A stretch of 64,000 bases of DNA from Arthrobacter ramosus (GTDB lineage Bacteria; Actinomycetota; Actinomycetes; Actinomycetales; Micrococcaceae): contig NZ_BAAAWN010000001.1 in the NCBI RefSeq assembly GCF_039535095.1, forward strand, positions 806,001 through 870,000, given 5' to 3'. The position numbers and the translations under genes were made by a program. Positions within the stretch are counted from its first letter, which is position 1. Each line of letters starts with the position of its first letter. Below, piece by piece: positions 1 through 64,000 of this stretch. The notes under the pieces were generated by a model. It did not search any database. It was not told the DNA's origin and worked only from the letters and a program-made list of their open reading frames with translations.

Positions 1-351
1 GTGCCAGAAACACGAAGAAGTCGCGTCGGGTTCGGCCGGACCAGCGTCCCCGGCGCTGAGGGGCCGGGACAGCCTGCGCGGTGGCCGCGGGGCTGCCTGT
101 CAGTTGTCTTGTCATGGGAGGTCTCTAACGGTTCGCAGATATCGGGGCGCGCCGGACTCGAACTGTTGGGTCAAGGGGGCGGCTAGTTTTACCTCACCAC
201 ACGGGAACACCTGTCAAGTCAAAAAAGGGGGCGTTCGCGGGATTGTTGGACAAGCCTTTTGCGCTCGTTTACTCGATGTTTCGTGGCGCATGGGCCCGTG
301 TTCACATTCGAGGCACGACTACCGTTTGTGGGCGAGGAGCAGAATAGGCAC
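1..351. other. Left-edge intergenic region, no convincing gene
   Basis: No recognisable protein lies here. The frame open from base 1 to the TAG at 184-186 reads as low-complexity Gly/Arg/Pro sequence and could at most be the tail of a gene starting outside the window. A weak promoter candidate for the next gene is TTGGAC (246-251), a 17-bp spacer and TTACTC (269-274). A short CAGCG/CGCTG inverted repeat occurs near 40-60. In this family of gene orders adk and map usually lie just upstream, but neither is visible. Confidence 0.4.
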
Positions 352-1302
352 ATGACTTCCAAGATCACTGATGTGTCAGGAATCCGGGTGGGACATGTCC
401 AGCGGATCGGCGATGGCTGGCTGAGCGGGGTGACCGTTGTCCTTCCGCCGCCGGGGACGGTGGGATCGGTGGACGTCCGGGGCGGCGGACCGGGCACGCA
501 CGAGACGGACGCGCTCGACCCCACCACCCTGGTGCCCACGGTCGACGCGGTAGTGCTCACCGGCGGGAGTGCCTTCGGTTTGGTCACGGCCCACGGTGCC
601 CAGCGGTGGTGCGAAGAGCAAGGGCGCGGTTTCGCCGTGCCTGGGGGAGTGGTGCCGATCGTTCCGGCCGCGGCGATCTTCGATTTGGGTCGCGGCGGTG
701 ACTTCGCCGCCCGCCCCGACGAAGCCATGGGATACGAAGCGGCTGTTGCGGCTGGGGCCTCCAGCGAGCACGCCGACGTCGGGCGTGGAAACATCGGTGC
801 CGGTACCGGTGCAGTGATTGGGCGCGGCGCGTTCAAAGGGGGAGTGGGCACCTCGTCCATCACCTTGGACAGCGGCGTGGTGGTGGGCGCGCTCGCAGTG
901 GTCAATGCGCTTGGGATGCCTTTCGGCACATCGTCCCGGCGGACGGAATCGGGCGGCCCCGAACCGGTGGGGCCGCCGGCGCTGAACACCACGCTTGTCG
1001 TCGTCGCCACCAACGCGCTCCTCGACCCCGCCGAATGCAAGCGCACCGCGAGTGCCGCACACGCCGGCCTCGCCCGGGCGCTGAATCCTTCCCATACCCT
1101 CGCCGACGGCGACACCGTGTTCGCGCTGGCGACAGGCGCCGTCGGGCTTGACCGCAGTTCGGAACAAGCAAGGCAGGTTTCGCTCATTACCCTGCAAAGC
1201 GCGGCGGCAGACGCCGTCCGCCTGGCTGTCCTCGACGGTGTCGCGGCTGCGGAATCCATCACGACGGCGGCAGGCACGTTCGCTGCCTACGGCGCGGTTT
1301 AG
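352..1302 (+). CDS. P1 family (DmpA/S58) aminopeptidase-like hydrolase
   Basis: A 316-residue protein of the P1/DmpA family (L-aminopeptidase/D-esterase-like; peptidase S58). These enzymes are N-terminal-nucleophile hydrolases that cleave themselves into alpha and beta chains and release N-terminal residues from small peptides, amides or esters. The N-terminus (ITDVSGIRVGH) and the glycine-rich GNIGAGTGA stretch are typical. By family analogy the self-cleavage site is N212-T213 in LNTTLVVVATNA, with Thr213 as nucleophile; this is inference. The ATG at 352 was chosen because GAGGAG lies 12 nt upstream and homology begins there; an upstream in-frame ATG at 259 adds 31 residues unlike the family. 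It is a single gene before the infA promoter, and its natural substrate cannot be told. Confidence 0.85.
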   Translation: MTSKITDVSGIRVGHVQRIGDGWLSGVTVVLPPPGTVGSVDVRGGGPGTHETDALDPTTLVPTVDAVVLTGGSAFGLVTAHGAQRWCEEQGRGFAVPGGVVPIVPAAAIFDLGRGGDFAARPDEAMGYEAAVAAGASSEHADVGRGNIGAGTGAVIGRGAFKGGVGTSSITLDSGVVVGALAVVNALGMPFGTSSRRTESGGPEPVGPPALNTTLVVVATNALLDPAECKRTASAAHAGLARALNPSHTLADGDTVFALATGAVGLDRSSEQARQVSLITLQSAAADAVRLAVLDGVAAAESITTAAGTFAAYGAV

Positions 1303-1373
1303 CGGGATACAAGGGGTTCCGCGGTCCGCGGAAGGGTGACACCGTGCCGGTATCTGCGCTAGCATGGGCGGAT

Positions 1374-1402
1374 TTAACTTTCGCGCCATCTTGGCGTAGA
1401 GT
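1374..1402 (+). promoter_or_regulatory. Candidate sigma-A promoter of infA
   Basis: TTAACT (1374-1379), a 17-bp spacer and TAGAGT (1397-1402). The same -10 hexamer occurs in the groES promoter of this window. It would give a leader of about 150 nt before infA. Prediction only. Confidence 0.5.
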
Positions 1403-1558
1403 TGTTTGTTGGTTGTCTCCACAGCCACGCCCATTTAACAGGTCGCGAGTCCTGCTTCGTGGAGTGGCAAGAGCCGGACGGCCAAACAAACAAAAAACGT
1501 CCGCAGATTTTCCGGTGCCTAACCGGAGGGCTGCGGCAAACAACAGTTAGCGGAGGAT

Positions 1559-1780
1559 ATGGCCAAGAAGGACGGGGTCATTGAGATCGAGGGCGTTGTG
1601 ACTGAGGCACTGCCCAACGCGATGTTTCGCGTTGAGCTCACCAACAAGCACATCGTTCTTGCACATATCTCGGGGAAGATGCGACAGCACTACATCAGGA
1701 TTCTCCCTGAGGACCGCGTAGTGGTGGAGCTAAGCCCTTACGACCTCACACGTGGTCGCATCGTCTACCGCTACAAGTAA
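1559..1780 (+). CDS. infA: Translation initiation factor IF-1
   Basis: A 73-residue S1-like OB-fold protein, nearly invariant across bacteria (start [14 protein letters not shown], end RGRIVYRYK). IF-1 binds the 30S A site with IF-2 and IF-3 during initiation. It is full length. GGAGGA (1552-1557) lies only 1 nt before the ATG, an unusually tight spacing; another purine-rich stretch near 1525 may help. It heads the infA-rpmJ-rpsM-rpsK cluster, with rpmJ 81 nt downstream. Confidence 0.98.
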
Positions 1781-1861
1781 TTGCTGTGCGGCAACCTCGG
1801 GAAAACGAAAACCTAGGTAAAGCCGCTTCAGCTGACCAACTGCAACACGCAAAGGAACGCC

Positions 1862-1975
1862 ATGAAGGTCAAGCCGAGCGTTAAGCAGATCTGCGACAAG
1901 TGCAAAGTGATCCGCCGTAATGGCCGGGTCATGGTGATCTGCGAGAACCCGCGCCACAAGCAGCGCCAGGGCTAA
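1862..1975 (+). CDS. rpmJ: 50S ribosomal protein L36, zinc-binding (C+) form
   Basis: A 37-residue protein, [20 protein letters not shown] at the N-terminus. It carries the full zinc ribbon C11-x2-C14...C27-x4-H32, so it is the zinc-dependent form of L36, which sits in the large subunit near the peptidyl-transferase region. AAAGGAA (1851-1857) precedes the ATG. A second, zinc-free L36 gene lies at 48273-48395; this copy is expected to be used when zinc is plentiful. It lies in the usual place between infA and rpsM. Confidence 0.97.
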
Positions 1976-2165
1976 TTCCCCGCAAGGGAACTAGCGCCCG
2001 CGAGGGCAACCTGGGTTGCTAACCCACGCAAGTAAATAAAGGCAGCACAAGCTGAATTGGGACGTATGGGCCCGGACAGCTAACCCCCGGTCGGAGGCTG
2101 GGGCCGCACTGAAAGTGCGGGTGTACTGCCTACGACCTCCGGTTTATTCAAGGAGCACTGCCACT

Positions 2166-2543
2166 ATGGCTCGTCTCGCTGGCGTAGACATTCCCCGCGA
2201 AAAGCGGTTGGAAATTGCGCTTACTTACATCTACGGCGTGGGCAAGACCCGTGCACACGAAACCCTGGCTGCCACCGGCATCAGCGCTGACGTTCGCGTC
2301 AAGGACCTGACTGACGCCGAGCTGGTTCAGCTGCGTGACTACATTGAAGGCAACTACAAGGTTGAGGGTGACCTTCGCCGCGAAGTAGCAGCAGATATCC
2401 GCCGCAAGGTTGAAATCGGCAGCTACGAAGGCCTGCGTCACCGCAAGGGCCTGCCCGTACGCGGTCAGCGTACGAAGACCAACGCTCGTACCCGCAAGGG
2501 CCCGAAGCGTACCGTCGCCGGCAAGAAGAAAGCCGGCCGCTAG
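2166..2543 (+). CDS. rpsM: 30S ribosomal protein S13
   Basis: 125 residues starting [20 protein letters not shown], with the basic C-terminal tail ending [12 protein letters not shown] that contacts tRNA. S13 sits in the 30S head and forms bridges with the 50S subunit. AAGGAG (2150-2155) is well spaced before the ATG at 2166; a longer in-frame extension to 2115 lacks homology. The 190-nt gap after rpmJ contains a short hairpin (CCGCACT/AGTGCGG, 2104-2120) that could be part of a leader RNA. rpsK follows after 102 nt. Confidence 0.98.
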
Positions 2544-2645
2544 TCCCCATTTGCCCCCTAAAATCGCTTCGCGATTTCAGGGAACCCGGCAAATGTGGGC
2601 CCAAGCCGCTGGCTTTCCCCCAAACAACTTTCTGTAGGAGAAATA

Positions 2646-3047
2646 ATGCCCCCGAAGACTCGTGGCGCGGTTCGCAAGCCGCGTAAGAAGGACAAGAAGA
2701 ATATCGCGCTTGGCCAGGCGCACATCAAGAGCACCTTTAACAACACCATCGTGTCCATCACGGACCCGAACGGTGCTGTAATCTCCTGGGCTTCCGCCGG
2801 TGAGGTTGGATTCAAGGGCTCCCGCAAGTCCACCCCGTTCGCCGCCCAGATGGCTGCCGAGGCTGCTGCAAAGCGCGCCCAGGAGCACGGTCTGCGCAAG
2901 GTTGACGTGTTCGTCAAGGGACCGGGATCCGGACGCGAAACAGCAATCCGTTCGCTGCAGGCCGCTGGCCTCGAGGTTGGCTCCATTCAGGACGTCACCC
3001 CCGCCGCCCACAACGGTTGCCGCCCGCCGAAGCGCCGCCGCGTCTAA
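2646..3047 (+). CDS. rpsK: 30S ribosomal protein S11
   Basis: 133 residues starting [20 protein letters not shown] and ending [13 protein letters not shown], the conserved S11 C-terminus. S11 lines the 30S platform near the E site. The start is fixed by AGGAG (2636-2640) five bases before the ATG. In many bacteria rpsD follows here; it is missing from this cluster, as in Streptomyces, and rpoA comes next. A long GC-rich inverted repeat lies between rpsK and rpoA. Confidence 0.98.
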
Positions 3048-3061
3048 TTGGATTCTTGGCC

Positions 3062-3118
3062 TTGCCGGCCGGGTCCGCCACGGAACAGCTTGACTGCTCC
3101 GCGGCGCCCGGCCGGCAA
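3062..3118. other. Long inverted repeat between rpsK and rpoA
   Basis: TTGCCGGCCGGG (3062-3073) pairs perfectly with CCCGGCCGGCAA (3107-3118). The 33 bases between can fold further (GGAACAGC against GCTCC). There is no T-tract, so it does not look like a standard intrinsic terminator. It may be an mRNA processing or stability element that uncouples rpoA from the ribosomal genes. Confidence 0.6.
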
Positions 3119-3189
3119 AGCCGGAACCAAGCCGATTTCCACCACCTGTGTTGCGTCATATAGCGGATGCTCGCCGAAAGGAAACCTAA

Positions 3190-4200
3190 GTGCTTATTGC
3201 ACAGCGCCCCACTCTGTCTGAAGAAGTAGTCTCCGAGAACCGCTCGCGTTTCATCATTGAACCGCTGGAACCGGGCTTCGGTTACACCCTCGGAAACTCC
3301 CTCCGCCGTACCCTGCTCTCTTCCATCCCCGGTGCTGCTGTAACCAGCATCCGGATCGATGGCGTGCTGCACGAGTTCACCACGGTTCCGGGTGTCAAGG
3401 AAGATGTCACTGAGATCATCCTGAACATCAAGAGCCTCTCCGTGTCCTCCGAGCACGACGAGCCGGTTGTTGCATACCTGCGCAAGCAGGGCCCCGGAGT
3501 CGTCACGGCCGCGGACATCGCTCCGCCGGCCGGCGTCGAATTCCACAACCCGGATCTGCACATTGCCACGCTGAACTCGAAGGGCAAGTTCGAACTCGAA
3601 CTGACCATCGAACGCGGCCGCGGCTACGTTTCGGCAGCTCAGAACAAGTCCGGCGACTCCGAGATCGGCCGTATTCCGGTCGACTCGATCTACTCGCCGG
3701 TCTTGAAGGTTACCTTCCGCGTGGAAGCTACCCGTGTTGAGCAGCGCACTGACTTCGACAAGCTGATTGTCGACGTCGAGACCAAGCAGGCTATCGCCCC
3801 GCGCGACGCTGTTGCCTCGGCAGGCACCACCCTGGTGGAACTGTTCGGTCTTGCACGTGAGCTGAACACCGCAGCTGAAGGTATCGAGATCGGCCCGTCG
3901 CCGACGGACGCTGCCTTGGCAGCTGACATGGCACTGCCGATCGAGGATCTGGACCTCACAGTCCGTTCCTACAACTGCCTCAAGCGTGAGGGCATCCACA
4001 CCGTGGGTGAACTCGTTGCCCGCTCCGAGGCTGACCTGATGGACATCCGTAACTTCGGTGCGAAGTCCATCGATGAGGTCAAGGCAAAGCTGGTTGAACT
4101 GGGTCTGTCCCTCAAGGACTCGCCTCCCGGTTTCGATCTTGCAGCCCGCGCCGCAGCCATCGAAGAGGACGACGCCGCGTTCAGCGACGACGAGCTCTAA
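3190..4200 (+). CDS. rpoA: DNA-directed RNA polymerase subunit alpha
   Basis: 336 residues: N-terminal dimerisation domain (roughly 1-230, with [17 protein letters not shown]), linker, and C-terminal domain (about 245-310, with [20 protein letters not shown]) that binds UP elements and activators. It ends in an acidic tail ([12 protein letters not shown]). GTG start at 3190 with GAAAGGAAA just upstream; the protein begins [12 protein letters not shown] as in other actinobacteria. It follows the rpsK hairpin and precedes rplQ by 66 nt. Confidence 0.99.
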
Positions 4201-4266
4201 CAAGCAGATCTTGGCCACCGAGTCCACGTTCGGACCCGGACGGCCTTCATTACAGGAGAAATTACT

Positions 4267-4827
4267 ATGCCTACCCCCACTAAGGGTCCGCGCCTCGGAG
4301 GCGGTCCGGCTCACGAGCGCCTGATGCTCGCGAACCTGGCAGCAGCCTTGTTCGAGCACAAGCGCATCACCACGACGGTCACCAAGGCCAAGCGCCTGAA
4401 GCCGTACGCAGAGCGCCTCGTGACCTTCGCCAAGCGCGGCGACCTGTCCTCCCGCCGTCGCGTGCTCGGCCTGATCAGCGACAAGGGCATCGTCCACGAG
4501 CTGTTCACCGACATCGCCGGCGCCGTTGCCAACCGCGATGGTGGCTACACCCGTATCACCAAGATCGGCAACCGCAAGGGCGACAACGCTCCCATGGCTG
4601 TCATCGAGCTGGTTCTTGAGCCGGTTTCCCCGAAGCAGGCTGTGGTTGCCGAGGCAACCGCTGCTGCCAAGCGCGACGCCGAGAAGGCTGCTCCGGCTGC
4701 CGAAGAGGCCGCTCCGGTTGTCGAGGAAGAGGTCGTTGAGGCTGAAGCCCCGGAGACCGAAGCCGAGGCTCCCGAAGCTGAAGCTGCTGAAACCGAAGAG
4801 GCTCCGGCCGCTGAGGAAAAGAAGTAA
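4267..4827 (+). CDS. rplQ: 50S ribosomal protein L17 with acidic C-terminal tail
   Basis: 186 residues. Residues 1-120 are ordinary L17 (start [20 protein letters not shown]), which binds near the peptide exit tunnel. Residues from about 125 on form a low-complexity Ala/Glu/Pro tail ending [10 protein letters not shown] that is absent from the 127-residue E. coli protein; such tails are common in actinobacteria. AGGAG lies before the ATG. It is the last ribosomal gene here and is followed by an intrinsic terminator at 4871-4909. Confidence 0.98.
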
Positions 4828-4846
4828 TTCACTGAATTCTTCACAG

Positions 4847-4860
4847 TAGACTTAAGTCTA
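4847..4860 (+). promoter_or_regulatory. truA -10 element inside a 14-bp palindrome
   Basis: TAGACTTAAGTCTA is a perfect palindrome whose last base is the A of the truA ATG. Its left half, TAGACT (4847-4852), fits an actinobacterial -10 box 7 nt before the ATG, a spacing that recurs at other genes in this window. No good -35 is visible, and there is no Shine-Dalgarno sequence. A leaderless truA transcript is inferred. Confidence 0.45.
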
Positions 4861-5750
4861 TGAACGAACGAAAACCCGCTGCCCCCGTTTTGGGGGGCGG
4901 CGGGTTTTTGCGTGTCCGGATGGATCTTTCGTACGACGGCGGCCCTTTCAACGGGTGGGCGCTTCAGCCCGGTCTCCGGACCGTGCAGGGCTCGTTGGAA
5001 GAGGCGTTGGCGCTGATCGTGCGGCGCCCCGTACGGGTCACCGTGGCAGGGCGGACCGACGCCGGTGTCCACGCCCGAGGCCAAGTGGCGCACATCGACC
5101 TGTCCGAGGCGGAGTGGGGCGGGCTGCCGAGGGGCCACGAGATCGACCCCGCGGCCGCGTTGCTGCGGAGGCTTCGCGGAGCCTTGAGCCGGGTCCTGCG
5201 GGACGAAACCGGCGCCATTGAAGTGCACGACGTCGGACTGTCGCCTGACGGTTTTGACGCTCGCTTCTCAGCGTTGTGGCGCCGCTACAGCTACCGGATC
5301 GCCGATGGCCCGGAACGGTGGGACCCCGTCCTGCGAAGGCTCACCCTGTGGCATAAGGCCGACTTGGACGAGGGGGCGATGAACGAGGGAGCCGCGGCGC
5401 TGCTGGGGCTCCAGGATTTCCGCGCGTACTGCAAGCCCCGTGAGGGAGCCACCACCATCCGCGAACTGCAGCGGCTTGAGTTCGTCCGCGGCAGCGACGG
5501 CGTACTGGTCGCCAACGTCCAGGCCGATGCATTTTGCCACAACATGGTGCGTGCCTTGGTCGGATCCGCATTGCGTGTGGGGGAGGGCCTGGAAAGTCCG
5601 GAGTGGCTGCACGAGCGCCTGCTCGCTGGAATCAGGGATGCCAAGTCGGTGCTTGCCGCACCCCACCCCTTGGTGCTTGAGGAAGTGGCCTATCCCTCCG
5701 ACGACGAACTGTTTGCGCGGGCCGAGTTGACACGGGCGCGGCGGGAGTAG
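4860..5750 (+). CDS. truA: tRNA pseudouridine(38-40) synthase TruA
   Basis: 296 residues. TruA isomerises U38-U40 in the tRNA anticodon arm. The catalytic Asp is D67 in AGRTDAGVHA; the N-terminal strand RVRMDLSYDGGPFNGWALQP and the C-terminal FCHNMVRALVGSALRVGEG are characteristic. Start choice: ATG 4860 has no ribosome-binding site but lies 7 nt after a -10-like TAGACT, suggesting a leaderless mRNA. TTG 4908 or ATG 4920 would avoid the terminator overlap but have no Shine-Dalgarno, and 4920 would cut the first strand. It converges with the minus-strand pilus locus. Confidence 0.92.
   Translation: MNERKPAAPVLGGGGFLRVRMDLSYDGGPFNGWALQPGLRTVQGSLEEALALIVRRPVRVTVAGRTDAGVHARGQVAHIDLSEAEWGGLPRGHEIDPAAALLRRLRGALSRVLRDETGAIEVHDVGLSPDGFDARFSALWRRYSYRIADGPERWDPVLRRLTLWHKADLDEGAMNEGAAALLGLQDFRAYCKPREGATTIRELQRLEFVRGSDGVLVANVQADAFCHNMVRALVGSALRVGEGLESPEWLHERLLAGIRDAKSVLAAPHPLVLEEVAYPSDDELFARAELTRARRE
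4871..4909 (+). terminator. Intrinsic terminator of the rpoA-rplQ operon, inside truA
   Basis: A 16-bp stem (4871-4886 with 4893-4908, one G-T wobble at 4880/4899), a 6-base loop and a T5 run (4905-4909). It is a classical intrinsic terminator by structure. It lies within codons 4-17 of truA as drawn from the ATG at 4860. Confidence 0.85.
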
Positions 5751-5799
5751 GTTTGGGGTGGCCGGGCTTCCTGTCCCAGACGAGGCTCCGCCGTTGGAC

Positions 5800-5873
5800 G
5801 GCCCCCTCCCGGCTCTGGGTACCGTGGAGGGGGCCTGCGAAGACCACCCGCGGGTTCTGGGTATCGCGGGTGG
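5800..5873. repeat. Two tandem hairpins with a shared loop motif
   Basis: Hairpin 1: GGCCCCCTCC (5800-5809) with GGAGGGGGCC (5826-5835). Hairpin 2: CCACCCGCG (5844-5852) with CGCGGGTGG (5865-5873). The stems differ, but the loops are nearly identical: GGCTCTGGGTACC (5811-5823) and GGTTCTGGGTATC (5853-5865). They lie between convergent truA and the last pilin gene, where bidirectional termination is expected, but neither has a T-tract. Confidence 0.7.
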
Positions 5874-5915
5874 CCGGTCAGTAGCGCCCCAGATGCGCCG
5901 GTCATGGGTCTGTTC

Positions 5916-6107
5916 TTAGGGCAGTCCCAGAGCAGTCTTCACTCCGTTGGCCAGTGTGCCGAAGTAACCGTTCAGGGCGGTACCGAACAGTCCTACTCCG
6001 CCAACGATGACCATCGCGATGAAGCCCACCAAAACTGAGTATTCTGTGGCCGTTGCTCCCTGCTCTCCAGCCAAGATCCTGATTAGTTGCTTGAACCTTC
6101 TTTTCAT
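5916..6107 (-). CDS. Flp/Fap-type pilin, third copy
   Basis: A 63-residue Flp prepilin: short basic leader (MKRRFKQLIRILAGEQ), then GATATEYSVLVGFIAMVIV, the processing site and hydrophobic segment typical of class IVb Flp pilins with the +5 glutamate. The prepilin peptidase should cut at the Gly before ATATEYS. ATG 6107 was chosen because GGTGATC, which complements the 16S tail, lies just upstream; GTG 6116 would add three residues. It is the last gene of the locus, 30 nt after tadC, apart from the two pilins at the front, and differs from them in several core positions. Confidence 0.9.
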   Translation of the reverse strand: MKRRFKQLIRILAGEQGATATEYSVLVGFIAMVIVGGVGLFGTALNGYFGTLANGVKTALGLP

Positions 6108-6137
6108 ATCGATCACCGTCTGTTCGTTAGTGTGACG

Positions 6138-7013
6138 TTAGGAGAACGCAGCGATGATGTTCATGACGGCTGGCCCCAGCAGGATGATGAACAGCGTTGG
6201 AAAAATGCAGAAGATCAGTGGGAAGAGGATCTTCACCGGAATCTTCATGGCATACTCCTCGGCCCGCTGACGGCGCTTGGTTCGCATTTCCTGAGCCTGG
6301 GCTTTGAGGACTTTGGCGATGGCAATACCGTAGGCATCCGCTTGGACAACGGCCCTGATGAAGCTCCGAACGTCTGGAACATCTACGCGCTGGGACATGT
6401 CGAGATATGCGTCCTTGCGGCTCCGCCCCACCTGAATGTCCTGCAGGGTCCTGATGAACTCGTCTGCCAACGGTCCCTTGCCGCTTTCCGCAGCACGGGC
6501 CATGGCAGCTTCAAAACCCAGACCTGCCTGGACGGAGATCAGCATCTGATCGAGTGAGTTTGGCAGCTCCAGGCGAATGGCCTCGCGCCGTTTCTGCGCA
6601 TTCGAACGAATGAGGAGATCCGGGACGAAATAGGCCAACGCGATAACGGCAATACCAAGGAGAAACCTCCCAGCCGATGGATCGCCGAGGAACAACAGCA
6701 CTCCGAGGACGCCACCACCGAGTGCCAGCAATGGTTTGACCATCAAGATCCGGCCCAATGGCCAGTCCTTGGGACGACCAGCCCCCGCCAGTTGCTTGTC
6801 GAGCCAGGCGATATAGCCGCCTGGTACAAGTTGCCGTGAAATGGCCGTCAAACGATCGCTAAGGTTGCTGGATTGTGGCGCAGTATCCGTGCGGACGCCG
6901 AGATTCGTCCGAATGTTGCGTGTCCCTACTCTGTCCCCGGTGAAGGCGAGCCAGACCATCCAAGACACAGGGGCCACGATGGCCAACATGGCTGCATATG
7001 GGAAGAATTGCAT
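6138..7013 (-). CDS. tadC: Tad pilus inner-membrane protein TadC
   Basis: 291 residues, type II secretion F-domain family. It has a hydrophobic N-terminus, two central membrane segments (about 95-135), a cytoplasmic helical F domain (LPNSLDQMLISVQAGLGFEAAMARAA) and a final membrane segment (ILFPLIFCIFPTLFIILLGP). With TadB it forms the platform on which TadA drives pilin assembly. It lies 12 nt after tadB and before the third pilin gene. The assignment to TadC rests on position after TadB and length. Confidence 0.88.
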   Translation of the reverse strand: MQFFPYAAMLAIVAPVSWMVWLAFTGDRVGTRNIRTNLGVRTDTAPQSSNLSDRLTAISRQLVPGGYIAWLDKQLAGAGRPKDWPLGRILMVKPLLALGGGVLGVLLFLGDPSAGRFLLGIAVIALAYFVPDLLIRSNAQKRREAIRLELPNSLDQMLISVQAGLGFEAAMARAAESGKGPLADEFIRTLQDIQVGRSRKDAYLDMSQRVDVPDVRSFIRAVVQADAYGIAIAKVLKAQAQEMRTKRRQRAEEYAMKIPVKILFPLIFCIFPTLFIILLGPAVMNIIAAFS

Positions 7014-7025
7014 GGTGGATCCCTC

Positions 7026-7979
7026 CTAGTACTTCGGCTTGATGAGCCGGCTCAACCACCATGCGCCCACGCTGAGCATGACCGCGGCGGCGGCAAGCAT
7101 GAGATAACCAGGCACAGTGGATGTGAAGGTGTGGGCATAGCTCGGGTTGATGAACAGCAGTGCGATGAACATGACTACGGGTAGCGCGAGGAGGACCAGC
7201 GCGGACATTCGTCCTTCGGCACTCAGCGCCCTGACCTGTCGGCGGATTTGGTTGCGGTCGCGGATGGTTTCACCAACGTGGTCCAAGACCTCGGCCAAGT
7301 CCCCGCCGACTTCTCGGTGGATTTCGATCGCTTGGGCTATCCACCCGAAGTCGTCGCTGTTCGTCCTTATGGCGACATCGCTCAGGGACTCTCCGAGATC
7401 GCGTCCGATCCGAGTTTCGTTGACGATCCTGCTCATCTCCTCGGCCATCGGTGCCTCGCTCTCCTGGGCGAGAGCGTCCACTGCCCTCAAGAGACTGTGC
7501 CCTGCCCGCATCCCTCCGCTCAACATCTGGACCGCATCGGGTACCTGTTCGTCGAATTTCGCCGCACGCCGGGCCGTGAGCACACCCAAAAGCGCCACTA
7601 GGGCAAACACAGCGATGAGGCACATCAGGACCGTGAAGACGAGGCCACCTAGCAGGAAACCGACGGTACTGGCGAGAACCACCACGATTCCAGCAATCAG
7701 TACGTAGTCGGCTGGTTGTTTCTTCAATCCCGCGGCATCCAGTCTCGCCTGCGAAAGATATCCACCAGAGCGCGAATGAATGCGTGTTTGGATGGCACTC
7801 TTGGCGCCGTCAGTGAGCCGCGTCAGGGCAGACGTGTGGATCGGCAAATCGGGACGGCGCCTTTCAGCATCAAGGGTCCTCGTTGACTTGAGCACCACCA
7901 ACACCAGCAGAAGCAAAGCGAAGTACATCAAGCCCAAGCCCGCCGCCAGAAAAACGGATTGGAGTCCCGAGTCGCTCAT
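7026..7979 (-). CDS. tadB: Tad pilus inner-membrane protein TadB
   Basis: 317 residues, type II secretion F-domain family. There is an N-terminal membrane helix (about 8-30), a pair of helices (about 92-140), the F domain with VPDAVQMLSGGMRAGHSLLRAVDALA, and two C-terminal helices. It is partner of TadC in the pilus platform. Its start codon overlaps the end of tadA by 4 nt, so translation is probably coupled. Confidence 0.9.
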   Translation of the reverse strand: MSDSGLQSVFLAAGLGLMYFALLLLVLVVLKSTRTLDAERRRPDLPIHTSALTRLTDGAKSAIQTRIHSRSGGYLSQARLDAAGLKKQPADYVLIAGIVVVLASTVGFLLGGLVFTVLMCLIAVFALVALLGVLTARRAAKFDEQVPDAVQMLSGGMRAGHSLLRAVDALAQESEAPMAEEMSRIVNETRIGRDLGESLSDVAIRTNSDDFGWIAQAIEIHREVGGDLAEVLDHVGETIRDRNQIRRQVRALSAEGRMSALVLLALPVVMFIALLFINPSYAHTFTSTVPGYLMLAAAAVMLSVGAWWLSRLIKPKY

Positions 7980-9457
7980 CGCAAGCCTCCCACCATCGGG
8001 GCTCCGAACACTGCAGGAGAGATCGGAATCCCCAGTTCCGCAAAACGATCGGTGAAGCGGGGCCGGACTCCCGTGGGGATGGGTTTACCGAGGAAGCGGC
8101 CGTTGGCATCGACACCGGCTGAGTAGTCGAAGACGAAGGCATCCTGGAGGGTTACGATGTCGCCTTCCATGCCTTGGACTTCCGTAATGTGCGTGACTCG
8201 GCGTGTTCCATCCCGCAAGCGGCTGATGTGCACGATCAGATTCACGGCGGAAGCCACTTGTTCCCGGATGGCCCTGAGGGGAAGATCCATGCCGGCCATC
8301 AGAACCAGGGTCTCGAGGCGCGCGACCGCATCCCGCGGGGAGTTGGCGTGGACCGTGGAAATGGAACCGTCGTGGCCCGTGTTCATGGCCTGGAGCATGT
8401 CTAAGGACTCTCCCCCGCGGACCTCGCCCACAACAATGCGGTCCGGACGCATGCGGAGTGAGTTGCGCACGAGATCCCGAATGGTGACCTCACCGCGTCC
8501 CTCAATGTTGGCCGGCCTGCTCTCGAGGCGTACCACGTGCTCCTGTTGGAGTTGCAATTCGACGGCGTCCTCAATGGTGACGATCCGGTCCTCTACGGGA
8601 ATGAACGACGAGAGGACGTTCAACAGGGTCGTCTTCCCAGTGCCGGTACCGCCGGACACGATGATATTCATCCGAGCCAGGACACAAGCCCTCAGCAGCT
8701 CCGCCATTTCCGGGGACAGGCTGCCAAACTCGATGAGTTTGTTCACCGTGAGTGCTTCGCGGCCAAACTTTCGTATGGTCAACGAAGGCCCATTGACGGC
8801 GAGTGGCGGAATGATGGCATTCACGCGGGAGCCGTCGGGGAGCCGTGCGTCGACGAGCGGAGACGACTCGTCAATTCGCCGCCCGACCCTGGACACAATG
8901 CGTTCAATGATCCGCCGCAAGGCCTCGTCCGAAGAGAATTTGGCCTCGGTCTTGTACAGACGGCCGTACCGCTCGACGTAGATGCTGTCATATCGGTTCA
9001 CCATGACTTCCGTAATTTCCGGATCGTCCAGGAACCGCTGGATAGCGCCATGGCCGAGGACGTCGTCGATGATCTCTGCCGTGAGGCGCTGCCGTTCTGC
9101 TGACGTCAGGGGCACCTGCTCTTCGTCGACAACAATCTTCAGCTCATCGCGTACGTACTGGTGAAGTTCTGTCTCGTCCAAGGAGGAGTCAGAGAGTCTG
9201 GAGCCGAGTCGCTCAAACAGGGCCTTGCTTGCCCGCTCCTTAAGGTCGCCGAGTGCTTCACTCGCCAGGATCGTCGACGGCATGTTTTCATCGGCGTGAG
9301 CCATGGTGTTCGAGGACTCGGCTGCTTTTGCTTCTTGGATACGGCCGAGCGTGGCTGCCGATTGCGCAGCCATTCCATCAGCAACTGCCCCCGTTTCCGT
9401 GGCTGCGCCTGAATCAGCGCTGAACCGACGACTTTCGAGTCTGCGTGAGAGGTTCAC
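7976..9457 (-). CDS. tadA: Tad pilus assembly ATPase TadA (CpaF)
   Basis: 493 residues, secretion ATPase of the VirB11/CpaF type that powers Flp pilus assembly. There is an N-terminal all-helical region, then Walker A GGTGTGKT (about 269-276), the Asp box region, and Walker B with RIVVGEVRGGE (about 340-350) and the His box TGHDGSISTVHANSP. GTG 9457 was chosen because it overlaps the cpaE stop codon in a GTGA arrangement, as elsewhere in this operon; a longer reading to 9505 would overlap cpaE by 52 nt and adds no conserved sequence. Confidence 0.95.
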   Translation of the reverse strand: MNLSRRLESRRFSADSGAATETGAVADGMAAQSAATLGRIQEAKAAESSNTMAHADENMPSTILASEALGDLKERASKALFERLGSRLSDSSLDETELHQYVRDELKIVVDEEQVPLTSAERQRLTAEIIDDVLGHGAIQRFLDDPEITEVMVNRYDSIYVERYGRLYKTEAKFSSDEALRRIIERIVSRVGRRIDESSPLVDARLPDGSRVNAIIPPLAVNGPSLTIRKFGREALTVNKLIEFGSLSPEMAELLRACVLARMNIIVSGGTGTGKTTLLNVLSSFIPVEDRIVTIEDAVELQLQQEHVVRLESRPANIEGRGEVTIRDLVRNSLRMRPDRIVVGEVRGGESLDMLQAMNTGHDGSISTVHANSPRDAVARLETLVLMAGMDLPLRAIREQVASAVNLIVHISRLRDGTRRVTHITEVQGMEGDIVTLQDAFVFDYSAGVDANGRFLGKPIPTGVRPRFTDRFAELGIPISPAVFGAPMVGGLR

Positions 9458-10659
9458 CGGACAACCGCCCTTCTGTGCAACTGCTTGTGTGTTCGCTCGT
9501 CCCAATTGGGCCTAAACCGATTCACCAGCAGGCGCAGGCCCTTGGTCGCGGCATCTCGAGTCCCGTCCTGGAGGAGCGGGACACCCTTGTTGGTGGAGAA
9601 AGGAAGGGTCCGGGACCGGGGAATGGCAACATCCACCGGAACTCCAATGGTCGCTTCCACGTCCTTGAGGACCAGCCCGCTCTTGGGGTCGGCCATGTTC
9701 AGCACTACATGCCGGTACTGGGGTAGCAGTTGCAGTTCATCGAGAATGTTAAGGCCTGTCCGCAGACCCCGGATACTCGGAATGTCCATTCCGCACACCC
9801 ATACGGCGTCGGTGGCACTTTCAAGTGCGGCGAGCACATGTTCACCAAGCCCAGGGGCGGTGTCTATGACGACATATTGGAATTCATGGCGGAGCTGTTC
9901 AATCAATCTGGAGACGTGCTGGGCCGTGATGCGATCCATTTCGACGGGATTGCGCGGGGCGCATAGGGCGTAAATGCTGGCCGGATGGACGCTCAAGTAT
10001 GTCTTGAGCACCATAGAATCCTGGCTCGCTGGACCGAGCACGGCGTCCGTGATGGTGTGCTCGGGATTCAACAGCAATCCGCTCGCCACATCGCCGAACT
10101 GTAGGTCAAGGTCTACGATCACCACGCCCATCGGCGCCAAGGTCCCGAGGCCCACTGCCAGATTGGTGGCTACTGTTGTCTTGCCCACGCCGCCCTTCGG
10201 TGACATGACCGCAATGATTCGCCCACCCGAATCCTGGGAGGGAGTCTCTATGGCGTTGGGGGCAAGACCTCTTCTCCGACCGGCGGCTGCAAGGCTTGCC
10301 CGCTCCACCATCACGCGGATGGTGTCCGAGTCCGCTGCGGGGGAAAGCAGGTCTCGCACCCCGGAGCGCATTGCTGCCAGGACCAATGACTCGTTCTGTT
10401 CCGCGGCCAGCACCACACTGATTTCCGGAAACTGGAGATCCAGCAAGGAAGCGTGTTTGAGAGAGTCATTGATTTCCAGCCCCGGGCCTAGGATCAGCAC
10501 TTCAGGCGGTTCTCCGAGGAGCTGGTCAAGGATCTCCCGTGGCCCTCCCGGCAAGTAGTCGGCCTGGAACCACTGGAGGCTTCCGCTCATTCCAGCAGTT
10601 GCCGAGCGGACCCGCCGTTCGAAGTCAGGTTCCGGGGTGATGAGAACGAAGCGGCTCAT
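9454..10659 (-). CDS. cpaE: CpaE/TadZ-like pilus localisation ATPase
   Basis: 401 residues. The N-terminal part (1-130) resembles a receiver-like domain without clear phosphorylation residues; the C-terminal part is a MinD/ParA-type ATPase with deviant Walker A SPKGGVGKTT (about 152-161), VVIVDLDLQFGD and VVIDTAPGLGEH. In Tad systems this protein places the pilus machine, often at a pole. Its ATG overlaps the cpaB stop codon by 4 nt and its own stop overlaps tadA. Confidence 0.92.
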   Translation of the reverse strand: MSRFVLITPEPDFERRVRSATAGMSGSLQWFQADYLPGGPREILDQLLGEPPEVLILGPGLEINDSLKHASLLDLQFPEISVVLAAEQNESLVLAAMRSGVRDLLSPAADSDTIRVMVERASLAAAGRRRGLAPNAIETPSQDSGGRIIAVMSPKGGVGKTTVATNLAVGLGTLAPMGVVIVDLDLQFGDVASGLLLNPEHTITDAVLGPASQDSMVLKTYLSVHPASIYALCAPRNPVEMDRITAQHVSRLIEQLRHEFQYVVIDTAPGLGEHVLAALESATDAVWVCGMDIPSIRGLRTGLNILDELQLLPQYRHVVLNMADPKSGLVLKDVEATIGVPVDVAIPRSRTLPFSTNKGVPLLQDGTRDAATKGLRLLVNRFRPNWDERTHKQLHRRAVVR

Positions 10660-11423
10660 TTGAATACACTTCCCCGGTCGATGACTCCTGTTGCGCCTGC
10701 AGCGGCACCCGAAGGCTCTTTGCTCAGATAAATGGTGCCGAACTCAACGGCGTACACGATCTTTTGGACGTCGACGGCGGAGCGTGCCACCGTGACGAGG
10801 TACCCACTCCCTGAGCCCGCGGTCTTGTTAGCGTTCAGGGAACCGCTGCTTGCCTGAGAGGTGGAACTTGAGTTGTCTGCAATCGTTCCATTGGCGTCCT
10901 GCACAGCGGTGACCAGGACTTTGTGGAATGTAAAGTTTGTCTGGTCAGGGGAGCTGGATTTGTCATCGGCTTTGAAGGACAGCATCACGCCGACTGTGTC
11001 GCCGGCCTTCACTGTTCCACCGACAGCGCGTTCGATCGGCAGCTTGAGGGTGACCTCCTGAAGTCCGGCAGGAACTTCAACCCGGCCCGGACCGGCCAAG
11101 CTGGTTGGATCGACCATCCGGGTCGCAAGCAATTGCTCACCGGGCATGAAGTCGATCGAAGAAACCTTGGAGCCGAGGTCCCCAAGATTGGTGACGCTGT
11201 CGGCCGCAATGGCTGACTTTGGCACAGACTTTTTGACGACGGAATCCCCGAAACCGGCCGTCGGAGTGCCAGCGGGAATTTCCTTTTGGATGACGTAGAC
11301 GTCTTCCGTTTCCGTATTTGCCAGAGCGCGCTTGTCGGCGCCCTGGACGTAGAACACGAGCATCACTGTTCCAATGATGGCTACGACAAGCGCAGCGATG
11401 CCTCCCAGTAGGCGTGTTTTCAC
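10656..11423 (-). CDS. cpaB: CpaB/RcpC-like pilus assembly protein
   Basis: 255 residues: an N-terminal membrane anchor (LLGGIAALVVAIIGTVMLVF), then a SAF-like region (DVYVIQKEIPAGTPTAG) and the RcpC/CpaB core (LQEVTLKLPIERAVGGTVKAGDTVGV). A Ser/Gly-rich insert lies at about 185-210. GTG 11423 is preceded by GGAAGGAAG; extending upstream adds about 149 residues of out-of-family sequence that overlaps tadG. In diderms CpaB works near the secretin; no secretin is seen here, as expected for a monoderm. Confidence 0.88.
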   Translation of the reverse strand: MKTRLLGGIAALVVAIIGTVMLVFYVQGADKRALANTETEDVYVIQKEIPAGTPTAGFGDSVVKKSVPKSAIAADSVTNLGDLGSKVSSIDFMPGEQLLATRMVDPTSLAGPGRVEVPAGLQEVTLKLPIERAVGGTVKAGDTVGVMLSFKADDKSSSPDQTNFTFHKVLVTAVQDANGTIADNSSSTSQASSGSLNANKTAGSGSGYLVTVARSAVDVQKIVYAVEFGTIYLSKEPSGAAAGATGVIDRGSVFK

Positions 11424-11464
11424 TGTTCTTCCTTCCCAGATGCGCTCGTCCAAGAGCGCGCGAT

Positions 11465-12439
11465 TTATTGCATGAGTTGCGGCGGAAGATTGGCCCCGCC
11501 TTGCGTGTATCCCCCTCCTTGGTACACAGAGGGATCGGCAATCCAGCTGACAAAGTGCCCGCGGATACCGTTGTTGCTTCCTCCAAGGCCTGTTTGATCG
11601 CCGCCGGACATGCCGGGGAAGTTGTATCCGCTGAGATAGAAGGCTGCGTAGCCTTTGATGTAGTACTTGCCTCCAGCTCCGCTTGCCGAAGCTTCTGTGA
11701 AAACGGGGAAGGCAACCACCGTATTCAGATAACCGCTGATGAGGGTCTTGCACTCTTTTGGCATGCTCAGACCGGTCTTGCTCAGCGCGTAGGGATCGAC
11801 AACTCCCGGCGTTGTAGGGTCGTCGGGATAAACCTTTGCTGCGCACTGGCCCGTGTCGGGAATTAGCCATTCATAACCACCTGGGATTACCTGGCCGGAC
11901 GGGCTGTCACTTACGCAGGTGGTTGATCCGTGGGTGAGAATCGTCTGTGTGGCGCCATTTATGTCGAACTGACACGGAGCGAAGGCCAGAGGCAGGATCG
12001 CCGGGCCTGATCCAGGGCCGCCCCATGTCGCAGTGGCTTGGGCGCCGACCGTCACTGGGCCGGTGTTGAGAGCGTTGGCGAACATCTTGCTTAGGTAGCC
12101 CGCTCCGGTTGTGCCGTCCTTGGTAGATGTTGTGACTGTTACCTTGCCTGGCACGCTTAGATCCACTGACTTCACAGTGCTCGCGCCATCGTTGGCGTTG
12201 GAGTTTGCGAGGGGGCCGGCCAACGAAATGTTGCAGGAACCTTTGGCGCAGCTGCTCGCAACGGCGAGTGCTCCGGCGTCGGCCCCGTTCTGAAGTTGGG
12301 CGCGTTCTGCGTAGATTTGGCCGACGTCAACCGCGACCGCGCCCACCCCGATGAGCACCAGCATCATGAGTGCAACAAGCACACCCGCCGCGCCGCGTTC
12401 TTCGTCGGCAGACTTTAGACGTCGACTCAGCCGTTGCAT
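11465..12439 (-). CDS. TadG-like pilus-associated protein
   Basis: 324 residues. The N-terminal segment ERGAAGVLVALMMLVLIGVG followed by AVDVGQIYAERAQLQNGADAGALA is the signature of the putative Flp pilus-assembly TadE/G-like family. The rest is a secreted domain rich in Gly/Thr/Ser with four spread cysteines and no recognised fold. It is thought to be a minor pseudopilin or wall-anchoring component. It overlaps the tadE end by 13 nt and is 41 nt upstream of cpaB. Confidence 0.87.
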   Translation of the reverse strand: MQRLSRRLKSADEERGAAGVLVALMMLVLIGVGAVAVDVGQIYAERAQLQNGADAGALAVASSCAKGSCNISLAGPLANSNANDGASTVKSVDLSVPGKVTVTTSTKDGTTGAGYLSKMFANALNTGPVTVGAQATATWGGPGSGPAILPLAFAPCQFDINGATQTILTHGSTTCVSDSPSGQVIPGGYEWLIPDTGQCAAKVYPDDPTTPGVVDPYALSKTGLSMPKECKTLISGYLNTVVAFPVFTEASASGAGGKYYIKGYAAFYLSGYNFPGMSGGDQTGLGGSNNGIRGHFVSWIADPSVYQGGGYTQGGANLPPQLMQ

Positions 12440-12822
12440 TGCATTGCCCCTTTGCCAGTGACAGTGAGATTGGAGCCAAAGAATCCCGTGAGGGATTTGC
12501 CACTGTAGGTAGTGGTCACAGTGATGGTTGGCGGGGGACTGCCTGCTGCGCAGGCGCCCGAGTAGCTGAAACTCAGCTTGGAGGTGTCTAGCGAGGGCGC
12601 TCCGGCCTTGCCGGCCGCGGTTGCCTTGCTAGAGTCGTTGGTGATTGCCATGGTCCGAGCAGCTTCACGCGAGGCTTGAGTCACGGAAACCTGGATGTTG
12701 TAAGCATTCGAAAATTCGACAATTGCAATGATCAGGGAAATGAGGATGGGCGCGACAAGTGCGAATTCAACGGCGACAGCGCCCCGCTCATTGTTCCTGG
12801 AAGTCTTGATCCTGTGTTTCAC
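12427..12822 (-). CDS. TadE-like minor pseudopilin
   Basis: 131 residues. ERGAVAVEFALVAPILISLI plus IAIVEFSNAYNIQVSVTQASREAAR is the TadE signature with the glutamate at pseudopilin position +5. The remaining 70 residues are a small secreted domain with two cysteines. GTG 12822 was chosen for its AGGGGGAT ribosome-binding site; the longer reading to 12951 would run into the pilin gene upstream. It is probably processed by the prepilin peptidase of this locus. Confidence 0.88.
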   Translation of the reverse strand: MKHRIKTSRNNERGAVAVEFALVAPILISLIIAIVEFSNAYNIQVSVTQASREAARTMAITNDSSKATAAGKAGAPSLDTSKLSFSYSGACAAGSPPPTITVTTTYSGKSLTGFFGSNLTVTGKGAMQCNG

Positions 12823-12911
12823 TGGATCCCCCTGGGTACGTGCTGCTGAAGTCCGCAGCAAAAACGGTGCGTTGTGCCGCGCCAGCGGCGCGGCACAACG
12901 CGTTTGCCCAA

Positions 12912-13109
12912 TTACCAGGTGCCCACCGTCGTAGCGAGGCTGTTGAACCACGCATTCAGGTTGGTGCCGAAGAGCCCGACGCCGACAACTATGACGAGGG
13001 CGATCAACCCGACTAGCAATGAATATTCTGTGGCAGTCGCTCCCCTTTCAGCCGGAAGTTCGCTGAAAAGGAGTTGGAGTGTGCGAAATTGCTTCTTGAA
13101 ATTGAACAT
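12912..13109 (-). CDS. Flp/Fap-type pilin, second copy
   Basis: 65 residues: leader of about 23 residues, then GATATEYSLLVGLIALVIVV and a short tail ending TTVGTW. Its core is essentially identical to that of the neighbouring pilin at 13140, so the two arose by tandem duplication. The leader and last residues differ. No clear ribosome-binding site is present; it may depend on the upstream gene. Confidence 0.92.
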   Translation of the reverse strand: MFNFKKQFRTLQLLFSELPAERGATATEYSLLVGLIALVIVVGVGLFGTNLNAWFNSLATTVGTW

Positions 13110-13139
13110 GTTGAGACCAATCGAGACCGGCAGCTCTCG

Positions 13140-13340
13140 CTACCAGGCTGCGACCTTTCCGGCCAGACCATTGAAGAAGGCGTTCAGGTTAGTACCGAAC
13201 AGCCCGACGCCGACGACGATGACGAGGGCGATCAGGCCGACCAAGAGTGAATACTCAGTTGCCGTTGCACCCTTTTCGGAGTTGAGCTTGTCTTTGATGC
13301 CGGCGATAAATGCGAGGGTGGAGATCATGAGAGTTGACAT
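13140..13340 (-). CDS. Flp/Fap-type pilin, first copy
   Basis: 66 residues: leader MSTLMISTLAFIAGIKDKLN, then EKGATATEYSLLVGLIALVI and a tail ending AGKVAAW. It is probably the major structural pilin, being first in the operon and preceded by GGGAAGG (just upstream of ATG 13340). Extending the frame to 13451 adds sequence that is non-homologous and lies in the promoter region. Processing is expected at the Gly before ATATEYS. Confidence 0.92.
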   Translation of the reverse strand: MSTLMISTLAFIAGIKDKLNSEKGATATEYSLLVGLIALVIVVGVGLFGTNLNAFFNGLAGKVAAW

Positions 13341-13607
13341 TGGAAAAACCTTCCCAGATAAGTGAATTTGTCTACGAATTCCAGTTGCCACATATCCCGT
13401 TTGGCGTTCGGATTTCGATAGGACAAGAATTGCCCTTGGGAGGGTTAACAAACAATGCGTAGTGGTACTCGTCTTTTCAAGTGCGAGTGCTATCGACTAC
13501 TCGAAGTGCTCGCGCGCGGTACTCGGTTTTTCTGCCTAAGTACCACCTAGTTACTGCCACGGATGGGACTCGTGGGGACTGAGGGGAGCCCGGGAAGCTT
13601 GCCGTGC
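13341..13607 (-). promoter_or_regulatory. Pilin promoter region with TACTCG repeats
   Basis: This 267-nt gap between the prepilin peptidase and the first pilin is AT-richer than the surrounding DNA. TACTCG occurs at 13466, 13498 and 13520. GTGGTACT (13462-13469) is matched by its inverse AGTACCAC (13539-13546). These could be regulator sites controlling the pilin operon. No clear sigma-A promoter was found. Confidence 0.4.
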
Positions 13608-14261
13608 TCACGCGACGAGCAGGACCACTCCAATTGCCGCGGCGAACATGGCCGGCCCGTGGGGGACTTCAGATGGCTTGATTCCGCGCTTCAGACGCAA
13701 CAGCAGTATCGTCATCACCCCGCCCACCACGAAGCCCAGCAGTCCCCCGTAGAACACCTGGGTCCAGCCCAAGTAGCCCAAGTACATTCCGAGTGGTGCC
13801 GCGAGCTTCACGTCGCCCATTCCGAGGCCTCCGGGAGAAATTAATCCGAGAATTAGGTACCCGAGGAACAAAATGACGGCGCCGGCAGCCGCGCGCAGCA
13901 GTCCAGACCAGTCCGGAACGAGCGCAGCTGACATAGTTAACAGACCGAGGCCGGCAGTAAGCAGCAACAGGACCAGCGGGTTTGGAAGCAAATGGTGCAC
14001 CACGTCCACGCGTGACAGCTGCACCGCGATTACCCCTAAGAGCAGGTAGGCGGGGAGACCCGGTGAGAAACCGAACCGGATCGTCAGGAGGGCAAACAAC
14101 ACGGCGGTAGCCACCGCCGTCGTGAGCCTTATAACGGGGGAGGGGAGCCCGCCAAGCCGCGGCAGGGACCGAGTGATCAGAGCCTCCGCCAGAGGGCTTG
14201 TGAGGAGCCCCAGGAGCCCGAAGGCGGCCACAAGCAAGGGCTGGGCGGCAGTTGCTGTCAT
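13608..14261 (-). CDS. Prepilin peptidase (A24, TadV/CpaA type)
   Basis: 217 residues, nearly all hydrophobic with about seven membrane segments. The two catalytic aspartates of A24 peptidases are visible: one in SRVDVVHHLLPN and one in the GMGDVKL motif (GxGD). It lacks the N-terminal methylase domain of PilD. It should process the Flp pilins and TadE/TadG pseudopilins downstream. AGGAG lies before the ATG. It heads the Tad locus, followed by a separate pilin promoter region. Confidence 0.93.
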   Translation of the reverse strand: MTATAAQPLLVAAFGLLGLLTSPLAEALITRSLPRLGGLPSPVIRLTTAVATAVLFALLTIRFGFSPGLPAYLLLGVIAVQLSRVDVVHHLLPNPLVLLLLTAGLGLLTMSAALVPDWSGLLRAAAGAVILFLGYLILGLISPGGLGMGDVKLAAPLGMYLGYLGWTQVFYGGLLGFVVGGVMTILLLRLKRGIKPSEVPHGPAMFAAAIGVVLLVA

Positions 14262-14556
14262 GGCATCTCCTAGGAGCTCGGAATGGGTCTCAGTTGTTCA
14301 CGCTGGTTGCCAGCCTATTTTGACCCTGAAGCCCGTTGCCGCTATTGTTGATAGTCGTTGTGCGTGTCCTTTCTCGATGACACATGCCCGCTTGGGGATC
14401 CAGTTGCAGGATCGTTAACTCGACAGGCATATCGGGACTTCGGGATGACTGGTACATAGAGCCCTCACCTCTGCTCCGGTAACGCATACCTAGTAGGCAC
14501 ACGCTTCAAGCGTGCCGCCTAAAACATGAACGCCAGAACAAGAACGAGGCAAAACC
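14262..14556. other. Divergent intergenic region before rplM
   Basis: No convincing gene. It separates the minus-strand prepilin peptidase from rplM and must hold the rplM-rpsI promoter; TTGCAG-17-GCATAT around 14404 is a possible but weak candidate. A small hairpin with one bulge (GGCAC...GTGCC, 14496-14516) lies in the rplM leader, 40 nt before the start codon. Confidence 0.5.
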
Positions 14557-15000
14557 GTGCGTACGTACACCCCGAAGCCCGGCGATATCAACCGCCAGTG
14601 GCACGTCATCGATGCCACCGACGTTGTCCTTGGTCGTCTTGCCAGCCAGACCGCAACACTGCTGCGCGGAAAGCACAAGCCGACCTTTGCGTCCCACATG
14701 GACATGGGCGACTTCGTCATCATCATCAACGCTGAAAAGGTCGCCCTGACCGGCGCCAAGCTGGAGCAGAAGCGCGCATACCGCCACTCCGGCTACCCGG
14801 GCGGCCTGACCTCCGTCAACTACGCGGAGCTGCTGGAATCCAACCCGGTCCGCGCCGTGGAGAAGGCCATCAAGGGCATGCTCCCGAAGAACTCCCTCGC
14901 TGCGCAGCAGCTGGGCAAGCTCAAGGTCTACCGCGGTGCAGAGCACCCGCACGCCGCCCAGCAGCCCAAGACTTTCGAAATCACCCAGGTCGCCCAGTAG
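14557..15000 (+). CDS. rplM: 50S ribosomal protein L13
   Basis: 147 residues, starting [20 protein letters not shown] with the conserved [24 protein letters not shown]13 is an early assembly protein of the 50S subunit. GTG start at 14557 with GAGG about 9 nt upstream. It is co-transcribed with rpsI 36 nt downstream, as in most bacteria. In Streptomyces-like gene orders this pair follows truA directly; here the Tad locus lies between. Confidence 0.98.
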
Positions 15001-15036
15001 TCCTGGCCACCAACCAACTTTTAATCAAGGAGAATC

Positions 15037-15546
15037 GTGGCTCAGAACGAAGAACTGACCACCGAGGCCGTTGTGGCTGAGGAAAACCTGACCAGCTACA
15101 CCTCGGAGAGCGGTCCTGCGGAAGCAGAAGCGCCGAAGAAGGAGCGCCCGGCCCTGACCGTTGCCGGCGCCGCAGTTGGCCGTCGTAAAGAAGCTGTTGC
15201 ACGTGTTCGCATCGTGCCCGGCACCGGCAAGTGGATCATCAACGGCCGCGAGCTGGCCAACTACTTCCCGAACAAGCTGCACCAGCAGGACGTCAACGAG
15301 CCCTTCAAGATCCTTGATCTTGACGGCGCTTACGACGTCTTCGCCCGCATCCACGGTGGCGGCATTTCCGGCCAGGCCGGTGCACTGCGTCTCGGCATCG
15401 CCCGTTCACTGAACGAGATCGACACCGAGAACAACCGCGCCACCCTGAAGAAGGCCGGTTTCCTGCGTCGTGACGCCCGCGTCATCGAGCGTAAGAAGGC
15501 TGGTCTCAAGAAGGCACGCAAGGCTCAGCAGTACTCCAAGCGCTAA
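15037..15546 (+). CDS. rpsI: 30S ribosomal protein S9 with acidic N-terminal extension
   Basis: 169 residues. The S9 core begins at about residue 42 ([20 protein letters not shown]) and ends with the invariant QYSKR, whose arginine contacts P-site tRNA. The first 40 residues are an acidic extension ([20 protein letters not shown]) not found in E. coli S9 but usual in actinobacteria. GTG start with AAGGAG upstream. It is followed by a large hairpin. Confidence 0.98.
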
Positions 15547-15606
15547 ACACGCTTTCCCGGACTGTGGCCGCTGGCGCGACCACAGTCCGGGGCCCGCAGC
15601 GTGTTT
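15545..15606 (+). terminator. Two-tier hairpin after rpsI
   Basis: Outer stem AAACACGCT (15545-15553) with AGCGTGTTT (15598-15606); inner 12-bp stem CCCGGACTGTGG (15556-15567) with CCACAGTCCGGG (15580-15591). The outer right arm ends in TTT. It starts in the rpsI stop codon and is likely the operon terminator. Confidence 0.75.
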
Positions 15607-15641
15607 GACGCGCTCGGATCCACAAGCGCTAAAACGCTTTC

Positions 15642-15675
15642 AAGGCCCGCTCCGCCGCTTGGCGGGGCGGGCCTT
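15642..15675. terminator. Hairpin between rpsI and the convergent GT39 gene
   Basis: A 14-bp stem (15642-15655 with 15662-15675, one wobble pair) and a 6-base loop. It lies between convergent genes and probably ends the minus-strand glycosyltransferase transcript, whose stop codon is 8 nt away. There is no long T-tract. Confidence 0.65.
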
Positions 15676-15682
15676 GCCGCGT

Positions 15683-17605
15683 TTAATGGCCACTTTCCAA
15701 TGTTTTTCCTAGGTCGTACACGGTGGTGCCGTCGGCGGCATCCGAGTGGAATGTGGCCGCTACCCAATTCTGAATCGCCGTGAGTTCCTGACTGTTTCCC
15801 GGGACCTTCAGTTGTTCAGTCTGCTCGACTAGGTAGCAGATTTGTCCCGCGGCTACCCAGTTCTGGAACTGTTTCAGGGTAGGGCTGGGATCCACAGCAG
15901 CGAAACCACCCAACGGCATGATCGGACGATTGGAAGCCAGCTGAAAACGTGCGGCCGTTTGGGCAGGGTAGGTGGCGGCGGCCCACGTACATCTCGGTGG
16001 GGCGTTTTGCAGCTTCTCCAAGATGGCTTGGCCGGGATTATTGCCAATCGCAATTCCGTGGGCCCAGGCTGGTTCCTGTTTCTTGACTCCGTCAAGGAAA
16101 CGGCTAAGTGTGTTCGGGTTCCGGGAAATTCCACCCGAGAGGGGATTGGACCCGGATTGAGGAGAACCCACAGTCAGGAGTGAGCAAAATACCGGTCCGA
16201 CCAGCAGCGCTCCGATTGTCACGGCAACTGTTGAACGCTCAAGCCAAGGCCAAGGTGGGCGGACAGCTGAGGCTGCCGCCAAGAGCAAGCCGGCAGACAG
16301 TATGGCGGTTCCGAGCCATTCGGGAAACACATCGCTAATCCGCCATATTGCGTTGGCGAAGATGAAGCTTGCAACCAAAGCAGCCGTAGTCCATATTCGC
16401 CCTAGCACTGTCTTGGCGCCTGACAAGAGCAAACGGGCACCAATACCGACGCAAAGAGCAAGCGGAGGCGCAAGGGACGACGAATAGTAGGAATGAAAGC
16501 CTTGGCTCATGAAACTCAGCACGAGGTACGTTGTTACGAACCAGAGGACTGCTGCCGACGATAGGATCGCCTCATTCCTTTCGAATCGGCGTGTCGCAAT
16601 CGCCCAAGTGATGACCACACAACTGAGCAAACCAGGCATGAGCAGCCAGCCGATTTCCTGTCCGTAGTTCAGATTGATCAGCCTGAAGAATCCTGCATCT
16701 GAGCCCATACTCCTGAACTCTTGGGGTATGAGGGACAGGGACGGGTCATCTGCATGCTGGACTACGCGGTCGATCCCGTTGTACCCGAGCGTCAGCTCAA
16801 TCATGCTGTTGCCCGTTGAGCCTCCGACAAAAGGGCGGGATTGGGCAGGTGTGAGGTCCACAGCGAGCGGCCAAGCCAAGGAACAGACGGCCATCAAGCA
16901 TCCGGCCAGTGCAAGCCCTAGGAACTTCTTTCGCCACGACAGCTGGGCGAAGAGAAGAAATACGATCGCGATTGCCGGGAGAACCAGAAATGCCTGCAGC
17001 TGTTTCGTCAGGAATCCAAGAGCCAAAAATGCGCCCGCGAGGAGCATCGGCTTTAACCTGCCGGTCTCAGCAGCTCGGATCCCGGTGTAGAGCGCCGCAA
17101 TCATCAACAGGACCATGAGCGGATCCGGGTTGTTGTAGCGAGCTAGCAGAACCGTGATTGGGGTGTATGCGAACACCGCTGCGGCGATAAGGGCCGCGGC
17201 GGCCGGGAAGTATCTGCGGATTAGGACGAAGATCAACAAAGTGCTGGTCAACGTGACGATGACCTGGGGAACTAGGAGGCCCCAGGAATTGAGGCCGAGT
17301 ATGCGGACCGAAAGCCCCATGACCCACAGGCTGAGCGGGGGTTTATCCACGGTGATGGAGTTGCCCCAGTCCGAGGAACCAAAGAAGAATGCCGTGAAGT
17401 TATGTTCACCCGACTGGATTGCAGCTGAGTAGAACGCGTTGGCCCAACCATTTTGATCCAGTTTCCACAGGTAAAGAAATGCCGTGGAGAGCAAGAGGAC
17501 AGCGATGGTGACCTTCTCCCAGCGCGCAACTGGGGCAGGGCTCCGCACTGCGAAGCCAGCCGCCTGACGCCTAGTACGGGAGGCGTTAGTTTCGGACACC
17601 GTCAA
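15683..17605 (-). CDS. GT39-family membrane glycosyltransferase (YkcB-like)
   Basis: 640 residues: an N-terminal GT-C/PMT domain with about a dozen membrane segments. The first loop holds the acidic motif region (LYLWKLDQNGWANAFYSAAI; VDKPPLSLWVMG) typical of ArnT/PMT-like enzymes that use a polyprenyl-phosphate sugar. The C-terminal extracellular region (GGFAAVDPSPTLKQFQNWVA) is that of YkcB-type putative mannosyltransferases. TTG start at 17605 behind AGGAGGA. It is 54 nt downstream of the GT2-GtrA gene, suggesting a pair: one enzyme makes and flips a lipid-linked sugar and this one transfers it outside the cell. Acceptor unknown. Confidence 0.85.
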   Translation of the reverse strand: MTVSETNASRTRRQAAGFAVRSPAPVARWEKVTIAVLLLSTAFLYLWKLDQNGWANAFYSAAIQSGEHNFTAFFFGSSDWGNSITVDKPPLSLWVMGLSVRILGLNSWGLLVPQVIVTLTSTLLIFVLIRRYFPAAAALIAAAVFAYTPITVLLARYNNPDPLMVLLMIAALYTGIRAAETGRLKPMLLAGAFLALGFLTKQLQAFLVLPAIAIVFLLFAQLSWRKKFLGLALAGCLMAVCSLAWPLAVDLTPAQSRPFVGGSTGNSMIELTLGYNGIDRVVQHADDPSLSLIPQEFRSMGSDAGFFRLINLNYGQEIGWLLMPGLLSCVVITWAIATRRFERNEAILSSAAVLWFVTTYLVLSFMSQGFHSYYSSSLAPPLALCVGIGARLLLSGAKTVLGRIWTTAALVASFIFANAIWRISDVFPEWLGTAILSAGLLLAAASAVRPPWPWLERSTVAVTIGALLVGPVFCSLLTVGSPQSGSNPLSGGISRNPNTLSRFLDGVKKQEPAWAHGIAIGNNPGQAILEKLQNAPPRCTWAAATYPAQTAARFQLASNRPIMPLGGFAAVDPSPTLKQFQNWVAAGQICYLVEQTEQLKVPGNSQELTAIQNWVAATFHSDAADGTTVYDLGKTLESGH

Positions 17606-17659
17606 GAGATTCCTCCTTGAAATATTCCCCAGATGTTGTTCAAGGGTGGGACAACAGGA

Positions 17660-18898
17660 TCAAAGGGCGGATGCTCTCGGCTGTTTAATGACGATTCCGC
17701 TGCGCCGTTCCTCCGAGCGACGAACCCGGAAGACCCAGATCCGGAGCAGAACGAAGCGGACTAGAGTGGCGAAGATGTTTGCACAGGTCAGGACAAACAG
17801 CTCAGTACTGGGCGATGCGTCAGGGTGAATGGCATGTAATAGCAGAAGGGAAGAAGAAGTGATCCCCCAAGCGACCAAGAAAACCACAAGGCCTTGAAAC
17901 TGTTGTGTGAACTGCCGCTCGGGACCGTGGATCCTGAAGGTGAAGCGGCGGTTGGCGGCCGTGTTCGCGATGGCCGTGAGCAACAGGGCCAGGAAGTTTC
18001 CCTGCTGTGGGCCAAACGGGCCCTGGAACAGCAGATATAGCAAGGCAAAAGCGAGAGTGGAGAACGCGCCGACGATTCCGAAACGTATCACTTGGCCGAA
18101 GAAACTTGGACGCGTTGGCGCGGCGATAGGTCCGCGCCCCAGCTCCGCGTATATCGCTTGCAAAGGGATATTTCCCTTCATCATGGAACCGGCGACGCGC
18201 ACGAGGCCCCTGATATCGTCGACGGCCGTTTGGCGGATATCAACCGTGCTGTCAGGATCGTCGATCCAGTCGACCGGAATCTCGTGGATTCGAAGTCCTG
18301 CCCGCTCCGCCAAGATCAACAGCTCGGTGTCGAAGAACCAGCAGTTGTCCTCCACATAAGGAAGCAGCCGATGCGCGACTTCTGCCCTGACAGCTTTAAA
18401 GCCACACTGGGCATCGGAAAACCGAACCTGCATGGTCCGTTTAAGAATCAGGTTGTAGCTCCGGGAGATGAATTCCCGTTTGGGACCCCTGACCACCCTG
18501 GAAGTGCGGCCAAGCCGGGTGCCGATGCTGACATCCGAGTGTCCGGAAAGCAGGGGAGCGATCAGTGGCGGTAAAGCCGCCAAATCGGTCGAGAGGTCTA
18601 CGTCGACATATGCCAGAACTTTGGCTTCTGATGATGTCCAAGCGTCGCGGAGCGCGAATCCCCGCCCTTTAGTCTCGAGGCGCCGATAACTGACATTTGG
18701 GACCTCATCAGCGAGTTTTCGCGAAATGGCGCCGGTCGCGTCCGTGCTCGCGTTATCGGCAATCGTGATTTTCCAGCTGTACAACAATTCCCGAGAAAGA
18801 TAGTCGGCAAGCCGGTAAATGCTTCTTTCGAGTATGGCGGACTCGTTGAAAACGGGGACAATTATTTCGAGCGCCAAGCCCCCAGAGCTAGGTATCAT
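17660..18898 (-). CDS. GT2 glycosyltransferase fused to GtrA domain
   Basis: 412 residues in two parts. Residues 1-240 are a GT2 enzyme of the dolichyl-phosphate glucosyltransferase type (EIIVPVFNESAILERSIYRL; DVDLSTD as the metal-binding motif; DAQCGFKAVR). Residues about 265-395 are a GtrA domain with four membrane helices (FGIVGAFSTLAFALLYLLF; NTAANRRFTFR). The expected role is loading a sugar onto polyprenyl phosphate and moving it across the membrane. A TACGAT box lies 6 nt before the ATG (18905-18910), suggesting a leaderless mRNA. It is divergent from glmM. Confidence 0.85.
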   Translation of the reverse strand: MIPSSGGLALEIIVPVFNESAILERSIYRLADYLSRELLYSWKITIADNASTDATGAISRKLADEVPNVSYRRLETKGRGFALRDAWTSSEAKVLAYVDVDLSTDLAALPPLIAPLLSGHSDVSIGTRLGRTSRVVRGPKREFISRSYNLILKRTMQVRFSDAQCGFKAVRAEVAHRLLPYVEDNCWFFDTELLILAERAGLRIHEIPVDWIDDPDSTVDIRQTAVDDIRGLVRVAGSMMKGNIPLQAIYAELGRGPIAAPTRPSFFGQVIRFGIVGAFSTLAFALLYLLFQGPFGPQQGNFLALLLTAIANTAANRRFTFRIHGPERQFTQQFQGLVVFLVAWGITSSSLLLLHAIHPDASPSTELFVLTCANIFATLVRFVLLRIWVFRVRRSEERRSGIVIKQPRASAL

Positions 18899-19058
18899 GC
18901 GGTAATCGTAGATACTTGTTAAGGGGCATTACTAGAGTGGAGCGGAAAACGCAAGTCAAGTAGTTCCACTCTTGCGCTCGCGCCGCTGAAGGGGTACGAA
19001 CGGGCCCTCCGGCGCTCGTTCCCTCGACCCCCACAACCGTCGTCTAGACTGGGACGCG

Positions 19059-20423
19059 ATGGCTAGATTATTTGGAACAGATGGCGTGCGTGGTCTCGCC
19101 AATGGATTGCTTACCGCGGAGCTTGCTCTTCAGTTGGCCCAAGCTGCCGCAGTGGTCCTCGGCCACGAGCGTGCGGCCAACGGAACGCGGCCCCGCGCCG
19201 TGGTCGCCCGGGATCCGCGCGCCAGCGGGGAGTTTATCGCTGCAGCCGTGGAAGCCGGACTTTCGAGCTCCGGCATCGACGTGTACGACGCCGGTGTGCT
19301 GCCCACGCCCGCAGCGGCCTACCTCATCGCCGATCTCGATGCAGATTTCGGGGTCATGATCTCGGCCTCGCACAACCCTGCGCCGGACAACGGCATCAAG
19401 TTCTTTGCCCGCGGCGGGCAGAAGCTCCCCGACGAGGTTGAGGACGCGATCGAGGCCCAACTCGGCAAGGAACCTTCACGCCCTGTGGCCGGCGACGTCG
19501 GCCGCATCCAGCGCTTCTCGGACGCCGAGGACCGTTACATCGTCCACCTGCTCGGCACCCTGCCGCACCGCCTCGAAGGTCTCAAAGTTGTGCTGGATTG
19601 TGCCCACGGTGCGGCCAGCGGCTGTTCCCCGCAGGTCTTCGCCAGCGCCGGCGCCGAAGTTGTGGTGATCGGTGCGGAACCCGACGGCCTCAATATCAAC
19701 GACGGAGTAGGTTCCACGCACCTTGGCCCGCTCAAGGAAGCTGTCGTCAAGCACGGTGCGGACTTCGGCATAGCCCACGACGGCGACGCCGACCGCTGCC
19801 TGGCCGTGGACCACGAAGGCAACGAGGTTGACGGCGACCAGATCATGGCGATCCTGGCCCTCGCGCTGAAGAAGTCCGGAAAGCTGAAGGATGACGTCCT
19901 GGTAGCCACCGTGATGAGCAACCTCGGACTCAAAATCGCTTTGCGCGACGCCGGAATCACCCTCCGCGAGACCGCGGTGGGGGACCGATACGTCCTGGAG
20001 GCAATGCGCGACGGCGGCTTCAGCCTTGGGGGAGAACAGTCGGGCCACGTGATCTTCTCCGATTACGCCACCACTGGCGACGGTGTCCTGACCGGTCTGC
20101 AGATTGCCGCCCAGGTGGCCGGAACCGGCCGGACCCTCCAAGACCTAGCCCGTGCCATGACCAAGCTGCCGCAGCTCATGATCAACGTGAAGGGCGTGGA
20201 CAAGTCACGTGCCGCCACGGACGAGGGCGTCGCCGCTGCGGTGGCTGCCGCCGAAGTCGAACTTGGCGACACCGGCCGCGTGCTCCTGCGGCCATCGGGC
20301 ACCGAAGCGCTGGTGCGCGTGATGGTGGAGGCCGCGGACATGGAAACTGCCACCCGCATATGCACTGAACTGGCCGGCGTCGTCGAAGACCGCCTCGCTA
20401 TTCCACGCGAACTGGCCCTCTAG
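19059..20423 (+). CDS. glmM: Phosphoglucosamine mutase
   Basis: 454 residues. GlmM converts glucosamine-6-phosphate to glucosamine-1-phosphate for UDP-GlcNAc. The active-site serine is S104 in ISASHNPA; the magnesium loop is DGDADR (about 243-248); the phosphate-binding loop is [12 protein letters not shown] near the C-terminus. The ATG lies 8 nt after TAGACT (19045-19050) and has no Shine-Dalgarno, so it is probably leaderless. It works with glmS, 2 kb downstream. A strong terminator follows. Confidence 0.98.
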
Positions 20424-20444
20424 GCCCGAACGCAGCAAAGACCA

Positions 20445-20488
20445 AACAACTGTGGCCCGTCTCCATGAGGAGGCGGGCCACAGTTGTT
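20445..20488. terminator. Bidirectional terminator between glmM and vanY-like gene
   Basis: A 20-bp stem (20445-20464 with 20469-20488, one wobble) and an ATGA loop. The ends are A-rich on the left and T-rich on the right, so it can stop transcription from both directions. Confidence 0.85.
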
Positions 20489-20515
20489 CAAGTGTCTGTT
20501 GATAGTAGTCGACCT

Positions 20516-21373
20516 CTAGGGGTAGCCCGGCGCCGCTTCGAGTCCAAAGTACTCCTCGAGGGTGCCGATGCCTCGGTTGGCCATATCCGTTGCAGCCTCA
20601 ACCCCGATGAATCGCAAATGCCACGGCTCGTAGTAATAGCCGGTGATTTCATTGAGCATCCACGGGTACCTGACAACAAAACCGTACTTGTACGCATTTG
20701 CCTTTGCCCAAACGGCGGCCGGCTGATCAGCGAAGCACGGCTCGAAACTGCACGCCCCGCCACCGTCGCCGATGTCGAACGCCCAGCCGGTCTGGTGTTC
20801 CGAGAAGCCGGGACGGGCGGAGGCCGTGTCCGCCGAGGCCTGGCCGCGCGTGCTCACGTAGCCGTTGTACGTGGCGGTTTGGGTCTGAAAAGAACGGTAG
20901 CCGGACGCCAAGGTCATGGTCACGCCGGCCGAGGCGGCTGCCGCAAAGAGCTTTTCAGCTGCTCCGGCGGTGGTGCTGTTGAGCAGGGACGCCTCTCCGC
21001 TGACTGCGAGTTGCACGCGGGGCTGTGCCAAGTCGGCAGGGACAAACTGCAAGGGAGTCAGCGGCCGGTGCTTGTTGACGATGACCCACTGGCTCGCCGG
21101 GTCGCTCAGGGAAAACTGCTGGGACAGAACCCCCGACGGCGGAGCCTTCGACGGCGGTGCGCTCGACGACGGCGATGCGCTCGCCGTTGCGGTGGGAACC
21201 GCCGTCGTGGTCGCTTCTGCCGGCGTTGCGGTTTGGGGACTTGAGGCTGACGGTGCGGATGTGGGCGAGGCGACCCGGGTATCCGGGCTGCATGCCGCCA
21301 AGGCTGCCATTCCCACCCCTGCCGCAAGTAGCGTCGTGAAGGACCTTCGGCTGGGGCCGCAGTTGTAGCACAT
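20516..21373 (-). CDS. VanY-family D-Ala-D-Ala carboxypeptidase, lipoprotein
   Basis: 285 residues. The N-terminus has a twin-arginine motif (SRRSFTTLL), a hydrophobic segment and a lipobox ending in Cys28 (ALAAC), so it looks like a Tat-exported lipoprotein. A Ser/Thr/Pro/Ala linker (about 30-80) leads to a VanY domain. The zinc site is H193 and D200 in SEHQTGWAFDIG with H252 in EPWHLRF, and E249 is the likely catalytic base. It would trim D-Ala from peptidoglycan stem peptides outside the cell. It starts 5 nt after the coaA stop codon. It need not relate to vancomycin resistance. Confidence 0.88.
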   Translation of the reverse strand: MCYNCGPSRRSFTTLLAAGVGMAALAACSPDTRVASPTSAPSASSPQTATPAEATTTAVPTATASASPSSSAPPSKAPPSGVLSQQFSLSDPASQWVIVNKHRPLTPLQFVPADLAQPRVQLAVSGEASLLNSTTAGAAEKLFAAAASAGVTMTLASGYRSFQTQTATYNGYVSTRGQASADTASARPGFSEHQTGWAFDIGDGGGACSFEPCFADQPAAVWAKANAYKYGFVVRYPWMLNEITGYYYEPWHLRFIGVEAATDMANRGIGTLEEYFGLEAAPGYP

Positions 21374-21378
21374 CCGTG

Positions 21379-22344
21379 CTAGACCTTTCGGAGCAGCATG
21401 CGGCGGATGGAATGGTCGGCATCCTTGGTGAGGACAAGTTGCGCCCGGCCGCGGGTAGGCAGCACGTTTTCCTCAAGGTTGGGCTCGTTGATGCGCTTCC
21501 AAATGCCGCGTGCAGTGGCTTCCGCCTCGGCGTCGGAGAGCGTCGCGTAGCGGTGGAAGTAGGACTCGGGCTGGGCGAACGCCGTGGTTCGAAGCTTGCG
21601 GAAACGGTCCACGTACCAGTCTTCGATATACGACGTCTTGGCGTCAACGTAAATGGAGAAATCAAAGAAGTCGCTGAGGGCCAGGCCTTGCCGGCCGTCC
21701 TGCCGGGGACGGGCGGGTGCCAACACGTTGAGCCCCTCCACGATGAGGACGTCAGGCCGTCGGACCACCACTTCCTTGTCCGGGACGATGTCGTACGTGA
21801 CGTGCGAATACCAAGGAGCGCGGACCTCTTCGGCGCCACCCTTGATCGCACTCACGAATCGAAGCAAGGCCCGGCGGTCGTAGGATTCCGGAAAGCCCTT
21901 GCGTTCAAGCAAATGCCGGCGCTTCAACTCAGCGAGCGGGTACAGGAACCCGTCGGTGGTGATGAGTTCGACGTTCGGAGTGCCAGGCCAACGGCGGAGC
22001 ATCTCGCGCAGCACGCGGGCAATAGTGGACTTGCCGACCGCCACCGAACCTGCGACGCCGATCACGAAGGGCGTGCGCTGTGTCTGCTCGCCAAGGAAGG
22101 TGGTTGTGGCTGCATGAAGCTGTTGTGATGCCTGGACATAGAGGTGCAACAGGCGGGAGAGCGGAAGGTAGACCTCGCGGATTTCCTTCATGTCCAGGGG
22201 ATCACCGAGGCCGCGAAGCCGGATGATGTCCTCTTCGTTAAGCGGCTGCTCCATCTGTGCACCCAGCCGGGACCACGTCTGCCTGTCCAGCTCCACGAAC
22301 GGAGAGGAGCTGTCGCCGTTCGCTTCATTGCGTTGCAAAGTCAC
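21379..22344 (-). CDS. coaA: Pantothenate kinase, type I
   Basis: 321 residues. CoaA phosphorylates pantothenate, the first step of CoA synthesis. P-loop [17 protein letters not shown], then [12 protein letters not shown] and the [14 protein letters not shown] [20 protein letters not shown] are diagnostic. GTG 22344 gives the usual family length (E. coli 316); longer readings add 54 residues of no homology. No clear Shine-Dalgarno is present. It is divergent from glmS and runs into the vanY-like gene. Confidence 0.93.
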
Positions 22345-22523
22345 TATAGAGATTCTGCCCCTCTGTTGGCTGATCCGGAAATACCGCATGAACGGCTGGA
22401 AGATTTTGTGTGAGCATGCTCTGCGGAAAAGGCGCGCGATCCGGCAATTTTCTGGGGATTGGCTTGGTTGCGGGGCCGGATATCCTACGTCCATTTTGCG
22501 GGGCACCCGCTACTCTTGTAGGC

Positions 22524-24416
22524 ATGTGTGGAATCGTAGGTTACGTTGGCAATTCATCCCGCCGGGCAGATGCCGGGCACTCGGCTCTTGACGTCGTTCT
22601 TGAAGGGCTGCGGCGTCTGGAATACCGGGGTTACGATTCAGCCGGTGTTGCAGTGGTGGCTCATGGAACCATCGCCAGCCGGAAGAAGTCGGGAAAGCTC
22701 AGCAACCTGCTGAACGAGCTCGAGGACAATCCGCTCCCGGACTCGCTGACCGGCATCGGCCACACCCGCTGGGCTACCCACGGTGGACCCACTGACCAGA
22801 ACGCCCATCCGCATCTGGCCGATGGCGGACGCCTGGCCATGATCCACAACGGAATCATCGAAAACTTCGCCGAGCTCAAGCAGGAGCTCATCGCCAAGGG
22901 TGTCACTTTCGAGTCGGAGACGGACACCGAGGTTGCAGCAGCACTTCTCGGCGATATTTTCCGCAACCAGCTCAACGGTGACTCGTCCAACGGCAAGCTC
23001 ACCAAGGCGATGCAGCTTGCTTGCCAGCGGCTCGAAGGCGCGTTCACGCTCCTCGCCGTGCACGCCGAGCGGCCGGACGTCGTCGTGGCCGCCCGTCGCA
23101 ACTCCCCCCTTGTTGTAGGACTGGGGGAAGGCGAGAACTTCCTTGGCTCCGACGTTTCCGGTTTCATCGATCACACGCGCCGCGCCGTCGAGCTGGGCCA
23201 GGACCAGATCGTCACCATCACCGCCGACACCGTGGAGATTACAGACTTCTTCGGCGCCCCCGCCCAGGGCAAGGAATACCACGTTGACTGGGACCCGGCT
23301 TCTGCGGAAAAGGGCGGCTTCAGCTCCTTCATGGAGAAGGAAATCCACGACCAGCCCGACGCAGTCACCCAGACCCTCCTTGGCCGTTCGGACATCAACG
23401 GCAAGCTGACCTTGAGCGAGCTCCGGATCGACCCCGAGCTGCTGAAGCAGGTCAACAAGATCATCGTCCTGGCTTGTGGCACGGCCGCATACGCCGGGAT
23501 GGTCGCCAAGTACGCCATCGAGAACTGGTGCCGCATCCCCACCGAGGTGGAGCTCGCGCATGAATTCCGCTACCGCGACCCGATCGTTGACGCCAACACC
23601 CTGGTGGTGTCCATCAGCCAGTCCGGCGAGACCATGGACACCCTGATGGCCGTCCGTTACGCCCGTGAACAGGGCGCCAAGACGATCTCCATCTGCAACA
23701 CCAACGGATCGACCATCCCGCGCGAATCCGACGCTGTTCTTTACACCCACGCCGGTCCGGAGATCGCCGTCGCCTCCACCAAGGCGTTCCTGGCCCAGAT
23801 CACAGCCGCTTATCTCCTTGGTCTCTACCTCGCCCAGCTGCGCGGAAACATCTTCTCCGGCCAGATCAAGGACGTCCTGGCGGACCTTGGCAAGATACCC
23901 GCCCACATCCAGAAGATCCTCGACAACGCGGGTCCCCTCCGCGAGCTCGCCCGCAGCATGAAGGACGAGAAGTCGGTGCTCTTCCTGGGCCGCCACGTGG
24001 GCTACCCGGTGGCACTCGAGGGCGCGTTGAAGCTCAAGGAAATCGCGTACATCCACGCTGAAGGGTTCGCGGCCGGTGAGCTCAAGCACGGTCCGATTGC
24101 CTTGATCGAGGAAGGGCAGCCCGTCTTTGTGGTGGTTCCGTCGCCGCGGGGCCGCGATTCCCTCCACGCGAAGGTCGTCAGCAACATCCAGGAAATCCGC
24201 GCCCGCGGTGCGCGCACCCTGGTGATCGCCGAGGAAGGTGACGAAGCCGTGCGGGCTTACGCCGAGCACGTTTTCTACGTCCCTCAGACGCCCACGCTCC
24301 TGATGCCGCTTCTCACTACGGTTCCGCTGCAGATTTTTGCCGCAGAGCTGGCCAAGGCCAAGGGCTACGACGTGGACCAGCCGCGCAACCTCGCCAAGAG
24401 TGTCACCGTAGAATAG
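22524..24416 (+). CDS. glmS: Glutamine-fructose-6-phosphate aminotransferase (isomerising)
   Basis: 630 residues. It makes glucosamine-6-phosphate from fructose-6-phosphate and glutamine. The N-terminal glutaminase starts MCGIVGYVG, with Cys2 becoming the N-terminal nucleophile; two SIS sugar-isomerase domains follow ([32 protein letters not shown]) and the end is [16 protein letters not shown] 22524 is fixed by that Cys. It lies 7 nt after TACTCT (22511-22516), suggesting a leaderless mRNA, so no glmS ribozyme is possible. acpS follows after 4 nt. Confidence 0.99.
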
Positions 24417-24420
24417 CCGC

Positions 24421-24768
24421 ATGATTGTTGGCATAGGCGTAGACGTCGTAGACATAGAGCGCTTCGGGCGCCAACTTGAGCGGACCCCGGGGCTCCGTGA
24501 CCGTTTGTTCGTTCCCGCGGAACGCGAACTCAACACGCGGTCCTTGGCCGCGCGTTTCGCGGCCAAGGAAGCTGTGGCCAAGGTCTTGGGAGCTCCGGCG
24601 GGCATGAACTGGCAGGACTGCTGGATCGGCCTGGACCAGAACGGCCCCACCATCAAGGTGAAGGGCACTGTACTGGCAGTTGCCGAGTCCATAGGCGTGA
24701 AGCGCTGGCACGTGTCCATGAGCCACGATGGCGGAATCGCCACTGCCATGGTCATCGCAGAAGCCTAG
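24421..24768 (+). CDS. acpS: Holo-[acyl-carrier-protein] synthase
   Basis: 115 residues. AcpS transfers 4'-phosphopantetheine from CoA to acyl carrier protein. The motifs [12 protein letters not shown] (metal-binding Asp) and [13 protein letters not shown] are visible, as is [17 protein letters not shown] at the end. It is translationally close to glmS (4 nt gap) and nnr (14 nt). Confidence 0.97.
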
Positions 24769-24782
24769 CAGCACACGCAACC

Positions 24783-26327
24783 ATGATCAGCGCCTTCACC
24801 GGAACACAGATCAGGGCAGCGGAACAACCGCTCCTTGATGCCGGCGAAGGCGCTGTTCTCATGCAGCGCGCAGCATACGGACTGGCAAACGCCGTCGTGC
24901 GTGAACTCCGCTCGGAAGGCCGCCGCCTTTACGGCTCGAGCGTTACTGTGCTGGCCGGCAAAGGCAACAACGGAGGGGACGGTCTCTACGCTGCGGCAAT
25001 GCTCGCGAGGCGTGGCACGCGCACGACGGCGGTACTCACCGCCGGTTCCGCCCATCCTGACGCCCTTGCGGCATTCCGCGCCGCCGGCGGACGCGTCCAT
25101 GTTTTGGACGAGGACAATGCCGAAGAACTAGCCGTGCTGATTGCCGGCGACGATGTGGTCATTGACGCCATCCTGGGCACGGGTGCCCGGGGCGGTCTCG
25201 GCGGTTCGGCCGCGGAATTGATTGCCGCCTTGGAGGAGCTGAGGCCCGATTTGGTGGTGGCCTGCGATACTCCCAGCGGAGTGGACGCCGACACAGGCGA
25301 GGTCCACTGGCCCGTATTGACGGCGCGGCTGACCGTGGCATTCGGGGGAGTCAAAGCCGGGCTGATGGCCGATCCGGGTGAGGGCTGTGCCGGCCGCGTG
25401 ATCCTCGTACCTATCGGCATCGAGGAATATCTTCCGGCGCCTGCCATGCGCCGCTTCTCTGCCGTTGACCTGGCTGCCGTGGTCCCCGACCCGGGGCGCC
25501 GGGCCCAAAAGTACACCAGGGGAGTCCTCGGCGTCGTGGCAGGTTCCGAGCGCTACACCGGGGCCGCGGCGCTCTGTGTCGAGGCCGCCTCCGCGGCGGG
25601 CACGGGTATGGTGCGGTACCTCGGCCCGGAAGTCGTCGCGCGGCAGGTCCTGGTACGAACCCCCGAAGCCATCTGGGAGCCGGCCGAGCCCGGCCGGGTC
25701 CAGGCGTGGCTGCTCGGTCCTGGCCTGGACGGAGCCGAGCAACTCGATCGTGCCCGTGACGTATTGGCCGCCGCGGCCGGCGCCGGCCAGCCCGCCGTCG
25801 TCGACGCCGGCGCCCTGGAGCTCCTGCCGGAACGCTGCCCGCCGAACTGGATTCTCACCCCGCACGCCGGGGAGCTCGCGGCCCTTCTTGGCCGAGGCGA
25901 AGTGCGTGTCACGCGCGAGGACGTGGAATCGCGGACCGTGCACTTCGCCCGCCTCGCGGCCGAACACACCGGTGCGGTCGTCCTGCTCAAAGGTGCCACA
26001 ACGGTGCTTGCTTCGCCTTCCGGGGCGGTCTTCAGCCAGTCGGACGGATGCCCGTGGATGTCAACGGCAGGCAGCGGGGACGTTCTTGGCGGGATAGTCG
26101 GCGCGCTGGCTGCAGCGTACGCGGAATCCGGGCTGGACGACGACGGGCCCTTCGCCGCGCTGGGAATCGCCCCCGATGAGCGCTGGGCTGCGGTGGCCGC
26201 CGTCGGCGCAAGCATCCACGGAATGGCAGGCAGCGCAGCCTCCGCGGGCGGGCCATTGACCGCTTCCGGTATCGCCCGGGCGGTCCCCGACGTCTTCCGA
26301 TTTCTCGGGGAACATCGCGCCGGATGA
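24783..26327 (+). CDS. nnr: Bifunctional NAD(P)H-hydrate epimerase/dehydratase
   Basis: 514 residues in two domains. The N-terminal YjeF_N epimerase (1-220; GKGNNGGDGLYAAAMLARRG, DAILGTGARGG) inter-converts R and S NADHX. The C-terminal ribokinase-like dehydratase (about 235-510; VVLLKGATTVLASP, STAGSGDVLGGIVGALAAAY) restores NAD(P)H using ADP or ATP. It ends the glmS-acpS-nnr unit. In many actinobacteria alr follows directly; here about 15 kb separate them. Confidence 0.96.
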   Translation: MISAFTGTQIRAAEQPLLDAGEGAVLMQRAAYGLANAVVRELRSEGRRLYGSSVTVLAGKGNNGGDGLYAAAMLARRGTRTTAVLTAGSAHPDALAAFRAAGGRVHVLDEDNAEELAVLIAGDDVVIDAILGTGARGGLGGSAAELIAALEELRPDLVVACDTPSGVDADTGEVHWPVLTARLTVAFGGVKAGLMADPGEGCAGRVILVPIGIEEYLPAPAMRRFSAVDLAAVVPDPGRRAQKYTRGVLGVVAGSERYTGAAALCVEAASAAGTGMVRYLGPEVVARQVLVRTPEAIWEPAEPGRVQAWLLGPGLDGAEQLDRARDVLAAAAGAGQPAVVDAGALELLPERCPPNWILTPHAGELAALLGRGEVRVTREDVESRTVHFARLAAEHTGAVVLLKGATTVLASPSGAVFSQSDGCPWMSTAGSGDVLGGIVGALAAAYAESGLDDDGPFAALGIAPDERWAAVAAVGASIHGMAGSAASAGGPLTASGIARAVPDVFRFLGEHRAG

Positions 26328-26401
26328 TCCCTGATGTTCCTTGAAAGTCACATAGTCTCGCTAGGCTGGCAGAAAGTTATCCGGCAAGTGAAGGAGAACA
26401 C

Positions 26402-28762
26402 ATGGACGTTTGGCCAGGAACCGCATACCCGTTGGGGGCCACTTTCGATGGCACGGGAACCAACTTCGCGCTGTTCAGCGAGAAGGCCGAAAAGGTGGAA
26501 TTGTGTCTCTTTGACGACGACGGGGACGAAATTTCCTACACCCTCAACGAGGTGGACGGTTACGTGTGGCATTGCTACCTGCCGCACGTCCAGCCCGGAC
26601 AGAAGTATGGCTACCGCGTGCACGGCCCCTACGAGCCCGCCTCCGGCAACCGCTTCAATCCCAACAAGCTCCTCCTTGACCCTTACGCGAAGGCCATCCA
26701 CCGGCAGATCGACTGGGACCCGGCGCTCTTCTCGTACAACATGGGAGATCCGGACTCCCGCAATGACAAGGACTCCGCGCCCCACATGATGATGGGCGTG
26801 GTCATCAACCCGTTCTTCGACTGGGCCGGTGACCAGCAGCTGCGCATCCCGTACCACCGGTCCGTGATCTACGAGGCGCACGTCAAGGGCCTGACCCAGC
26901 TCCACCCTGAGGTTCCTGAGGAACAGCGCGGCACGTATGCCGGCGTGGCCCACCCGGCCGTGATTTCCCACTTACAGAAGCTCGGCATCACGGCCATCGA
27001 GCTCATGCCGGTGCACCAGTTCACGAACGACGGCATCCTGCAGGACAAGGGGCTGAACAACTACTGGGGCTACAACACGATCGGGTTCTTTGCCCCGCAC
27101 AACAGCTACAGCTCCAAGGGCGATACCGGCCAGCAGGTCCAGGACTTCAAGGCCATGGTCAGGGCGTTGCACACGGCAGGCATCGAGGTCATTCTCGACG
27201 TCGTGTACAACCACACGGCCGAAGGCAACCACCTTGGCCCGACGCTGTCTTTCAAGGGCATTGACAACGCCGCTTATTACCGTCTGATGGATGGTGACGA
27301 GAAGCACTACATGGACTACACGGGTACCGGCAACTCGCTGAACGTGCGCAGCCCGCACTCGTTGCAGCTGCTGATGGATTCGCTGCGCTACTGGGTCACC
27401 GAAATGCACGTGGACGGTTTCCGCTTCGACCTCGCGTCCACCCTGGCCCGCGAGTTCTATGACGTGGACAAGCTGTCCACCTTCTTCGAACTCATCCAGC
27501 AGGATCCGGTGGTCTCCCAGGTCAAGCTGATCGCCGAGCCGTGGGACGTCGGCCCGGGCGGCTACCAGGTGGGCAACTTCCCGCCGCAGTGGACGGAATG
27601 GAACGGCCAGTACCGGGACACGGTCCGCGATTTCTGGCGCGGCGAGCCCTCCACCCTGGGCGAGTTCGCCTCCCGGTTGACCGGATCGGCGGACCTTTAC
27701 GAGCATTCCGGGCGCCGCCCGGTGGCGTCCATCAACTTCGTCACGGCCCACGACGGCTTCACCCTGGCCGATCTGGTGTCCTACAACGAGAAGCACAATG
27801 AGGCGAACGGCGAGGGCAACAACGACGGCGAATCCCACAACCGTTCCTGGAACTGCGGTGTCGAGGGGCCCACGGAGGATCCGAAGGTGCTGGGTCTTCG
27901 TGCCCGACAGCAGCGGAACTTCATCGCCTCCATGCTCTTGTCCCAGGGTGTCCCGATGCTGCTGCACGGTGACGAGCTCGGGCGGACGCAGCGGGGCAAC
28001 AACAACGGTTATTGCCAGGACTCCGAGCTGACGTGGATCAACTGGGACAGCGTGGACCAGCCGCTGGTCGAGTTCACGGCCGCGGTCAGTGCCTTGCGCG
28101 CCAAGCATCCCACCTTCCGGCGCAGCCGCTTCTTCGACGGACGCCCGGTACTGCGAGGCGAAGGCGAGAGGCTTCCGGACATCGTATGGCTTGACGTCGA
28201 CGGAACCACCATGACGCCGTCGGACTGGGACAGCGGTTTCGGCCGCTCGGTAGGCGTGTTCCTCAACGGTGACGGGATCCGCGGCCGGGACAACCAAGGC
28301 CGGCGCATCACGGACGTCAACTTCCTGCTCTACTTCAACGCCCACGACGACGAAGTCGGTTTCAAGGTGCCCTCGGACGAATACGCACCTGCCTGGGACA
28401 TCATCATCGACACCGCCGGCGGCGGAGCTGACACCGAACCCGTGCAGGCTGAAGCAGTCCTGGGTGTCGGGGCCAAATCACTCGTGGTGTTGAGGGCACA
28501 CAGCGTCCCGGACACCGACCCGGACCATTCCGTAGCAGCGTCCCTCGCCGCGTTGTCGCAGACAACCACAACCGAGACGGCTTCCTTGACTGCGCCCGCC
28601 ACACCGGCACCCTCCACCCGGACGCTCCGGGCTGTACCGGAGGCAGCCCCTGAACTGAAAAAGCACCATTCCCCGGAGACGAAGGCTGCCCCCGAAACCA
28701 AACCCGCCCCTGCGCCGAAGAAGCCCAGAAAGTCACGCGCCCACAAGAACGGGGGATCATGA
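26402..28762 (+). CDS. glgX: Glycogen debranching enzyme GlgX
   Basis: 786 residues, GH13 isoamylase type. An N-terminal CBM48-like region ([20 protein letters not shown]) precedes the TIM barrel; conserved regions are [20 protein letters not shown] (nucleophile Asp), LIAEPWDVG (acid/base Glu) and [12 protein letters not shown]. It removes alpha-1,6 branches and supplies linear maltodextrins for TreY. The last 90 residues are a Pro/Ala/Thr/Lys-rich tail ([20 protein letters not shown]) not part of the enzyme. AAGGAG precedes the ATG. It overlaps treY by 4 nt. Confidence 0.96.
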
Positions 28763-31092
28763 GGACGCCCGCCTCAACCTACCGGCTCCAAATCAGGCCT
28801 TCGTTCACGCTCCAGGACGCGGCTTCCCTCACGGGTTATCTGCGCGAGCTCGGGGTGGATTGGGTGTACCTGTCGCCTATCCTGACGGCGGAGGAGGGCT
28901 CGGACCACGGTTACGACGTCACCGACCCCTCCACCGTTGATGCTTCGCGGGGAGGCGCCGAAGGGCTCGCCGCGCTCTCCAAGGCAGCACGGGAGGCCGG
29001 CCTCGGGGTCCTGGTGGACATTGTCCCGAATCACATGGGCGTTGCGTCGCCCCCGCAAAATGCCTGGTGGTGGTCCCTCCTCAAAGAGGGCAAGGCCTCC
29101 CGCTATGCGGAAGCGTTCGACGTCGACTGGGACTTCGGCGGCGGAAAGCTCCGGCTCCCGGTCCTCGGCAGTGATGCCGACGTCGACAAGCTGGAAGTGG
29201 TCGACGGCGAATTGCGCTACTTCGACCACCGATTCCCTCTGGTCGAAGGAAGCTACGCCGCGGGCGACAATGCCGGGGACGTCCATGCGCGCCAGCACTA
29301 CGAGCTGGTCGGCTGGCGCCGGGCTGACGACGAACTGAATTACCGCCGGTTCTTCGCGGTCAGCACGCTGGCCGGGATCCGAGTCGAAATCCCTTGGGTT
29401 TTCCAGGAAGCGCACGCGGAGGTCGCCCGATGGTTCCGTGACGGGCTTGTGGACGGGCTGAGGATCGATCACCCGGACGGGCTCGCGGATCCGGCCGGCT
29501 ACCTGGAGCGCCTGAAGGAAACCACGGCCGGCTCCTATCTGCTCGTCGAGAAGATCCTCGAGCCCGGGGAGGAGCTTCCGGAGAACTTCGACTGTGAGGG
29601 GACCACAGGCTACGACGCCCTCGCCGACGTCGACCGCCTTTTCGTGGATCCCGACGCCGAGGTGCAGCTTGACGCCTTGGATGCGAAGCTCCGGGGCACC
29701 GGCTCGCCCGCCGATTACCAAGCCATGATCCACGGCACCAAGCGGCGTGTTACGGACGGCATCCTGCATTCGGAAATCCTGCGGCTCGCGCGGCTCGTCC
29801 CGGAGTCTCCGGAACTGCCGAGTTCAGGGGTAGCCAATCAAGAAGTGGCCGACGCTCTGGCTGAAACCATCGCTTCGTTTCACGTCTACCGGAGCTACCT
29901 CCCGTATGGCAAAGACGCCTTGGTAGCGGCCGTCGAACGGGCGGCCCGGAGCAGGCCGGAACTGGCCTCAGTCCTCAAAGCGCTGCTTCCGCTGCTGCTC
30001 GACGCCGGCGGTGAACTGGGCCGCCGCTTCCAGCAGACCTCCGGCATGGTTATGGCCAAGGGCGTGGAAGACACAGCGTTTTTCCGCTACACGCGCCTTG
30101 GCACGCTGACTGAAGTAGGAGCAGATCCCACGGAATTTGCCTTGTCCACGGCTGGATTCCACGAGCGCATGGTACGTCGCCAGGCACTGCTGCCGCTGTC
30201 CATGACCACTCTGACCACGCACGACACCAAGCGCAGTGAAGACACCCGGGCCAGGATCTCCGTTATCTCCGAGGCAGTCCCCGAATGGGAAGCTTTCGTG
30301 GATCGTATGCAGGAACTGGCTCCGATTCCCGACGGGCCACTCGCTGTCCTCGTATGGCAGGCCATCGCGGGTGCCTGGCCGGCCAGCCGGGAACGACTCC
30401 AGGGTTACGTCGTCAAGGCGGCACGAGAAGCCGGCAACTCCACCAGCTGGACCCAGCCGAACGAGGCCTTCGAAGCGAAACTCGCCTCCGCCGTCGACGC
30501 CGTCTTCGACGTGCCGGAGGTGACGGCCGCCCTGGAAGAGTTCGTTGCCCTTGTGGACCCGTACGGGACGTCCAACTCACTGTCGGCGAAGATTGTCCAG
30601 CTGACCATGCCGGGCGTACCGGACGTCTACCAGGGCACCGAGTTTTGGGACCGTTCACTCACTGATCCCGACAACCGGCGCGCGGTCGACTTCGAACGGC
30701 GGAGGGCCGCTCTCGCAGCCCTCGACGCCGGTGTCCAGACTGAAGCGCGGGACGAGTTGGCCAAGCTGCTGCTGACTTCCCGGGCTTTGCGCTTGCGCCG
30801 GGACCGGCCGGAGCTTTTCGGTGGCTACAGTCCCATCAATGCCGAGGGTCCGGCGGCCGAACATCTGATCGCCTTCGACCGCGGCGCCCTTGCCGCCGGT
30901 GGCGGTGCCATCACTTTGGCCACGAGGCTCCCGCGGAAGCTTGAGCGAAACGGCGGGTGGCAAGATTCCTTCGTTCGTCTTGGGAGGGCGGTCCAGGATG
31001 AGCTCACAGGCAACAGTTACCCTCCAGGCGAGGTTGACGTCGCAAGGCTTTTGCAGAGATACCCTGTGGCCTTGCTCGTACCCATTAGCTAG
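28759..31092 (+). CDS. treY: Maltooligosyl trehalose synthase
   Basis: 777 residues, GH13. TreY turns the reducing-end alpha-1,4 bond of maltodextrin into an alpha,alpha-1,1 bond. It starts [44 protein letters not shown] (nucleophile Asp), [11 protein letters not shown] (Glu) and [15 protein letters not shown] are the family motifs. Its ATG overlaps the glgX stop (ATGA), so expression is coupled. treZ begins 58 nt downstream with its own ribosome-binding site. Confidence 0.97.
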
Positions 31093-31150
31093 CCAGAGCA
31101 CCAACAACGGCGGGCAAACGAAGCCCGGACAAGACGATTGAGGGGGAGCG

Positions 31151-32908
31151 ATGGCTGAGAAGACCAGCACGGGGAAACGATTCGATGTGTGGGCCCCGTT
31201 TGCAGAATCCGTCACTCTGCTCGCGGAGGGTCAGCACCATGAAATGCGGTCGCTCGACGGCGGCGCGGCGGGCTGGTGGACGGCGGACGTACCCCGGCGG
31301 CCCGGGACTGACTACGGTTATCTGGTGAACGGGGAGGGGCCCTTTCCCGATCCGAGGTCGCAGCGGCAGCCGGACGGGGTCCATGCTCTTTCCCGCACCT
31401 TCGACGCCTCGTCCTATGCGTGGAACGACGCGGATTGGGCGGGGCGCGGGCTCGGCGGCGCGGTCATCTACGAGCTTCACCTCGGTACCTTCACTCCGGA
31501 AGGCACGCTGGACGCGGCCGTGGAAAAACTGGACTACCTCGTTGAACTGGGAATCGACTTCGTGGAGCTTCTGCCGGTCAATGCCTTCAACGGCCCCCAC
31601 AACTGGGGGTACGACGGCGTGCTGTGGTTCGCCGTCCACGAGGCCTATGGGGGACCCGAGGCGTATCAGCGATTCGTGGATGCAGCGCATGCTGCCGGAC
31701 TGGGTGTGATCCAGGATGTGGTCTACAACCATCTGGGGCCTAGCGGGAACTACCTGTCGAAATTCGGCCCCTACGTGAAGTCTGGCGAAGGCAACACGTG
31801 GGGCGACTCAGTGAATCTGGACGGTCCCGGCTCCGATGACGTCCGTCAGTACATCCTGGACAACGCCGCTATGTGGTTGGGCGACTTCCACGTGGACGGG
31901 CTGCGCCTCGACGCCGTGCACGCCCTCCGCGATGAGCGCGCCGTCCATATCCTGGAAGACCTGGCCAGCCTCGCGGATGGCATCGAAGCCGAAACAGGCG
32001 TCCCCAAGACCTTGATTGCGGAATCGGACCTGAACAATCCGCGCCTGATCTACCGCCGGGACACCAATGGCTACGGCCTGGAAGGGCAGTGGAGCGACGA
32101 CTTCCACCACGCCGTGCACGTGAACCTCACCGGGGAAACAGCAGGCTACTATGCGGATTTCGATTCCTTGGGCGCACTGGCAAAGGTGCTTGAACACGGT
32201 TTCTTCCACGACGGGAGCTACTCAAGCTTTCGCGGCAGGCATCATGGCCGCCCCATCCGCCCGGGGCTGGTTCATCCTGCCGCGTTGGTGGTCTGCAACC
32301 AAAACCACGATCAAATCGGCAACCGCGCCGCCGGCGACCGACTGAGTTCGAGCCTGTCTTACGGCGGGCTGGCCCTTGCCGCCGTACTCACCATGACGTC
32401 GCCGTTCACCCCGATGCTCTTCATGGGCGAAGAATTCGGCGCGTCGACGCCTTGGCAGTTTTTCACATCGCATCCCGAGGAATGGCTCGCTAAGGCCACA
32501 GCGGACGGCCGGCTCAAGGAATTCGAACGGATGGGCTGGGACCCCGCATTGGTGCCCAACCCCCAAGACCCGGAGACGTTTGAACGCTCCAAGCTCAAGT
32601 GGGAGGAAGCGCACGACGGCGATCACGCCCGATTGCTGGACCTTTACCGGGCGTTGGCGAACCTCAGGCGCTCGACGCCGGAGCTCGCGGGCGGCGGATT
32701 CACTGACACGCACGTCGACTTCAGCGAAGAGGACAAATGGCTGGTTCTTAGCCGGGGCGCCGTGAGGGTTGCCTGCAACTTCGGGGACCGGACGCTGACG
32801 AAGGCGATGGATGGCGAAGTCTTGCTCGCCACGGACTCCGCGGCCGCCGTCGGGAACGGAAAGCTGACACTCCCGGGGGAGAGCGCCGCCGTCGTGCGCC
32901 TTAAGTGA
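31151..32908 (+). CDS. treZ: Maltooligosyltrehalose trehalohydrolase
   Basis: 585 residues, GH13. TreZ cuts free trehalose from the TreY product. An N-terminal CBM48-like domain ([17 protein letters not shown]) precedes the barrel with [24 protein letters not shown] (nucleophile Asp), [10 protein letters not shown] (Glu) and [19 protein letters not shown] lies before the ATG. With glgX and treY it forms a glycogen-to-trehalose route, commonly linked to osmotic or desiccation tolerance. The last 17 bp including the stop codon are repeated in tandem just downstream. Confidence 0.97.
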
Positions 32909-32925
32909 TCGTGCGCCTTAAGTGA
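32892..32925. repeat. Perfect 17-bp tandem duplication at the treZ stop
   Basis: TCGTGCGCCTTAAGTGA occurs twice without a gap, at 32892-32908 and 32909-32925. The first copy contains the treZ stop codon, so the duplication leaves the protein unchanged. It is probably a recent slippage event. Confidence 0.95.
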
Positions 32926-32985
32926 CAGCGCCCACATGACGGACATCGCGCTTCGAGGCTCGAAGGCGGTGGCAGGATGGTAGGT

Positions 32986-34023
32986 ATGACTTATTCGGCT
33001 GCGGAAAACCGCTATGAAACCATGCCCTACCGTCGCGTCGGACGCAGCGGCCTCAAACTTCCCGCGATCTCGTTGGGACTATGGCACAATTTCGGCGACG
33101 ACAAGCGTTTCGAAGAGCAGCGCGCCATCCTGCGGCGGGCGTTCGATCTGGGAGTCAACCACTTCGACCTCGCCAACAACTATGGTCCGCCGGACGGATC
33201 GGCTGAAGCGAACTTCGGCCGCCACCTGAAGGACGACTTCACGCCGTACCGCGACGAACTCGTCATTTCGACCAAGGCCGGTTACTACATGTGGCCCGGC
33301 CCCTACGGAGAATGGGGCTCCCGCAAGTACCTGCTCTCCAGCCTTGACCAGTCGCTTCAGCGCATGGGACTGGACTACGTGGACATCTTCTACAGCCACC
33401 GTCCCGATCCCGAAACCCCGCTGGAAGAAACCATGGGCGCCCTGGACCACGCAGTCCGTTCCGGCAAGGCGCTCTATGCCGGAATCTCTTCCTACACCCC
33501 GGAGCAGACCCTCGAGGCCGCCCGGATTCTCAAGGAGATGGGCACGCCGCTGCTCATCCACCAGCCCAGCTATTCCATGCTGAACCGCTGGACCGAGAAC
33601 GGTTCGCCCAACCTCTACGAAACACTTGACCAGGTTGGCGCAGGATCCATCGCCTTCTCCCCGCTGGCACAGGGGATGCTCACCAACCGGTACCTGAACG
33701 GAATCCCCGCGGATTCACGCGCCGCCAAGGAACGGTTCCTGTCCGAATCAGCGCTGACCGAGGAAAAGCTGAGCCGGGTGCGTGGTTTGAACGCCATTGC
33801 CGAAGGACGCGGCCAGACCCTCGCCCAGATGGCCATCGCCTGGATCCTGCGCGAGCAGCCCAAGGGTTCGCCAGTGACCTCCGCGCTTGTCGGGGCGTCG
33901 AGCGTGGCCCAGCTCGAGGACACCGTGTCCGCGATCAACAACCTCGACTTCACGTCAGAGGAACTGACGGCGATCGACGAGTTCGCCGTCGAATCCGACA
34001 TCAACCTGTGGGCGCAGAAGTAG
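32986..34023 (+). CDS. Aldo/keto reductase, YghZ (GpR) type
   Basis: 345 residues, very similar from end to end to E. coli YghZ, an NADPH-dependent L-glyceraldehyde-3-phosphate reductase linked to methylglyoxal detoxification. Family landmarks: SLGLWHNFGDD, FDLANNYGPPDGSAE (catalytic Tyr), STKAGYYMWPGPYGEWGSRK, DIFYSHRPDPETP and SALVGASSVAQL for the nucleotide. ATG 32986 makes the N-terminus the same length as YghZ; ATG 32977 would add three residues. A terminator follows. Confidence 0.9.
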   Translation: MTYSAAENRYETMPYRRVGRSGLKLPAISLGLWHNFGDDKRFEEQRAILRRAFDLGVNHFDLANNYGPPDGSAEANFGRHLKDDFTPYRDELVISTKAGYYMWPGPYGEWGSRKYLLSSLDQSLQRMGLDYVDIFYSHRPDPETPLEETMGALDHAVRSGKALYAGISSYTPEQTLEAARILKEMGTPLLIHQPSYSMLNRWTENGSPNLYETLDQVGAGSIAFSPLAQGMLTNRYLNGIPADSRAAKERFLSESALTEEKLSRVRGLNAIAEGRGQTLAQMAIAWILREQPKGSPVTSALVGASSVAQLEDTVSAINNLDFTSEELTAIDEFAVESDINLWAQK

Positions 34024-34041
34024 ATTCGGAAACTTAATACA

Positions 34042-34079
34042 CGAACGGGGCCGGCTGGGAACAAAGCCGGCTCCGTTCG
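34042..34079 (+). terminator. Hairpin after the aldo/keto reductase
   Basis: A 15-bp stem (CGAACGGGGCCGGCT, 34042-34056, with 34065-34079; one wobble) and an 8-base loop. No T-run follows. A near-consensus -10, TACAAT (34087-34092), lies directly after it and may start the ino1 transcript. Confidence 0.7.
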
Positions 34080-34188
34080 GGTTGGCTACAATGCAAAGAG
34101 CGCCGAATGGCGCTGTGCCTTTAAGACGCCGTCGTACATTCAGGTACGGACGCGCTAGGCACCTGAGGTTAGTTCTCAAAGGAGTTCC

Positions 34189-35274
34189 GTGTCTTCACAT
34201 CCGATTCGTGTCGCCATTGTCGGCGTAGGTAACTGCGCCGCTTCGCTGGTCCAAGGTGTCCACTACTATCGCGATGCCGACCCCCAGGCCACAATTCCGG
34301 GTCTGATGCATGTTGAGTTCGGCAAATACCACGTCAACGACGTCCAGTTCGTCGCTGCCTTCGACGTCGACAGCAAGAAGGTCGGCCTCGACCTCGCTGA
34401 CGCCATCGGCGCCAGCGAGAACAACACCATCAAGATCGCCGATGTCCCCTCCACTGGCGTGACCGTGCAGCGCGGCCACACCCTGGACGGCCTGGGCAAG
34501 TACTACCGCGAGACCATCGTCGAGGCCCCGGAAGAGGCAGTGGACATCGTCGCCGCACTGCGCGAATCCAAGGCCGACGTCATGGTCTGCTACCTGCCTG
34601 TCGGTTCCGAGGACGCCGCGCACTTCTACGCGCAGTGCGCCATCGACGCCGGTGTTGCCTTCGTCAACGCCCTGCCGGTCTTCATTGCGGGTACCAAGGA
34701 ATGGGCCGACAAGTTCACCGCAGCTGGCGTGCCGATCGTCGGCGATGACATCAAGAGCCAGATCGGTGCCACCATCACGCACCGCGTCATGGCCAAGCTC
34801 TTCGAAGACCGCGGCGTCACGCTGGACCGCACGTACCAGCTCAACGTCGGCGGCAACATGGACTTCAAGAACATGCTCGAGCGCGACCGCCTGGAATCGA
34901 AGAAGATCTCCAAGACCCAGGCCGTGACCTCCAACGTCGAGGCCGTCCTGCACGCCGACGACGTCCACATCGGCCCGTCCGATTACGTCGCCTGGCTCGA
35001 TGACCGCAAGTGGGCGTTCGTCCGCCTCGAAGGCCGCAACTTCGGCGATGCCCCGGTATCGCTCGAGTACAAGCTTGAGGTCTGGGACTCCCCGAACTCG
35101 GCCGGCGTGATCATCGACGCCATCCGCGCCGCCAAGATCGGCCTGGACCGTGGCATCGGCGGCCCGCTGCTCTCCGCTTCCAGCTACTTCATGAAGTCCC
35201 CGCCGGAGCAGTTCAACGACGACCTCGCCCGCGACAAGGTCGAGGCCTTCATCCGAGGCGACGTCGAGCGCTAA
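34189..35274 (+). CDS. ino1: Inositol-3-phosphate synthase
   Basis: 361 residues of the actinobacterial short form. Ino1 makes 1L-myo-inositol-1(3)-phosphate from glucose-6-phosphate with NAD as cofactor; the product feeds mycothiol and phosphatidylinositol. N-terminal NAD motif [16 protein letters not shown]; the catalytic region [15 protein letters not shown] and [22 protein letters not shown] are conserved. GTG start with AAAGGAG upstream. The leader (from about 34099) has a small hairpin (AGCGCC/GGCGCT). mshA, which uses the product, lies 3 kb downstream on the other strand. Confidence 0.97.
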
Positions 35275-35300
35275 CCCCGCTTCTTCCTCCCGCCCTCCCG

Positions 35301-35419
35301 GACGCTCGCTCACTTATATCGGGTTTTTGACTGACGCTCGCTCACCTATGTGGGGTTCTTGACTGACGCTCGCTCACCTACATACGTGAGCGGGCGTCTG
35401 TCGTTTAACGCTCGCTCAC
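35301..35419. repeat. Array A of the GTGAGCGAGCGT 32-bp repeat
   Basis: Five copies of the 13-mer: inverse orientation (GACGCTCGCTCAC) at 35301-35313, 35333-35345, 35365-35377 and, with one change, 35407-35419; forward orientation at 35386-35398. The first three are exactly 32 bp apart, with spacers such as CTATGTGGGGTTCTTGACT. Copies 3 and 4 face each other and form a 13-bp hairpin with an 8-base loop, possibly a terminator for ino1. The last copy touches the stop codon of the DUF559 gene. Confidence 0.92.
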
Positions 35420-36378
35420 TACACGGCGCTTGCAAAGCCGGATGCGACGGCGGGATCGACCCACGCCGATCGCAGTGCCTTCTTGATCTTCTTGGTCGCC
35501 AGCTCGAAACCATCCGCCAAATCGTCCTTGCGGAACACGAGGACGGTCCATCCCGCTGTTTCGAAGGCTTTGTTCCGGCGTCGATCACTGAGTGTCTGGG
35601 CCTCCGCGAGGTGATGGCCGCCGTCGTACTGAATGGCGACCCGCCTTTGGCGGAACCCCAAGTCGGCCGACGGCGAGAACGGATCGTCACTTCGCAACTT
35701 GAGTTGAAGTTCGGGTTCGGGGATTCCAGCGTCCAGCATAGCCAAGCGAAGCAGGGACTCAGGCGCGGAATCCGCGCCCACGCGCATCAGTTCGAGCGCC
35801 TGCCGGGCCCGCACGACGCCTTGTAAATTTGGATGCCGCTCCACCAGGGCACGCAGTTCTTCAAGGGTCGCGAACGGTGTGTCTCGTCCTTCCAGCGCTT
35901 GGCGGGGTACGCGAATCAGCTCGTCGCCCATACAGACGAGGTCGTTCAAAGGCAGCAGCCGGGCCATGTCCAGCCAAGTGCGGGGGCGCGTGCTGATCCG
36001 TATTCCATCAACCGATTCGACCTCGTTCTCGGCCGCGATCACCCTATGCCCGATCACCCCTTTGCGGCGCGCTCCAGGCACCGATCGCGGCTTGCTGAGG
36101 TGCAGCTCCGTTGAATCGGCAAGCCAAGGCGGAAGGCAGGAACAGCGAAGGCGCGCTGCCGTCACATGGGAGATCCAGGCCCCGGGGGTAGCGGCCGAGA
36201 GCGCACGGGCCGCGGACTCAAGATCGAAGTCCCAGCCGATCGGACGGTAGAGGCTTCGGCTGACGCGTTCGACGTCGGCGCGAAGCAGGCGATCGCGCGG
36301 GACACCTCGGGCTTGGGCCTGGGCGAGCGTGAAAGGTCCTGAAAGCAGTTCAGCGGGAAGGGCAAACTCGTTTCGCAT
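35419..36378 (-). CDS. DUF559 (Vsr-like fold) endonuclease-domain protein
   Basis: 319 residues. The N-terminal half (FTLAQAQARGVPRDRLLRAD) resembles the winged-helix region seen in AbiEi-like proteins and actinobacterial DUF559 proteins. The C-terminal third (about 205-300) is DUF559: PESLLRLAMLDAGIPEPELQ, then SADLGFRQRRVAIQYDGGHH and FETAGWTVLVFRKDDL. D239 and D252 fit the nuclease core, but the usual Glu of VEYDG is Gln250 here, so activity is uncertain. ATG 36378 preferred; TTG 36396 possible; neither has a good ribosome-binding site. Repeat arrays lie on both sides. Function unknown. Confidence 0.75.
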   Translation of the reverse strand: MRNEFALPAELLSGPFTLAQAQARGVPRDRLLRADVERVSRSLYRPIGWDFDLESAARALSAATPGAWISHVTAARLRCSCLPPWLADSTELHLSKPRSVPGARRKGVIGHRVIAAENEVESVDGIRISTRPRTWLDMARLLPLNDLVCMGDELIRVPRQALEGRDTPFATLEELRALVERHPNLQGVVRARQALELMRVGADSAPESLLRLAMLDAGIPEPELQLKLRSDDPFSPSADLGFRQRRVAIQYDGGHHLAEAQTLSDRRRNKAFETAGWTVLVFRKDDLADGFELATKKIKKALRSAWVDPAVASGFASAV

Positions 36379-36471
36379 ACCCGCATTGTTGCGCAAATGG
36401 GCGGGTGCCTGCAGAAGTTATCCACAGGCTCGGGATTCGGCTGTAGATTTTGTCGTCCTCGGGGGCCATGG

Positions 36472-36612
36472 GTGAGCGAGCGTTTCCCGAAAGTGCCCTA
36501 GAGGTGAGCGAGCGTTCCTCGAAAGTGCCCCATTCGTGAGCGAGCGTTCCTCGAAAGTGCCCCATTCGTGAGCGAGCGTCCCTCGAAAGTGCCCCATTCG
36601 TGAGCGAGCGTC
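36472..36612. repeat. Array B of the GTGAGCGAGCGT 32-bp repeat
   Basis: Five forward copies of GTGAGCGAGCGT(T/C) at 36472, 36504, 36536, 36568 and 36600, exactly 32 bp apart. The 19-bp spacers after copies 2, 3 and 4 are identical (CCTCGAAAGTGCCCCATTC); the first differs (TCCCGAAAGTGCCCTAGAG). The last copy overlaps the fhs stop codon (36611-36613). The array fills the space between fhs and the DUF559 gene. Confidence 0.97.
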
Positions 36613-38305
36613 AGAAGAGGCCGACCGGATTGCCGTGCTCATCGACGTCCATCCGCATCGCGGCGGGCTCCTTGGGCAAACCGGGCATGGTCATGACGGC
36701 ACCGGTCAGCGCGACAATGAAGCCCGCCCCGGTCTTGGGAATCAGCTCGCGCACGTGCACCGTGAACCCCTTGGGGGCACCCAACTGGGAGGCGTCGTCG
36801 GTGAATGAATACTGTGTCTTGGCCATGCAAACCGGCATTCCGCTCCAGCCATTTTTCCGGATGTCCGCCAGGCGCCTGAGCGCGGGGACGGAAAACTCCA
36901 CTCCGTCGGCGCCGTAGACTTCCTGTACGATCGTGCGGATCTTGTCCTCCACAGACAGGCTCAGAGGATACAAATGGCGGAAGTCCGACGGCGCTGCTGC
37001 CGCCACCGCCGCGGCGACCTTCGCTGCGAGCTCATCACCGCCGTCGCCCCCTCCACCGCGGCCCCAGACATCCGCCACAGCCGCCTGCACTCCCTCCTGG
37101 GCGCACCAAGCCAGTAGCCATTCGAGCTCTTCTGTTGTGTCCGTCGCGAATTTATTGATTGCAACAACCGGTGTGACGCCAAACTTCTCGACATTGTGCA
37201 CATGCCGTTTCAAGTTCTCGACGCCGGCAGCGAGCGCTTCGACGTTCGGCTCCTTGAGAAGCTCCTTCGGGACGCCGCCCTGCATCTTCAGAGCCCTGAT
37301 AGTCGCGACGACGACGACGGCGGATGGCGCCACGTCTGCGATGCGCGACTTGATGTCCATGTACTTTTCGGCCCCAAGGTCGGCGCCGAATCCCGCTTCG
37401 GTGACCACGATGTCCGCGAGCTGTTGGGCCGTTCGTGTGGCGATGAGCGAGTTGCAGCCGTGCGCGATATTGGCGAACGGGCCGCCATGCACCAGGGCCG
37501 GGGTTCCTGCGATGGTCTGCACGAGATTCGGCTTGATGGCGTCCTTCAGCAGCATGGTCAGCGCACCCTGGACACCGAGATCGGCCACGGTGACCGGCCG
37601 CCGGTCATAGCTGTACCCGAAGGTGATGCGGCCGAGGCGCTCGCGAAGATCATCCAAGTCCGTCGCGAGGCAGAAGACAGCCATGATTTCGGAGGCGACG
37701 GTTATGTCGAAACCGTCCTGTCGCGGCACTCCTTGAGCGGGTCCGCCCAGGCCAATGATGACCTCGCGCAGCGAGCGGTCGTTCATATCAAGGACCCGTT
37801 TGAAGGTCATGCGGCGGGGATCAATGCTGAGCTCGTTGCCTTGGAAGATGTGGTTGTCCACGAGGGCCATGAGGGCGTTATTGGCCGAGGTGATCGCGTG
37901 GAAGTCGCCGGTGAAATGCAGGTTGATCTCGTCCATGGGGAGAACTTGGGAGTAGCCGCCACCGGTCGCACCTCCCTTCATGCCCAGGATCGGTCCAAGG
38001 GACGGTTCGCGCAGCGCGATCATCACCCGGTGACCGGCCCGCGCCAAGGAATCGGCGAGGCCTACCGTGGTTGTCGATTTTCCCTCACCCGCCGGCGTCG
38101 GAGACATAGCCGAGACGAGGACTATCTTGCCCGCGCGTTTGGCATCCGGGAGACGGAGCTTGGCGGGATCGATTTTCGCCTTGAACCGGCCGTACAGTTC
38201 CAATGCATCGACGTTGATCCCGGCACGCCCCGCGATCTCCTCGATGGGACGTATCGCTGCGTTCTGGGCAATTTCAAGGTCGCTCAAGATCTTGTTTTCA
38301 GACAT
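36611..38305 (-). CDS. fhs: Formate-tetrahydrofolate ligase
   Basis: 564 residues, full length. It makes 10-formyl-tetrahydrofolate from formate, THF and ATP. The P-loop region is [57 protein letters not shown] and the C-terminal [10 protein letters not shown] are diagnostic. ATG 38305 with GAGGAC/AAGG upstream; extending to 38395 runs into repeat array C. It lies between arrays B and C. Confidence 0.97.
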
Positions 38306-38365
38306 CCTTGTCCTCAACTCCGTGCGGAACACTGTCCGCGACAATCTATCAGTCGGGTCCCCGAG

Positions 38366-38474
38366 GTGAGCGAGGGTTTGGGGAATTGACTTCATAGGTG
38401 AGCGAGCGTTTGGGGAATTGCCCTTATAGGTGAGCGGGCGTCGCCGGGAGGGGGCTTATAAGTGAGCGAGGGTT
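38366..38474. repeat. Array C of the GTGAGCGAGCGT 32-bp repeat
   Basis: Four forward copies at 38366, 38398, 38430 and 38462, exactly 32 bp apart, with changes at two core positions (GTGAGCG[A/G]G[C/G]GT). Spacers are TGGGGAATTGACTTCATAG, TGGGGAATTGCCCTTATAG and GCCGGGAGGGGGCTTATAA. The last copy shares one base with the mshA stop codon. The array fills the space between mshA and the fhs leader. Confidence 0.96.
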
Positions 38475-39718
38475 TAGCTTGGGCGGACGAGGACCGCACC
38501 GATGGCTGCGTGGTAGCTCTCGAGCGTGATGGCTGCTGTCCTGTGCCAGCCGAAGGCCTCCGCATGAACGGCAGCGGCACGGCCCATGTCTTCGCGGGTG
38601 CGGGGATCGTCGTACAAGGCTTCGATGACGTCGGCCCAGCGGGAGGGATCGTGGCCGTCAACCAAAATACCCGTCCGCCCGTCGGCAACGGCACGGGACA
38701 GGCCGCCCACGTTGGTAGCCACCACCGGGGTGCCGCAGGCCTGCGCCTCAAGGGCAACCAGCCCGAACGATTCGCTGAAGGAAGGCATCACGACGACGTC
38801 GGCCGAACGGAACCAGCCCGCCAGCTTCGGCGCCTTGACCGGCGCGCGGTGCGTTACGACGTCGTCGAGCCCCGCGGCCGTAATGAAGGACTGCAGATTG
38901 AAGTCCTTGGCGCCGCTCAAGGCGCCCAGGATGGTGAGTTCGAGGTCGATGTCTGGCCGCCTCTTGCGGAGGATGCCAACAGCTTCGATGAAAACCTGCG
39001 GGCCTTTGAGCCGCTGGATGCGTCCGGCGAAGAGCAGGTGGAAACTGCCGGGCCGCACGCCAAGCTCGGCGCGGGACCGGGCCCGGAACGCGGGAGTGAA
39101 CACGGTCAGGTCAACGCCGGGGGGAGCGATGTCGATATGGTCGAAATCGGCGTCGTAGTGCGATACAAGCTCCTGGGCTTCGGCGGGAGTGTTGGCCACG
39201 AGGCGCGTGGCTCCATCCACGATCCTCTGTTCGCCGTCTTCACGCACTCGCGGTTCGGGCCGCTCGCCGGATTCGAGCACCAGGTTCTTGACCTTCGCCA
39301 TCGTGTGCATCGTGTGGATCAGCGGCACGTTCCACAATGCGGAGAGTTCAAGGCCGGCCACACCGGACACCCAGTAGTGCGAATGGATGGCGTCGTAACG
39401 GCCGTGCGGTTGCCGCTGCCGGATCCTCTCGACTTCGGCAACCATGGCGTGGAGGAGCTCGGGAAGTTCCTCCTTGGGCAGTTTCCGGGGCGGGCCTGCC
39501 AAGACGTTGTGGACGCAGACACCCGGACCGGGATGCTCGACGGCGGGCTGCCCGGCGGACGTCGAACGCGTGAAGATCTCTACCTCCACGCCGAGATCCG
39601 CCAACGCGATGGCCAGCGCCCGGACGTAGACATTCATGCCGCCCGCATCGCCCGAACCCGGCTGCTCCATGGGCGAAGTGTGGAGTGACAGGAAGGCAAC
39701 GCGACGGATCAACGACAC
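38474..39718 (-). CDS. mshA: D-inositol-3-phosphate glycosyltransferase MshA
   Basis: 414 residues, GT4 family. MshA joins GlcNAc from UDP-GlcNAc to inositol-3-phosphate, the first committed step of mycothiol synthesis. Family landmarks: FLSLHTSPMEQPGSGDAGGM at the N-terminus, SHYWVSGVAGL, LLFAGRIQRLKGPQVFIEAV and the EX7E motif in SFSESFGLVALEAQACGTPV. GTG 39718 has the strong ribosome-binding site TAGGAGGT. The enzyme uses the product of ino1, 3 kb away, and UDP-GlcNAc from the glmS/glmM route in this window. Confidence 0.96.
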   Translation of the reverse strand: MSLIRRVAFLSLHTSPMEQPGSGDAGGMNVYVRALAIALADLGVEVEIFTRSTSAGQPAVEHPGPGVCVHNVLAGPPRKLPKEELPELLHAMVAEVERIRQRQPHGRYDAIHSHYWVSGVAGLELSALWNVPLIHTMHTMAKVKNLVLESGERPEPRVREDGEQRIVDGATRLVANTPAEAQELVSHYDADFDHIDIAPPGVDLTVFTPAFRARSRAELGVRPGSFHLLFAGRIQRLKGPQVFIEAVGILRKRRPDIDLELTILGALSGAKDFNLQSFITAAGLDDVVTHRAPVKAPKLAGWFRSADVVVMPSFSESFGLVALEAQACGTPVVATNVGGLSRAVADGRTGILVDGHDPSRWADVIEALYDDPRTREDMGRAAAVHAEAFGWHRTAAITLESYHAAIGAVLVRPS

Positions 39719-39866
39719 CGCTACCTCCTATATCCAACGCAATTCAACAAGCCCGCAAAGCGATAAATCCCCTGCGTCCCAGCGAAAACACTACTCCTGA
39801 CCTCCCTGGCATTGCAGCCGGCCCGACAGGGCAGGCAGTGCACGGCGAGCTGATACCGTAACGGAG

Positions 39867-40397
39867 GTGAGCCACTCAAACAGCGAAGCAGGAATGTCGG
39901 CGGCCGTTAGCTACGAGATCCGGCCCGCCCGGGCAAGCGACTGGCCCGGGATCTGGGCCGTCCTGGAACCCGTGATCCAGGCAGGGGAGACCTTCACGTG
40001 GGACCGCGACACTTCCGAAGAAGCTGCCCGGATCAAATGGTTCAAGGAAGCGCCCGGCCTGACCTTTGTGGCAGTGCGCGACGGCGACGTGCTGGGTACC
40101 GGTGAACTGCACGCCAACCAGGGCGGCGGCGGAAGCCACGTAGCCAACGCCGGCTACATGGTCCATGCCGATCACGGCGGGCAGGGAATCGCCCGAGCAC
40201 TTTGTGCCTATTCCTTGGTTGCCGCCCGGGATGCCGGGTTCAAGGCGATGCAGTTCAACGCGGTCGTCGAAAGCAACGTCCGCGCAGTGGGCCTGTGGCA
40301 GTCCATGGGCTTCCGCATCCTGGCGACTATCCCCGAGGCCTTCCAGCATCCGACCCTTGGCTACGTGGGGCTGCACGTCATGTACCAGGAGCTCTAG
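39867..40397 (+). CDS. GNAT family N-acetyltransferase
   Basis: 176 residues resembling phosphinothricin-acetyltransferase-like GNAT enzymes: YEIRPARASDWPGIWAVLEP, the acetyl-CoA motif A VHADHGGQGIARALC, and NVRAVGLWQSMGFRILATIP. The substrate cannot be predicted. GTG 39867 lies 7 nt after TACCGT (39854-39859), suggesting a leaderless mRNA; ATG 39894 is an alternative that still keeps the whole domain. It is divergent from mshA across 148 nt. Confidence 0.82.
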   Translation: MSHSNSEAGMSAAVSYEIRPARASDWPGIWAVLEPVIQAGETFTWDRDTSEEAARIKWFKEAPGLTFVAVRDGDVLGTGELHANQGGGGSHVANAGYMVHADHGGQGIARALCAYSLVAARDAGFKAMQFNAVVESNVRAVGLWQSMGFRILATIPEAFQHPTLGYVGLHVMYQEL

Positions 40398-40422
40398 CCG
40401 GCCCCGGGACTCCCGCGGTCCT

Positions 40423-40450
40423 TTGCACAATCGTGGCCGCGGCGTAGTGT
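40423..40450 (+). promoter_or_regulatory. Promoter of the PfkB-family kinase
   Basis: TTGCAC (40423-40428), a 16-bp spacer and TAGTGT (40445-40450), ending 7 nt before the ATG at 40458. One of the clearest leaderless-type promoters in the window. Confidence 0.6.
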
Positions 40451-40457
40451 GCCGTGC

Positions 40458-41564
40458 ATGGACGCAACGCCCAGGACTGGATTCGACCCCCTCGCCGCTA
40501 TCCGGGGGGATGCGGGGGAGGACGGGGCCGAGTCAGGCTGCGATCTCCTGCTGACAGGCACCGTGTTCCAGGACATTATCTTTACCGGACTGGACCGCAG
40601 CCCTGAACCGGGGACCGAAGTGTGGAGCCAAGGCATGGGGACCTGCCCCGGCGGCGTGGCCAACCAGGCTATCGCGGCTGCCCGGCTTGGGCTGCGGACC
40701 AGCCTCGCGGCGGCCTTCGGGGATGACGGATACGGGGACTTCAACTGGCGGATCCTGGAAAGCCAGGAGCACGTGGATCTCTCCCTGTCCAGGCGGTTCG
40801 AGGGCTGGCATTCCCCGGTCACCGTCTCCTTGTGCGTGGATCAGGATCGTTCGATGGTCACTCACGGACATCCCTCGCCCATGAGCGCTTCTCAACTGAT
40901 TGGCGATCCGCCCAAGGCCCTCGCCGCCGTCGCGGATCTCGGCGAGGAGCCAGAACCCTGGATGCTGGCGGCGAGGAAAGCCGGGGTCAAACTCTTTGGC
41001 GACGCCGGATGGGATCCGACGGGAGAGTGGTCGTCGAAGCGGCTGGACCAGCTCAGCAATTTCCACGCCTTCATGCCGAACCAACGGGAAGCAATGGCCT
41101 TCACCGGCAAGGACAACCCATGGTCTGCGCTCTACACGCTCGCCGACCGGGTTCCGGTGGCTGTAGTGACGTTGGGAGCGCAGGGAGCCATGGCCGTGGA
41201 TTCCGAAACCGGCGAGGAGGAATGGGTGCCGTCCCTTCCCGTGACGGCGTACGACCCCACAGGAGCGGGCGACTGCTTCGGTGCGGCGTTTGTTGTGGGT
41301 TGCCTGGCCGGATGGCCTTTGGGAGACCGGCTCCGTTTTGCCAACCTTTGCGCCTCGCTGGCGGTGCAGGAAGTAGGTGGCTCGCTTGCTGCGCCTGGTT
41401 GGGGAGACATCGCCGATTGGTGGCAGCGAGCGAACGCCCGGAGGGAGCGGCAGTCCAGCCAGTGGCTCAAACGGTTCGCTTTCCTCGAGGACATTGTGGC
41501 GGATGTCCCGCCCGGGGCCCAACGTCGTGCAACAGCCACGATCGCCCACAACTCGGACGCTTGA
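40458..41564 (+). CDS. PfkB family carbohydrate kinase
   Basis: 368 residues, ribokinase fold. Signatures: GTCPGGVANQAIAAARLGLR (sugar-binding glycines) and the anion-hole/catalytic motif YDPTGAGDCFGAAFV with the catalytic Asp. It phosphorylates a sugar, nucleoside or similar substrate with ATP; which one is not clear. ATG 40458 chosen from the promoter 7 nt upstream; GTG 40449 is an alternative. It is a single gene before alr. Confidence 0.85.
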   Translation: MDATPRTGFDPLAAIRGDAGEDGAESGCDLLLTGTVFQDIIFTGLDRSPEPGTEVWSQGMGTCPGGVANQAIAAARLGLRTSLAAAFGDDGYGDFNWRILESQEHVDLSLSRRFEGWHSPVTVSLCVDQDRSMVTHGHPSPMSASQLIGDPPKALAAVADLGEEPEPWMLAARKAGVKLFGDAGWDPTGEWSSKRLDQLSNFHAFMPNQREAMAFTGKDNPWSALYTLADRVPVAVVTLGAQGAMAVDSETGEEEWVPSLPVTAYDPTGAGDCFGAAFVVGCLAGWPLGDRLRFANLCASLAVQEVGGSLAAPGWGDIADWWQRANARRERQSSQWLKRFAFLEDIVADVPPGAQRRATATIAHNSDA

Positions 41565-41636
41565 GCGGCGCTTACCTCCAATCGACCCGCTCACCCCAGT
41601 CAACCCGCACGCCGTCGCGGCACTAGAATCGTGAGG

Positions 41637-42842
41637 GTGACTTACGAAGCAGCTGCCAGTTTCGAGCCCTCGACGAAAACGGGTTCGGCAACGGTCCTCG
41701 AACGATCAGCCGTCATCGACTTGGACGCCATCCGGCACAACGTACGCCAATTCGTGGCTATCGCCTCGCCCGCAACCGTCATGGCCGTCGTGAAGGCCGA
41801 CGCCTATGGGCACGGTGCGGTGCAGGTGGCGCGGGCAGCCCTTGAAGCCGGCGCCCGATGGCTTGGCGTTGCCCATATTTCGGAGGCTTTGGCGCTGCGC
41901 GCTGCTGGAATCGACGCCCCCATGCTCGCCTGGTTGCACACCACCCAAAGCAACTTCCAGGCGGCAGTCGCCGCCGGCGTCGACGTCGGGATATCCGGCT
42001 GGGAGCTGGACGCGGTCGTCGCGGCGGCACGCGAACAGGAACGACCGGCCCGCATCCACCTCAAGGTTGATACCGGCCTGGGCCGCAACGGCTCCACCAT
42101 CGCCCAATGGGACAAATTGGTGGGCCAGGCCATGGAGTACCAGGACGAGGGCCTCCTGCGCGTGGTGGGCATCTTCTCGCACTTGGCCGTGGCCGATGAA
42201 CCGCACCGTCCCGAGACTGATGAGCAGTTGGCAGCTTTCCGGGAAGCAATTGCCGTGGCCGAGGACGCCGGAGTGGACACCGAGGTCCGGCATCTGGCCA
42301 ACACGCCCGCCACGCTTTCGCGTCCGGATGCCCATTTCGACCTCGTCCGCGTGGGGCTCGGGCTCTACGGACTGTCCCCTTTCGAAGGACAAAACTCCGC
42401 GGAACTTGGTCTCCGCCCCGCCATGACAGTGCGCACCCTCGTTTCCAATTGCAAGCGGGTGCCCGAAGGCCAGGGCGTGTCCTACGGACTCAACTACCGG
42501 ACGTCCGGTGAGAGCGCCTTGGGCCTGATCCCGCTCGGATACGCCGACGGCGTGCCGCGGGTCGCCACCGGCGGACCGGTCCGGGTCAACGGAGTCAACT
42601 ACCCCGTTGTGGGCCGGATCGCCATGGACCAGATGGTCATCGACCTTGGGAACGCGGTGACCGACGAAGCCGCCTGGCTGGGCGCCGAAGCCGTCATGTT
42701 TGGTGACGGCGCCGACGGCGGCCCGACGGCGGACGACTGGGCCGCCGCCGCGGGAACCAACAACTATGAGATTGTCACCCGCATCAGTCCGCGCGTCCCG
42801 CGCATCTACATCAACGAAACCTCGGGGGCGGATGCCCGGTGA
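41637..42842 (+). CDS. alr: Alanine racemase
   Basis: 401 residues, PLP enzyme that makes D-Ala for peptidoglycan. The cofactor lysine is in MAVVKADAYGHG; LKVDTGLGRNG and the second-subunit tyrosine region VSYGLNYRT are visible, as is GRIAMDQMVIDLG. GTG 41637 lies 7 nt after TAGAAT (41624-41629), so a leaderless mRNA is likely; GTG 41631 would add two residues. It overlaps tsaE by 4 nt and so leads the tsaE-tsaB-rimI-tsaD operon. Confidence 0.96.
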   Translation: MTYEAAASFEPSTKTGSATVLERSAVIDLDAIRHNVRQFVAIASPATVMAVVKADAYGHGAVQVARAALEAGARWLGVAHISEALALRAAGIDAPMLAWLHTTQSNFQAAVAAGVDVGISGWELDAVVAAAREQERPARIHLKVDTGLGRNGSTIAQWDKLVGQAMEYQDEGLLRVVGIFSHLAVADEPHRPETDEQLAAFREAIAVAEDAGVDTEVRHLANTPATLSRPDAHFDLVRVGLGLYGLSPFEGQNSAELGLRPAMTVRTLVSNCKRVPEGQGVSYGLNYRTSGESALGLIPLGYADGVPRVATGGPVRVNGVNYPVVGRIAMDQMVIDLGNAVTDEAAWLGAEAVMFGDGADGGPTADDWAAAAGTNNYEIVTRISPRVPRIYINETSGADAR

Positions 42843-43444
42843 GCGGGGCCCCGATTGATAAGACCCCGGTGAGCGAGGCCTTGTGGGAACGGACCGTCAA
42901 GGTCGCGACGGCGGAGCAGACGCACGCTTTGGGCTCGGCGCTCGCCGGGGTCCTTGAGCCCGGTGACCTGCTGGTCCTGACAGGCGAACTCGGTGCCGGC
43001 AAGACCACTTTCACCCAGGGACTCGGCGAAGGACTGGGCGTCCGTGCCGGCGTCATCTCGCCCACGTTTGTCCTGGTGCGCATCCACCCCAACCTGCCGG
43101 ACGGACCGCGCCCGGGCGGCCCCGATCTGGTCCACGTTGATGCTTACCGGCTGGCGTCCGCCGCGGAAATCGACGACATCGACCTCGAAAACACGATGGA
43201 CAACTCCGTGACAGTGGTCGAGTGGGGGCGCGAACGCGTGGAACACCTTTCGGATAGTCGCCTGGACATCGAAATGCACCGGACAATGGGCGGCGCGGAG
43301 AGGGCAGTAACCCGCCCGGAAGCAGGCCAGGACGCCGTGCTGGACTTCGACCCGGAGGACGACGACGAACCCCGCGCCATCGTTTTCCGCGGCTTTGGCC
43401 CTCGCTGGAGCGCCGTGCCCGAAATACTGGAGGAGAACGCCTGA
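42839..43444 (+). CDS. tsaE: tRNA t6A biosynthesis ATPase TsaE
   Basis: 201 residues, longer than the usual 150-160 because of an acidic stretch near 165-180. P-loop GELGAGKTTFTQGLGEGLG; SPTFVLVRIH and HVDAYRLASAAEID are typical. TsaE helps the TsaB-TsaD complex turn over during threonylcarbamoyl transfer to A37 of ANN-decoding tRNAs. GTG start overlapping the alr stop (GTGA); its stop overlaps the tsaB ATG. Confidence 0.95.
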   Translation: MSGAPIDKTPVSEALWERTVKVATAEQTHALGSALAGVLEPGDLLVLTGELGAGKTTFTQGLGEGLGVRAGVISPTFVLVRIHPNLPDGPRPGGPDLVHVDAYRLASAAEIDDIDLENTMDNSVTVVEWGRERVEHLSDSRLDIEMHRTMGGAERAVTRPEAGQDAVLDFDPEDDDEPRAIVFRGFGPRWSAVPEILEENA

Positions 43445-44115
43445 TGCTGATCTTGGCCATTGATACTTCGGCCGTGGCGAGTGCGGCACTCATCTCGGAC
43501 GATGCCATGGAGGGTGTGGTGGAGTCCTTCGCCACGGAGGACACCCGCAGCCATGCCGAGGTCCTGGCGCCCGGCATTGAGAAGCTTCTGGCCGACGCCG
43601 GCGTAAGCGGCGCGGACATCGACCTCATCGTCACCGGTGTTGGCCCTGGGCCGTTTACGGGCCTTCGTTCAGGGATTGCAACCGCCCGCACGTTGGCATT
43701 TGCCTGGAACAAACCTCTTTTCGGTCTCATGAGCCTGGACGCGATCGCTTTGGAAGTGGCCGAGTCAACGGAGGCGCAGGCCGAGTTCCTGGTGGCCACG
43801 GATGCCCGTCGCAAGGAGGTCTACTGGGCGCGCTACACGCTCAATGATGGCCAGCTACCGCAACTCGTGGACGGTCCGCACGTCGGGTTCGCCTCGGAGT
43901 TGCCCGATCTCCCCGTCTTCGGTGCCGGCGGCGGCATCTACGCGGACGTCGTCAACGCGAACGAGGAATTCAGCACCACCCAGCCCGACGCCGCCTCGTT
44001 GGGCCAGTTCGCCATGGCCCTCCTGACGGCCGGCGCGGAACTGCCGGATTCCACACCCTTGTATTTGCGGGAATCCGACGCGCAAGTGCCGGGCCCTAGA
44101 AAGCGTGCCCTGTGA
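43444..44115 (+). CDS. tsaB: tRNA t6A biosynthesis protein TsaB
   Basis: 223 residues, ASKHA fold, the non-catalytic partner of TsaD. LILAIDTSAVASAALI and VGPGPFTGLRSGIATARTLA are the signatures. It overlaps tsaE by 1 nt (TGATG) and rimI by 4 nt. Confidence 0.96.
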   Translation: MLILAIDTSAVASAALISDDAMEGVVESFATEDTRSHAEVLAPGIEKLLADAGVSGADIDLIVTGVGPGPFTGLRSGIATARTLAFAWNKPLFGLMSLDAIALEVAESTEAQAEFLVATDARRKEVYWARYTLNDGQLPQLVDGPHVGFASELPDLPVFGAGGGIYADVVNANEEFSTTQPDAASLGQFAMALLTAGAELPDSTPLYLRESDAQVPGPRKRAL

Positions 44116-44600
44116 ACCCCTCGTACCAGTTCAAGCTCGACGGCGTGACCTTGCGCGACATGACCGCCGACGACGTCACCGCGGTCGAGGTCTTGGAGCG
44201 CCGGCTCTTCCCGGTGGACGCCTGGCCGATGCAGATGTTCTTCGACGAACTTGCCCAGGTTGATACCCGCCGCTACGTAGTGGCCGAAGCCGACGGCCAG
44301 ATTGTGGCCTACGCCGGGCTCATGTGCATCGAGCCGATCGCGGACGTGCAGACGATCGCCGTCGTGCCCGAATTCGAAGGCAAGGGAATTGGCTCCGCCA
44401 TCCTCACGGAACTGATCGAAGAATCCCGACGGCGCGGCGCGGTGGAAGTGCTCCTGGAGGTCCGTGCCGACAATCCACGAGCTCAGGCACTGTACGTGCG
44501 CTTCGGCTTCGAGCAGATCCACGTCCGTCGGCGCTACTACCGTGACGGCACGGACGCCCTCATCATGAGGCTCACATTGACTGAAGGAACACCGGCATGA
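44112..44600 (+). CDS. rimI: Ribosomal protein alanine N-acetyltransferase RimI-like
   Basis: 162 residues, GNAT fold, with [20 protein letters not shown] (acetyl-CoA loop) and [20 protein letters not shown]. RimI acetylates the N-terminus of S18 in E. coli and lies between tsaB and tsaD in most actinobacteria. Overlaps of 4 nt on both sides show tight operon packing. Confidence 0.93.
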
Positions 44601-45697
44601 ACCACCCCGCCACCATCCGGCCGCTCGTGCTGGGGATCGAGTCCTCCTGCGACGAAACCGGCGTCGGGATTGTCCGGGGCACCACCCTGCTGACCAACAC
44701 GGTGTCCTCTTCGATGGATGAGCATGTCCGTTTTGGCGGCGTCATTCCGGAGATCGCTTCGCGTGCGCACCTGGACGCTTTTGTTCCCACGCTGCAGGAG
44801 GCCCTGCACGAGGCCGGGGTGGCTTTGGACGATATCGACGCCATTGCCGTGACCTCCGGGCCCGGCTTGGCGGGGGCGCTCATGGTGGGTGTCTGTGCGG
44901 CCAAAGCCCTCTCTGTTGCCACGGGCAAGCCGCTCTACGCGATCAACCACTTGGTGGCGCATGTCGGCGTCGGGCTCCTTGACGGCGCCACCGGGGGAGC
45001 CGTTCCGGGCGGTCGGCTGCCGGAAAATCTCGGTGCGTTGCTGGTTTCCGGCGGGCATACGGAAATCCTGCGCATCCGCAGCATCACCGACGACGTCGAG
45101 ATGCTCGGTTCCACGATCGACGACGCCGCAGGGGAGGCCTACGACAAAGTTGCGAGGCTTCTGGGCCTTGGCTACCCGGGCGGACCGGCCATCGACAAAC
45201 TCGCCAAGCAAGGCAACGCCAAGGCCATCCGCTTCCCGCGCGGCCTGACGCAACCCAAGTACATGGGAACCGCGGAGGAGCCGGGACCGCATCGCTACGA
45301 TTGGTCCTTCAGCGGCCTCAAGACCGCCGTCGCGCGCTGCGTTGAACAGTTCGAAGCGCGCGGTGAGGACGTTCCCGTTGCCGATATCGCCGCTGCATTC
45401 CAGGAAGCGGTGGTGGACGTCATAACGTCCAAGGCTGTGCTGGCCTGCAAGGAGAACGGCATCACGGACCTCCTGCTGGGCGGCGGCGTTGCAGCCAACT
45501 CCCGGCTCCGTGAGCTGACCGGGCAGCGCTGCGATGCGGCGGGTATCACCCTGCATGTGCCGCCGCTGGCGCTGTGCACCGACAATGGTGCCATGGTCGC
45601 TGCCTTGGGCTCGCAGCTCATCATGGCGGGTATCGGTCCCAGCGGCGTCGCGTTCGCTCCGGATTCGTCCCTGCCGGTGACCACGGTTTCGGTGTAG
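44597..45697 (+). CDS. tsaD: tRNA N6-threonylcarbamoyltransferase TsaD
   Basis: 366 residues, the catalytic subunit for t6A37. The start [19 protein letters not shown], the metal-binding histidines in [19 protein letters not shown] and [15 protein letters not shown] define the family. It ends the alr-tsaE-tsaB-rimI-tsaD operon and converges with the next gene 21 nt away. Confidence 0.97.
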
Positions 45698-45718
45698 GCG
45701 CGGGAACCCGGCCGGAGG

Positions 45719-46870
45719 CTATGCGGTCGGGACGGACCGCATCTGCTGCACGAGATCCTGGACGACCGCGTGAAGATCGCCGTCGTGCTGGGCCGCGACG
45801 CGGCGCTGGCGCTGGTAGCCTGCTCCGCGGGCGATGATCTTTTCGACGTCGGCCAGTTCCGCCGAGCAACCCAGCTTCTCGGCGACAGGCGCCAGGCGCA
45901 GCAGCGTTTCCTTCAAGTGCTCAGTGACGAGCTGCTCGTTGCCCTCGGCGTCGAGGATGATGATCGCTTCCATGCCGTAACGGGCGGCGCGCCACTTGTT
46001 TTCCTGGATATGCCACGGCGGCATGGTCGGAATGCTGCCGCCGTTGTCCAGGATCGTGGAGAACTCGTCCACCAGGCACTGGGTCAGGGCTGCAACAGCG
46101 CCGACTTCTTCGAGGGTGGCCAGGCCGTCGCAAATGCGCATCTCGATGGTGCCCAAGTTCGGCACGGGACGGATGTCCCAGCGAATTTCAGACAGGGTGT
46201 CGATCACTCCAGTAGTGAACATGTCCTGGACATAGGACTCGTATTCGGCCCAGCTGGGGAACTGGAAAGGCAGTCCGGCCGTGGGCAGTTGCTGGAACAT
46301 GAGGGCGCGTTGTGACGCATAGCCAGTGTCTTCGCCGCCCCAGAACGGGCTCGAAGCGGACAATGCCTGGAAATGGGGGAAGTAGTTGACCAGGCCATCG
46401 AGGATGGGGAGCGCCTTGTCCCTTCGGTCCAGGCCGACGTGGACGTGGACTCCGTAGATGACCATTTGCCGTCCCCACCATTGGGTGCGGTCGATCAGCT
46501 TGGCATAGCGTGCTTTGTCCGAGACGGGCTGAAGCTGCGGCGGGCTGAAAGGATGGCTTCCGGCGCAGAAAAGCTCGACACCCATGGGGTCGGTGACTTC
46601 CCTGACCGCCTGAAGGGAGCGGGCGAGGTCTTCCTTGGCTTCCTTGACGGTGTTGCACACGCCTGTGACAAGTTCCACGGTGTTCAGGAGCAATTCCCGC
46701 TTGATGTGCGGATGCTCGTCGTCTTCGTTCAAGTCCGGATGCCGCGATGCCACGCCCCGCAGGACCTCATTCGCCACCGAGACCAATTCGCCGGTGCGTG
46801 CGTTGACGAGCGCGAGCTCCCATTCCACCCCCAGGGTCGACTGCCTGGATGAAGCGAAATCAATCTGCAC
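45719..46870 (-). CDS. Glutamate-cysteine ligase-like (GCS2/YbdK) enzyme
   Basis: 383 residues. The GCS2 signature is clear: STLGVEWELALVNARTGEL, IKRELLLNTVELVTGVC, YGVHVHVGLDRRDKALPILD and GTIEMRICDGLATLEEV. Members ligate glutamate to an amine such as cysteine, but YbdK-type proteins have weak or uncertain activity and mycothiol organisms usually lack glutathione. GTG 46870 is preceded by GAGGGGA; longer readings lack homology. It is divergent from the Zur-box unit. Confidence 0.85.
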   Translation of the reverse strand: MQIDFASSRQSTLGVEWELALVNARTGELVSVANEVLRGVASRHPDLNEDDEHPHIKRELLLNTVELVTGVCNTVKEAKEDLARSLQAVREVTDPMGVELFCAGSHPFSPPQLQPVSDKARYAKLIDRTQWWGRQMVIYGVHVHVGLDRRDKALPILDGLVNYFPHFQALSASSPFWGGEDTGYASQRALMFQQLPTAGLPFQFPSWAEYESYVQDMFTTGVIDTLSEIRWDIRPVPNLGTIEMRICDGLATLEEVGAVAALTQCLVDEFSTILDNGGSIPTMPPWHIQENKWRAARYGMEAIIILDAEGNEQLVTEHLKETLLRLAPVAEKLGCSAELADVEKIIARGAGYQRQRRVAAQHDGDLHAVVQDLVQQMRSVPTA

Positions 46871-46955
46871 GTGGGTCCCCTCGGTATTTGCCAAAAACGC
46901 CCTGAGCAATGCCCGCCGTGGGGCCGTCAGCGGTTGGCTCAAGTCTAATGCAGGG

Positions 46956-46984
46956 GCGGTACGGTACCGCATGATGGGTACCGC
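46956..46984. promoter_or_regulatory. GGTACCGC palindrome and repeat
   Basis: GCGGTAC-G-GTACCGC (46956-46970) is a perfect palindrome around one base. A further GGTACCGC lies at 46977-46984, 14 bp after the one at 46963. It is placed between the divergent GCS2 gene and the Zur-box promoter and looks like an operator of unknown regulator. Confidence 0.4.
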
Positions 46985-47010
46985 GAGGTAAAACAGGAAA
47001 ACGAATCGGC

Positions 47011-47040
47011 TTGCTAATGAGAATGATTTGCATCTAAGAT
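47011..47040 (+). promoter_or_regulatory. Promoter with embedded Zur box
   Basis: TTGCTA (47011-47016) and TAAGAT (47035-47040) are 18 bp apart, and the -10 is 5 nt before the ATG at 47046. The spacer contains TGAGAATGATTTGCA (47018-47032), which fits the TGAnAATnATTnnCA pattern of actinobacterial Zur operators. Zur bound here would block RNA polymerase when zinc is plentiful. The downstream genes match known Zur targets. Confidence 0.7.
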
Positions 47041-47045
47041 GAAGC

Positions 47046-48206
47046 ATGCATCTTTCTGTTGTCAGCTCACTGGACAGCCAATGCCGCGAAGCAGCCACCA
47101 CCAGGCTTGGGCGGACCCACCGCGATTCGGTCGTGGTCCTGCACGACCTCCTGGACGGCTCCATCGTCCTGCGAAGGATCTTCCGCAATGGCGAACTGGT
47201 AGAACAGGGGCAAACCACTTTGGAACACGGTTGCCTCAGCTGCACGGTCCGCCTCGATGTTGTCCCGACGGCGGAACGCCTCGCGTCCTCCGGCCATGAC
47301 CACATCGTCCTGGGCCTGCCGCCCGGTGTCTCCGTGGACATGGCGGTGGCGGAACTCAAGCGCGGCCTGGAACGGCCCGCCGTCATCGACAACGCCGTGT
47401 TGGCGATCGATCCCTCCGGACTGGAAGACCACATCTGGGACAAGCACACGCTGTATGAATCCGGCTTCACGGCCATGCCCGACGATGAGCGCACCAGCGG
47501 AGAATTTTTCATCGGGGAATTGGGCCACGCGGATACCGTCATGGTGCACGCCGGTCTTGGGGCGGAGCTGGCAGGCTTGCGCCCGGACTCGAGCGAGGCC
47601 TGGGCCCAAGGGTTGGAACTACTCGGGCAGCTTGCGCCGCACGCCGCCATTTCCGCGAGCGACGACGACTTCCGCCCCGGCTGCTACGACGGCGCCGAGG
47701 CTCTCGCCAGGGTTCGCCGTGGTTCCGTGAGGGTTCCGCTCGAGGAGGAGTCGGGGAGTTTCCGGACCGTGCTCCACAAGGTGGAGCGTCCGCTTCATCC
47801 AGGACGCTTCCAGGAGGCGCTACCCAAGTTGGCCGAGGGATGCCACTGGATGCGGGGCCGCTTGTGGATTGCCTCCGCGGCCAAGGTCCGGATCGCGGTG
47901 CAGGGAATCGGGCCGCGCGTCTGGCTCGAGAGCACCGGCGAGTGGCTCGCGGACGCCGGCACCGGCCCTGTCCCCGACGGCAAAGGCCTGCAGCACGGAA
48001 AGGGATTCCCCGACGTCGACGCCGCCCTTGACTGGCATCCCCGCTTCGGCGACCGGGGCACCGTGCTGGCCGTGACCGGACGAGGGGAAGACCTCGACGC
48101 CGCCGAAATCCGGGCACTCCTGGACGGATGCGCGCTGAGCGAAGCGGAGATGCGGCTCGGCTTCGCCGGACTCGACGACCCTTTTGAACTCGAATCCACC
48201 CTTTAG
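47046..48206 (+). CDS. CobW/G3E-like protein without P-loop, zinc-response context
   Basis: 386 residues. It keeps the CobW-type cysteine motif (GCLSC, C63 and C66) and a CobW C-terminal domain (about 235-375; HPGRFQEALPKLAEGCHWMRGRLWIAS), but the N-terminus reads VVSSLDSQCREAATTRL where a G3E GTPase has GxxxxGKT. GTP binding is therefore doubtful. CobW-like proteins under Zur control are thought to deliver zinc in starvation. ATG 47046 follows a Zur-box promoter and rpmJ2 follows, so this is a zinc-starvation operon by inference. Confidence 0.8.
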   Translation: MHLSVVSSLDSQCREAATTRLGRTHRDSVVVLHDLLDGSIVLRRIFRNGELVEQGQTTLEHGCLSCTVRLDVVPTAERLASSGHDHIVLGLPPGVSVDMAVAELKRGLERPAVIDNAVLAIDPSGLEDHIWDKHTLYESGFTAMPDDERTSGEFFIGELGHADTVMVHAGLGAELAGLRPDSSEAWAQGLELLGQLAPHAAISASDDDFRPGCYDGAEALARVRRGSVRVPLEEESGSFRTVLHKVERPLHPGRFQEALPKLAEGCHWMRGRLWIASAAKVRIAVQGIGPRVWLESTGEWLADAGTGPVPDGKGLQHGKGFPDVDAALDWHPRFGDRGTVLAVTGRGEDLDAAEIRALLDGCALSEAEMRLGFAGLDDPFELESTL

Positions 48207-48272
48207 CCGAGCTTCAGCCTCGGTGGAACAAAACCGCAATCAAACAAGTCAAAACCCCAGAAGGAGAACCCC

Positions 48273-48395
48273 ATGAAAGTCAGGAATTCGCTGCGTGCCC
48301 TCAAGAAGATCCCCGGCGCGCAAGTTGTCCGCCGGCGCGGACGCACCTTTGTCATCAACAAGCTGAATCCGCGCTTCAAGGCGCGCCAAGGCTAG
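48273..48395 (+). CDS. rpmJ2: 50S ribosomal protein L36, zinc-free (C-) form
   Basis: A 40-residue second L36 starting [20 protein letters not shown]. All four zinc ligands of the main copy (C11, C14, C27, H32 at 1862-1975) are replaced, so it needs no zinc. AAGGAG lies before the ATG. It is 66 nt after the CobW-like gene with no promoter or terminator seen between, so it is probably in the same Zur-controlled unit. Such paralogues replace the zinc form and free zinc in starvation. Confidence 0.95.
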
Positions 48396-48445
48396 CTCCC
48401 CGTCTAGGCTGGGCAGAGAACCCGCTACGCGAAGGAAGCCCCGTT

Positions 48446-49264
48446 ATGCCGATCCTCAATAAAGACATGACGCTCTGTATTTCTCTCTCTGCCCGGCCGA
48501 GCAACAACGGAACGCGTTTCCACAACTTCCTCTACGAGGCGCTTGGCCTGAACTGGATCTACAAGGCCTTCGCTCCCACCGACCTCCCGAACGCGATCGC
48601 CGGCGTGCGCGGCCTCGGCATCCGCGGCTGCGCCGTCTCGATGCCCTACAAGGAAGACGTCATCGCCCTCGTCGACCGCATGGACGCTTCGGCCGCCGCT
48701 ATCGACTCGGTCAACACGATCGTGAACGACGCCGGCGTACTGACGGCCTACAACACGGACTACACCGCGATCGCCCAGTTGATCGAGCGCAACGCGATCG
48801 ACCCGGCGTCGTCCGTGTTGCTCCGCGGTTCCGGCGGCATGGCCAAGGCCACCGCGGCTGCGTTCCGGGACGCCGGATTCTCCCGCGTCACCGTGGTTGC
48901 CCGGAATGAAAAGCTCGGGCAAGCCCTCGCGGGGCTCTATGGCTTCGGCTGGCAAGCCGAAGTAGGGGAGTCGACGGCGGACGTGCTCGTCAACGTGACC
49001 CCGATCGGCATGGCCGGCGGACCTGACTCCGGCTCACTGTCCTTCCCCGAAGCGGCGGTGGCGGCCGCGCAGGTAGTGTTCGACGTCGTCGCCCTCCCTG
49101 CAGAGACGCCGCTCATCAAGGCCGGCCGTGCGGCAGGAAAGACCGTGATCAGCGGCGCTGAAGTGGCCACGATCCAGGCACTCGAACAGTTCGTGCTCTA
49201 CACGGGCATCACGCCGACACCGGAACAAGTGGCCGCGGCTGAGGAGTTCACGCGCTCCCAATAG
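48446..49264 (+). CDS. Shikimate dehydrogenase-like protein (HI0607/SdhL type)
   Basis: 272 residues. Residues 8-35 (CISLSARPSNNGTRFHNFLY) and GIRGCAVSMPYKEDV match the SDH-L subgroup typified by Haemophilus HI0607 rather than AroE. K69 and D105 (YNTDY) correspond to the catalytic Lys-Asp pair; GSGGMAKA is the nucleotide loop. Members of this subgroup show weak shikimate activity, so the true substrate is open and aroE is not assigned. GAAGGAAG precedes the ATG and TAGGCT near 48404 may be its -10. Confidence 0.85.
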   Translation: MPILNKDMTLCISLSARPSNNGTRFHNFLYEALGLNWIYKAFAPTDLPNAIAGVRGLGIRGCAVSMPYKEDVIALVDRMDASAAAIDSVNTIVNDAGVLTAYNTDYTAIAQLIERNAIDPASSVLLRGSGGMAKATAAAFRDAGFSRVTVVARNEKLGQALAGLYGFGWQAEVGESTADVLVNVTPIGMAGGPDSGSLSFPEAAVAAAQVVFDVVALPAETPLIKAGRAAGKTVISGAEVATIQALEQFVLYTGITPTPEQVAAAEEFTRSQ

Positions 49265-49287
49265 GGCGCCGCGGGTCAGAGACCAGC

Positions 49288-50526
49288 TCAGGCAGCCGCT
49301 ACGGGCTCCACCACAACAGCGACCTTTTCCTCGCCGATCCTGGTGAGGACCAGGGTGGCTGTTTTGTTGCCGCGGGATTTTGCCGAGTTCTTTCCGGCCG
49401 GCAGCAATTGTTTCCGCAGCTCTTCGGGGGTGACGGAGGTGCCGCGCTTCTTGATGTCCAGGACACCGACGCCGTTGGCATTCACCCAGGCCTTGAGGGC
49501 TTTGACGTTCAGCGGCATGACTTCCAGGACTTTGTAGGCACGGGCGAAGGGGGTCTCCACCAGTTCCGGAGCGCAAATATAGGCAATGTGTTGGTCTACA
49601 AGGTGGCCGCCCAGCCGGAGCGCGATGTCGGCCACCAGGCCCGCACGGATCACCGCGCCGTCCGGTTCGTACAGGTATCCCTCCACGGGCCCGACGTCGG
49701 GCACCGGGCCGCCGTCGAAATCTTCGCCGCTGGTGATCTCTGCTGCCCCCTGCGGCCCGAGCACCAGGGCGGCGCGGCGGATGCCGGGGCGGGCGACGTC
49801 GTTGAACCACAGCGTTACTTCCGTAACGTCCCCTCCCACCGAAACCCACTGTGCCTCGCAGCCGGCCGGAACCGATTCGTGTGGCATCCCCGGGCCCATC
49901 TTGACCCCGACGGACTTGCCGGTAGCGGCCAGCGATTCAACGAAGGACAACGGCGGCGAGAACGCCTCGGGGTCCCAGATCCTTTTGGTTCCCGACGACG
50001 ACGTCGTGCGGCGCGCCGGATCGAGCCACACGCCGTCGACGCCGTCGAGGGGCATCGCCGTGGCGTCGGAGTGCACCACCGTTGCGCGCGGGAAAGACAT
50101 GAGGTTGATGGTGGCGCAGGCGGCGGTGGTCTCGTCGAGTTCCACGGCGGTGACCTTGATGTCCATGGACGCCATGGCCATGGAGTCGGCTCCAAGCCCG
50201 CAGCCCAGGTCCGCGACGTGCTGCGTGCCCGCCTTGGCGAAGCGTTCGGCATGCCTGGCTGCAACATTGAGCCGGGTGGCCTGTTCCAGGCCGGCCTGGG
50301 TGAAGAGCATCTGCCGGGCGAATTCGCCGAACTTGGCCTCGGCCCGGGTGCGGAGCCTGGACTGGGTGAGGACGGCGGCAACGAGTGCGGGGGAGTGGCC
50401 GTCTTTGCGCAGGCGCGCATTCAGGGCGAAGGCTTCGCCATCGCGGTACGGTCCCAAGGACGCCAGCAGTTCCCAACCTTCCGTTGTCAGCAAGGGGGCA
50501 ATCTGGTCCGGGGATGTGTCAGCCAT
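49288..50526 (-). CDS. Class I SAM-dependent methyltransferase (THUMP-like)
   Basis: 412 residues. SAM-binding motif I is HVADLGCGLGADSMAMAS (about 105); VTAVELDETTAACATIN and VHSDATAM follow, and LDPARRTTSSSGTKRI resembles RNA/small-molecule methyltransferases annotated as THUMP-like. The C-terminal part (about 330-400) is specific to this actinobacterial family. Substrate unknown. TAGGCT (50534-50539) lies 7 nt before the ATG, so it is probably leaderless. It is divergent from the next gene. Confidence 0.8.
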   Translation of the reverse strand: MADTSPDQIAPLLTTEGWELLASLGPYRDGEAFALNARLRKDGHSPALVAAVLTQSRLRTRAEAKFGEFARQMLFTQAGLEQATRLNVAARHAERFAKAGTQHVADLGCGLGADSMAMASMDIKVTAVELDETTAACATINLMSFPRATVVHSDATAMPLDGVDGVWLDPARRTTSSSGTKRIWDPEAFSPPLSFVESLAATGKSVGVKMGPGMPHESVPAGCEAQWVSVGGDVTEVTLWFNDVARPGIRRAALVLGPQGAAEITSGEDFDGGPVPDVGPVEGYLYEPDGAVIRAGLVADIALRLGGHLVDQHIAYICAPELVETPFARAYKVLEVMPLNVKALKAWVNANGVGVLDIKKRGTSVTPEELRKQLLPAGKNSAKSRGNKTATLVLTRIGEEKVAVVVEPVAAA

Positions 50527-50603
50527 GGGAACTAGCCTAGTGCTCGCCCGTCATACGGGGTCGGGAGGGATCCGGGACCCCTCGGGCCGATAGGGTTGAT
50601 GCC

Positions 50604-51014
50604 ATGGAAGACAACCCAGTACGCCAGCCCGACGACGCCAATGGTTCTCCCTCTGCCCCGGATAAACGTCAATTCGCCGGAAATCTCTCCAAGTATGCCC
50701 GTCCTGCGCTCATCGTGGGTGCTTTGATTGCCGTTGTCTGCATCGCGCTGTTGATCATTATTTTCTTCCTAGACTCTTTCAACGCGGCCACCTACTCGAT
50801 GACCGGTAATAGCGTCCAGGACGCCACGGATGAGGCCCGGGACATCCGTGACACCTACACCGGCGCCCGCATCGGAGCGATCGTCGGGCTGGCGGTGTTC
50901 GGCGTCGTCGCGCTCGCAAGCGGCGTCGTGCTCTACCTGAACCGCGGAACCGCACCGAAGGAAGAGTACGACGACGGCGAGGACGTTGACTTCGACGACC
51001 TCGCCGGGCAATGA
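50604..51014 (+). CDS. Small membrane protein, unknown
   Basis: 136 residues: a hydrophilic N-terminus, two membrane segments (about 34-56 and 89-112), a short loop between and an acidic C-terminal tail (EEYDDGEDVDFDDLAGQ). I do not recognise a family. TAGGGT (50591-50596) lies 7 nt before the ATG, so the mRNA is probably leaderless. It lies between the methyltransferase and the groESL promoter. Confidence 0.75.
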   Translation: MEDNPVRQPDDANGSPSAPDKRQFAGNLSKYARPALIVGALIAVVCIALLIIIFFLDSFNAATYSMTGNSVQDATDEARDIRDTYTGARIGAIVGLAVFGVVALASGVVLYLNRGTAPKEEYDDGEDVDFDDLAGQ

Positions 51015-51061
51015 GCGTGTGAGCCGGAAGCGCCCTTTGGACGTTCACCCGTGACGGAATT

Positions 51062-51088
51062 CTGGCACTCGCCTTGACCGAGTGCTAA
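51062..51088 (+). promoter_or_regulatory. CIRCE element 1 (HrcA operator), half degenerate
   Basis: CTGGCACTC-N9-GAGTGCTAA: the right arm is a perfect CIRCE half and the left arm matches seven of nine positions. It covers the -35 region of the groES promoter. Confidence 0.75.
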
Positions 51089-51102
51089 TGCTTACATAGA
51101 GT
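51074..51102 (+). promoter_or_regulatory. groES promoter
   Basis: TTGACC (51074-51079), a 17-bp spacer and TAGAGT (51097-51102). It lies between and partly within the two CIRCE elements, as expected for HrcA repression. Confidence 0.8.
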
Positions 51103-51107
51103 CTTGA

Positions 51108-51134
51108 TTAGCACTCTCCCTAGGCGGGTGCTAA
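51108..51134 (+). promoter_or_regulatory. CIRCE element 2 (HrcA operator)
   Basis: TTAGCACTC-N9-GGGTGCTAA, one base off the consensus. It covers the predicted transcription start of groES. Confidence 0.88.
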
Positions 51135-51236
51135 TCATGCCGCCAGGCACTTACCGGCACCGCGACGACGGTAAGCCCGCCACGGCACCCCTGGTTTGAT
51201 AGTCCATGTACTACCTCACGTAAAGGAGAGATCCGA

Positions 51237-51533
51237 GTGTCGGTCTCCATTAAGCCTCTCGAGGATCGCATTGTTGTCCGCCCGCTCGAAGCAGAGCAGA
51301 CCACGGCTTCCGGCCTGGTCATCCCGGACACTGCACAGGAAAAGCCGCAGGAAGGCGAAGTTGTCGCAGTTGGCCCCGGCCGCTTCGATGACAACGGCAA
51401 CCGCGTACCCGTCGACGTAACCGTTGGCGACGTCGTCATCTACTCCAAGTACGGCGGAACTGAAGTCAAGACCGGCGGCAGCGAATACCTCGTTCTGTCC
51501 GCCCGCGACGTTCTGGCAATCGTCGTTAAGTAA
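51237..51533 (+). CDS. groES: Co-chaperonin GroES
   Basis: 98 residues (start [20 protein letters not shown]), the heptameric lid of GroEL, with the mobile loop region [23 protein letters not shown] start behind AAAGGAGAG. Predicted to be induced by heat through release of HrcA from two CIRCE sites. groEL follows after 86 nt. Confidence 0.98.
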
Positions 51534-51607
51534 TTCCCTGGATCCCGCATCGCAGATCGAGTCGGACGTCTTCCGGTCGAATCAGCGGTGCGGGTTTTCC
51601 GTCTTGA

Positions 51608-53230
<1,623 letters not shown>

Positions 53231-53249
53231 TATTGGTTGCTCGATGCGC

Positions 53250-53280
53250 GAGGCCCGGTCCCCTTTGGGGGCCGGGCCTC
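53250..53280 (+). terminator. groESL terminator hairpin
   Basis: A 14-bp stem (53250-53263 with 53267-53280, one wobble pair) and a TTT loop. Very stable, but followed by CTGC rather than a T-tract. Confidence 0.75.
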
Positions 53281-53414
53281 CTGCATGTGGGGGTGCGGGA
53301 TGACGACCAGAGGCCGGTAAGACGGCATGGAGGATTGACCCAGACAACGTTCCGGAACCTCCCAGCCGCTTGTGTCCTAATGGATCGTAGGAAGTTGGTT
53401 GAACGCGGTCTCAA

Positions 53415-53444
53415 TTGACGACGAACATTTCGAATCAGTAGGGT
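53415..53444 (+). promoter_or_regulatory. Promoter of the acyltransferase gene
   Basis: TTGACG (53415-53420), an 18-bp spacer and TAGGGT (53439-53444), 33 nt before the start codon. Confidence 0.55.
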
Positions 53445-53477
53445 AGACGGTTTGAGTAGCACCCTGGAGGCAAGACT

Positions 53478-55532
53478 TTGACAACCACGCGCCCGATTGC
53501 GCTTCGGCGAACTAGCGGCGAGACGCAGAATTCGGCACCTAAATCGACGTTCCGTCCTGAAATCCAGGGACTTCGATCTGTTGCCGTCCTCATGGTTGTC
53601 ACGTACCACATCTGGTTTGGCCGGGTCTCCGGCGGGGTGGATGTCTTCCTCCTGGTCTCGGCATTCCTCATGACGGCGCAGTTCACGAGACGGTATGCCG
53701 GCGGGCGGCAAACAGAACTGATCAAGCACTATCTTCATCACTTCCGGAGGCTCTTGCCCGGAGCCGTCACGGTGATTGTTGGAACGCTGGCCGCCACCTA
53801 CCTCTTCATGCCGGCCACCCGCTGGGTCGATACCATCAAGCAGGGCTGGGCTTCACTTTTCTACGTTGAGAACTTCCTGCTGCAGTCGCAGGCCGTCAAC
53901 TACTACGCTGCGGACCACAGCCTGGCCAGCCCGTTACAGCAATTCTGGTCGCTGTCCATTCAAGGACAAGTCTTCATTGTCTGGCCGATCATCTTTGTGG
54001 GAGCAGGCTGGGCGGCGAGAAGGTTCAGGCTCGCGTACGTTCCCCTCCTGCGTTACATCTTCGGAATAATCTTCCTGGTTTCCCTGGTGTACTCGGTCGT
54101 TTATACCGCTACGGACCAATCGGCGGAGTACTTCTCGACGGCGGCCAGGCTTTGGGAATTTGCCCTTGGAACTCTTCTGGCCCTCTTCCTGCCTTCGCTC
54201 AAAATACCCAGGTCGGCCAGGATCGTCCTTGGCTGGATCGGCGTCCTGGCGATGCTTAGCTGCGGGCTCATTCTCGACGTCGAGGGCGTCTTCCCCGGGT
54301 GGTTGGCTTTGTGGCCCACCCTGGCCGCCGCCTGTGTGCTCGCAGCGGGCCAGACCCAGAGTCGATTCGGAATCGACCGGATCCTCAGTTCCAAGCCGCT
54401 CGTGCGGATGGGGAACAATTCGTACGCCCTCTACCTTTGGCACTGGCCCATGTTGGTCATCTATTTGGCTTGGTCCGGCAAGACCCACGCTGGCTGGTTG
54501 TCCGGCACGGTGATTATTATTGGTGCCTTCCTTTTGGCTGTTCTGACCACGAGGTTCATCGAGAAGCCGTTGCGGGAGTGGAAGTGGCCCGAGGCCAACC
54601 GGCGCAGAAGCGTGATTTCGCTGGTTGCGGTAGGGACCGTGGCTATTCTGCCGCTGGCGGGTTGGCCCCTGCAGATCGAGCAGACAAACCGCGCGCTGGT
54701 CGCAAACATGGATGCCCGCAACCCCGGAGCGGCCGCCGTCGGCGGGGACTTCGTGTACACCCCCGATCCGGGGGTGCCCTTGGTTCCAAGCATGACCGCA
54801 GTTGATGGTGACTGGCCGGTTTTCCCGACTCCCTGCACGGGGACGGCGGACCCGCAGGAATTCGTCAACCGATGCACCAACGGGATCAAGAACGGGACGA
54901 AAAGCGTGGTGGTCATAGGTAGTTCGCACGCACACGTGCTGAACACGCCGCTGCTTACGATGGCCGCAAAGAACAATTGGAGCCTGACGTCCATCACGAA
55001 GGGATATTGCCCGCTTGGCGAGGACACTGCGGCGGACATTACGCAGGCTTGCGTTGACTTCAACAAGGCCACGCTCGCAGAGGTCCTGAAGATGAAGCCG
55101 GATGTTGTGGTGACAACGAGTACGCGAACCAATGCGCAGAGCAACGTCCCCGAGCGGCTCGATCCCTCTTGGGTCACGGAGGTAAAGACGCTTAACGACG
55201 CCGGAATCCAAGTGGTTGCCTTCCGCGACACTCCACGCGCAGCCCAGCCAGTTCCGGCCTGCCTGGAGAAGAACCCGGGAGCATATGTTGCCTGCGGTTC
55301 CCAGCGTGCCGAAATCTACTCCGAAGATTCCCCGACGGGGGCGGTGGCCGCGGGAATGCCCGACACGAAATTCCTGGACCTTTCGAAGTATTTCTGCCCC
55401 GATGCGAATTGTCCGGCAGTGATCGGCAACGTGATGGTCTACAAGGACGACAACCACGTGACCGCCACATACATGAAGACCTTGACCCCATACTTTGAGA
55501 AGGCGTTCATGGCCGCGACCGGGTGGAGCTAG
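53478..55532 (+). CDS. Membrane acyltransferase with SGNH domain (OafA-like)
   Basis: 684 residues. Residues about 25-400 form the acyltransferase-3 membrane domain (FRPEIQGLRSVAVLMVVTYH with the conserved His; GGVDVFLLVSAFLM; NNSYALYLWHWPMLVIYL). Residues about 440-680 are an extracellular SGNH-like domain with VVVIGSSHAHVL (Ser motif, GSSH in place of GDSH) and DDNHVTATYM (Asp-His). Such two-part enzymes O-acylate surface polysaccharides or peptidoglycan. TTG start behind GGAGG. No glycan cluster surrounds it, so its target is unknown. Confidence 0.88.
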   Translation: MTTTRPIALRRTSGETQNSAPKSTFRPEIQGLRSVAVLMVVTYHIWFGRVSGGVDVFLLVSAFLMTAQFTRRYAGGRQTELIKHYLHHFRRLLPGAVTVIVGTLAATYLFMPATRWVDTIKQGWASLFYVENFLLQSQAVNYYAADHSLASPLQQFWSLSIQGQVFIVWPIIFVGAGWAARRFRLAYVPLLRYIFGIIFLVSLVYSVVYTATDQSAEYFSTAARLWEFALGTLLALFLPSLKIPRSARIVLGWIGVLAMLSCGLILDVEGVFPGWLALWPTLAAACVLAAGQTQSRFGIDRILSSKPLVRMGNNSYALYLWHWPMLVIYLAWSGKTHAGWLSGTVIIIGAFLLAVLTTRFIEKPLREWKWPEANRRRSVISLVAVGTVAILPLAGWPLQIEQTNRALVANMDARNPGAAAVGGDFVYTPDPGVPLVPSMTAVDGDWPVFPTPCTGTADPQEFVNRCTNGIKNGTKSVVVIGSSHAHVLNTPLLTMAAKNNWSLTSITKGYCPLGEDTAADITQACVDFNKATLAEVLKMKPDVVVTTSTRTNAQSNVPERLDPSWVTEVKTLNDAGIQVVAFRDTPRAAQPVPACLEKNPGAYVACGSQRAEIYSEDSPTGAVAAGMPDTKFLDLSKYFCPDANCPAVIGNVMVYKDDNHVTATYMKTLTPYFEKAFMAATGWS

Positions 55533-55623
55533 GCCGCCGGAGCTGAGCAGCCGGGTTGCTCGTAGGCGGGTGCCGGGTGCTGTTGCTCACATTGCCCTCG
55601 CGGAATATGGGGATCGGCGGCGA

Positions 55624-57251
<1,628 letters not shown>

Positions 57252-57281
57252 GCGTAATTCCTGTCACAGGCAGTTTCAAGT

Positions 57282-57316
57282 GAGCCCGCCACCTCCCAGA
57301 TGGAGGTGGCGGGCTC
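57282..57316 (+). terminator. Terminator between guaB and guaB3
   Basis: A perfect 15-bp stem, GAGCCCGCCACCTCC (57282-57296) with 57302-57316, and a 5-base loop. No T-tract follows. Confidence 0.8.
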
Positions 57317-57398
57317 GCCTATTTACGAGGTATCGCCCGTTGTCATGCTGTACGTCACTCTGCCGGTACATCGCGCCGCACTGGGATAACCTAGAGCA

Positions 57399-58535
57399 GT
57401 GACTTACGAGATTGAGATTGGCCGTGGCAAGCGTGGGCGTCGTGCCTACTCCCTGGATGACATCGCGATCGTCCCCAACCGCCGGACGCGCGACCCCAAG
57501 GACGTTTCCGTCTCATGGCAGATTGATGCCTATAAGTTCGAGATGCCAGTGATCGCCGCACCCATGGATTCCGCGATGTCGCCTGAAACGGCCATCGCCC
57601 TTGGCCAGCTGGGCGGCCTGGGCGTTTTGGACCTCGAGGGCTTGTGGACGCGGTATGAGGACCCCCAGTCCGTGCTGGACGAGATCTCTGCCCTTGCGGA
57701 TGAAACGGCCAGCCCGACCGTCACCCGACGCATGCAGGAACTCTACAAGGCCCCCATTCAGCCCGAACTGATCACCACCAGGCTCGCGGAAATCCGTGCT
57801 TCCGGCGTGACCGTGGCAGGCTCGCTGACGCCACAGCGTACCCAGGAACACTACAAGACCGTGGTGGCCGCCGGCGTCGACATTTTTGTCATTCGTGGCA
57901 CCACAGTCTCGGCCGAACACGTCTCCAAGAACCATGAGCCGCTGAACCTCAAGCAGTTCATTTACGAACTCGACGTCCCCGTGATCGTCGGCGGGGCCGC
58001 CGGCTACACCCCGGCATTGCACCTCATGCGTACCGGGGCGGCCGGCGTCCTGGTGGGCTTCGGCGGTGGCGCAACGACCACCACGCGCCGTGCACTCGGC
58101 ATCCATTCGCCCATGGCTTCCGCCATTTCCGACGTCGCTGCTGCGCGCCGCGACTACATGGATGAATCCGGTGGACGGTACGTGCACGTGATCGCCGACG
58201 GCGGCATGGGTTCTTCGGGTGACATCGTCAAAGCCATCGCCATGGGCGCCGACGCCGTCATGCTCGGCAGCGCCTTGGCCCGTGCGGAAGAAGCCCCGGG
58301 CAAGGGCTGGCACTGGGGCCAGGAAGCCCACCACCTAGAGCTGCCCCGCGGCGACAGGGTCAACGTTGGCACTGTCGGTCCCCTCGAAGAAGTACTCTTC
58401 GGGCCGGGCCACCACACCAACGGCACGTCCAACCTGATCGGCGCGCTTCGCCGTTCCATGGCGACCACCGGCTATTCGGACCTGAAAGAGTTCCAGCGGG
58501 TCGACGTCGTCGTCTCGCCTTACTCTGGCGGGTAG
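57399..58535 (+). CDS. guaB3: GuaB3 family IMP dehydrogenase-related protein
   Basis: 378 residues, IMPDH/GMP-reductase barrel without CBS domains. The barrel motifs are kept (SLDDIAIVPNRRTRDPKDVS; VHVIADGGMGSSGDIVKAI; GADAVMLGS), but the catalytic loop reads GGGATTTTRRALG where GuaB has GSICTTR, and the protein has no cysteine at all. Ordinary thioimidate catalysis is thus impossible. GuaB3 is a conserved actinobacterial paralogue whose role is unsettled. GTG 57399 lies 6 nt after TAACCT (57387-57392), so it is probably leaderless. Confidence 0.93.
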   Translation: MTYEIEIGRGKRGRRAYSLDDIAIVPNRRTRDPKDVSVSWQIDAYKFEMPVIAAPMDSAMSPETAIALGQLGGLGVLDLEGLWTRYEDPQSVLDEISALADETASPTVTRRMQELYKAPIQPELITTRLAEIRASGVTVAGSLTPQRTQEHYKTVVAAGVDIFVIRGTTVSAEHVSKNHEPLNLKQFIYELDVPVIVGGAAGYTPALHLMRTGAAGVLVGFGGGATTTTRRALGIHSPMASAISDVAAARRDYMDESGGRYVHVIADGGMGSSGDIVKAIAMGADAVMLGSALARAEEAPGKGWHWGQEAHHLELPRGDRVNVGTVGPLEEVLFGPGHHTNGTSNLIGALRRSMATTGYSDLKEFQRVDVVVSPYSGG

Positions 58536-58638
58536 CTTCCGCTCGGGCCGCTCTGGAGCTCACGCGAAAACCCTGCCCAAGCCGCTGGACAAGAAGTAGT
58601 GTGGGGAACTACGGGCTTTGTGCGATGGGAGGCGTCCA

Positions 58639-60399
58639 ATGAGCAGTGTTGCAGATGGTTCGCAAAGGGATGATGCACCAACGGGTGCATTGAGTCCCCA
58701 GGCGCGGGCCAGATCCATCGAAGTTCTCAAGGGCACCACCGAGCCTGGCAAGGAACTCGACATCCTGATTGTCGGGGGAGGCGTAGTCGGGGCCGGTGCG
58801 GCTTTGGACGCGGTGACCCGCGGTTTGTCCGTCGGCATTGTCGAGGCCCGGGACTGGGCTTCGGGCACGTCGTCAAGGTCCTCGAAGCTGATTCACGGCG
58901 GGTTGCGTTACTTGGAAATGCTGGACTTCGCGCTGGTCCAGGAAGCTCTCCAGGAACGCGGATTGCTGATCCAAGTGATCGCACCTCACCTTGTCCGGCC
59001 GGTTCCGTTCCTGTACCCGCTGACCCGGCGTTTTTGGGAGCGGCCCTACGTTGGTGCCGGGATCTTCCTCTACGACACTCTTGGCCTCACCTCCGGCCAC
59101 AGCCGCGGCGTGCCCATGCACAAACACCTCTTCCGGCGCGGAACACTGAGGGCCGCACCCAGCCTCAAGAGCGATGCCTTCGTCGGCTCCATCCGCTATT
59201 ACGATGCACAGGTCGACGACGCCAGGCTGGTGGTCAATGTCGTCCGCACTGCCGCGCGTTACGGTGCGCATGCCGTGAACAGGATGCGCGTGGTGTCGTT
59301 CGTGCGCGAAGGCGAACGCGTGGTGGGCGCCAAGGTGGAAAACCAGGAAGACGGCAGCATCATCGAAGTCCGCGCCAAGCAAGTGGTCAATGCCACGGGA
59401 GTCTGGACGGACGAGACCCAGGCCATGGTGACGGATCGTGGCCAGCTCAAGGTCCGGGCCTCCAAAGGCATACACCTTGTGGTCCCGCGCGACCGCTTCC
59501 AGTCCACGGTGGGATTGATCCTGAGGACCGAAAAATCCGTGCTGTTCGTCATCCCCTGGGGGCGGCACTGGATCATCGGCACAACGGACACCGACTGGAA
59601 ACTCGACAAGGCGCACCCTGCCGCGTCCACGAAGGACATCGACTATGTTCTTGAACACGTCAATCGTGTCTTGAAGCGTCCCCTGACCCGTGAGGATGTT
59701 GAGGGCGTGTACGCGGGCCTGCGTCCGCTGCTGGCGGGGGAGAGCGACTCCACGGCCAAACTTTCACGCGAACACGTGGTGGCGCACCCCGTTCCAGGCC
59801 TGGTGGTGGTTGCCGGCGGAAAGTTCACCACGTACCGGGTCATGGCGAAGGACGCGGTGGACGAAGCGACCCGGGCCATGGACGAGCGCGTACCAGCGAG
59901 CTGCACCGACACCATCCCGCTCCTGGGCGCTGAGGGGTTCAAAGCTGCATGGAACCGGCGGGCAAGAACCGCAGATGAGGCCGGGGTCCACGTCGCAAGG
60001 GTGGAACATTTGCTCAACCGCTATGGCTCCATGACCCCGGAAGTCCTGGCGATCATCAAGGACAACCCGGCCATGGCCGATCCGCTGCCGGGGGCAGACG
60101 ACTATTTGGCAGCAGAGGTCGTCTATGCCGCGACTCATGAGGGTGCCCGGCATGTCCATGATGTCCTGACCCGACGCACCCGCATCTCGATCGAGTCGTG
60201 GGACAGAGGTGTTTCCGCGGTCCCCGTTGTCGCTAAGCTGATGGGAGAAATTCTTGGCTGGAGCGACGCGCAGCGGGAAAGCGAAATCAAGCACTACCTG
60301 GCCCGGGTGGAAGCTGAACGGCTCAGCCAACAGCAGCCCGACGACGAATCGGCCGATGCTGCGCGCATGGGTGTCGATGACATCGTCCCCCTCCGCTAA
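58639..60399 (+). CDS. glpD: Glycerol-3-phosphate dehydrogenase, FAD-dependent
   Basis: 586 residues. GlpD oxidises glycerol-3-phosphate to dihydroxyacetone phosphate at the membrane and passes electrons to quinone. FAD loop ILIVGGGVVGAGAALDAVTR; SGTSSRSSKLIHGGLRYLEM and the C-terminal DAO_C region (TRRTRISIESWDRG) are characteristic. ATG 58639 is behind GGGAGGC; GTG 58618 would add seven residues. A PTS EIIA gene follows after 39 nt. Confidence 0.96.
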   Translation: MSSVADGSQRDDAPTGALSPQARARSIEVLKGTTEPGKELDILIVGGGVVGAGAALDAVTRGLSVGIVEARDWASGTSSRSSKLIHGGLRYLEMLDFALVQEALQERGLLIQVIAPHLVRPVPFLYPLTRRFWERPYVGAGIFLYDTLGLTSGHSRGVPMHKHLFRRGTLRAAPSLKSDAFVGSIRYYDAQVDDARLVVNVVRTAARYGAHAVNRMRVVSFVREGERVVGAKVENQEDGSIIEVRAKQVVNATGVWTDETQAMVTDRGQLKVRASKGIHLVVPRDRFQSTVGLILRTEKSVLFVIPWGRHWIIGTTDTDWKLDKAHPAASTKDIDYVLEHVNRVLKRPLTREDVEGVYAGLRPLLAGESDSTAKLSREHVVAHPVPGLVVVAGGKFTTYRVMAKDAVDEATRAMDERVPASCTDTIPLLGAEGFKAAWNRRARTADEAGVHVARVEHLLNRYGSMTPEVLAIIKDNPAMADPLPGADDYLAAEVVYAATHEGARHVHDVLTRRTRISIESWDRGVSAVPVVAKLMGEILGWSDAQRESEIKHYLARVEAERLSQQQPDDESADAARMGVDDIVPLR

Positions 60400-60438
60400 G
60401 CGGCCCGGGTTGGCTGGGCACACTGGAGGGAAAACGAC

Positions 60439-60927
60439 TTGGCGGAACCACTGGACCGATATGATGCCGAACTGACGACGCCGGAGACCGTCATCCTGGA
60501 GATGGAAGCGGTCGACAAAACAGATGCCGCGGGGCAGCTCGCGGAAAGGCTCTACGCCGCCGGGCGCATCACGGACCTTGAGGGCTTCCTCGAACATGTC
60601 AACTCGCGCGAACACCAACTTGCTACCGGGCTGCCGGGCGGCATTGGCCTTCCGCATGCCCGCAGCGAGTTTGTCTCCCGGGTCTCGATCGCTGTCGGCG
60701 TCACGAAGTTCGGACACTCATTGGACTTCGGCGCCAGCGACGGACCGGCAACCCTGGTCCTGCTCATCGCTACGCCCGCCAGTTCATTCTCGGACCACTT
60801 GGAAGTCCTCGCGACCTTGGCCCGCTCGCTGTCCAAGGAATCCTTCAGGGAATCCCTCCGGCGCGCCCACGATCCGGAAGTGATCGCCGAACTGATCAAC
60901 TCCAGCCTGGTGTTCTTCGACCACTGA
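60439..60927 (+). CDS. PTS EIIA domain protein, fructose/mannitol type
   Basis: 162 residues, a single EIIA domain. The phosphorylated histidine is H73 in GGIGLPHARS; VGVTKFGHSLDFGASDGPAT is the family pattern. No EIIB or EIIC gene is adjacent, so it either serves a transporter encoded elsewhere or has a regulatory role. TTG start behind GGAGGG. Its position after glpD suggests a link between PTS state and glycerol-phosphate use, which is inference. Confidence 0.88.
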   Translation: MAEPLDRYDAELTTPETVILEMEAVDKTDAAGQLAERLYAAGRITDLEGFLEHVNSREHQLATGLPGGIGLPHARSEFVSRVSIAVGVTKFGHSLDFGASDGPATLVLLIATPASSFSDHLEVLATLARSLSKESFRESLRRAHDPEVIAELINSSLVFFDH

Positions 60928-60930
60928 ATT

Positions 60931-60974
60931 CCGCCCCATAGGGGGCAGACCCTGCTGCCTCACTCTAGGGGCGG
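60931..60974 (+). terminator. Terminator after the EIIA gene
   Basis: CCGCCCC-A-TAG (60931-60941) pairs with CTAGGGGCGG (60965-60974) with one bulge; inner bases can pair further. Followed by the pyrimidine-rich GTCCTTTCGTTT. Confidence 0.5.
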
Positions 60975-61021
60975 GTCCTTTCGTTTAGCTGTTCTACAGC
61001 TTGACGAAGTACGGTTAAGGG

Positions 61022-61864
61022 GTGTTGAAAACCGCTCTGAAGCCCCGATGGATCGCAGGACTTGTCTTCGCGCTCCTGCTCTCCGGGGTGTTTGTGCTGC
61101 TCAGCCAGTGGCAGTTCGGCAGATCCACCCAGAGCGACGTCCCGGTTGACGACCCCGCGGTGGAGCAAGTCAAGCCGCTTACGGGGGAATTGCAGCCTGG
61201 AACGTTCTTCCCGGGTTCCGCGTCAGATCAAATGGTCAGCGCCAAGGGTAGTTACGACCCCGCCAAACAGGTCCTTGTGGAGGGCCGGTTGCTCGCCGGG
61301 CAAAAAGGGTACTGGGTAGTGACCGCGTTTGCTGTCGACGGGGCCCCCATCCTCCACGGCGTCGGCGCCTCCGCGAAGACCTGGATCCCCGTAGCCCGCG
61401 GCTGGGTCGCCGATCCCGCCCAAGCCGGGCCGCCGCCGTCGGGCACTATTGAACTGACCGGACGGCTCCTGCCGTCCGAGGCGCCGGTGCCAAACGTCGA
61501 CGCCGGAGCGGGCCGCGCGTCTGCGGTTTCGGTCGCGGAACTCATCAACACGTGGGAAGTCTCAAGCTATCCCGGCTTCGTCGCCGCGACGTCGGAAGTA
61601 TCGGCGGGCAAGACGCTCGCGCTTCCCGCGCAGCTGAAGCCTTTGAATATCCCGGCCCAGCCCCCCAACCAACAGATCAACTGGCTCAACCTTTTCTACT
61701 CCGTGGAATGGGTCGTCTTCGCAGGATTCGCCCTCTACGTCTGGTGGCGCATGGTGGCCGATGACTACCGGCGCACCCTCGAAGAAGACGAGGAAGAGCC
61801 CGACGACGAATTCCCGTCAGACGATTTGCCAGCAATTACCAAGCCAGAACAGGTAAAGCCATGA
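61022..61864 (+). CDS. SURF1 family protein
   Basis: 280 residues with two membrane segments, one near each end (IAGLVFALLLSGVFVLLSQW; NLFYSVEWVVFAGFALYVWW), and the SURF1 motifs WQFGRSTQ and VVTAFAVDGAPILH between. SURF1 proteins help assemble cytochrome c oxidase, probably by handling heme a. The C-terminus is a short acidic tail. GTG 61022 lies 6 nt after TACGGT (61010-61015), so it is probably leaderless. It overlaps the next gene by 4 nt. Confidence 0.9.
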   Translation: MLKTALKPRWIAGLVFALLLSGVFVLLSQWQFGRSTQSDVPVDDPAVEQVKPLTGELQPGTFFPGSASDQMVSAKGSYDPAKQVLVEGRLLAGQKGYWVVTAFAVDGAPILHGVGASAKTWIPVARGWVADPAQAGPPPSGTIELTGRLLPSEAPVPNVDAGAGRASAVSVAELINTWEVSSYPGFVAATSEVSAGKTLALPAQLKPLNIPAQPPNQQINWLNLFYSVEWVVFAGFALYVWWRMVADDYRRTLEEDEEEPDDEFPSDDLPAITKPEQVKP

Positions 61865-62379
61865 TTGAGCCCAAACCGGCCATCCAGCCCGAACAGTCCG
61901 GAGAGTCTGCCGCAAAGACAAGCGCGGCCAAGAAACGCCGCTTCGGTGGAACGACGGCCCAGATCCGCTCGGCCCTGAAGTTCTACAAAGTCATGGCCTA
62001 CCTCACCGGCACCATGCTGCTGCTCCTGTGCGCTGAGCTCGTTGCGCGCTATGTGTTCGGCGTGTATCTCTTTGCCGGCGGTACCAACGCAATCACCGGT
62101 CAGCCGTTCGGTTTCGGATTCGCCGACGCTGAGTCCAAGGCCGTCCTGGGCGGGGTCAACGTCTCCGTGGGCGTCCTGATCGTCCATGGCTGGATGTACG
62201 TGCTGTACCTCATCTCGGACTTCCGCTTGTGGTCTCTCATGCGCTGGCCGTTCACGAAGCTCATCCTGCTCGCCTTGGGCGGCGTCGTCCCCCTCATGTC
62301 CTTCATTGTGGAGAAGAAGTTCCACTCGGAGGTAGAGATGGAACTCGCCGCGAATCCGCAGGCGTCCAAGCGCTACTGA
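61861..62379 (+). CDS. DUF3817 membrane protein
   Basis: 172 residues with a basic N-terminus and three membrane segments (about 44-68, 99-120 and 133-150). FYKVMAYLTGTMLLLLC and VLIVHGWMYVLYLISDFRLW mark the DUF3817 family, found next to SURF1 and guaA in many actinobacteria. Function unknown; the overlap with SURF1 suggests a link to respiration. Confidence 0.88.
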   Translation: MIEPKPAIQPEQSGESAAKTSAAKKRRFGGTTAQIRSALKFYKVMAYLTGTMLLLLCAELVARYVFGVYLFAGGTNAITGQPFGFGFADAESKAVLGGVNVSVGVLIVHGWMYVLYLISDFRLWSLMRWPFTKLILLALGGVVPLMSFIVEKKFHSEVEMELAANPQASKRY

Positions 62380-62499
62380 CGGACCTGGCCCGGCGGGCAT
62401 TGTGAGATCGCTAACGTCGGACTGTTTTCGCGGGTGATTCCGGGCTTCACGACTGGTTTCAAGGTGCACCGGGGCATCCCGGCAAAGTAGGCTGTTACG

Positions 62500-64000
62500 G
62501 TGACTACTCCCACCGCACCCTTCAGTTCTGAAGCTCAGACTTCCCAGAAGCCGGTGCTGGTTGTTGACTACGGTGCCCAGTACGCGCAGCTGATTGCCCG
62601 CCGCGTCCGTGAAGCGAATGTGTACTCGGAAATTGTTCCGCACACGTTCACCACCGAGCAGCTTCTGGCCAAGAACCCGGCAGCGATCATCCTCTCCGGC
62701 GGACCTTCAAGCGTTTATGCCGAGGGTGCCCCGAAGGTTGGCGCGGACCTTTTCGAGGCCGGCGTCCCGGTCTTCGGTATTTGTTACGGTTTCCAGGCCA
62801 TGGCGAACGCGCTCGGCGGCAAGGTCGCGCAGACCGGTTTGCGGGAGTACGGCGCAACCGAGGCCACCACCGTTGGCGAGGCGCGCTCCATCCTTGCGGG
62901 TCTTCCGGACTCCCAGAACACCTGGATGAGCCACGGAGACTCCGTTCATGAGGCTCCTGAAGGCTTCGAGGTCCTGGCGACCACCGCAGGCGCACCTGTG
63001 GCTGCTTTCGCGAACGAAGAGAAGCATCTCTACGGCGTGCAGTGGCATCCGGAAGTAAAGCACTCAGTCCACGGCCAGCAGGTTCTGGAGAACTTCCTGT
63101 TCAACGGAGCCGGCCTGAAGCCGAACTGGACCACCGGCAACATCCTTGAAGAGCAGGTGGACCGGATCCGCCGTCAGATCGGCGACTCCAAGGTCATCTG
63201 CGGCCTCTCCGGCGGCGTCGACTCGGCCGTTGCCGCAGCCCTCGTCCAGCGCGCCGTGGGCGATCAACTGACCTGTGTCTTCGTGGACCACGGCCTGCTG
63301 CGCGAAGGCGAAGCCGAACAGGTCGAGCGTGACTTCGTTGCCGCAACCGGCGTCAAACTCTATGTCGCCAACGAGCAGGAGCGATTCCTGTCCGCCCTGG
63401 CAGGGGTCAGCGATCCCGAGACCAAGCGTAAGATCATCGGCCGCGAGTTCATTCGTGCGTTTGAGGAAGCAGAGCGGGCCATCATCGCCGAGGCTGCGTC
63501 CGAAGGCGAGAGCATCAAGTTCCTCGTGCAGGGCACCCTGTACCCGGACGTCGTCGAATCCGGCGGCGGCGAAGGTGCCGCGAACATCAAGAGCCACCAC
63601 AACGTGGGTGGCCTGCCCGAGGACCTGCAGTTCGAACTCGTTGAACCGCTCCGCGCCCTGTTCAAGGACGAGGTTCGTGCCGTGGGCGCGCAGCTCGGCT
63701 TGCCGCAGGAAATCGTCGGACGCCAGCCGTTCCCCGGGCCCGGCCTGGGTATCCGCATCGTCGGCGACGTGAATAAGGAACGGCTCGATCTCCTTCGCAA
63801 AGCGGACGCCATCGCGCGGGCCGAACTGACGGCGGCCGGACTCGACAATGACGTCTGGCAGATGCCTGTCGTACTGCTGGCCGACGTCCGCAGTGTTGGC
63901 GTGCAGGGCGACGGCCGCACCTACGGACACCCGATCGTGCTGCGTCCCGTTTCCTCAGAGGACGCCATGACTGCCGACTGGTCGAGGCTCCCGTATGACC
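62500..64000 (+). CDS. guaA: GMP synthase (glutamine-hydrolysing), cut by the window edge
   Basis: 500 complete codons are present; by family comparison about 30 residues are missing at the C-terminus. GuaA aminates XMP to GMP. The class I glutamine amidotransferase comes first ([20 protein letters not shown]; catalytic Cys in GICYGFQAM; His-Glu in WHPEVKHS), then the ATP pyrophosphatase ([15 protein letters not shown]) and the dimerisation part ([16 protein letters not shown]). GTG 62500 lies 6 nt after TAGGCT (62488-62493) with no Shine-Dalgarno, suggesting a leaderless mRNA. Confidence 0.97.

Follow-up and report, generated by a model that had tools for sequence, protein, structure and literature searches.

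A family of 32-bp-period intergenic repeats in Arthrobacter-type soil bacteria and a DUF559 nuclease as its likely partner

Arthrobacter-type soil bacteria carry a large family of short repeats, dispersed mostly downstream of genes. Its likely partner is a gene for a DUF559 nuclease, situated between two of its arrays. We give a probability of roughly 60% to the reading that the arrays are the non-autonomous repeats of a two-part system, in which the DUF559 protein is a sequence-specific nickase.

Results

The window, i.e. the whole 64-kb stretch of DNA that was analysed, holds three arrays of a 13-mer core. Array A (35301..35419, minus strand) forms the left flank of the nuclease gene, with minus-strand cores at 35301, 35333 and 35365 in a 32-bp period, a plus-strand core at 35386 and another minus-strand core at 35407. 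Array B (36472..36612, plus strand), on the right flank of the gene, is one-armed and has five cores with a 32-bp period. Array C (38366..38474, plus strand) has four cores, also at 32 bp, behind the stop codon of mshA. The first-pass annotation had counted 14 cores in three arrays and no arrays elsewhere in the window. A search of both strands, allowing two mismatches, agrees on both points: it found five cores in A, five in B and four in C, and all 14 fall inside these arrays. An exact 32-bp period had been claimed for every array. It applies throughout B and C, whereas in A only the first three cores keep it and the last two follow in 21-bp steps. The overlaps of cores with stop codons were described correctly, as core ends at 35419, 36612 and 38474 overlap the stop codons of the DUF559 gene, fhs and mshA, respectively. 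The 14 loose matches in 64 kb only modestly exceed those in shuffled sequence (mean 6.0; 2 of 100 shuffles reached 14); it is the order of the cores and their genome-wide number, not this loose count, that set them apart from chance. At gathering scores no Rfam family matched the window, and a known RNA family was therefore dropped.

The nuclease gene (35419..36396, minus strand; 325 aa) encodes a protein that combines an AbiEi-like N-terminal half with a Vsr-like/DUF559 nuclease C-terminus. DUF559 matched all 20 members scanned, as did PADLOC models in the AbiEi-like half, while mREase_II matched one of the 20 weakly (E 0.0014). The residues D245, Q256, D258, H262 and D271, which are of catalytic type, are identical in 20/20 aligned homologues. 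In a profile search against solved structures, the protein weakly matched 3r3p (E 0.18), a “Mobile intron protein” that we take to be the EDxHD homing endonuclease I-Bth0305I; the other match was an antibody (E 0.89). Upstream of the gene lies GTGGATAACTT (36415..36425, minus strand), presumably DnaA-box-like, which is present within 250 bp upstream of 70 of the 80 named homologues and nowhere else in 438 kb of the same loci. DUF559 proteins were found in 30 of 31 genomes scanned, with 1–6 copies each.

The host genes around the arrays are ino1 (myo-inositol-1-phosphate synthase; 34189..35274, plus strand), fhs (formate-tetrahydrofolate ligase; 36611..38305, minus strand) between arrays B and C, and a glycosyltransferase gene, which the first-pass annotation named mshA (38474..39718, minus strand), with array C at its 3' end. 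The neighbours of the DUF559 gene scanned in the window are metabolic genes. Because ino1 lies within the fetched flank at 47 of the 80 named homologue loci, the locus of the nuclease gene is inherited.

Across the 5.25-Mb genome (G000) the 13-mer occurs in 115 exact copies, far above chance, as the reversed-pattern control gave none. One of these was counted double because contig ends overlap, and 114 are therefore distinct. The family forms bilateral (34 of 63 clusters) or one-armed (29 of 63) 32-bp lattices. None of the 61 placed clusters lies inside a called gene, and 24 of them lie between convergent genes, compared with 136 of 725 gene pairs. Of the outward-pointing array edges, 56 of 87 face a gene 3' end, at a median of 16 bp from the stop codon. 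Two clusters formed by contig-end doubles (L031) were left out of the gene-placement, 19-mer and arm counts, and two without a called gene on one side were left out of gene placement. Exact cores avoid the terminus region, with 0 of 47 clusters in the terminus-centred 1.9 Mb (1.515–3.410 Mb). Several other genes of this genome likewise have an array on either side; among the 10 scanned of 21 listed doubly flanked ORFs, no enzyme class recurred save one IS transposase (two copies).

The 19-mers between the cores had been called array-specific. They are indeed more alike within clusters (mean identity 0.63) than between them (0.44), with 26% of within-cluster pairs at an identity of at least 0.89, but they also share a weak genome-wide consensus over 157 units: G/C-rich, with an A-rich middle and YATA before the next core. 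Folding three bilateral arrays gave structures far better than those of shuffled sequence (z −4.9 to −9.7). Array B, the only one-armed array folded, has an RNA fold no better than shuffles (z +1.2), and the hairpin was for this reason dropped as an essential feature.

Taken as a whole, the first-pass annotation is borne out in part. Its dispersed intergenic family is found throughout the genome, most arrays sit at gene 3' ends as it had proposed, near-identical neighbouring units point to the tandem copying it suggested, and the arrays, whose spacers resemble each other within an array, are unlike CRISPR, as it had said. The arrays are also present in other species and thus not confined to a single strain. 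Where it fell short was in naming the DUF559 gene merely as a neighbour. It also missed that about half of the clusters are bilateral and that the core differs between species. Because of this difference, a search restricted to the 13-mer would miss existing lattices. The 13-mer is therefore a misleading family marker: most gene-bearing genomes lack it, yet carry a lattice with another core. A near-unique family, suggested by hits in 3 of 396 genomes of the order, was likewise set aside, as the search pattern was core-specific.

The gene-repeat association is strong. Among 245 genomes of the family, 27 have a homologue of at least 56% identity, and 25 of these reached a lattice count of at least 4, versus 2 of the 218 others (p 1e-29, kinship ignored), both cut-offs having been chosen after viewing the lists. 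The association is also seen within genus g1 (13/14 versus 1/4, p 0.02) and within g24 (12/13 versus 0/2, p 0.03). The lattice number ranges from 0 to 141 among gene-bearing genomes, and some of these counts are inflated, as indicated by backward controls of 75 versus 141 (G024), 24 versus 100 (G211), 6 versus 10 (G096) and 6 versus 24 (G208). The exceptions are G198, with the gene and no lattice, G086, with 9 lattice pairs but lacking a homologue at E 1e-50, and G216, with 8 lattice pairs and a homologue of 49% identity.

In other genomes, most homologues lie between inverted arrays, and the core varies between gene lineages. Arrays of at least two units with the same core on both gene sides were found at 57 of 108 loci and at 0 of 108 in reversed sequence. 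The 108 loci include some doubles; among the named ones, 41 of 80 are framed by this strict rule and 50 of 80 by a second rule. Framing also occurs away from ino1 (G152) and in a genome with just 4 lattice pairs (G137). The frame is absent in G123, and among 16 loci inspected by eye the second copies L246 and L279 have no clear frame and L237 has no downstream one.

Exact counts were made for three cores, and each is expanded solely in genomes where it accompanies the gene. GTGAGCGAGCGTY has 24–115 copies in the five genomes whose gene carries it and 0–3 in 22 other gene-bearing genomes; in G152 it is exact on one gene side and a variant on the other. GCAACCGAGCGTY has 32, 11 and 6 copies in G221, G096 and G182, where it lies beside a gene, and 0–1 in 21 others; it lies on both gene sides in G096 and G182 and was seen only upstream in G221. 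GTGCTGCCGCGTY has 25 copies in G231 and 0–3 in 24 others. Since it flanks the second gene of G231 on both sides, this genome holds two paralogues with two cores. The lattice core most often seen in G182, however, is CTGCAGGAGCGTC; the 54 lattice pairs listed for this genome are all more than 20 kb from each of its four homologues.

Nine orthologous intergenic sites, placed side by side, carry different cores in different species, which shows that cores change genome-wide while many sites persist. Some array sites are conserved across species, and orthologous sites without arrays also exist. The mutual information between protein and core was highest at residues 261, 108, 118, 119, 152 and 269 (64 sequences after a 97% filter, with stop-containing and near-identical proteins dropped). 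As these residues are spread over the protein and kinship was uncorrected, they serve as a lead only.

More distant homologues, of 29–36% identity, share an inverted flank segment (score at least 15) at 14 of 26 loci, versus 0 of 104 mismatched pairs. Of these 26 loci, 24 come from other families, and 12 of the 24 share such a segment; the only locus from another class reaches a score of 13. One of the 80 loci, with a short flank, was left out of this comparison. Two distant relatives with framing repeats have weak or no expansion, with 0 exact copies in G642 and 2 in G264 (400 kb each).

Discussion

We propose that the DUF559 protein recognises the 13-mer and nicks it. Repair could start from nicks in two inverted arms, or from a nick that meets a replication fork. 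It would then copy another array into the nicked site, which would lead to spread and homogenisation, or alternatively add one 32-bp unit, which would lead to tandem growth. If the specificity of the protein drifted, copies across the genome would be overwritten in step. Insertions of this kind may be least harmful behind stop codons, and bilateral arrays may double as two-way transcription terminators. An intrinsic terminator consists of a G/C hairpin followed by a U-tract. Of these features, hairpins formed in the three folded bilateral arrays but not in array B, and U-tracts were judged by eye. The system would work like REPIN/RAYT, with a nuclease replacing the transposase.

A host regulon without mobility would explain part of the same data. 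The DUF559 protein would then be a binding factor, for example a transcription terminator or roadblock, an mRNA 3'-end factor or a nucleoid factor, and the arrays would be selected sites that follow its specificity. The array edges close behind stop codons, the excess of clusters between convergent genes and their absence from genes, the folding of the three bilateral arrays, the sites conserved across species and the empty terminus region all agree with such a role. However, the nuclease-type residues are invariant, the gene has inverted arrays on either side, like mobile units, gene-bearing genomes differ widely in their lattice number (0 to 141), array B lacks a fold and orthologous sites without arrays exist, so that we regard a regulon as unlikely. 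A defence or addiction module, in which the nuclease uses the repeats as a reference for attacking DNA and these accumulate as by-products, the host arrays being tolerance marks or decoys, is quite improbable. It would fit the PADLOC matches in 20/20 members, the weak mREase_II match and, from excerpts of PMC12907096, the DUF559 protein VsrA that drives a DNA damage response in Caulobacter. Yet the neighbours scanned in the window are metabolic genes, and defence leaves both the 32-bp lattice and the bilateral arms unexplained.

Slightly less credit still can be given to ordinary two-way terminators grown by slippage, with the DUF559 gene caught between them by chance or by shared synteny. The inherited locus next to ino1 and the other doubly flanked genes in G000 are what such terminators would predict. 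Framing away from ino1 (G152) and with only 4 lattice pairs (G137), the G231 paralogues with different cores and the specificity for the cognate core speak against them; slippage cannot replace cores in step, and the explanation is further strained by the co-occurrence of gene and lattice and by core-specific expansion. Most improbable by far are REP/RAYT repeats moved by a Y1 (IS200-like) transposase. The layout is the same, namely inverted intergenic high-copy repeats framing a gene (PMC2817692, in excerpt), but PF01797 matched nothing in G000 and was found in only 2 of 34 genomes (G113 and G231). A RAYT partner in G000 is ruled out at the sensitivity of this search, which gave matches in 5 of 14 control genomes.

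The nickase reading has several consequences. A gene framed by its own repeats is a layout so far described for a quite different enzyme, RAYT, and a nuclease with its own repeats would be another possible partner for REP-like repeats. The repeats give DUF559 proteins a testable DNA substrate, and they offer a natural series of protein-core pairs from which DNA recognition could be read out. They also pose an evolutionary puzzle, in that the sequence changes jointly at tens to hundreds of sites, many of which keep their position. If nickases overwrite arrays genome-wide, hundreds of sites would be dragged along by a shift in enzyme specificity. More tentatively, self-framed, site-specific Vsr-like nickases by which intergenic arrays are inserted, amplified and overwritten throughout the genome could be a second, RAYT-independent way to carry and rewrite REP-like repeats, and a nickase-repeat system may reach well beyond this family.

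Among the literature surveyed as titles and abstract openings, with few subscription papers, no link between DUF559 and repeats was found. The partner described for REP, BIME and REPIN repeats is the RAYT transposase (excerpts of PMC2817692, PMC3733652 and PMC3116915). As in the REP/RAYT systems, the repeats here are short, intergenic, inverted, high in copy number and often behind genes; one gene is framed by inverted copies, and the repeat sequence tracks the gene lineage. In contrast to those systems, the enzyme is a Vsr-like DUF559 nuclease and not a Y1 transposase, the units form 32-bp tandem lattices, and the cores differ at fixed orthologous sites. By eye, no GTAG tag was noted on the cores, whose GCGTC/GCGTT end lies within the stem. 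Excerpts of PMC3733652, whose main text has no mention of Arthrobacter, actinobacteri- or DUF559, report CGTC-tagged REPs without a dedicated transposase. These resemble our repeats, of which the folded bilateral arrays are palindromic, in being intergenic and without an associated RAYT. The core here ends in GCGTY, but this end is inside the stem, whereas the tag is unpaired, so that a link is no more than a lead.

The EDxHD homing endonucleases, a family named in excerpts of PMC6083498, may share the Vsr-like catalytic fold suggested by DUF559 and by the weak 3r3p match. They differ in that no intron or intein was seen around the DUF559 gene, the genome that carries the gene holds tens to hundreds of its presumed sites, and the protein has an AbiEi-like N-terminus. 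CRISPR arrays are set apart by their unique, dissimilar spacers, whereas the 19-mers here are more alike within clusters than between them. The Vsr mismatch endonuclease and Caulobacter VsrA belong to the same nuclease domain family; in its excerpt, PMC12907096 ties VsrA to cytosine methylation and describes no repeats, whereas the DUF559 gene of this study is framed by them.

Repeat arrays in Arthrobacter ramosus

Fourteen cores (GTGAGCGAGCGTY and close variants of this 13-mer) lie in three arrays of the window. Arrays B (36472-36612) and C (38366-38474) are one-armed, with a 32-bp period on one strand, and array A (35301-35419) has three 32-bp units followed by one plus- and one minus-strand core at 21-bp steps. 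The surrounding genes are ino1, the DUF559 gene (35419-36396, minus strand, between A and B), fhs and a glycosyltransferase gene. Core coordinates set against the gene ends bear out the overlaps of the arrays with stop codons noted in the first-pass annotation. An 18-bp tandem repeat containing CGCTCACCT, at 41569-41608, may be a degenerate relative of the core.

The exact core occurs 115 times in the source genome (G000), its reversed control not at all. Clusters were listed from 1.02 Mb that hold all 115 exact cores and include all of 4.68-5.25 Mb, counting sites with up to three mismatches at lattice distances (the 32-bp spacing) as cores; clusters lacking an exact core beyond this portion would escape the list. 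Two of the 65 clusters, in locus L031, repeat clusters of the opposite end of the contig, whose ends overlap with near-identical sequence (offset 5,217,948). The remaining 63 clusters comprise 267 cores and use both strands in 34 cases and a single strand in 29. Typically, a bilateral element has minus-strand cores before its centre and plus-strand cores after it, each set with 32-bp spacing; the centre spacing is 18 bp, equal to a 5-bp loop, in 14 of the 34.

The overlap between the start of contig C1 and 5217949-5251250 (L031, L068) spans about 33 kb, near-identical where compared, with features there counted twice; once it is removed, the true genome length is about 5.218 Mb. Positions 10773 and 4351517 on contig C1 of the relative G182 have identical lattice pairs, the same sign of an end overlap. 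At three sites (L087, L050 and, in L078, where cluster 4360730 ends), array cores (GTGAGCGRGC) directly adjoin the same insertion-sequence end; two of the sites carry an rve-type transposase gene, and this element may prefer the repeats as targets. Another short repeat, around GCGCAAAC / GTTTGCGTG, occurs in intergenic DNA of G000 at about 4913.1-4913.2 kb and 644.2 kb, positions at which arrays are present in other species.

Arrays frame the DUF559 gene

The gene has arrays on both flanks and lies beside ino1 in G000, G128, G170 and G231; in G152 it is array-flanked at another locus, the upstream cores being two-mismatch variants. At 15 of 16 further homologue loci (56-78% identity) the gene adjoins arrays that have a period of about 32 bp and different cores, visible on one side only in G096; the sixteenth, in G123, has no array beside it. 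Most of these 15 loci have cores ending in GCGTY, with variation at the end in G063 and G137.

An automatic test of 108 gene loci (80 named and 28 others, some doubles) found arrays of at least two units left of the gene in 85, right of it in 70, and on both flanks with a shared core in 57, against 27, 9 and 0 in the reversed sequence. Windows further out had arrays in 16 (left) and 5 (right). For the named loci alone, the counts were 61, 52 and 41. Read by eye, 13 of 16 loci failing the automatic rule show inverted cores, some degenerate, on the two flanks; L237, L246 and L279 do not. Upstream of the gene, 70 of the 80 named loci carry GTGGATAACTT, which resembles a DnaA box; it occurs nowhere else in their 438 kb. 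The contig of one array-flanked gene, L287 (NZ_JADHDY010000002.1), is labelled Sporosarcina beigongshangi REN13. It is exactly as long as contig C12 of G211, which belongs to the actinobacterial family studied here, and the public label looks wrong.

Gene and lattice also occur together across 245 genomes of the family, in which we counted a core-free lattice pattern and sought the protein. Homologues of at least 56% identity are present in 27 genomes, 25 of them with at least four lattice pairs, both cut-offs having been chosen after the lists were seen. The exceptions are G198, with no pairs, and G076, with one pair and a stop in its gene. Among the 218 genomes without such a homologue, only G086 (9) and G216 (8) reach four pairs; G216 has a 49% homologue with 32-bp arrays of its own on the flanks, and G086 has no homologue at E 1e-50. 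Backward lattice controls were mostly 0-2, with high values in G024 (75 vs 141), G211 (24 vs 100), G096 (6 vs 10) and G208 (6 vs 24). The genome-wide comparison carries no correction for kinship; taken separately, the two main genera show the association in the same direction, with small numbers.

Core specificity and replacement

Three cores, GTGAGCGAGCGTY, GCAACCGAGCGTY and GTGCTGCCGCGTY, were counted exactly across genomes. The five genomes with a gene carrying GTGAGCGAGCGTY have 115, 24, 71, 77 and 68 copies of it, and 22 other gene-bearing genomes at most three. GCAACCGAGCGTY has 32 copies in G221, 11 in G096 and 6 in G182, all with this core beside a gene (in G221 seen upstream only). 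A further 21 genomes have 0-1 copies, including G076, where the broken gene bears a GCAACCGAGCGTY variant. GTGCTGCCGCGTY reaches 25 copies in G231, where a second gene has it on both sides; counts in 24 others are 0-3, with 0-6 in the backward control. A counter-example is G182, whose main lattice core is CTGCAGGAGCGTC, with none of its 54 listed lattice pairs within 20 kb of any of its four homologues; our guess is an older gene since replaced.

We compared 47 arrays of G244, G217, G227, G063 and G152 with the examined part of G000, scoring a site as shared, by reading, when the flanking gene's homologue had an array at the same end. Fifteen were shared, at ten G000 sites; 11 had the homologue without an array at that end (two ambiguous), and 21 had no homologue in the examined part. 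Six unshared sites were inspected directly. In the fully covered 4.68-5.25 Mb, 4 of 10 mappable arrays were shared, at three sites. The 764-kb site is common to four species. Nine of the ten shared sites were compared side by side, and they carry GTGAGAGAGCGTY-like cores in the other species vs GTGAGCGAGCGTY or near variants in G000. Therefore, cores must have been replaced genome-wide, with many sites persisting while others come and go.

Distant relatives of the gene

Flanks were searched for a common inverted segment (score of at least 15), with flanks of different loci as the null and, for distant loci, flank ends set by the protein match instead of a gene call. Such a segment was found in 46 of 79 close homologues (null 0/316), 13 of 16 loci of 44-54% identity (2/64) and 14 of 26 of 29-36% identity (0/104). 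Two of these last 14 come from G009, of the same genus; other families contribute 12 of 24, and L322, the sole locus from another class, scored 13. Thirteen other Micrococcaceae loci from a PF04480 search gave three (null 0/52). Some of the flank repeats are hairpins and some are 32-bp arrays with other cores. In 400-kb samples of two distant genomes, the cognate core was not expanded in G642 (no exact copies) and slightly so in G264 (two exact, in one further array). A phylum-wide draw yielded homologues at E 1e-20 in 18 of 396 genomes.

A 51-52% paralogue stands beside a long hairpin (AACGCGGGGTCACTTACGGCCCATG...) at L293 (G000:C1:703356-704243) and L306 (G137), on both sides in G137 and, in G000, seen downstream only. 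This is another repeat family of the same sort.

Genomic position

Using a simple codon-score gene caller, some of whose calls are surely wrong, we placed 61 G000 clusters, none inside a called gene. They lie between 24 convergent, 26 tandem and 11 divergent gene pairs, the background of 725 pairs being 136, 472 and 117; the convergent excess (24/61 vs 136/725) has p 3e-4. Outward-pointing array edges face a gene 3' end in 56 of 87 cases and a 5' end in 31, and inward-pointing edges face a 3' end in 18 of 35. The 56 edges facing a 3' end have a median distance of 16 bp to the stop, and eleven overlap it.

In G000, dnaA is at 4.85 Mb. The interval 1.515-3.410 Mb, which makes up 36% of the chromosome, contains none of the 47 exact-core clusters; two fall in the terminus-proximal 36%, a figure taken from the observed gap itself. 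Of 157 clusters taken from the lists of nine genomes, some lists being partial and some including chance hits, 18 are in the terminus-proximal 36% (56.5 expected); individually, the depletion is significant in G000 and G182 only. Old arrays kept in a stable origin half would account for it no less than any function would.

Mechanism and known systems

All 20 aligned homologues match PF04480 (DUF559) and PADLOC AbiEi models, 19 match REase_MTES_1575, and four match Pfam AbiEi_4 weakly; NCBIfam gave weak DUF559 and Vsr matches only. D245, Q256, D258, G259, H262, D271, R273 and R274 are identical in all 20. Among solved structures the sole relevant relative is 3r3p, titled 'Mobile intron protein', at E 0.18, barely ahead of the following match, an antibody chain (E 0.89).

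We observe directly the association, the framing, the cognate cores, the tandem near-copies and the core replacement at fixed sites, and we infer that the DUF559 protein recognizes the 13-mer, nicks it, and drives copying by repair and the gain of units. With inverted arms, nicks would fall on opposite strands either side of the centre and would produce a staggered break. As RNA, parts of three bilateral arrays fold strongly (z -6.3, -4.9 and -9.7). An RNA hairpin is nevertheless unlikely as the feature common to all arrays, because array B lacks a strong fold (z +1.2; equalled by 177 of 200 shuffles). The duplex 13-mer, by contrast, can fill that role.

PMC12907096 attributes the SOS response of a Caulobacter methyltransferase mutant to a DUF559 protein of that bacterium. 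PMC3733652, the main text of which does not mention DUF559, describes CGTC REPs as having no dedicated transposase. A 2025 REP survey tabulates Arthrobacter livingstonensis with counts (PMC12306157). According to PMC2817692, a RAYT gene always has two inverted REPs on its flanks. Unlike REP/RAYT, of which a Y1 transposase is a defining trait, the DUF559-repeat system stands in a genome, G000, where none was found; like it, the system has the REP/RAYT layout.
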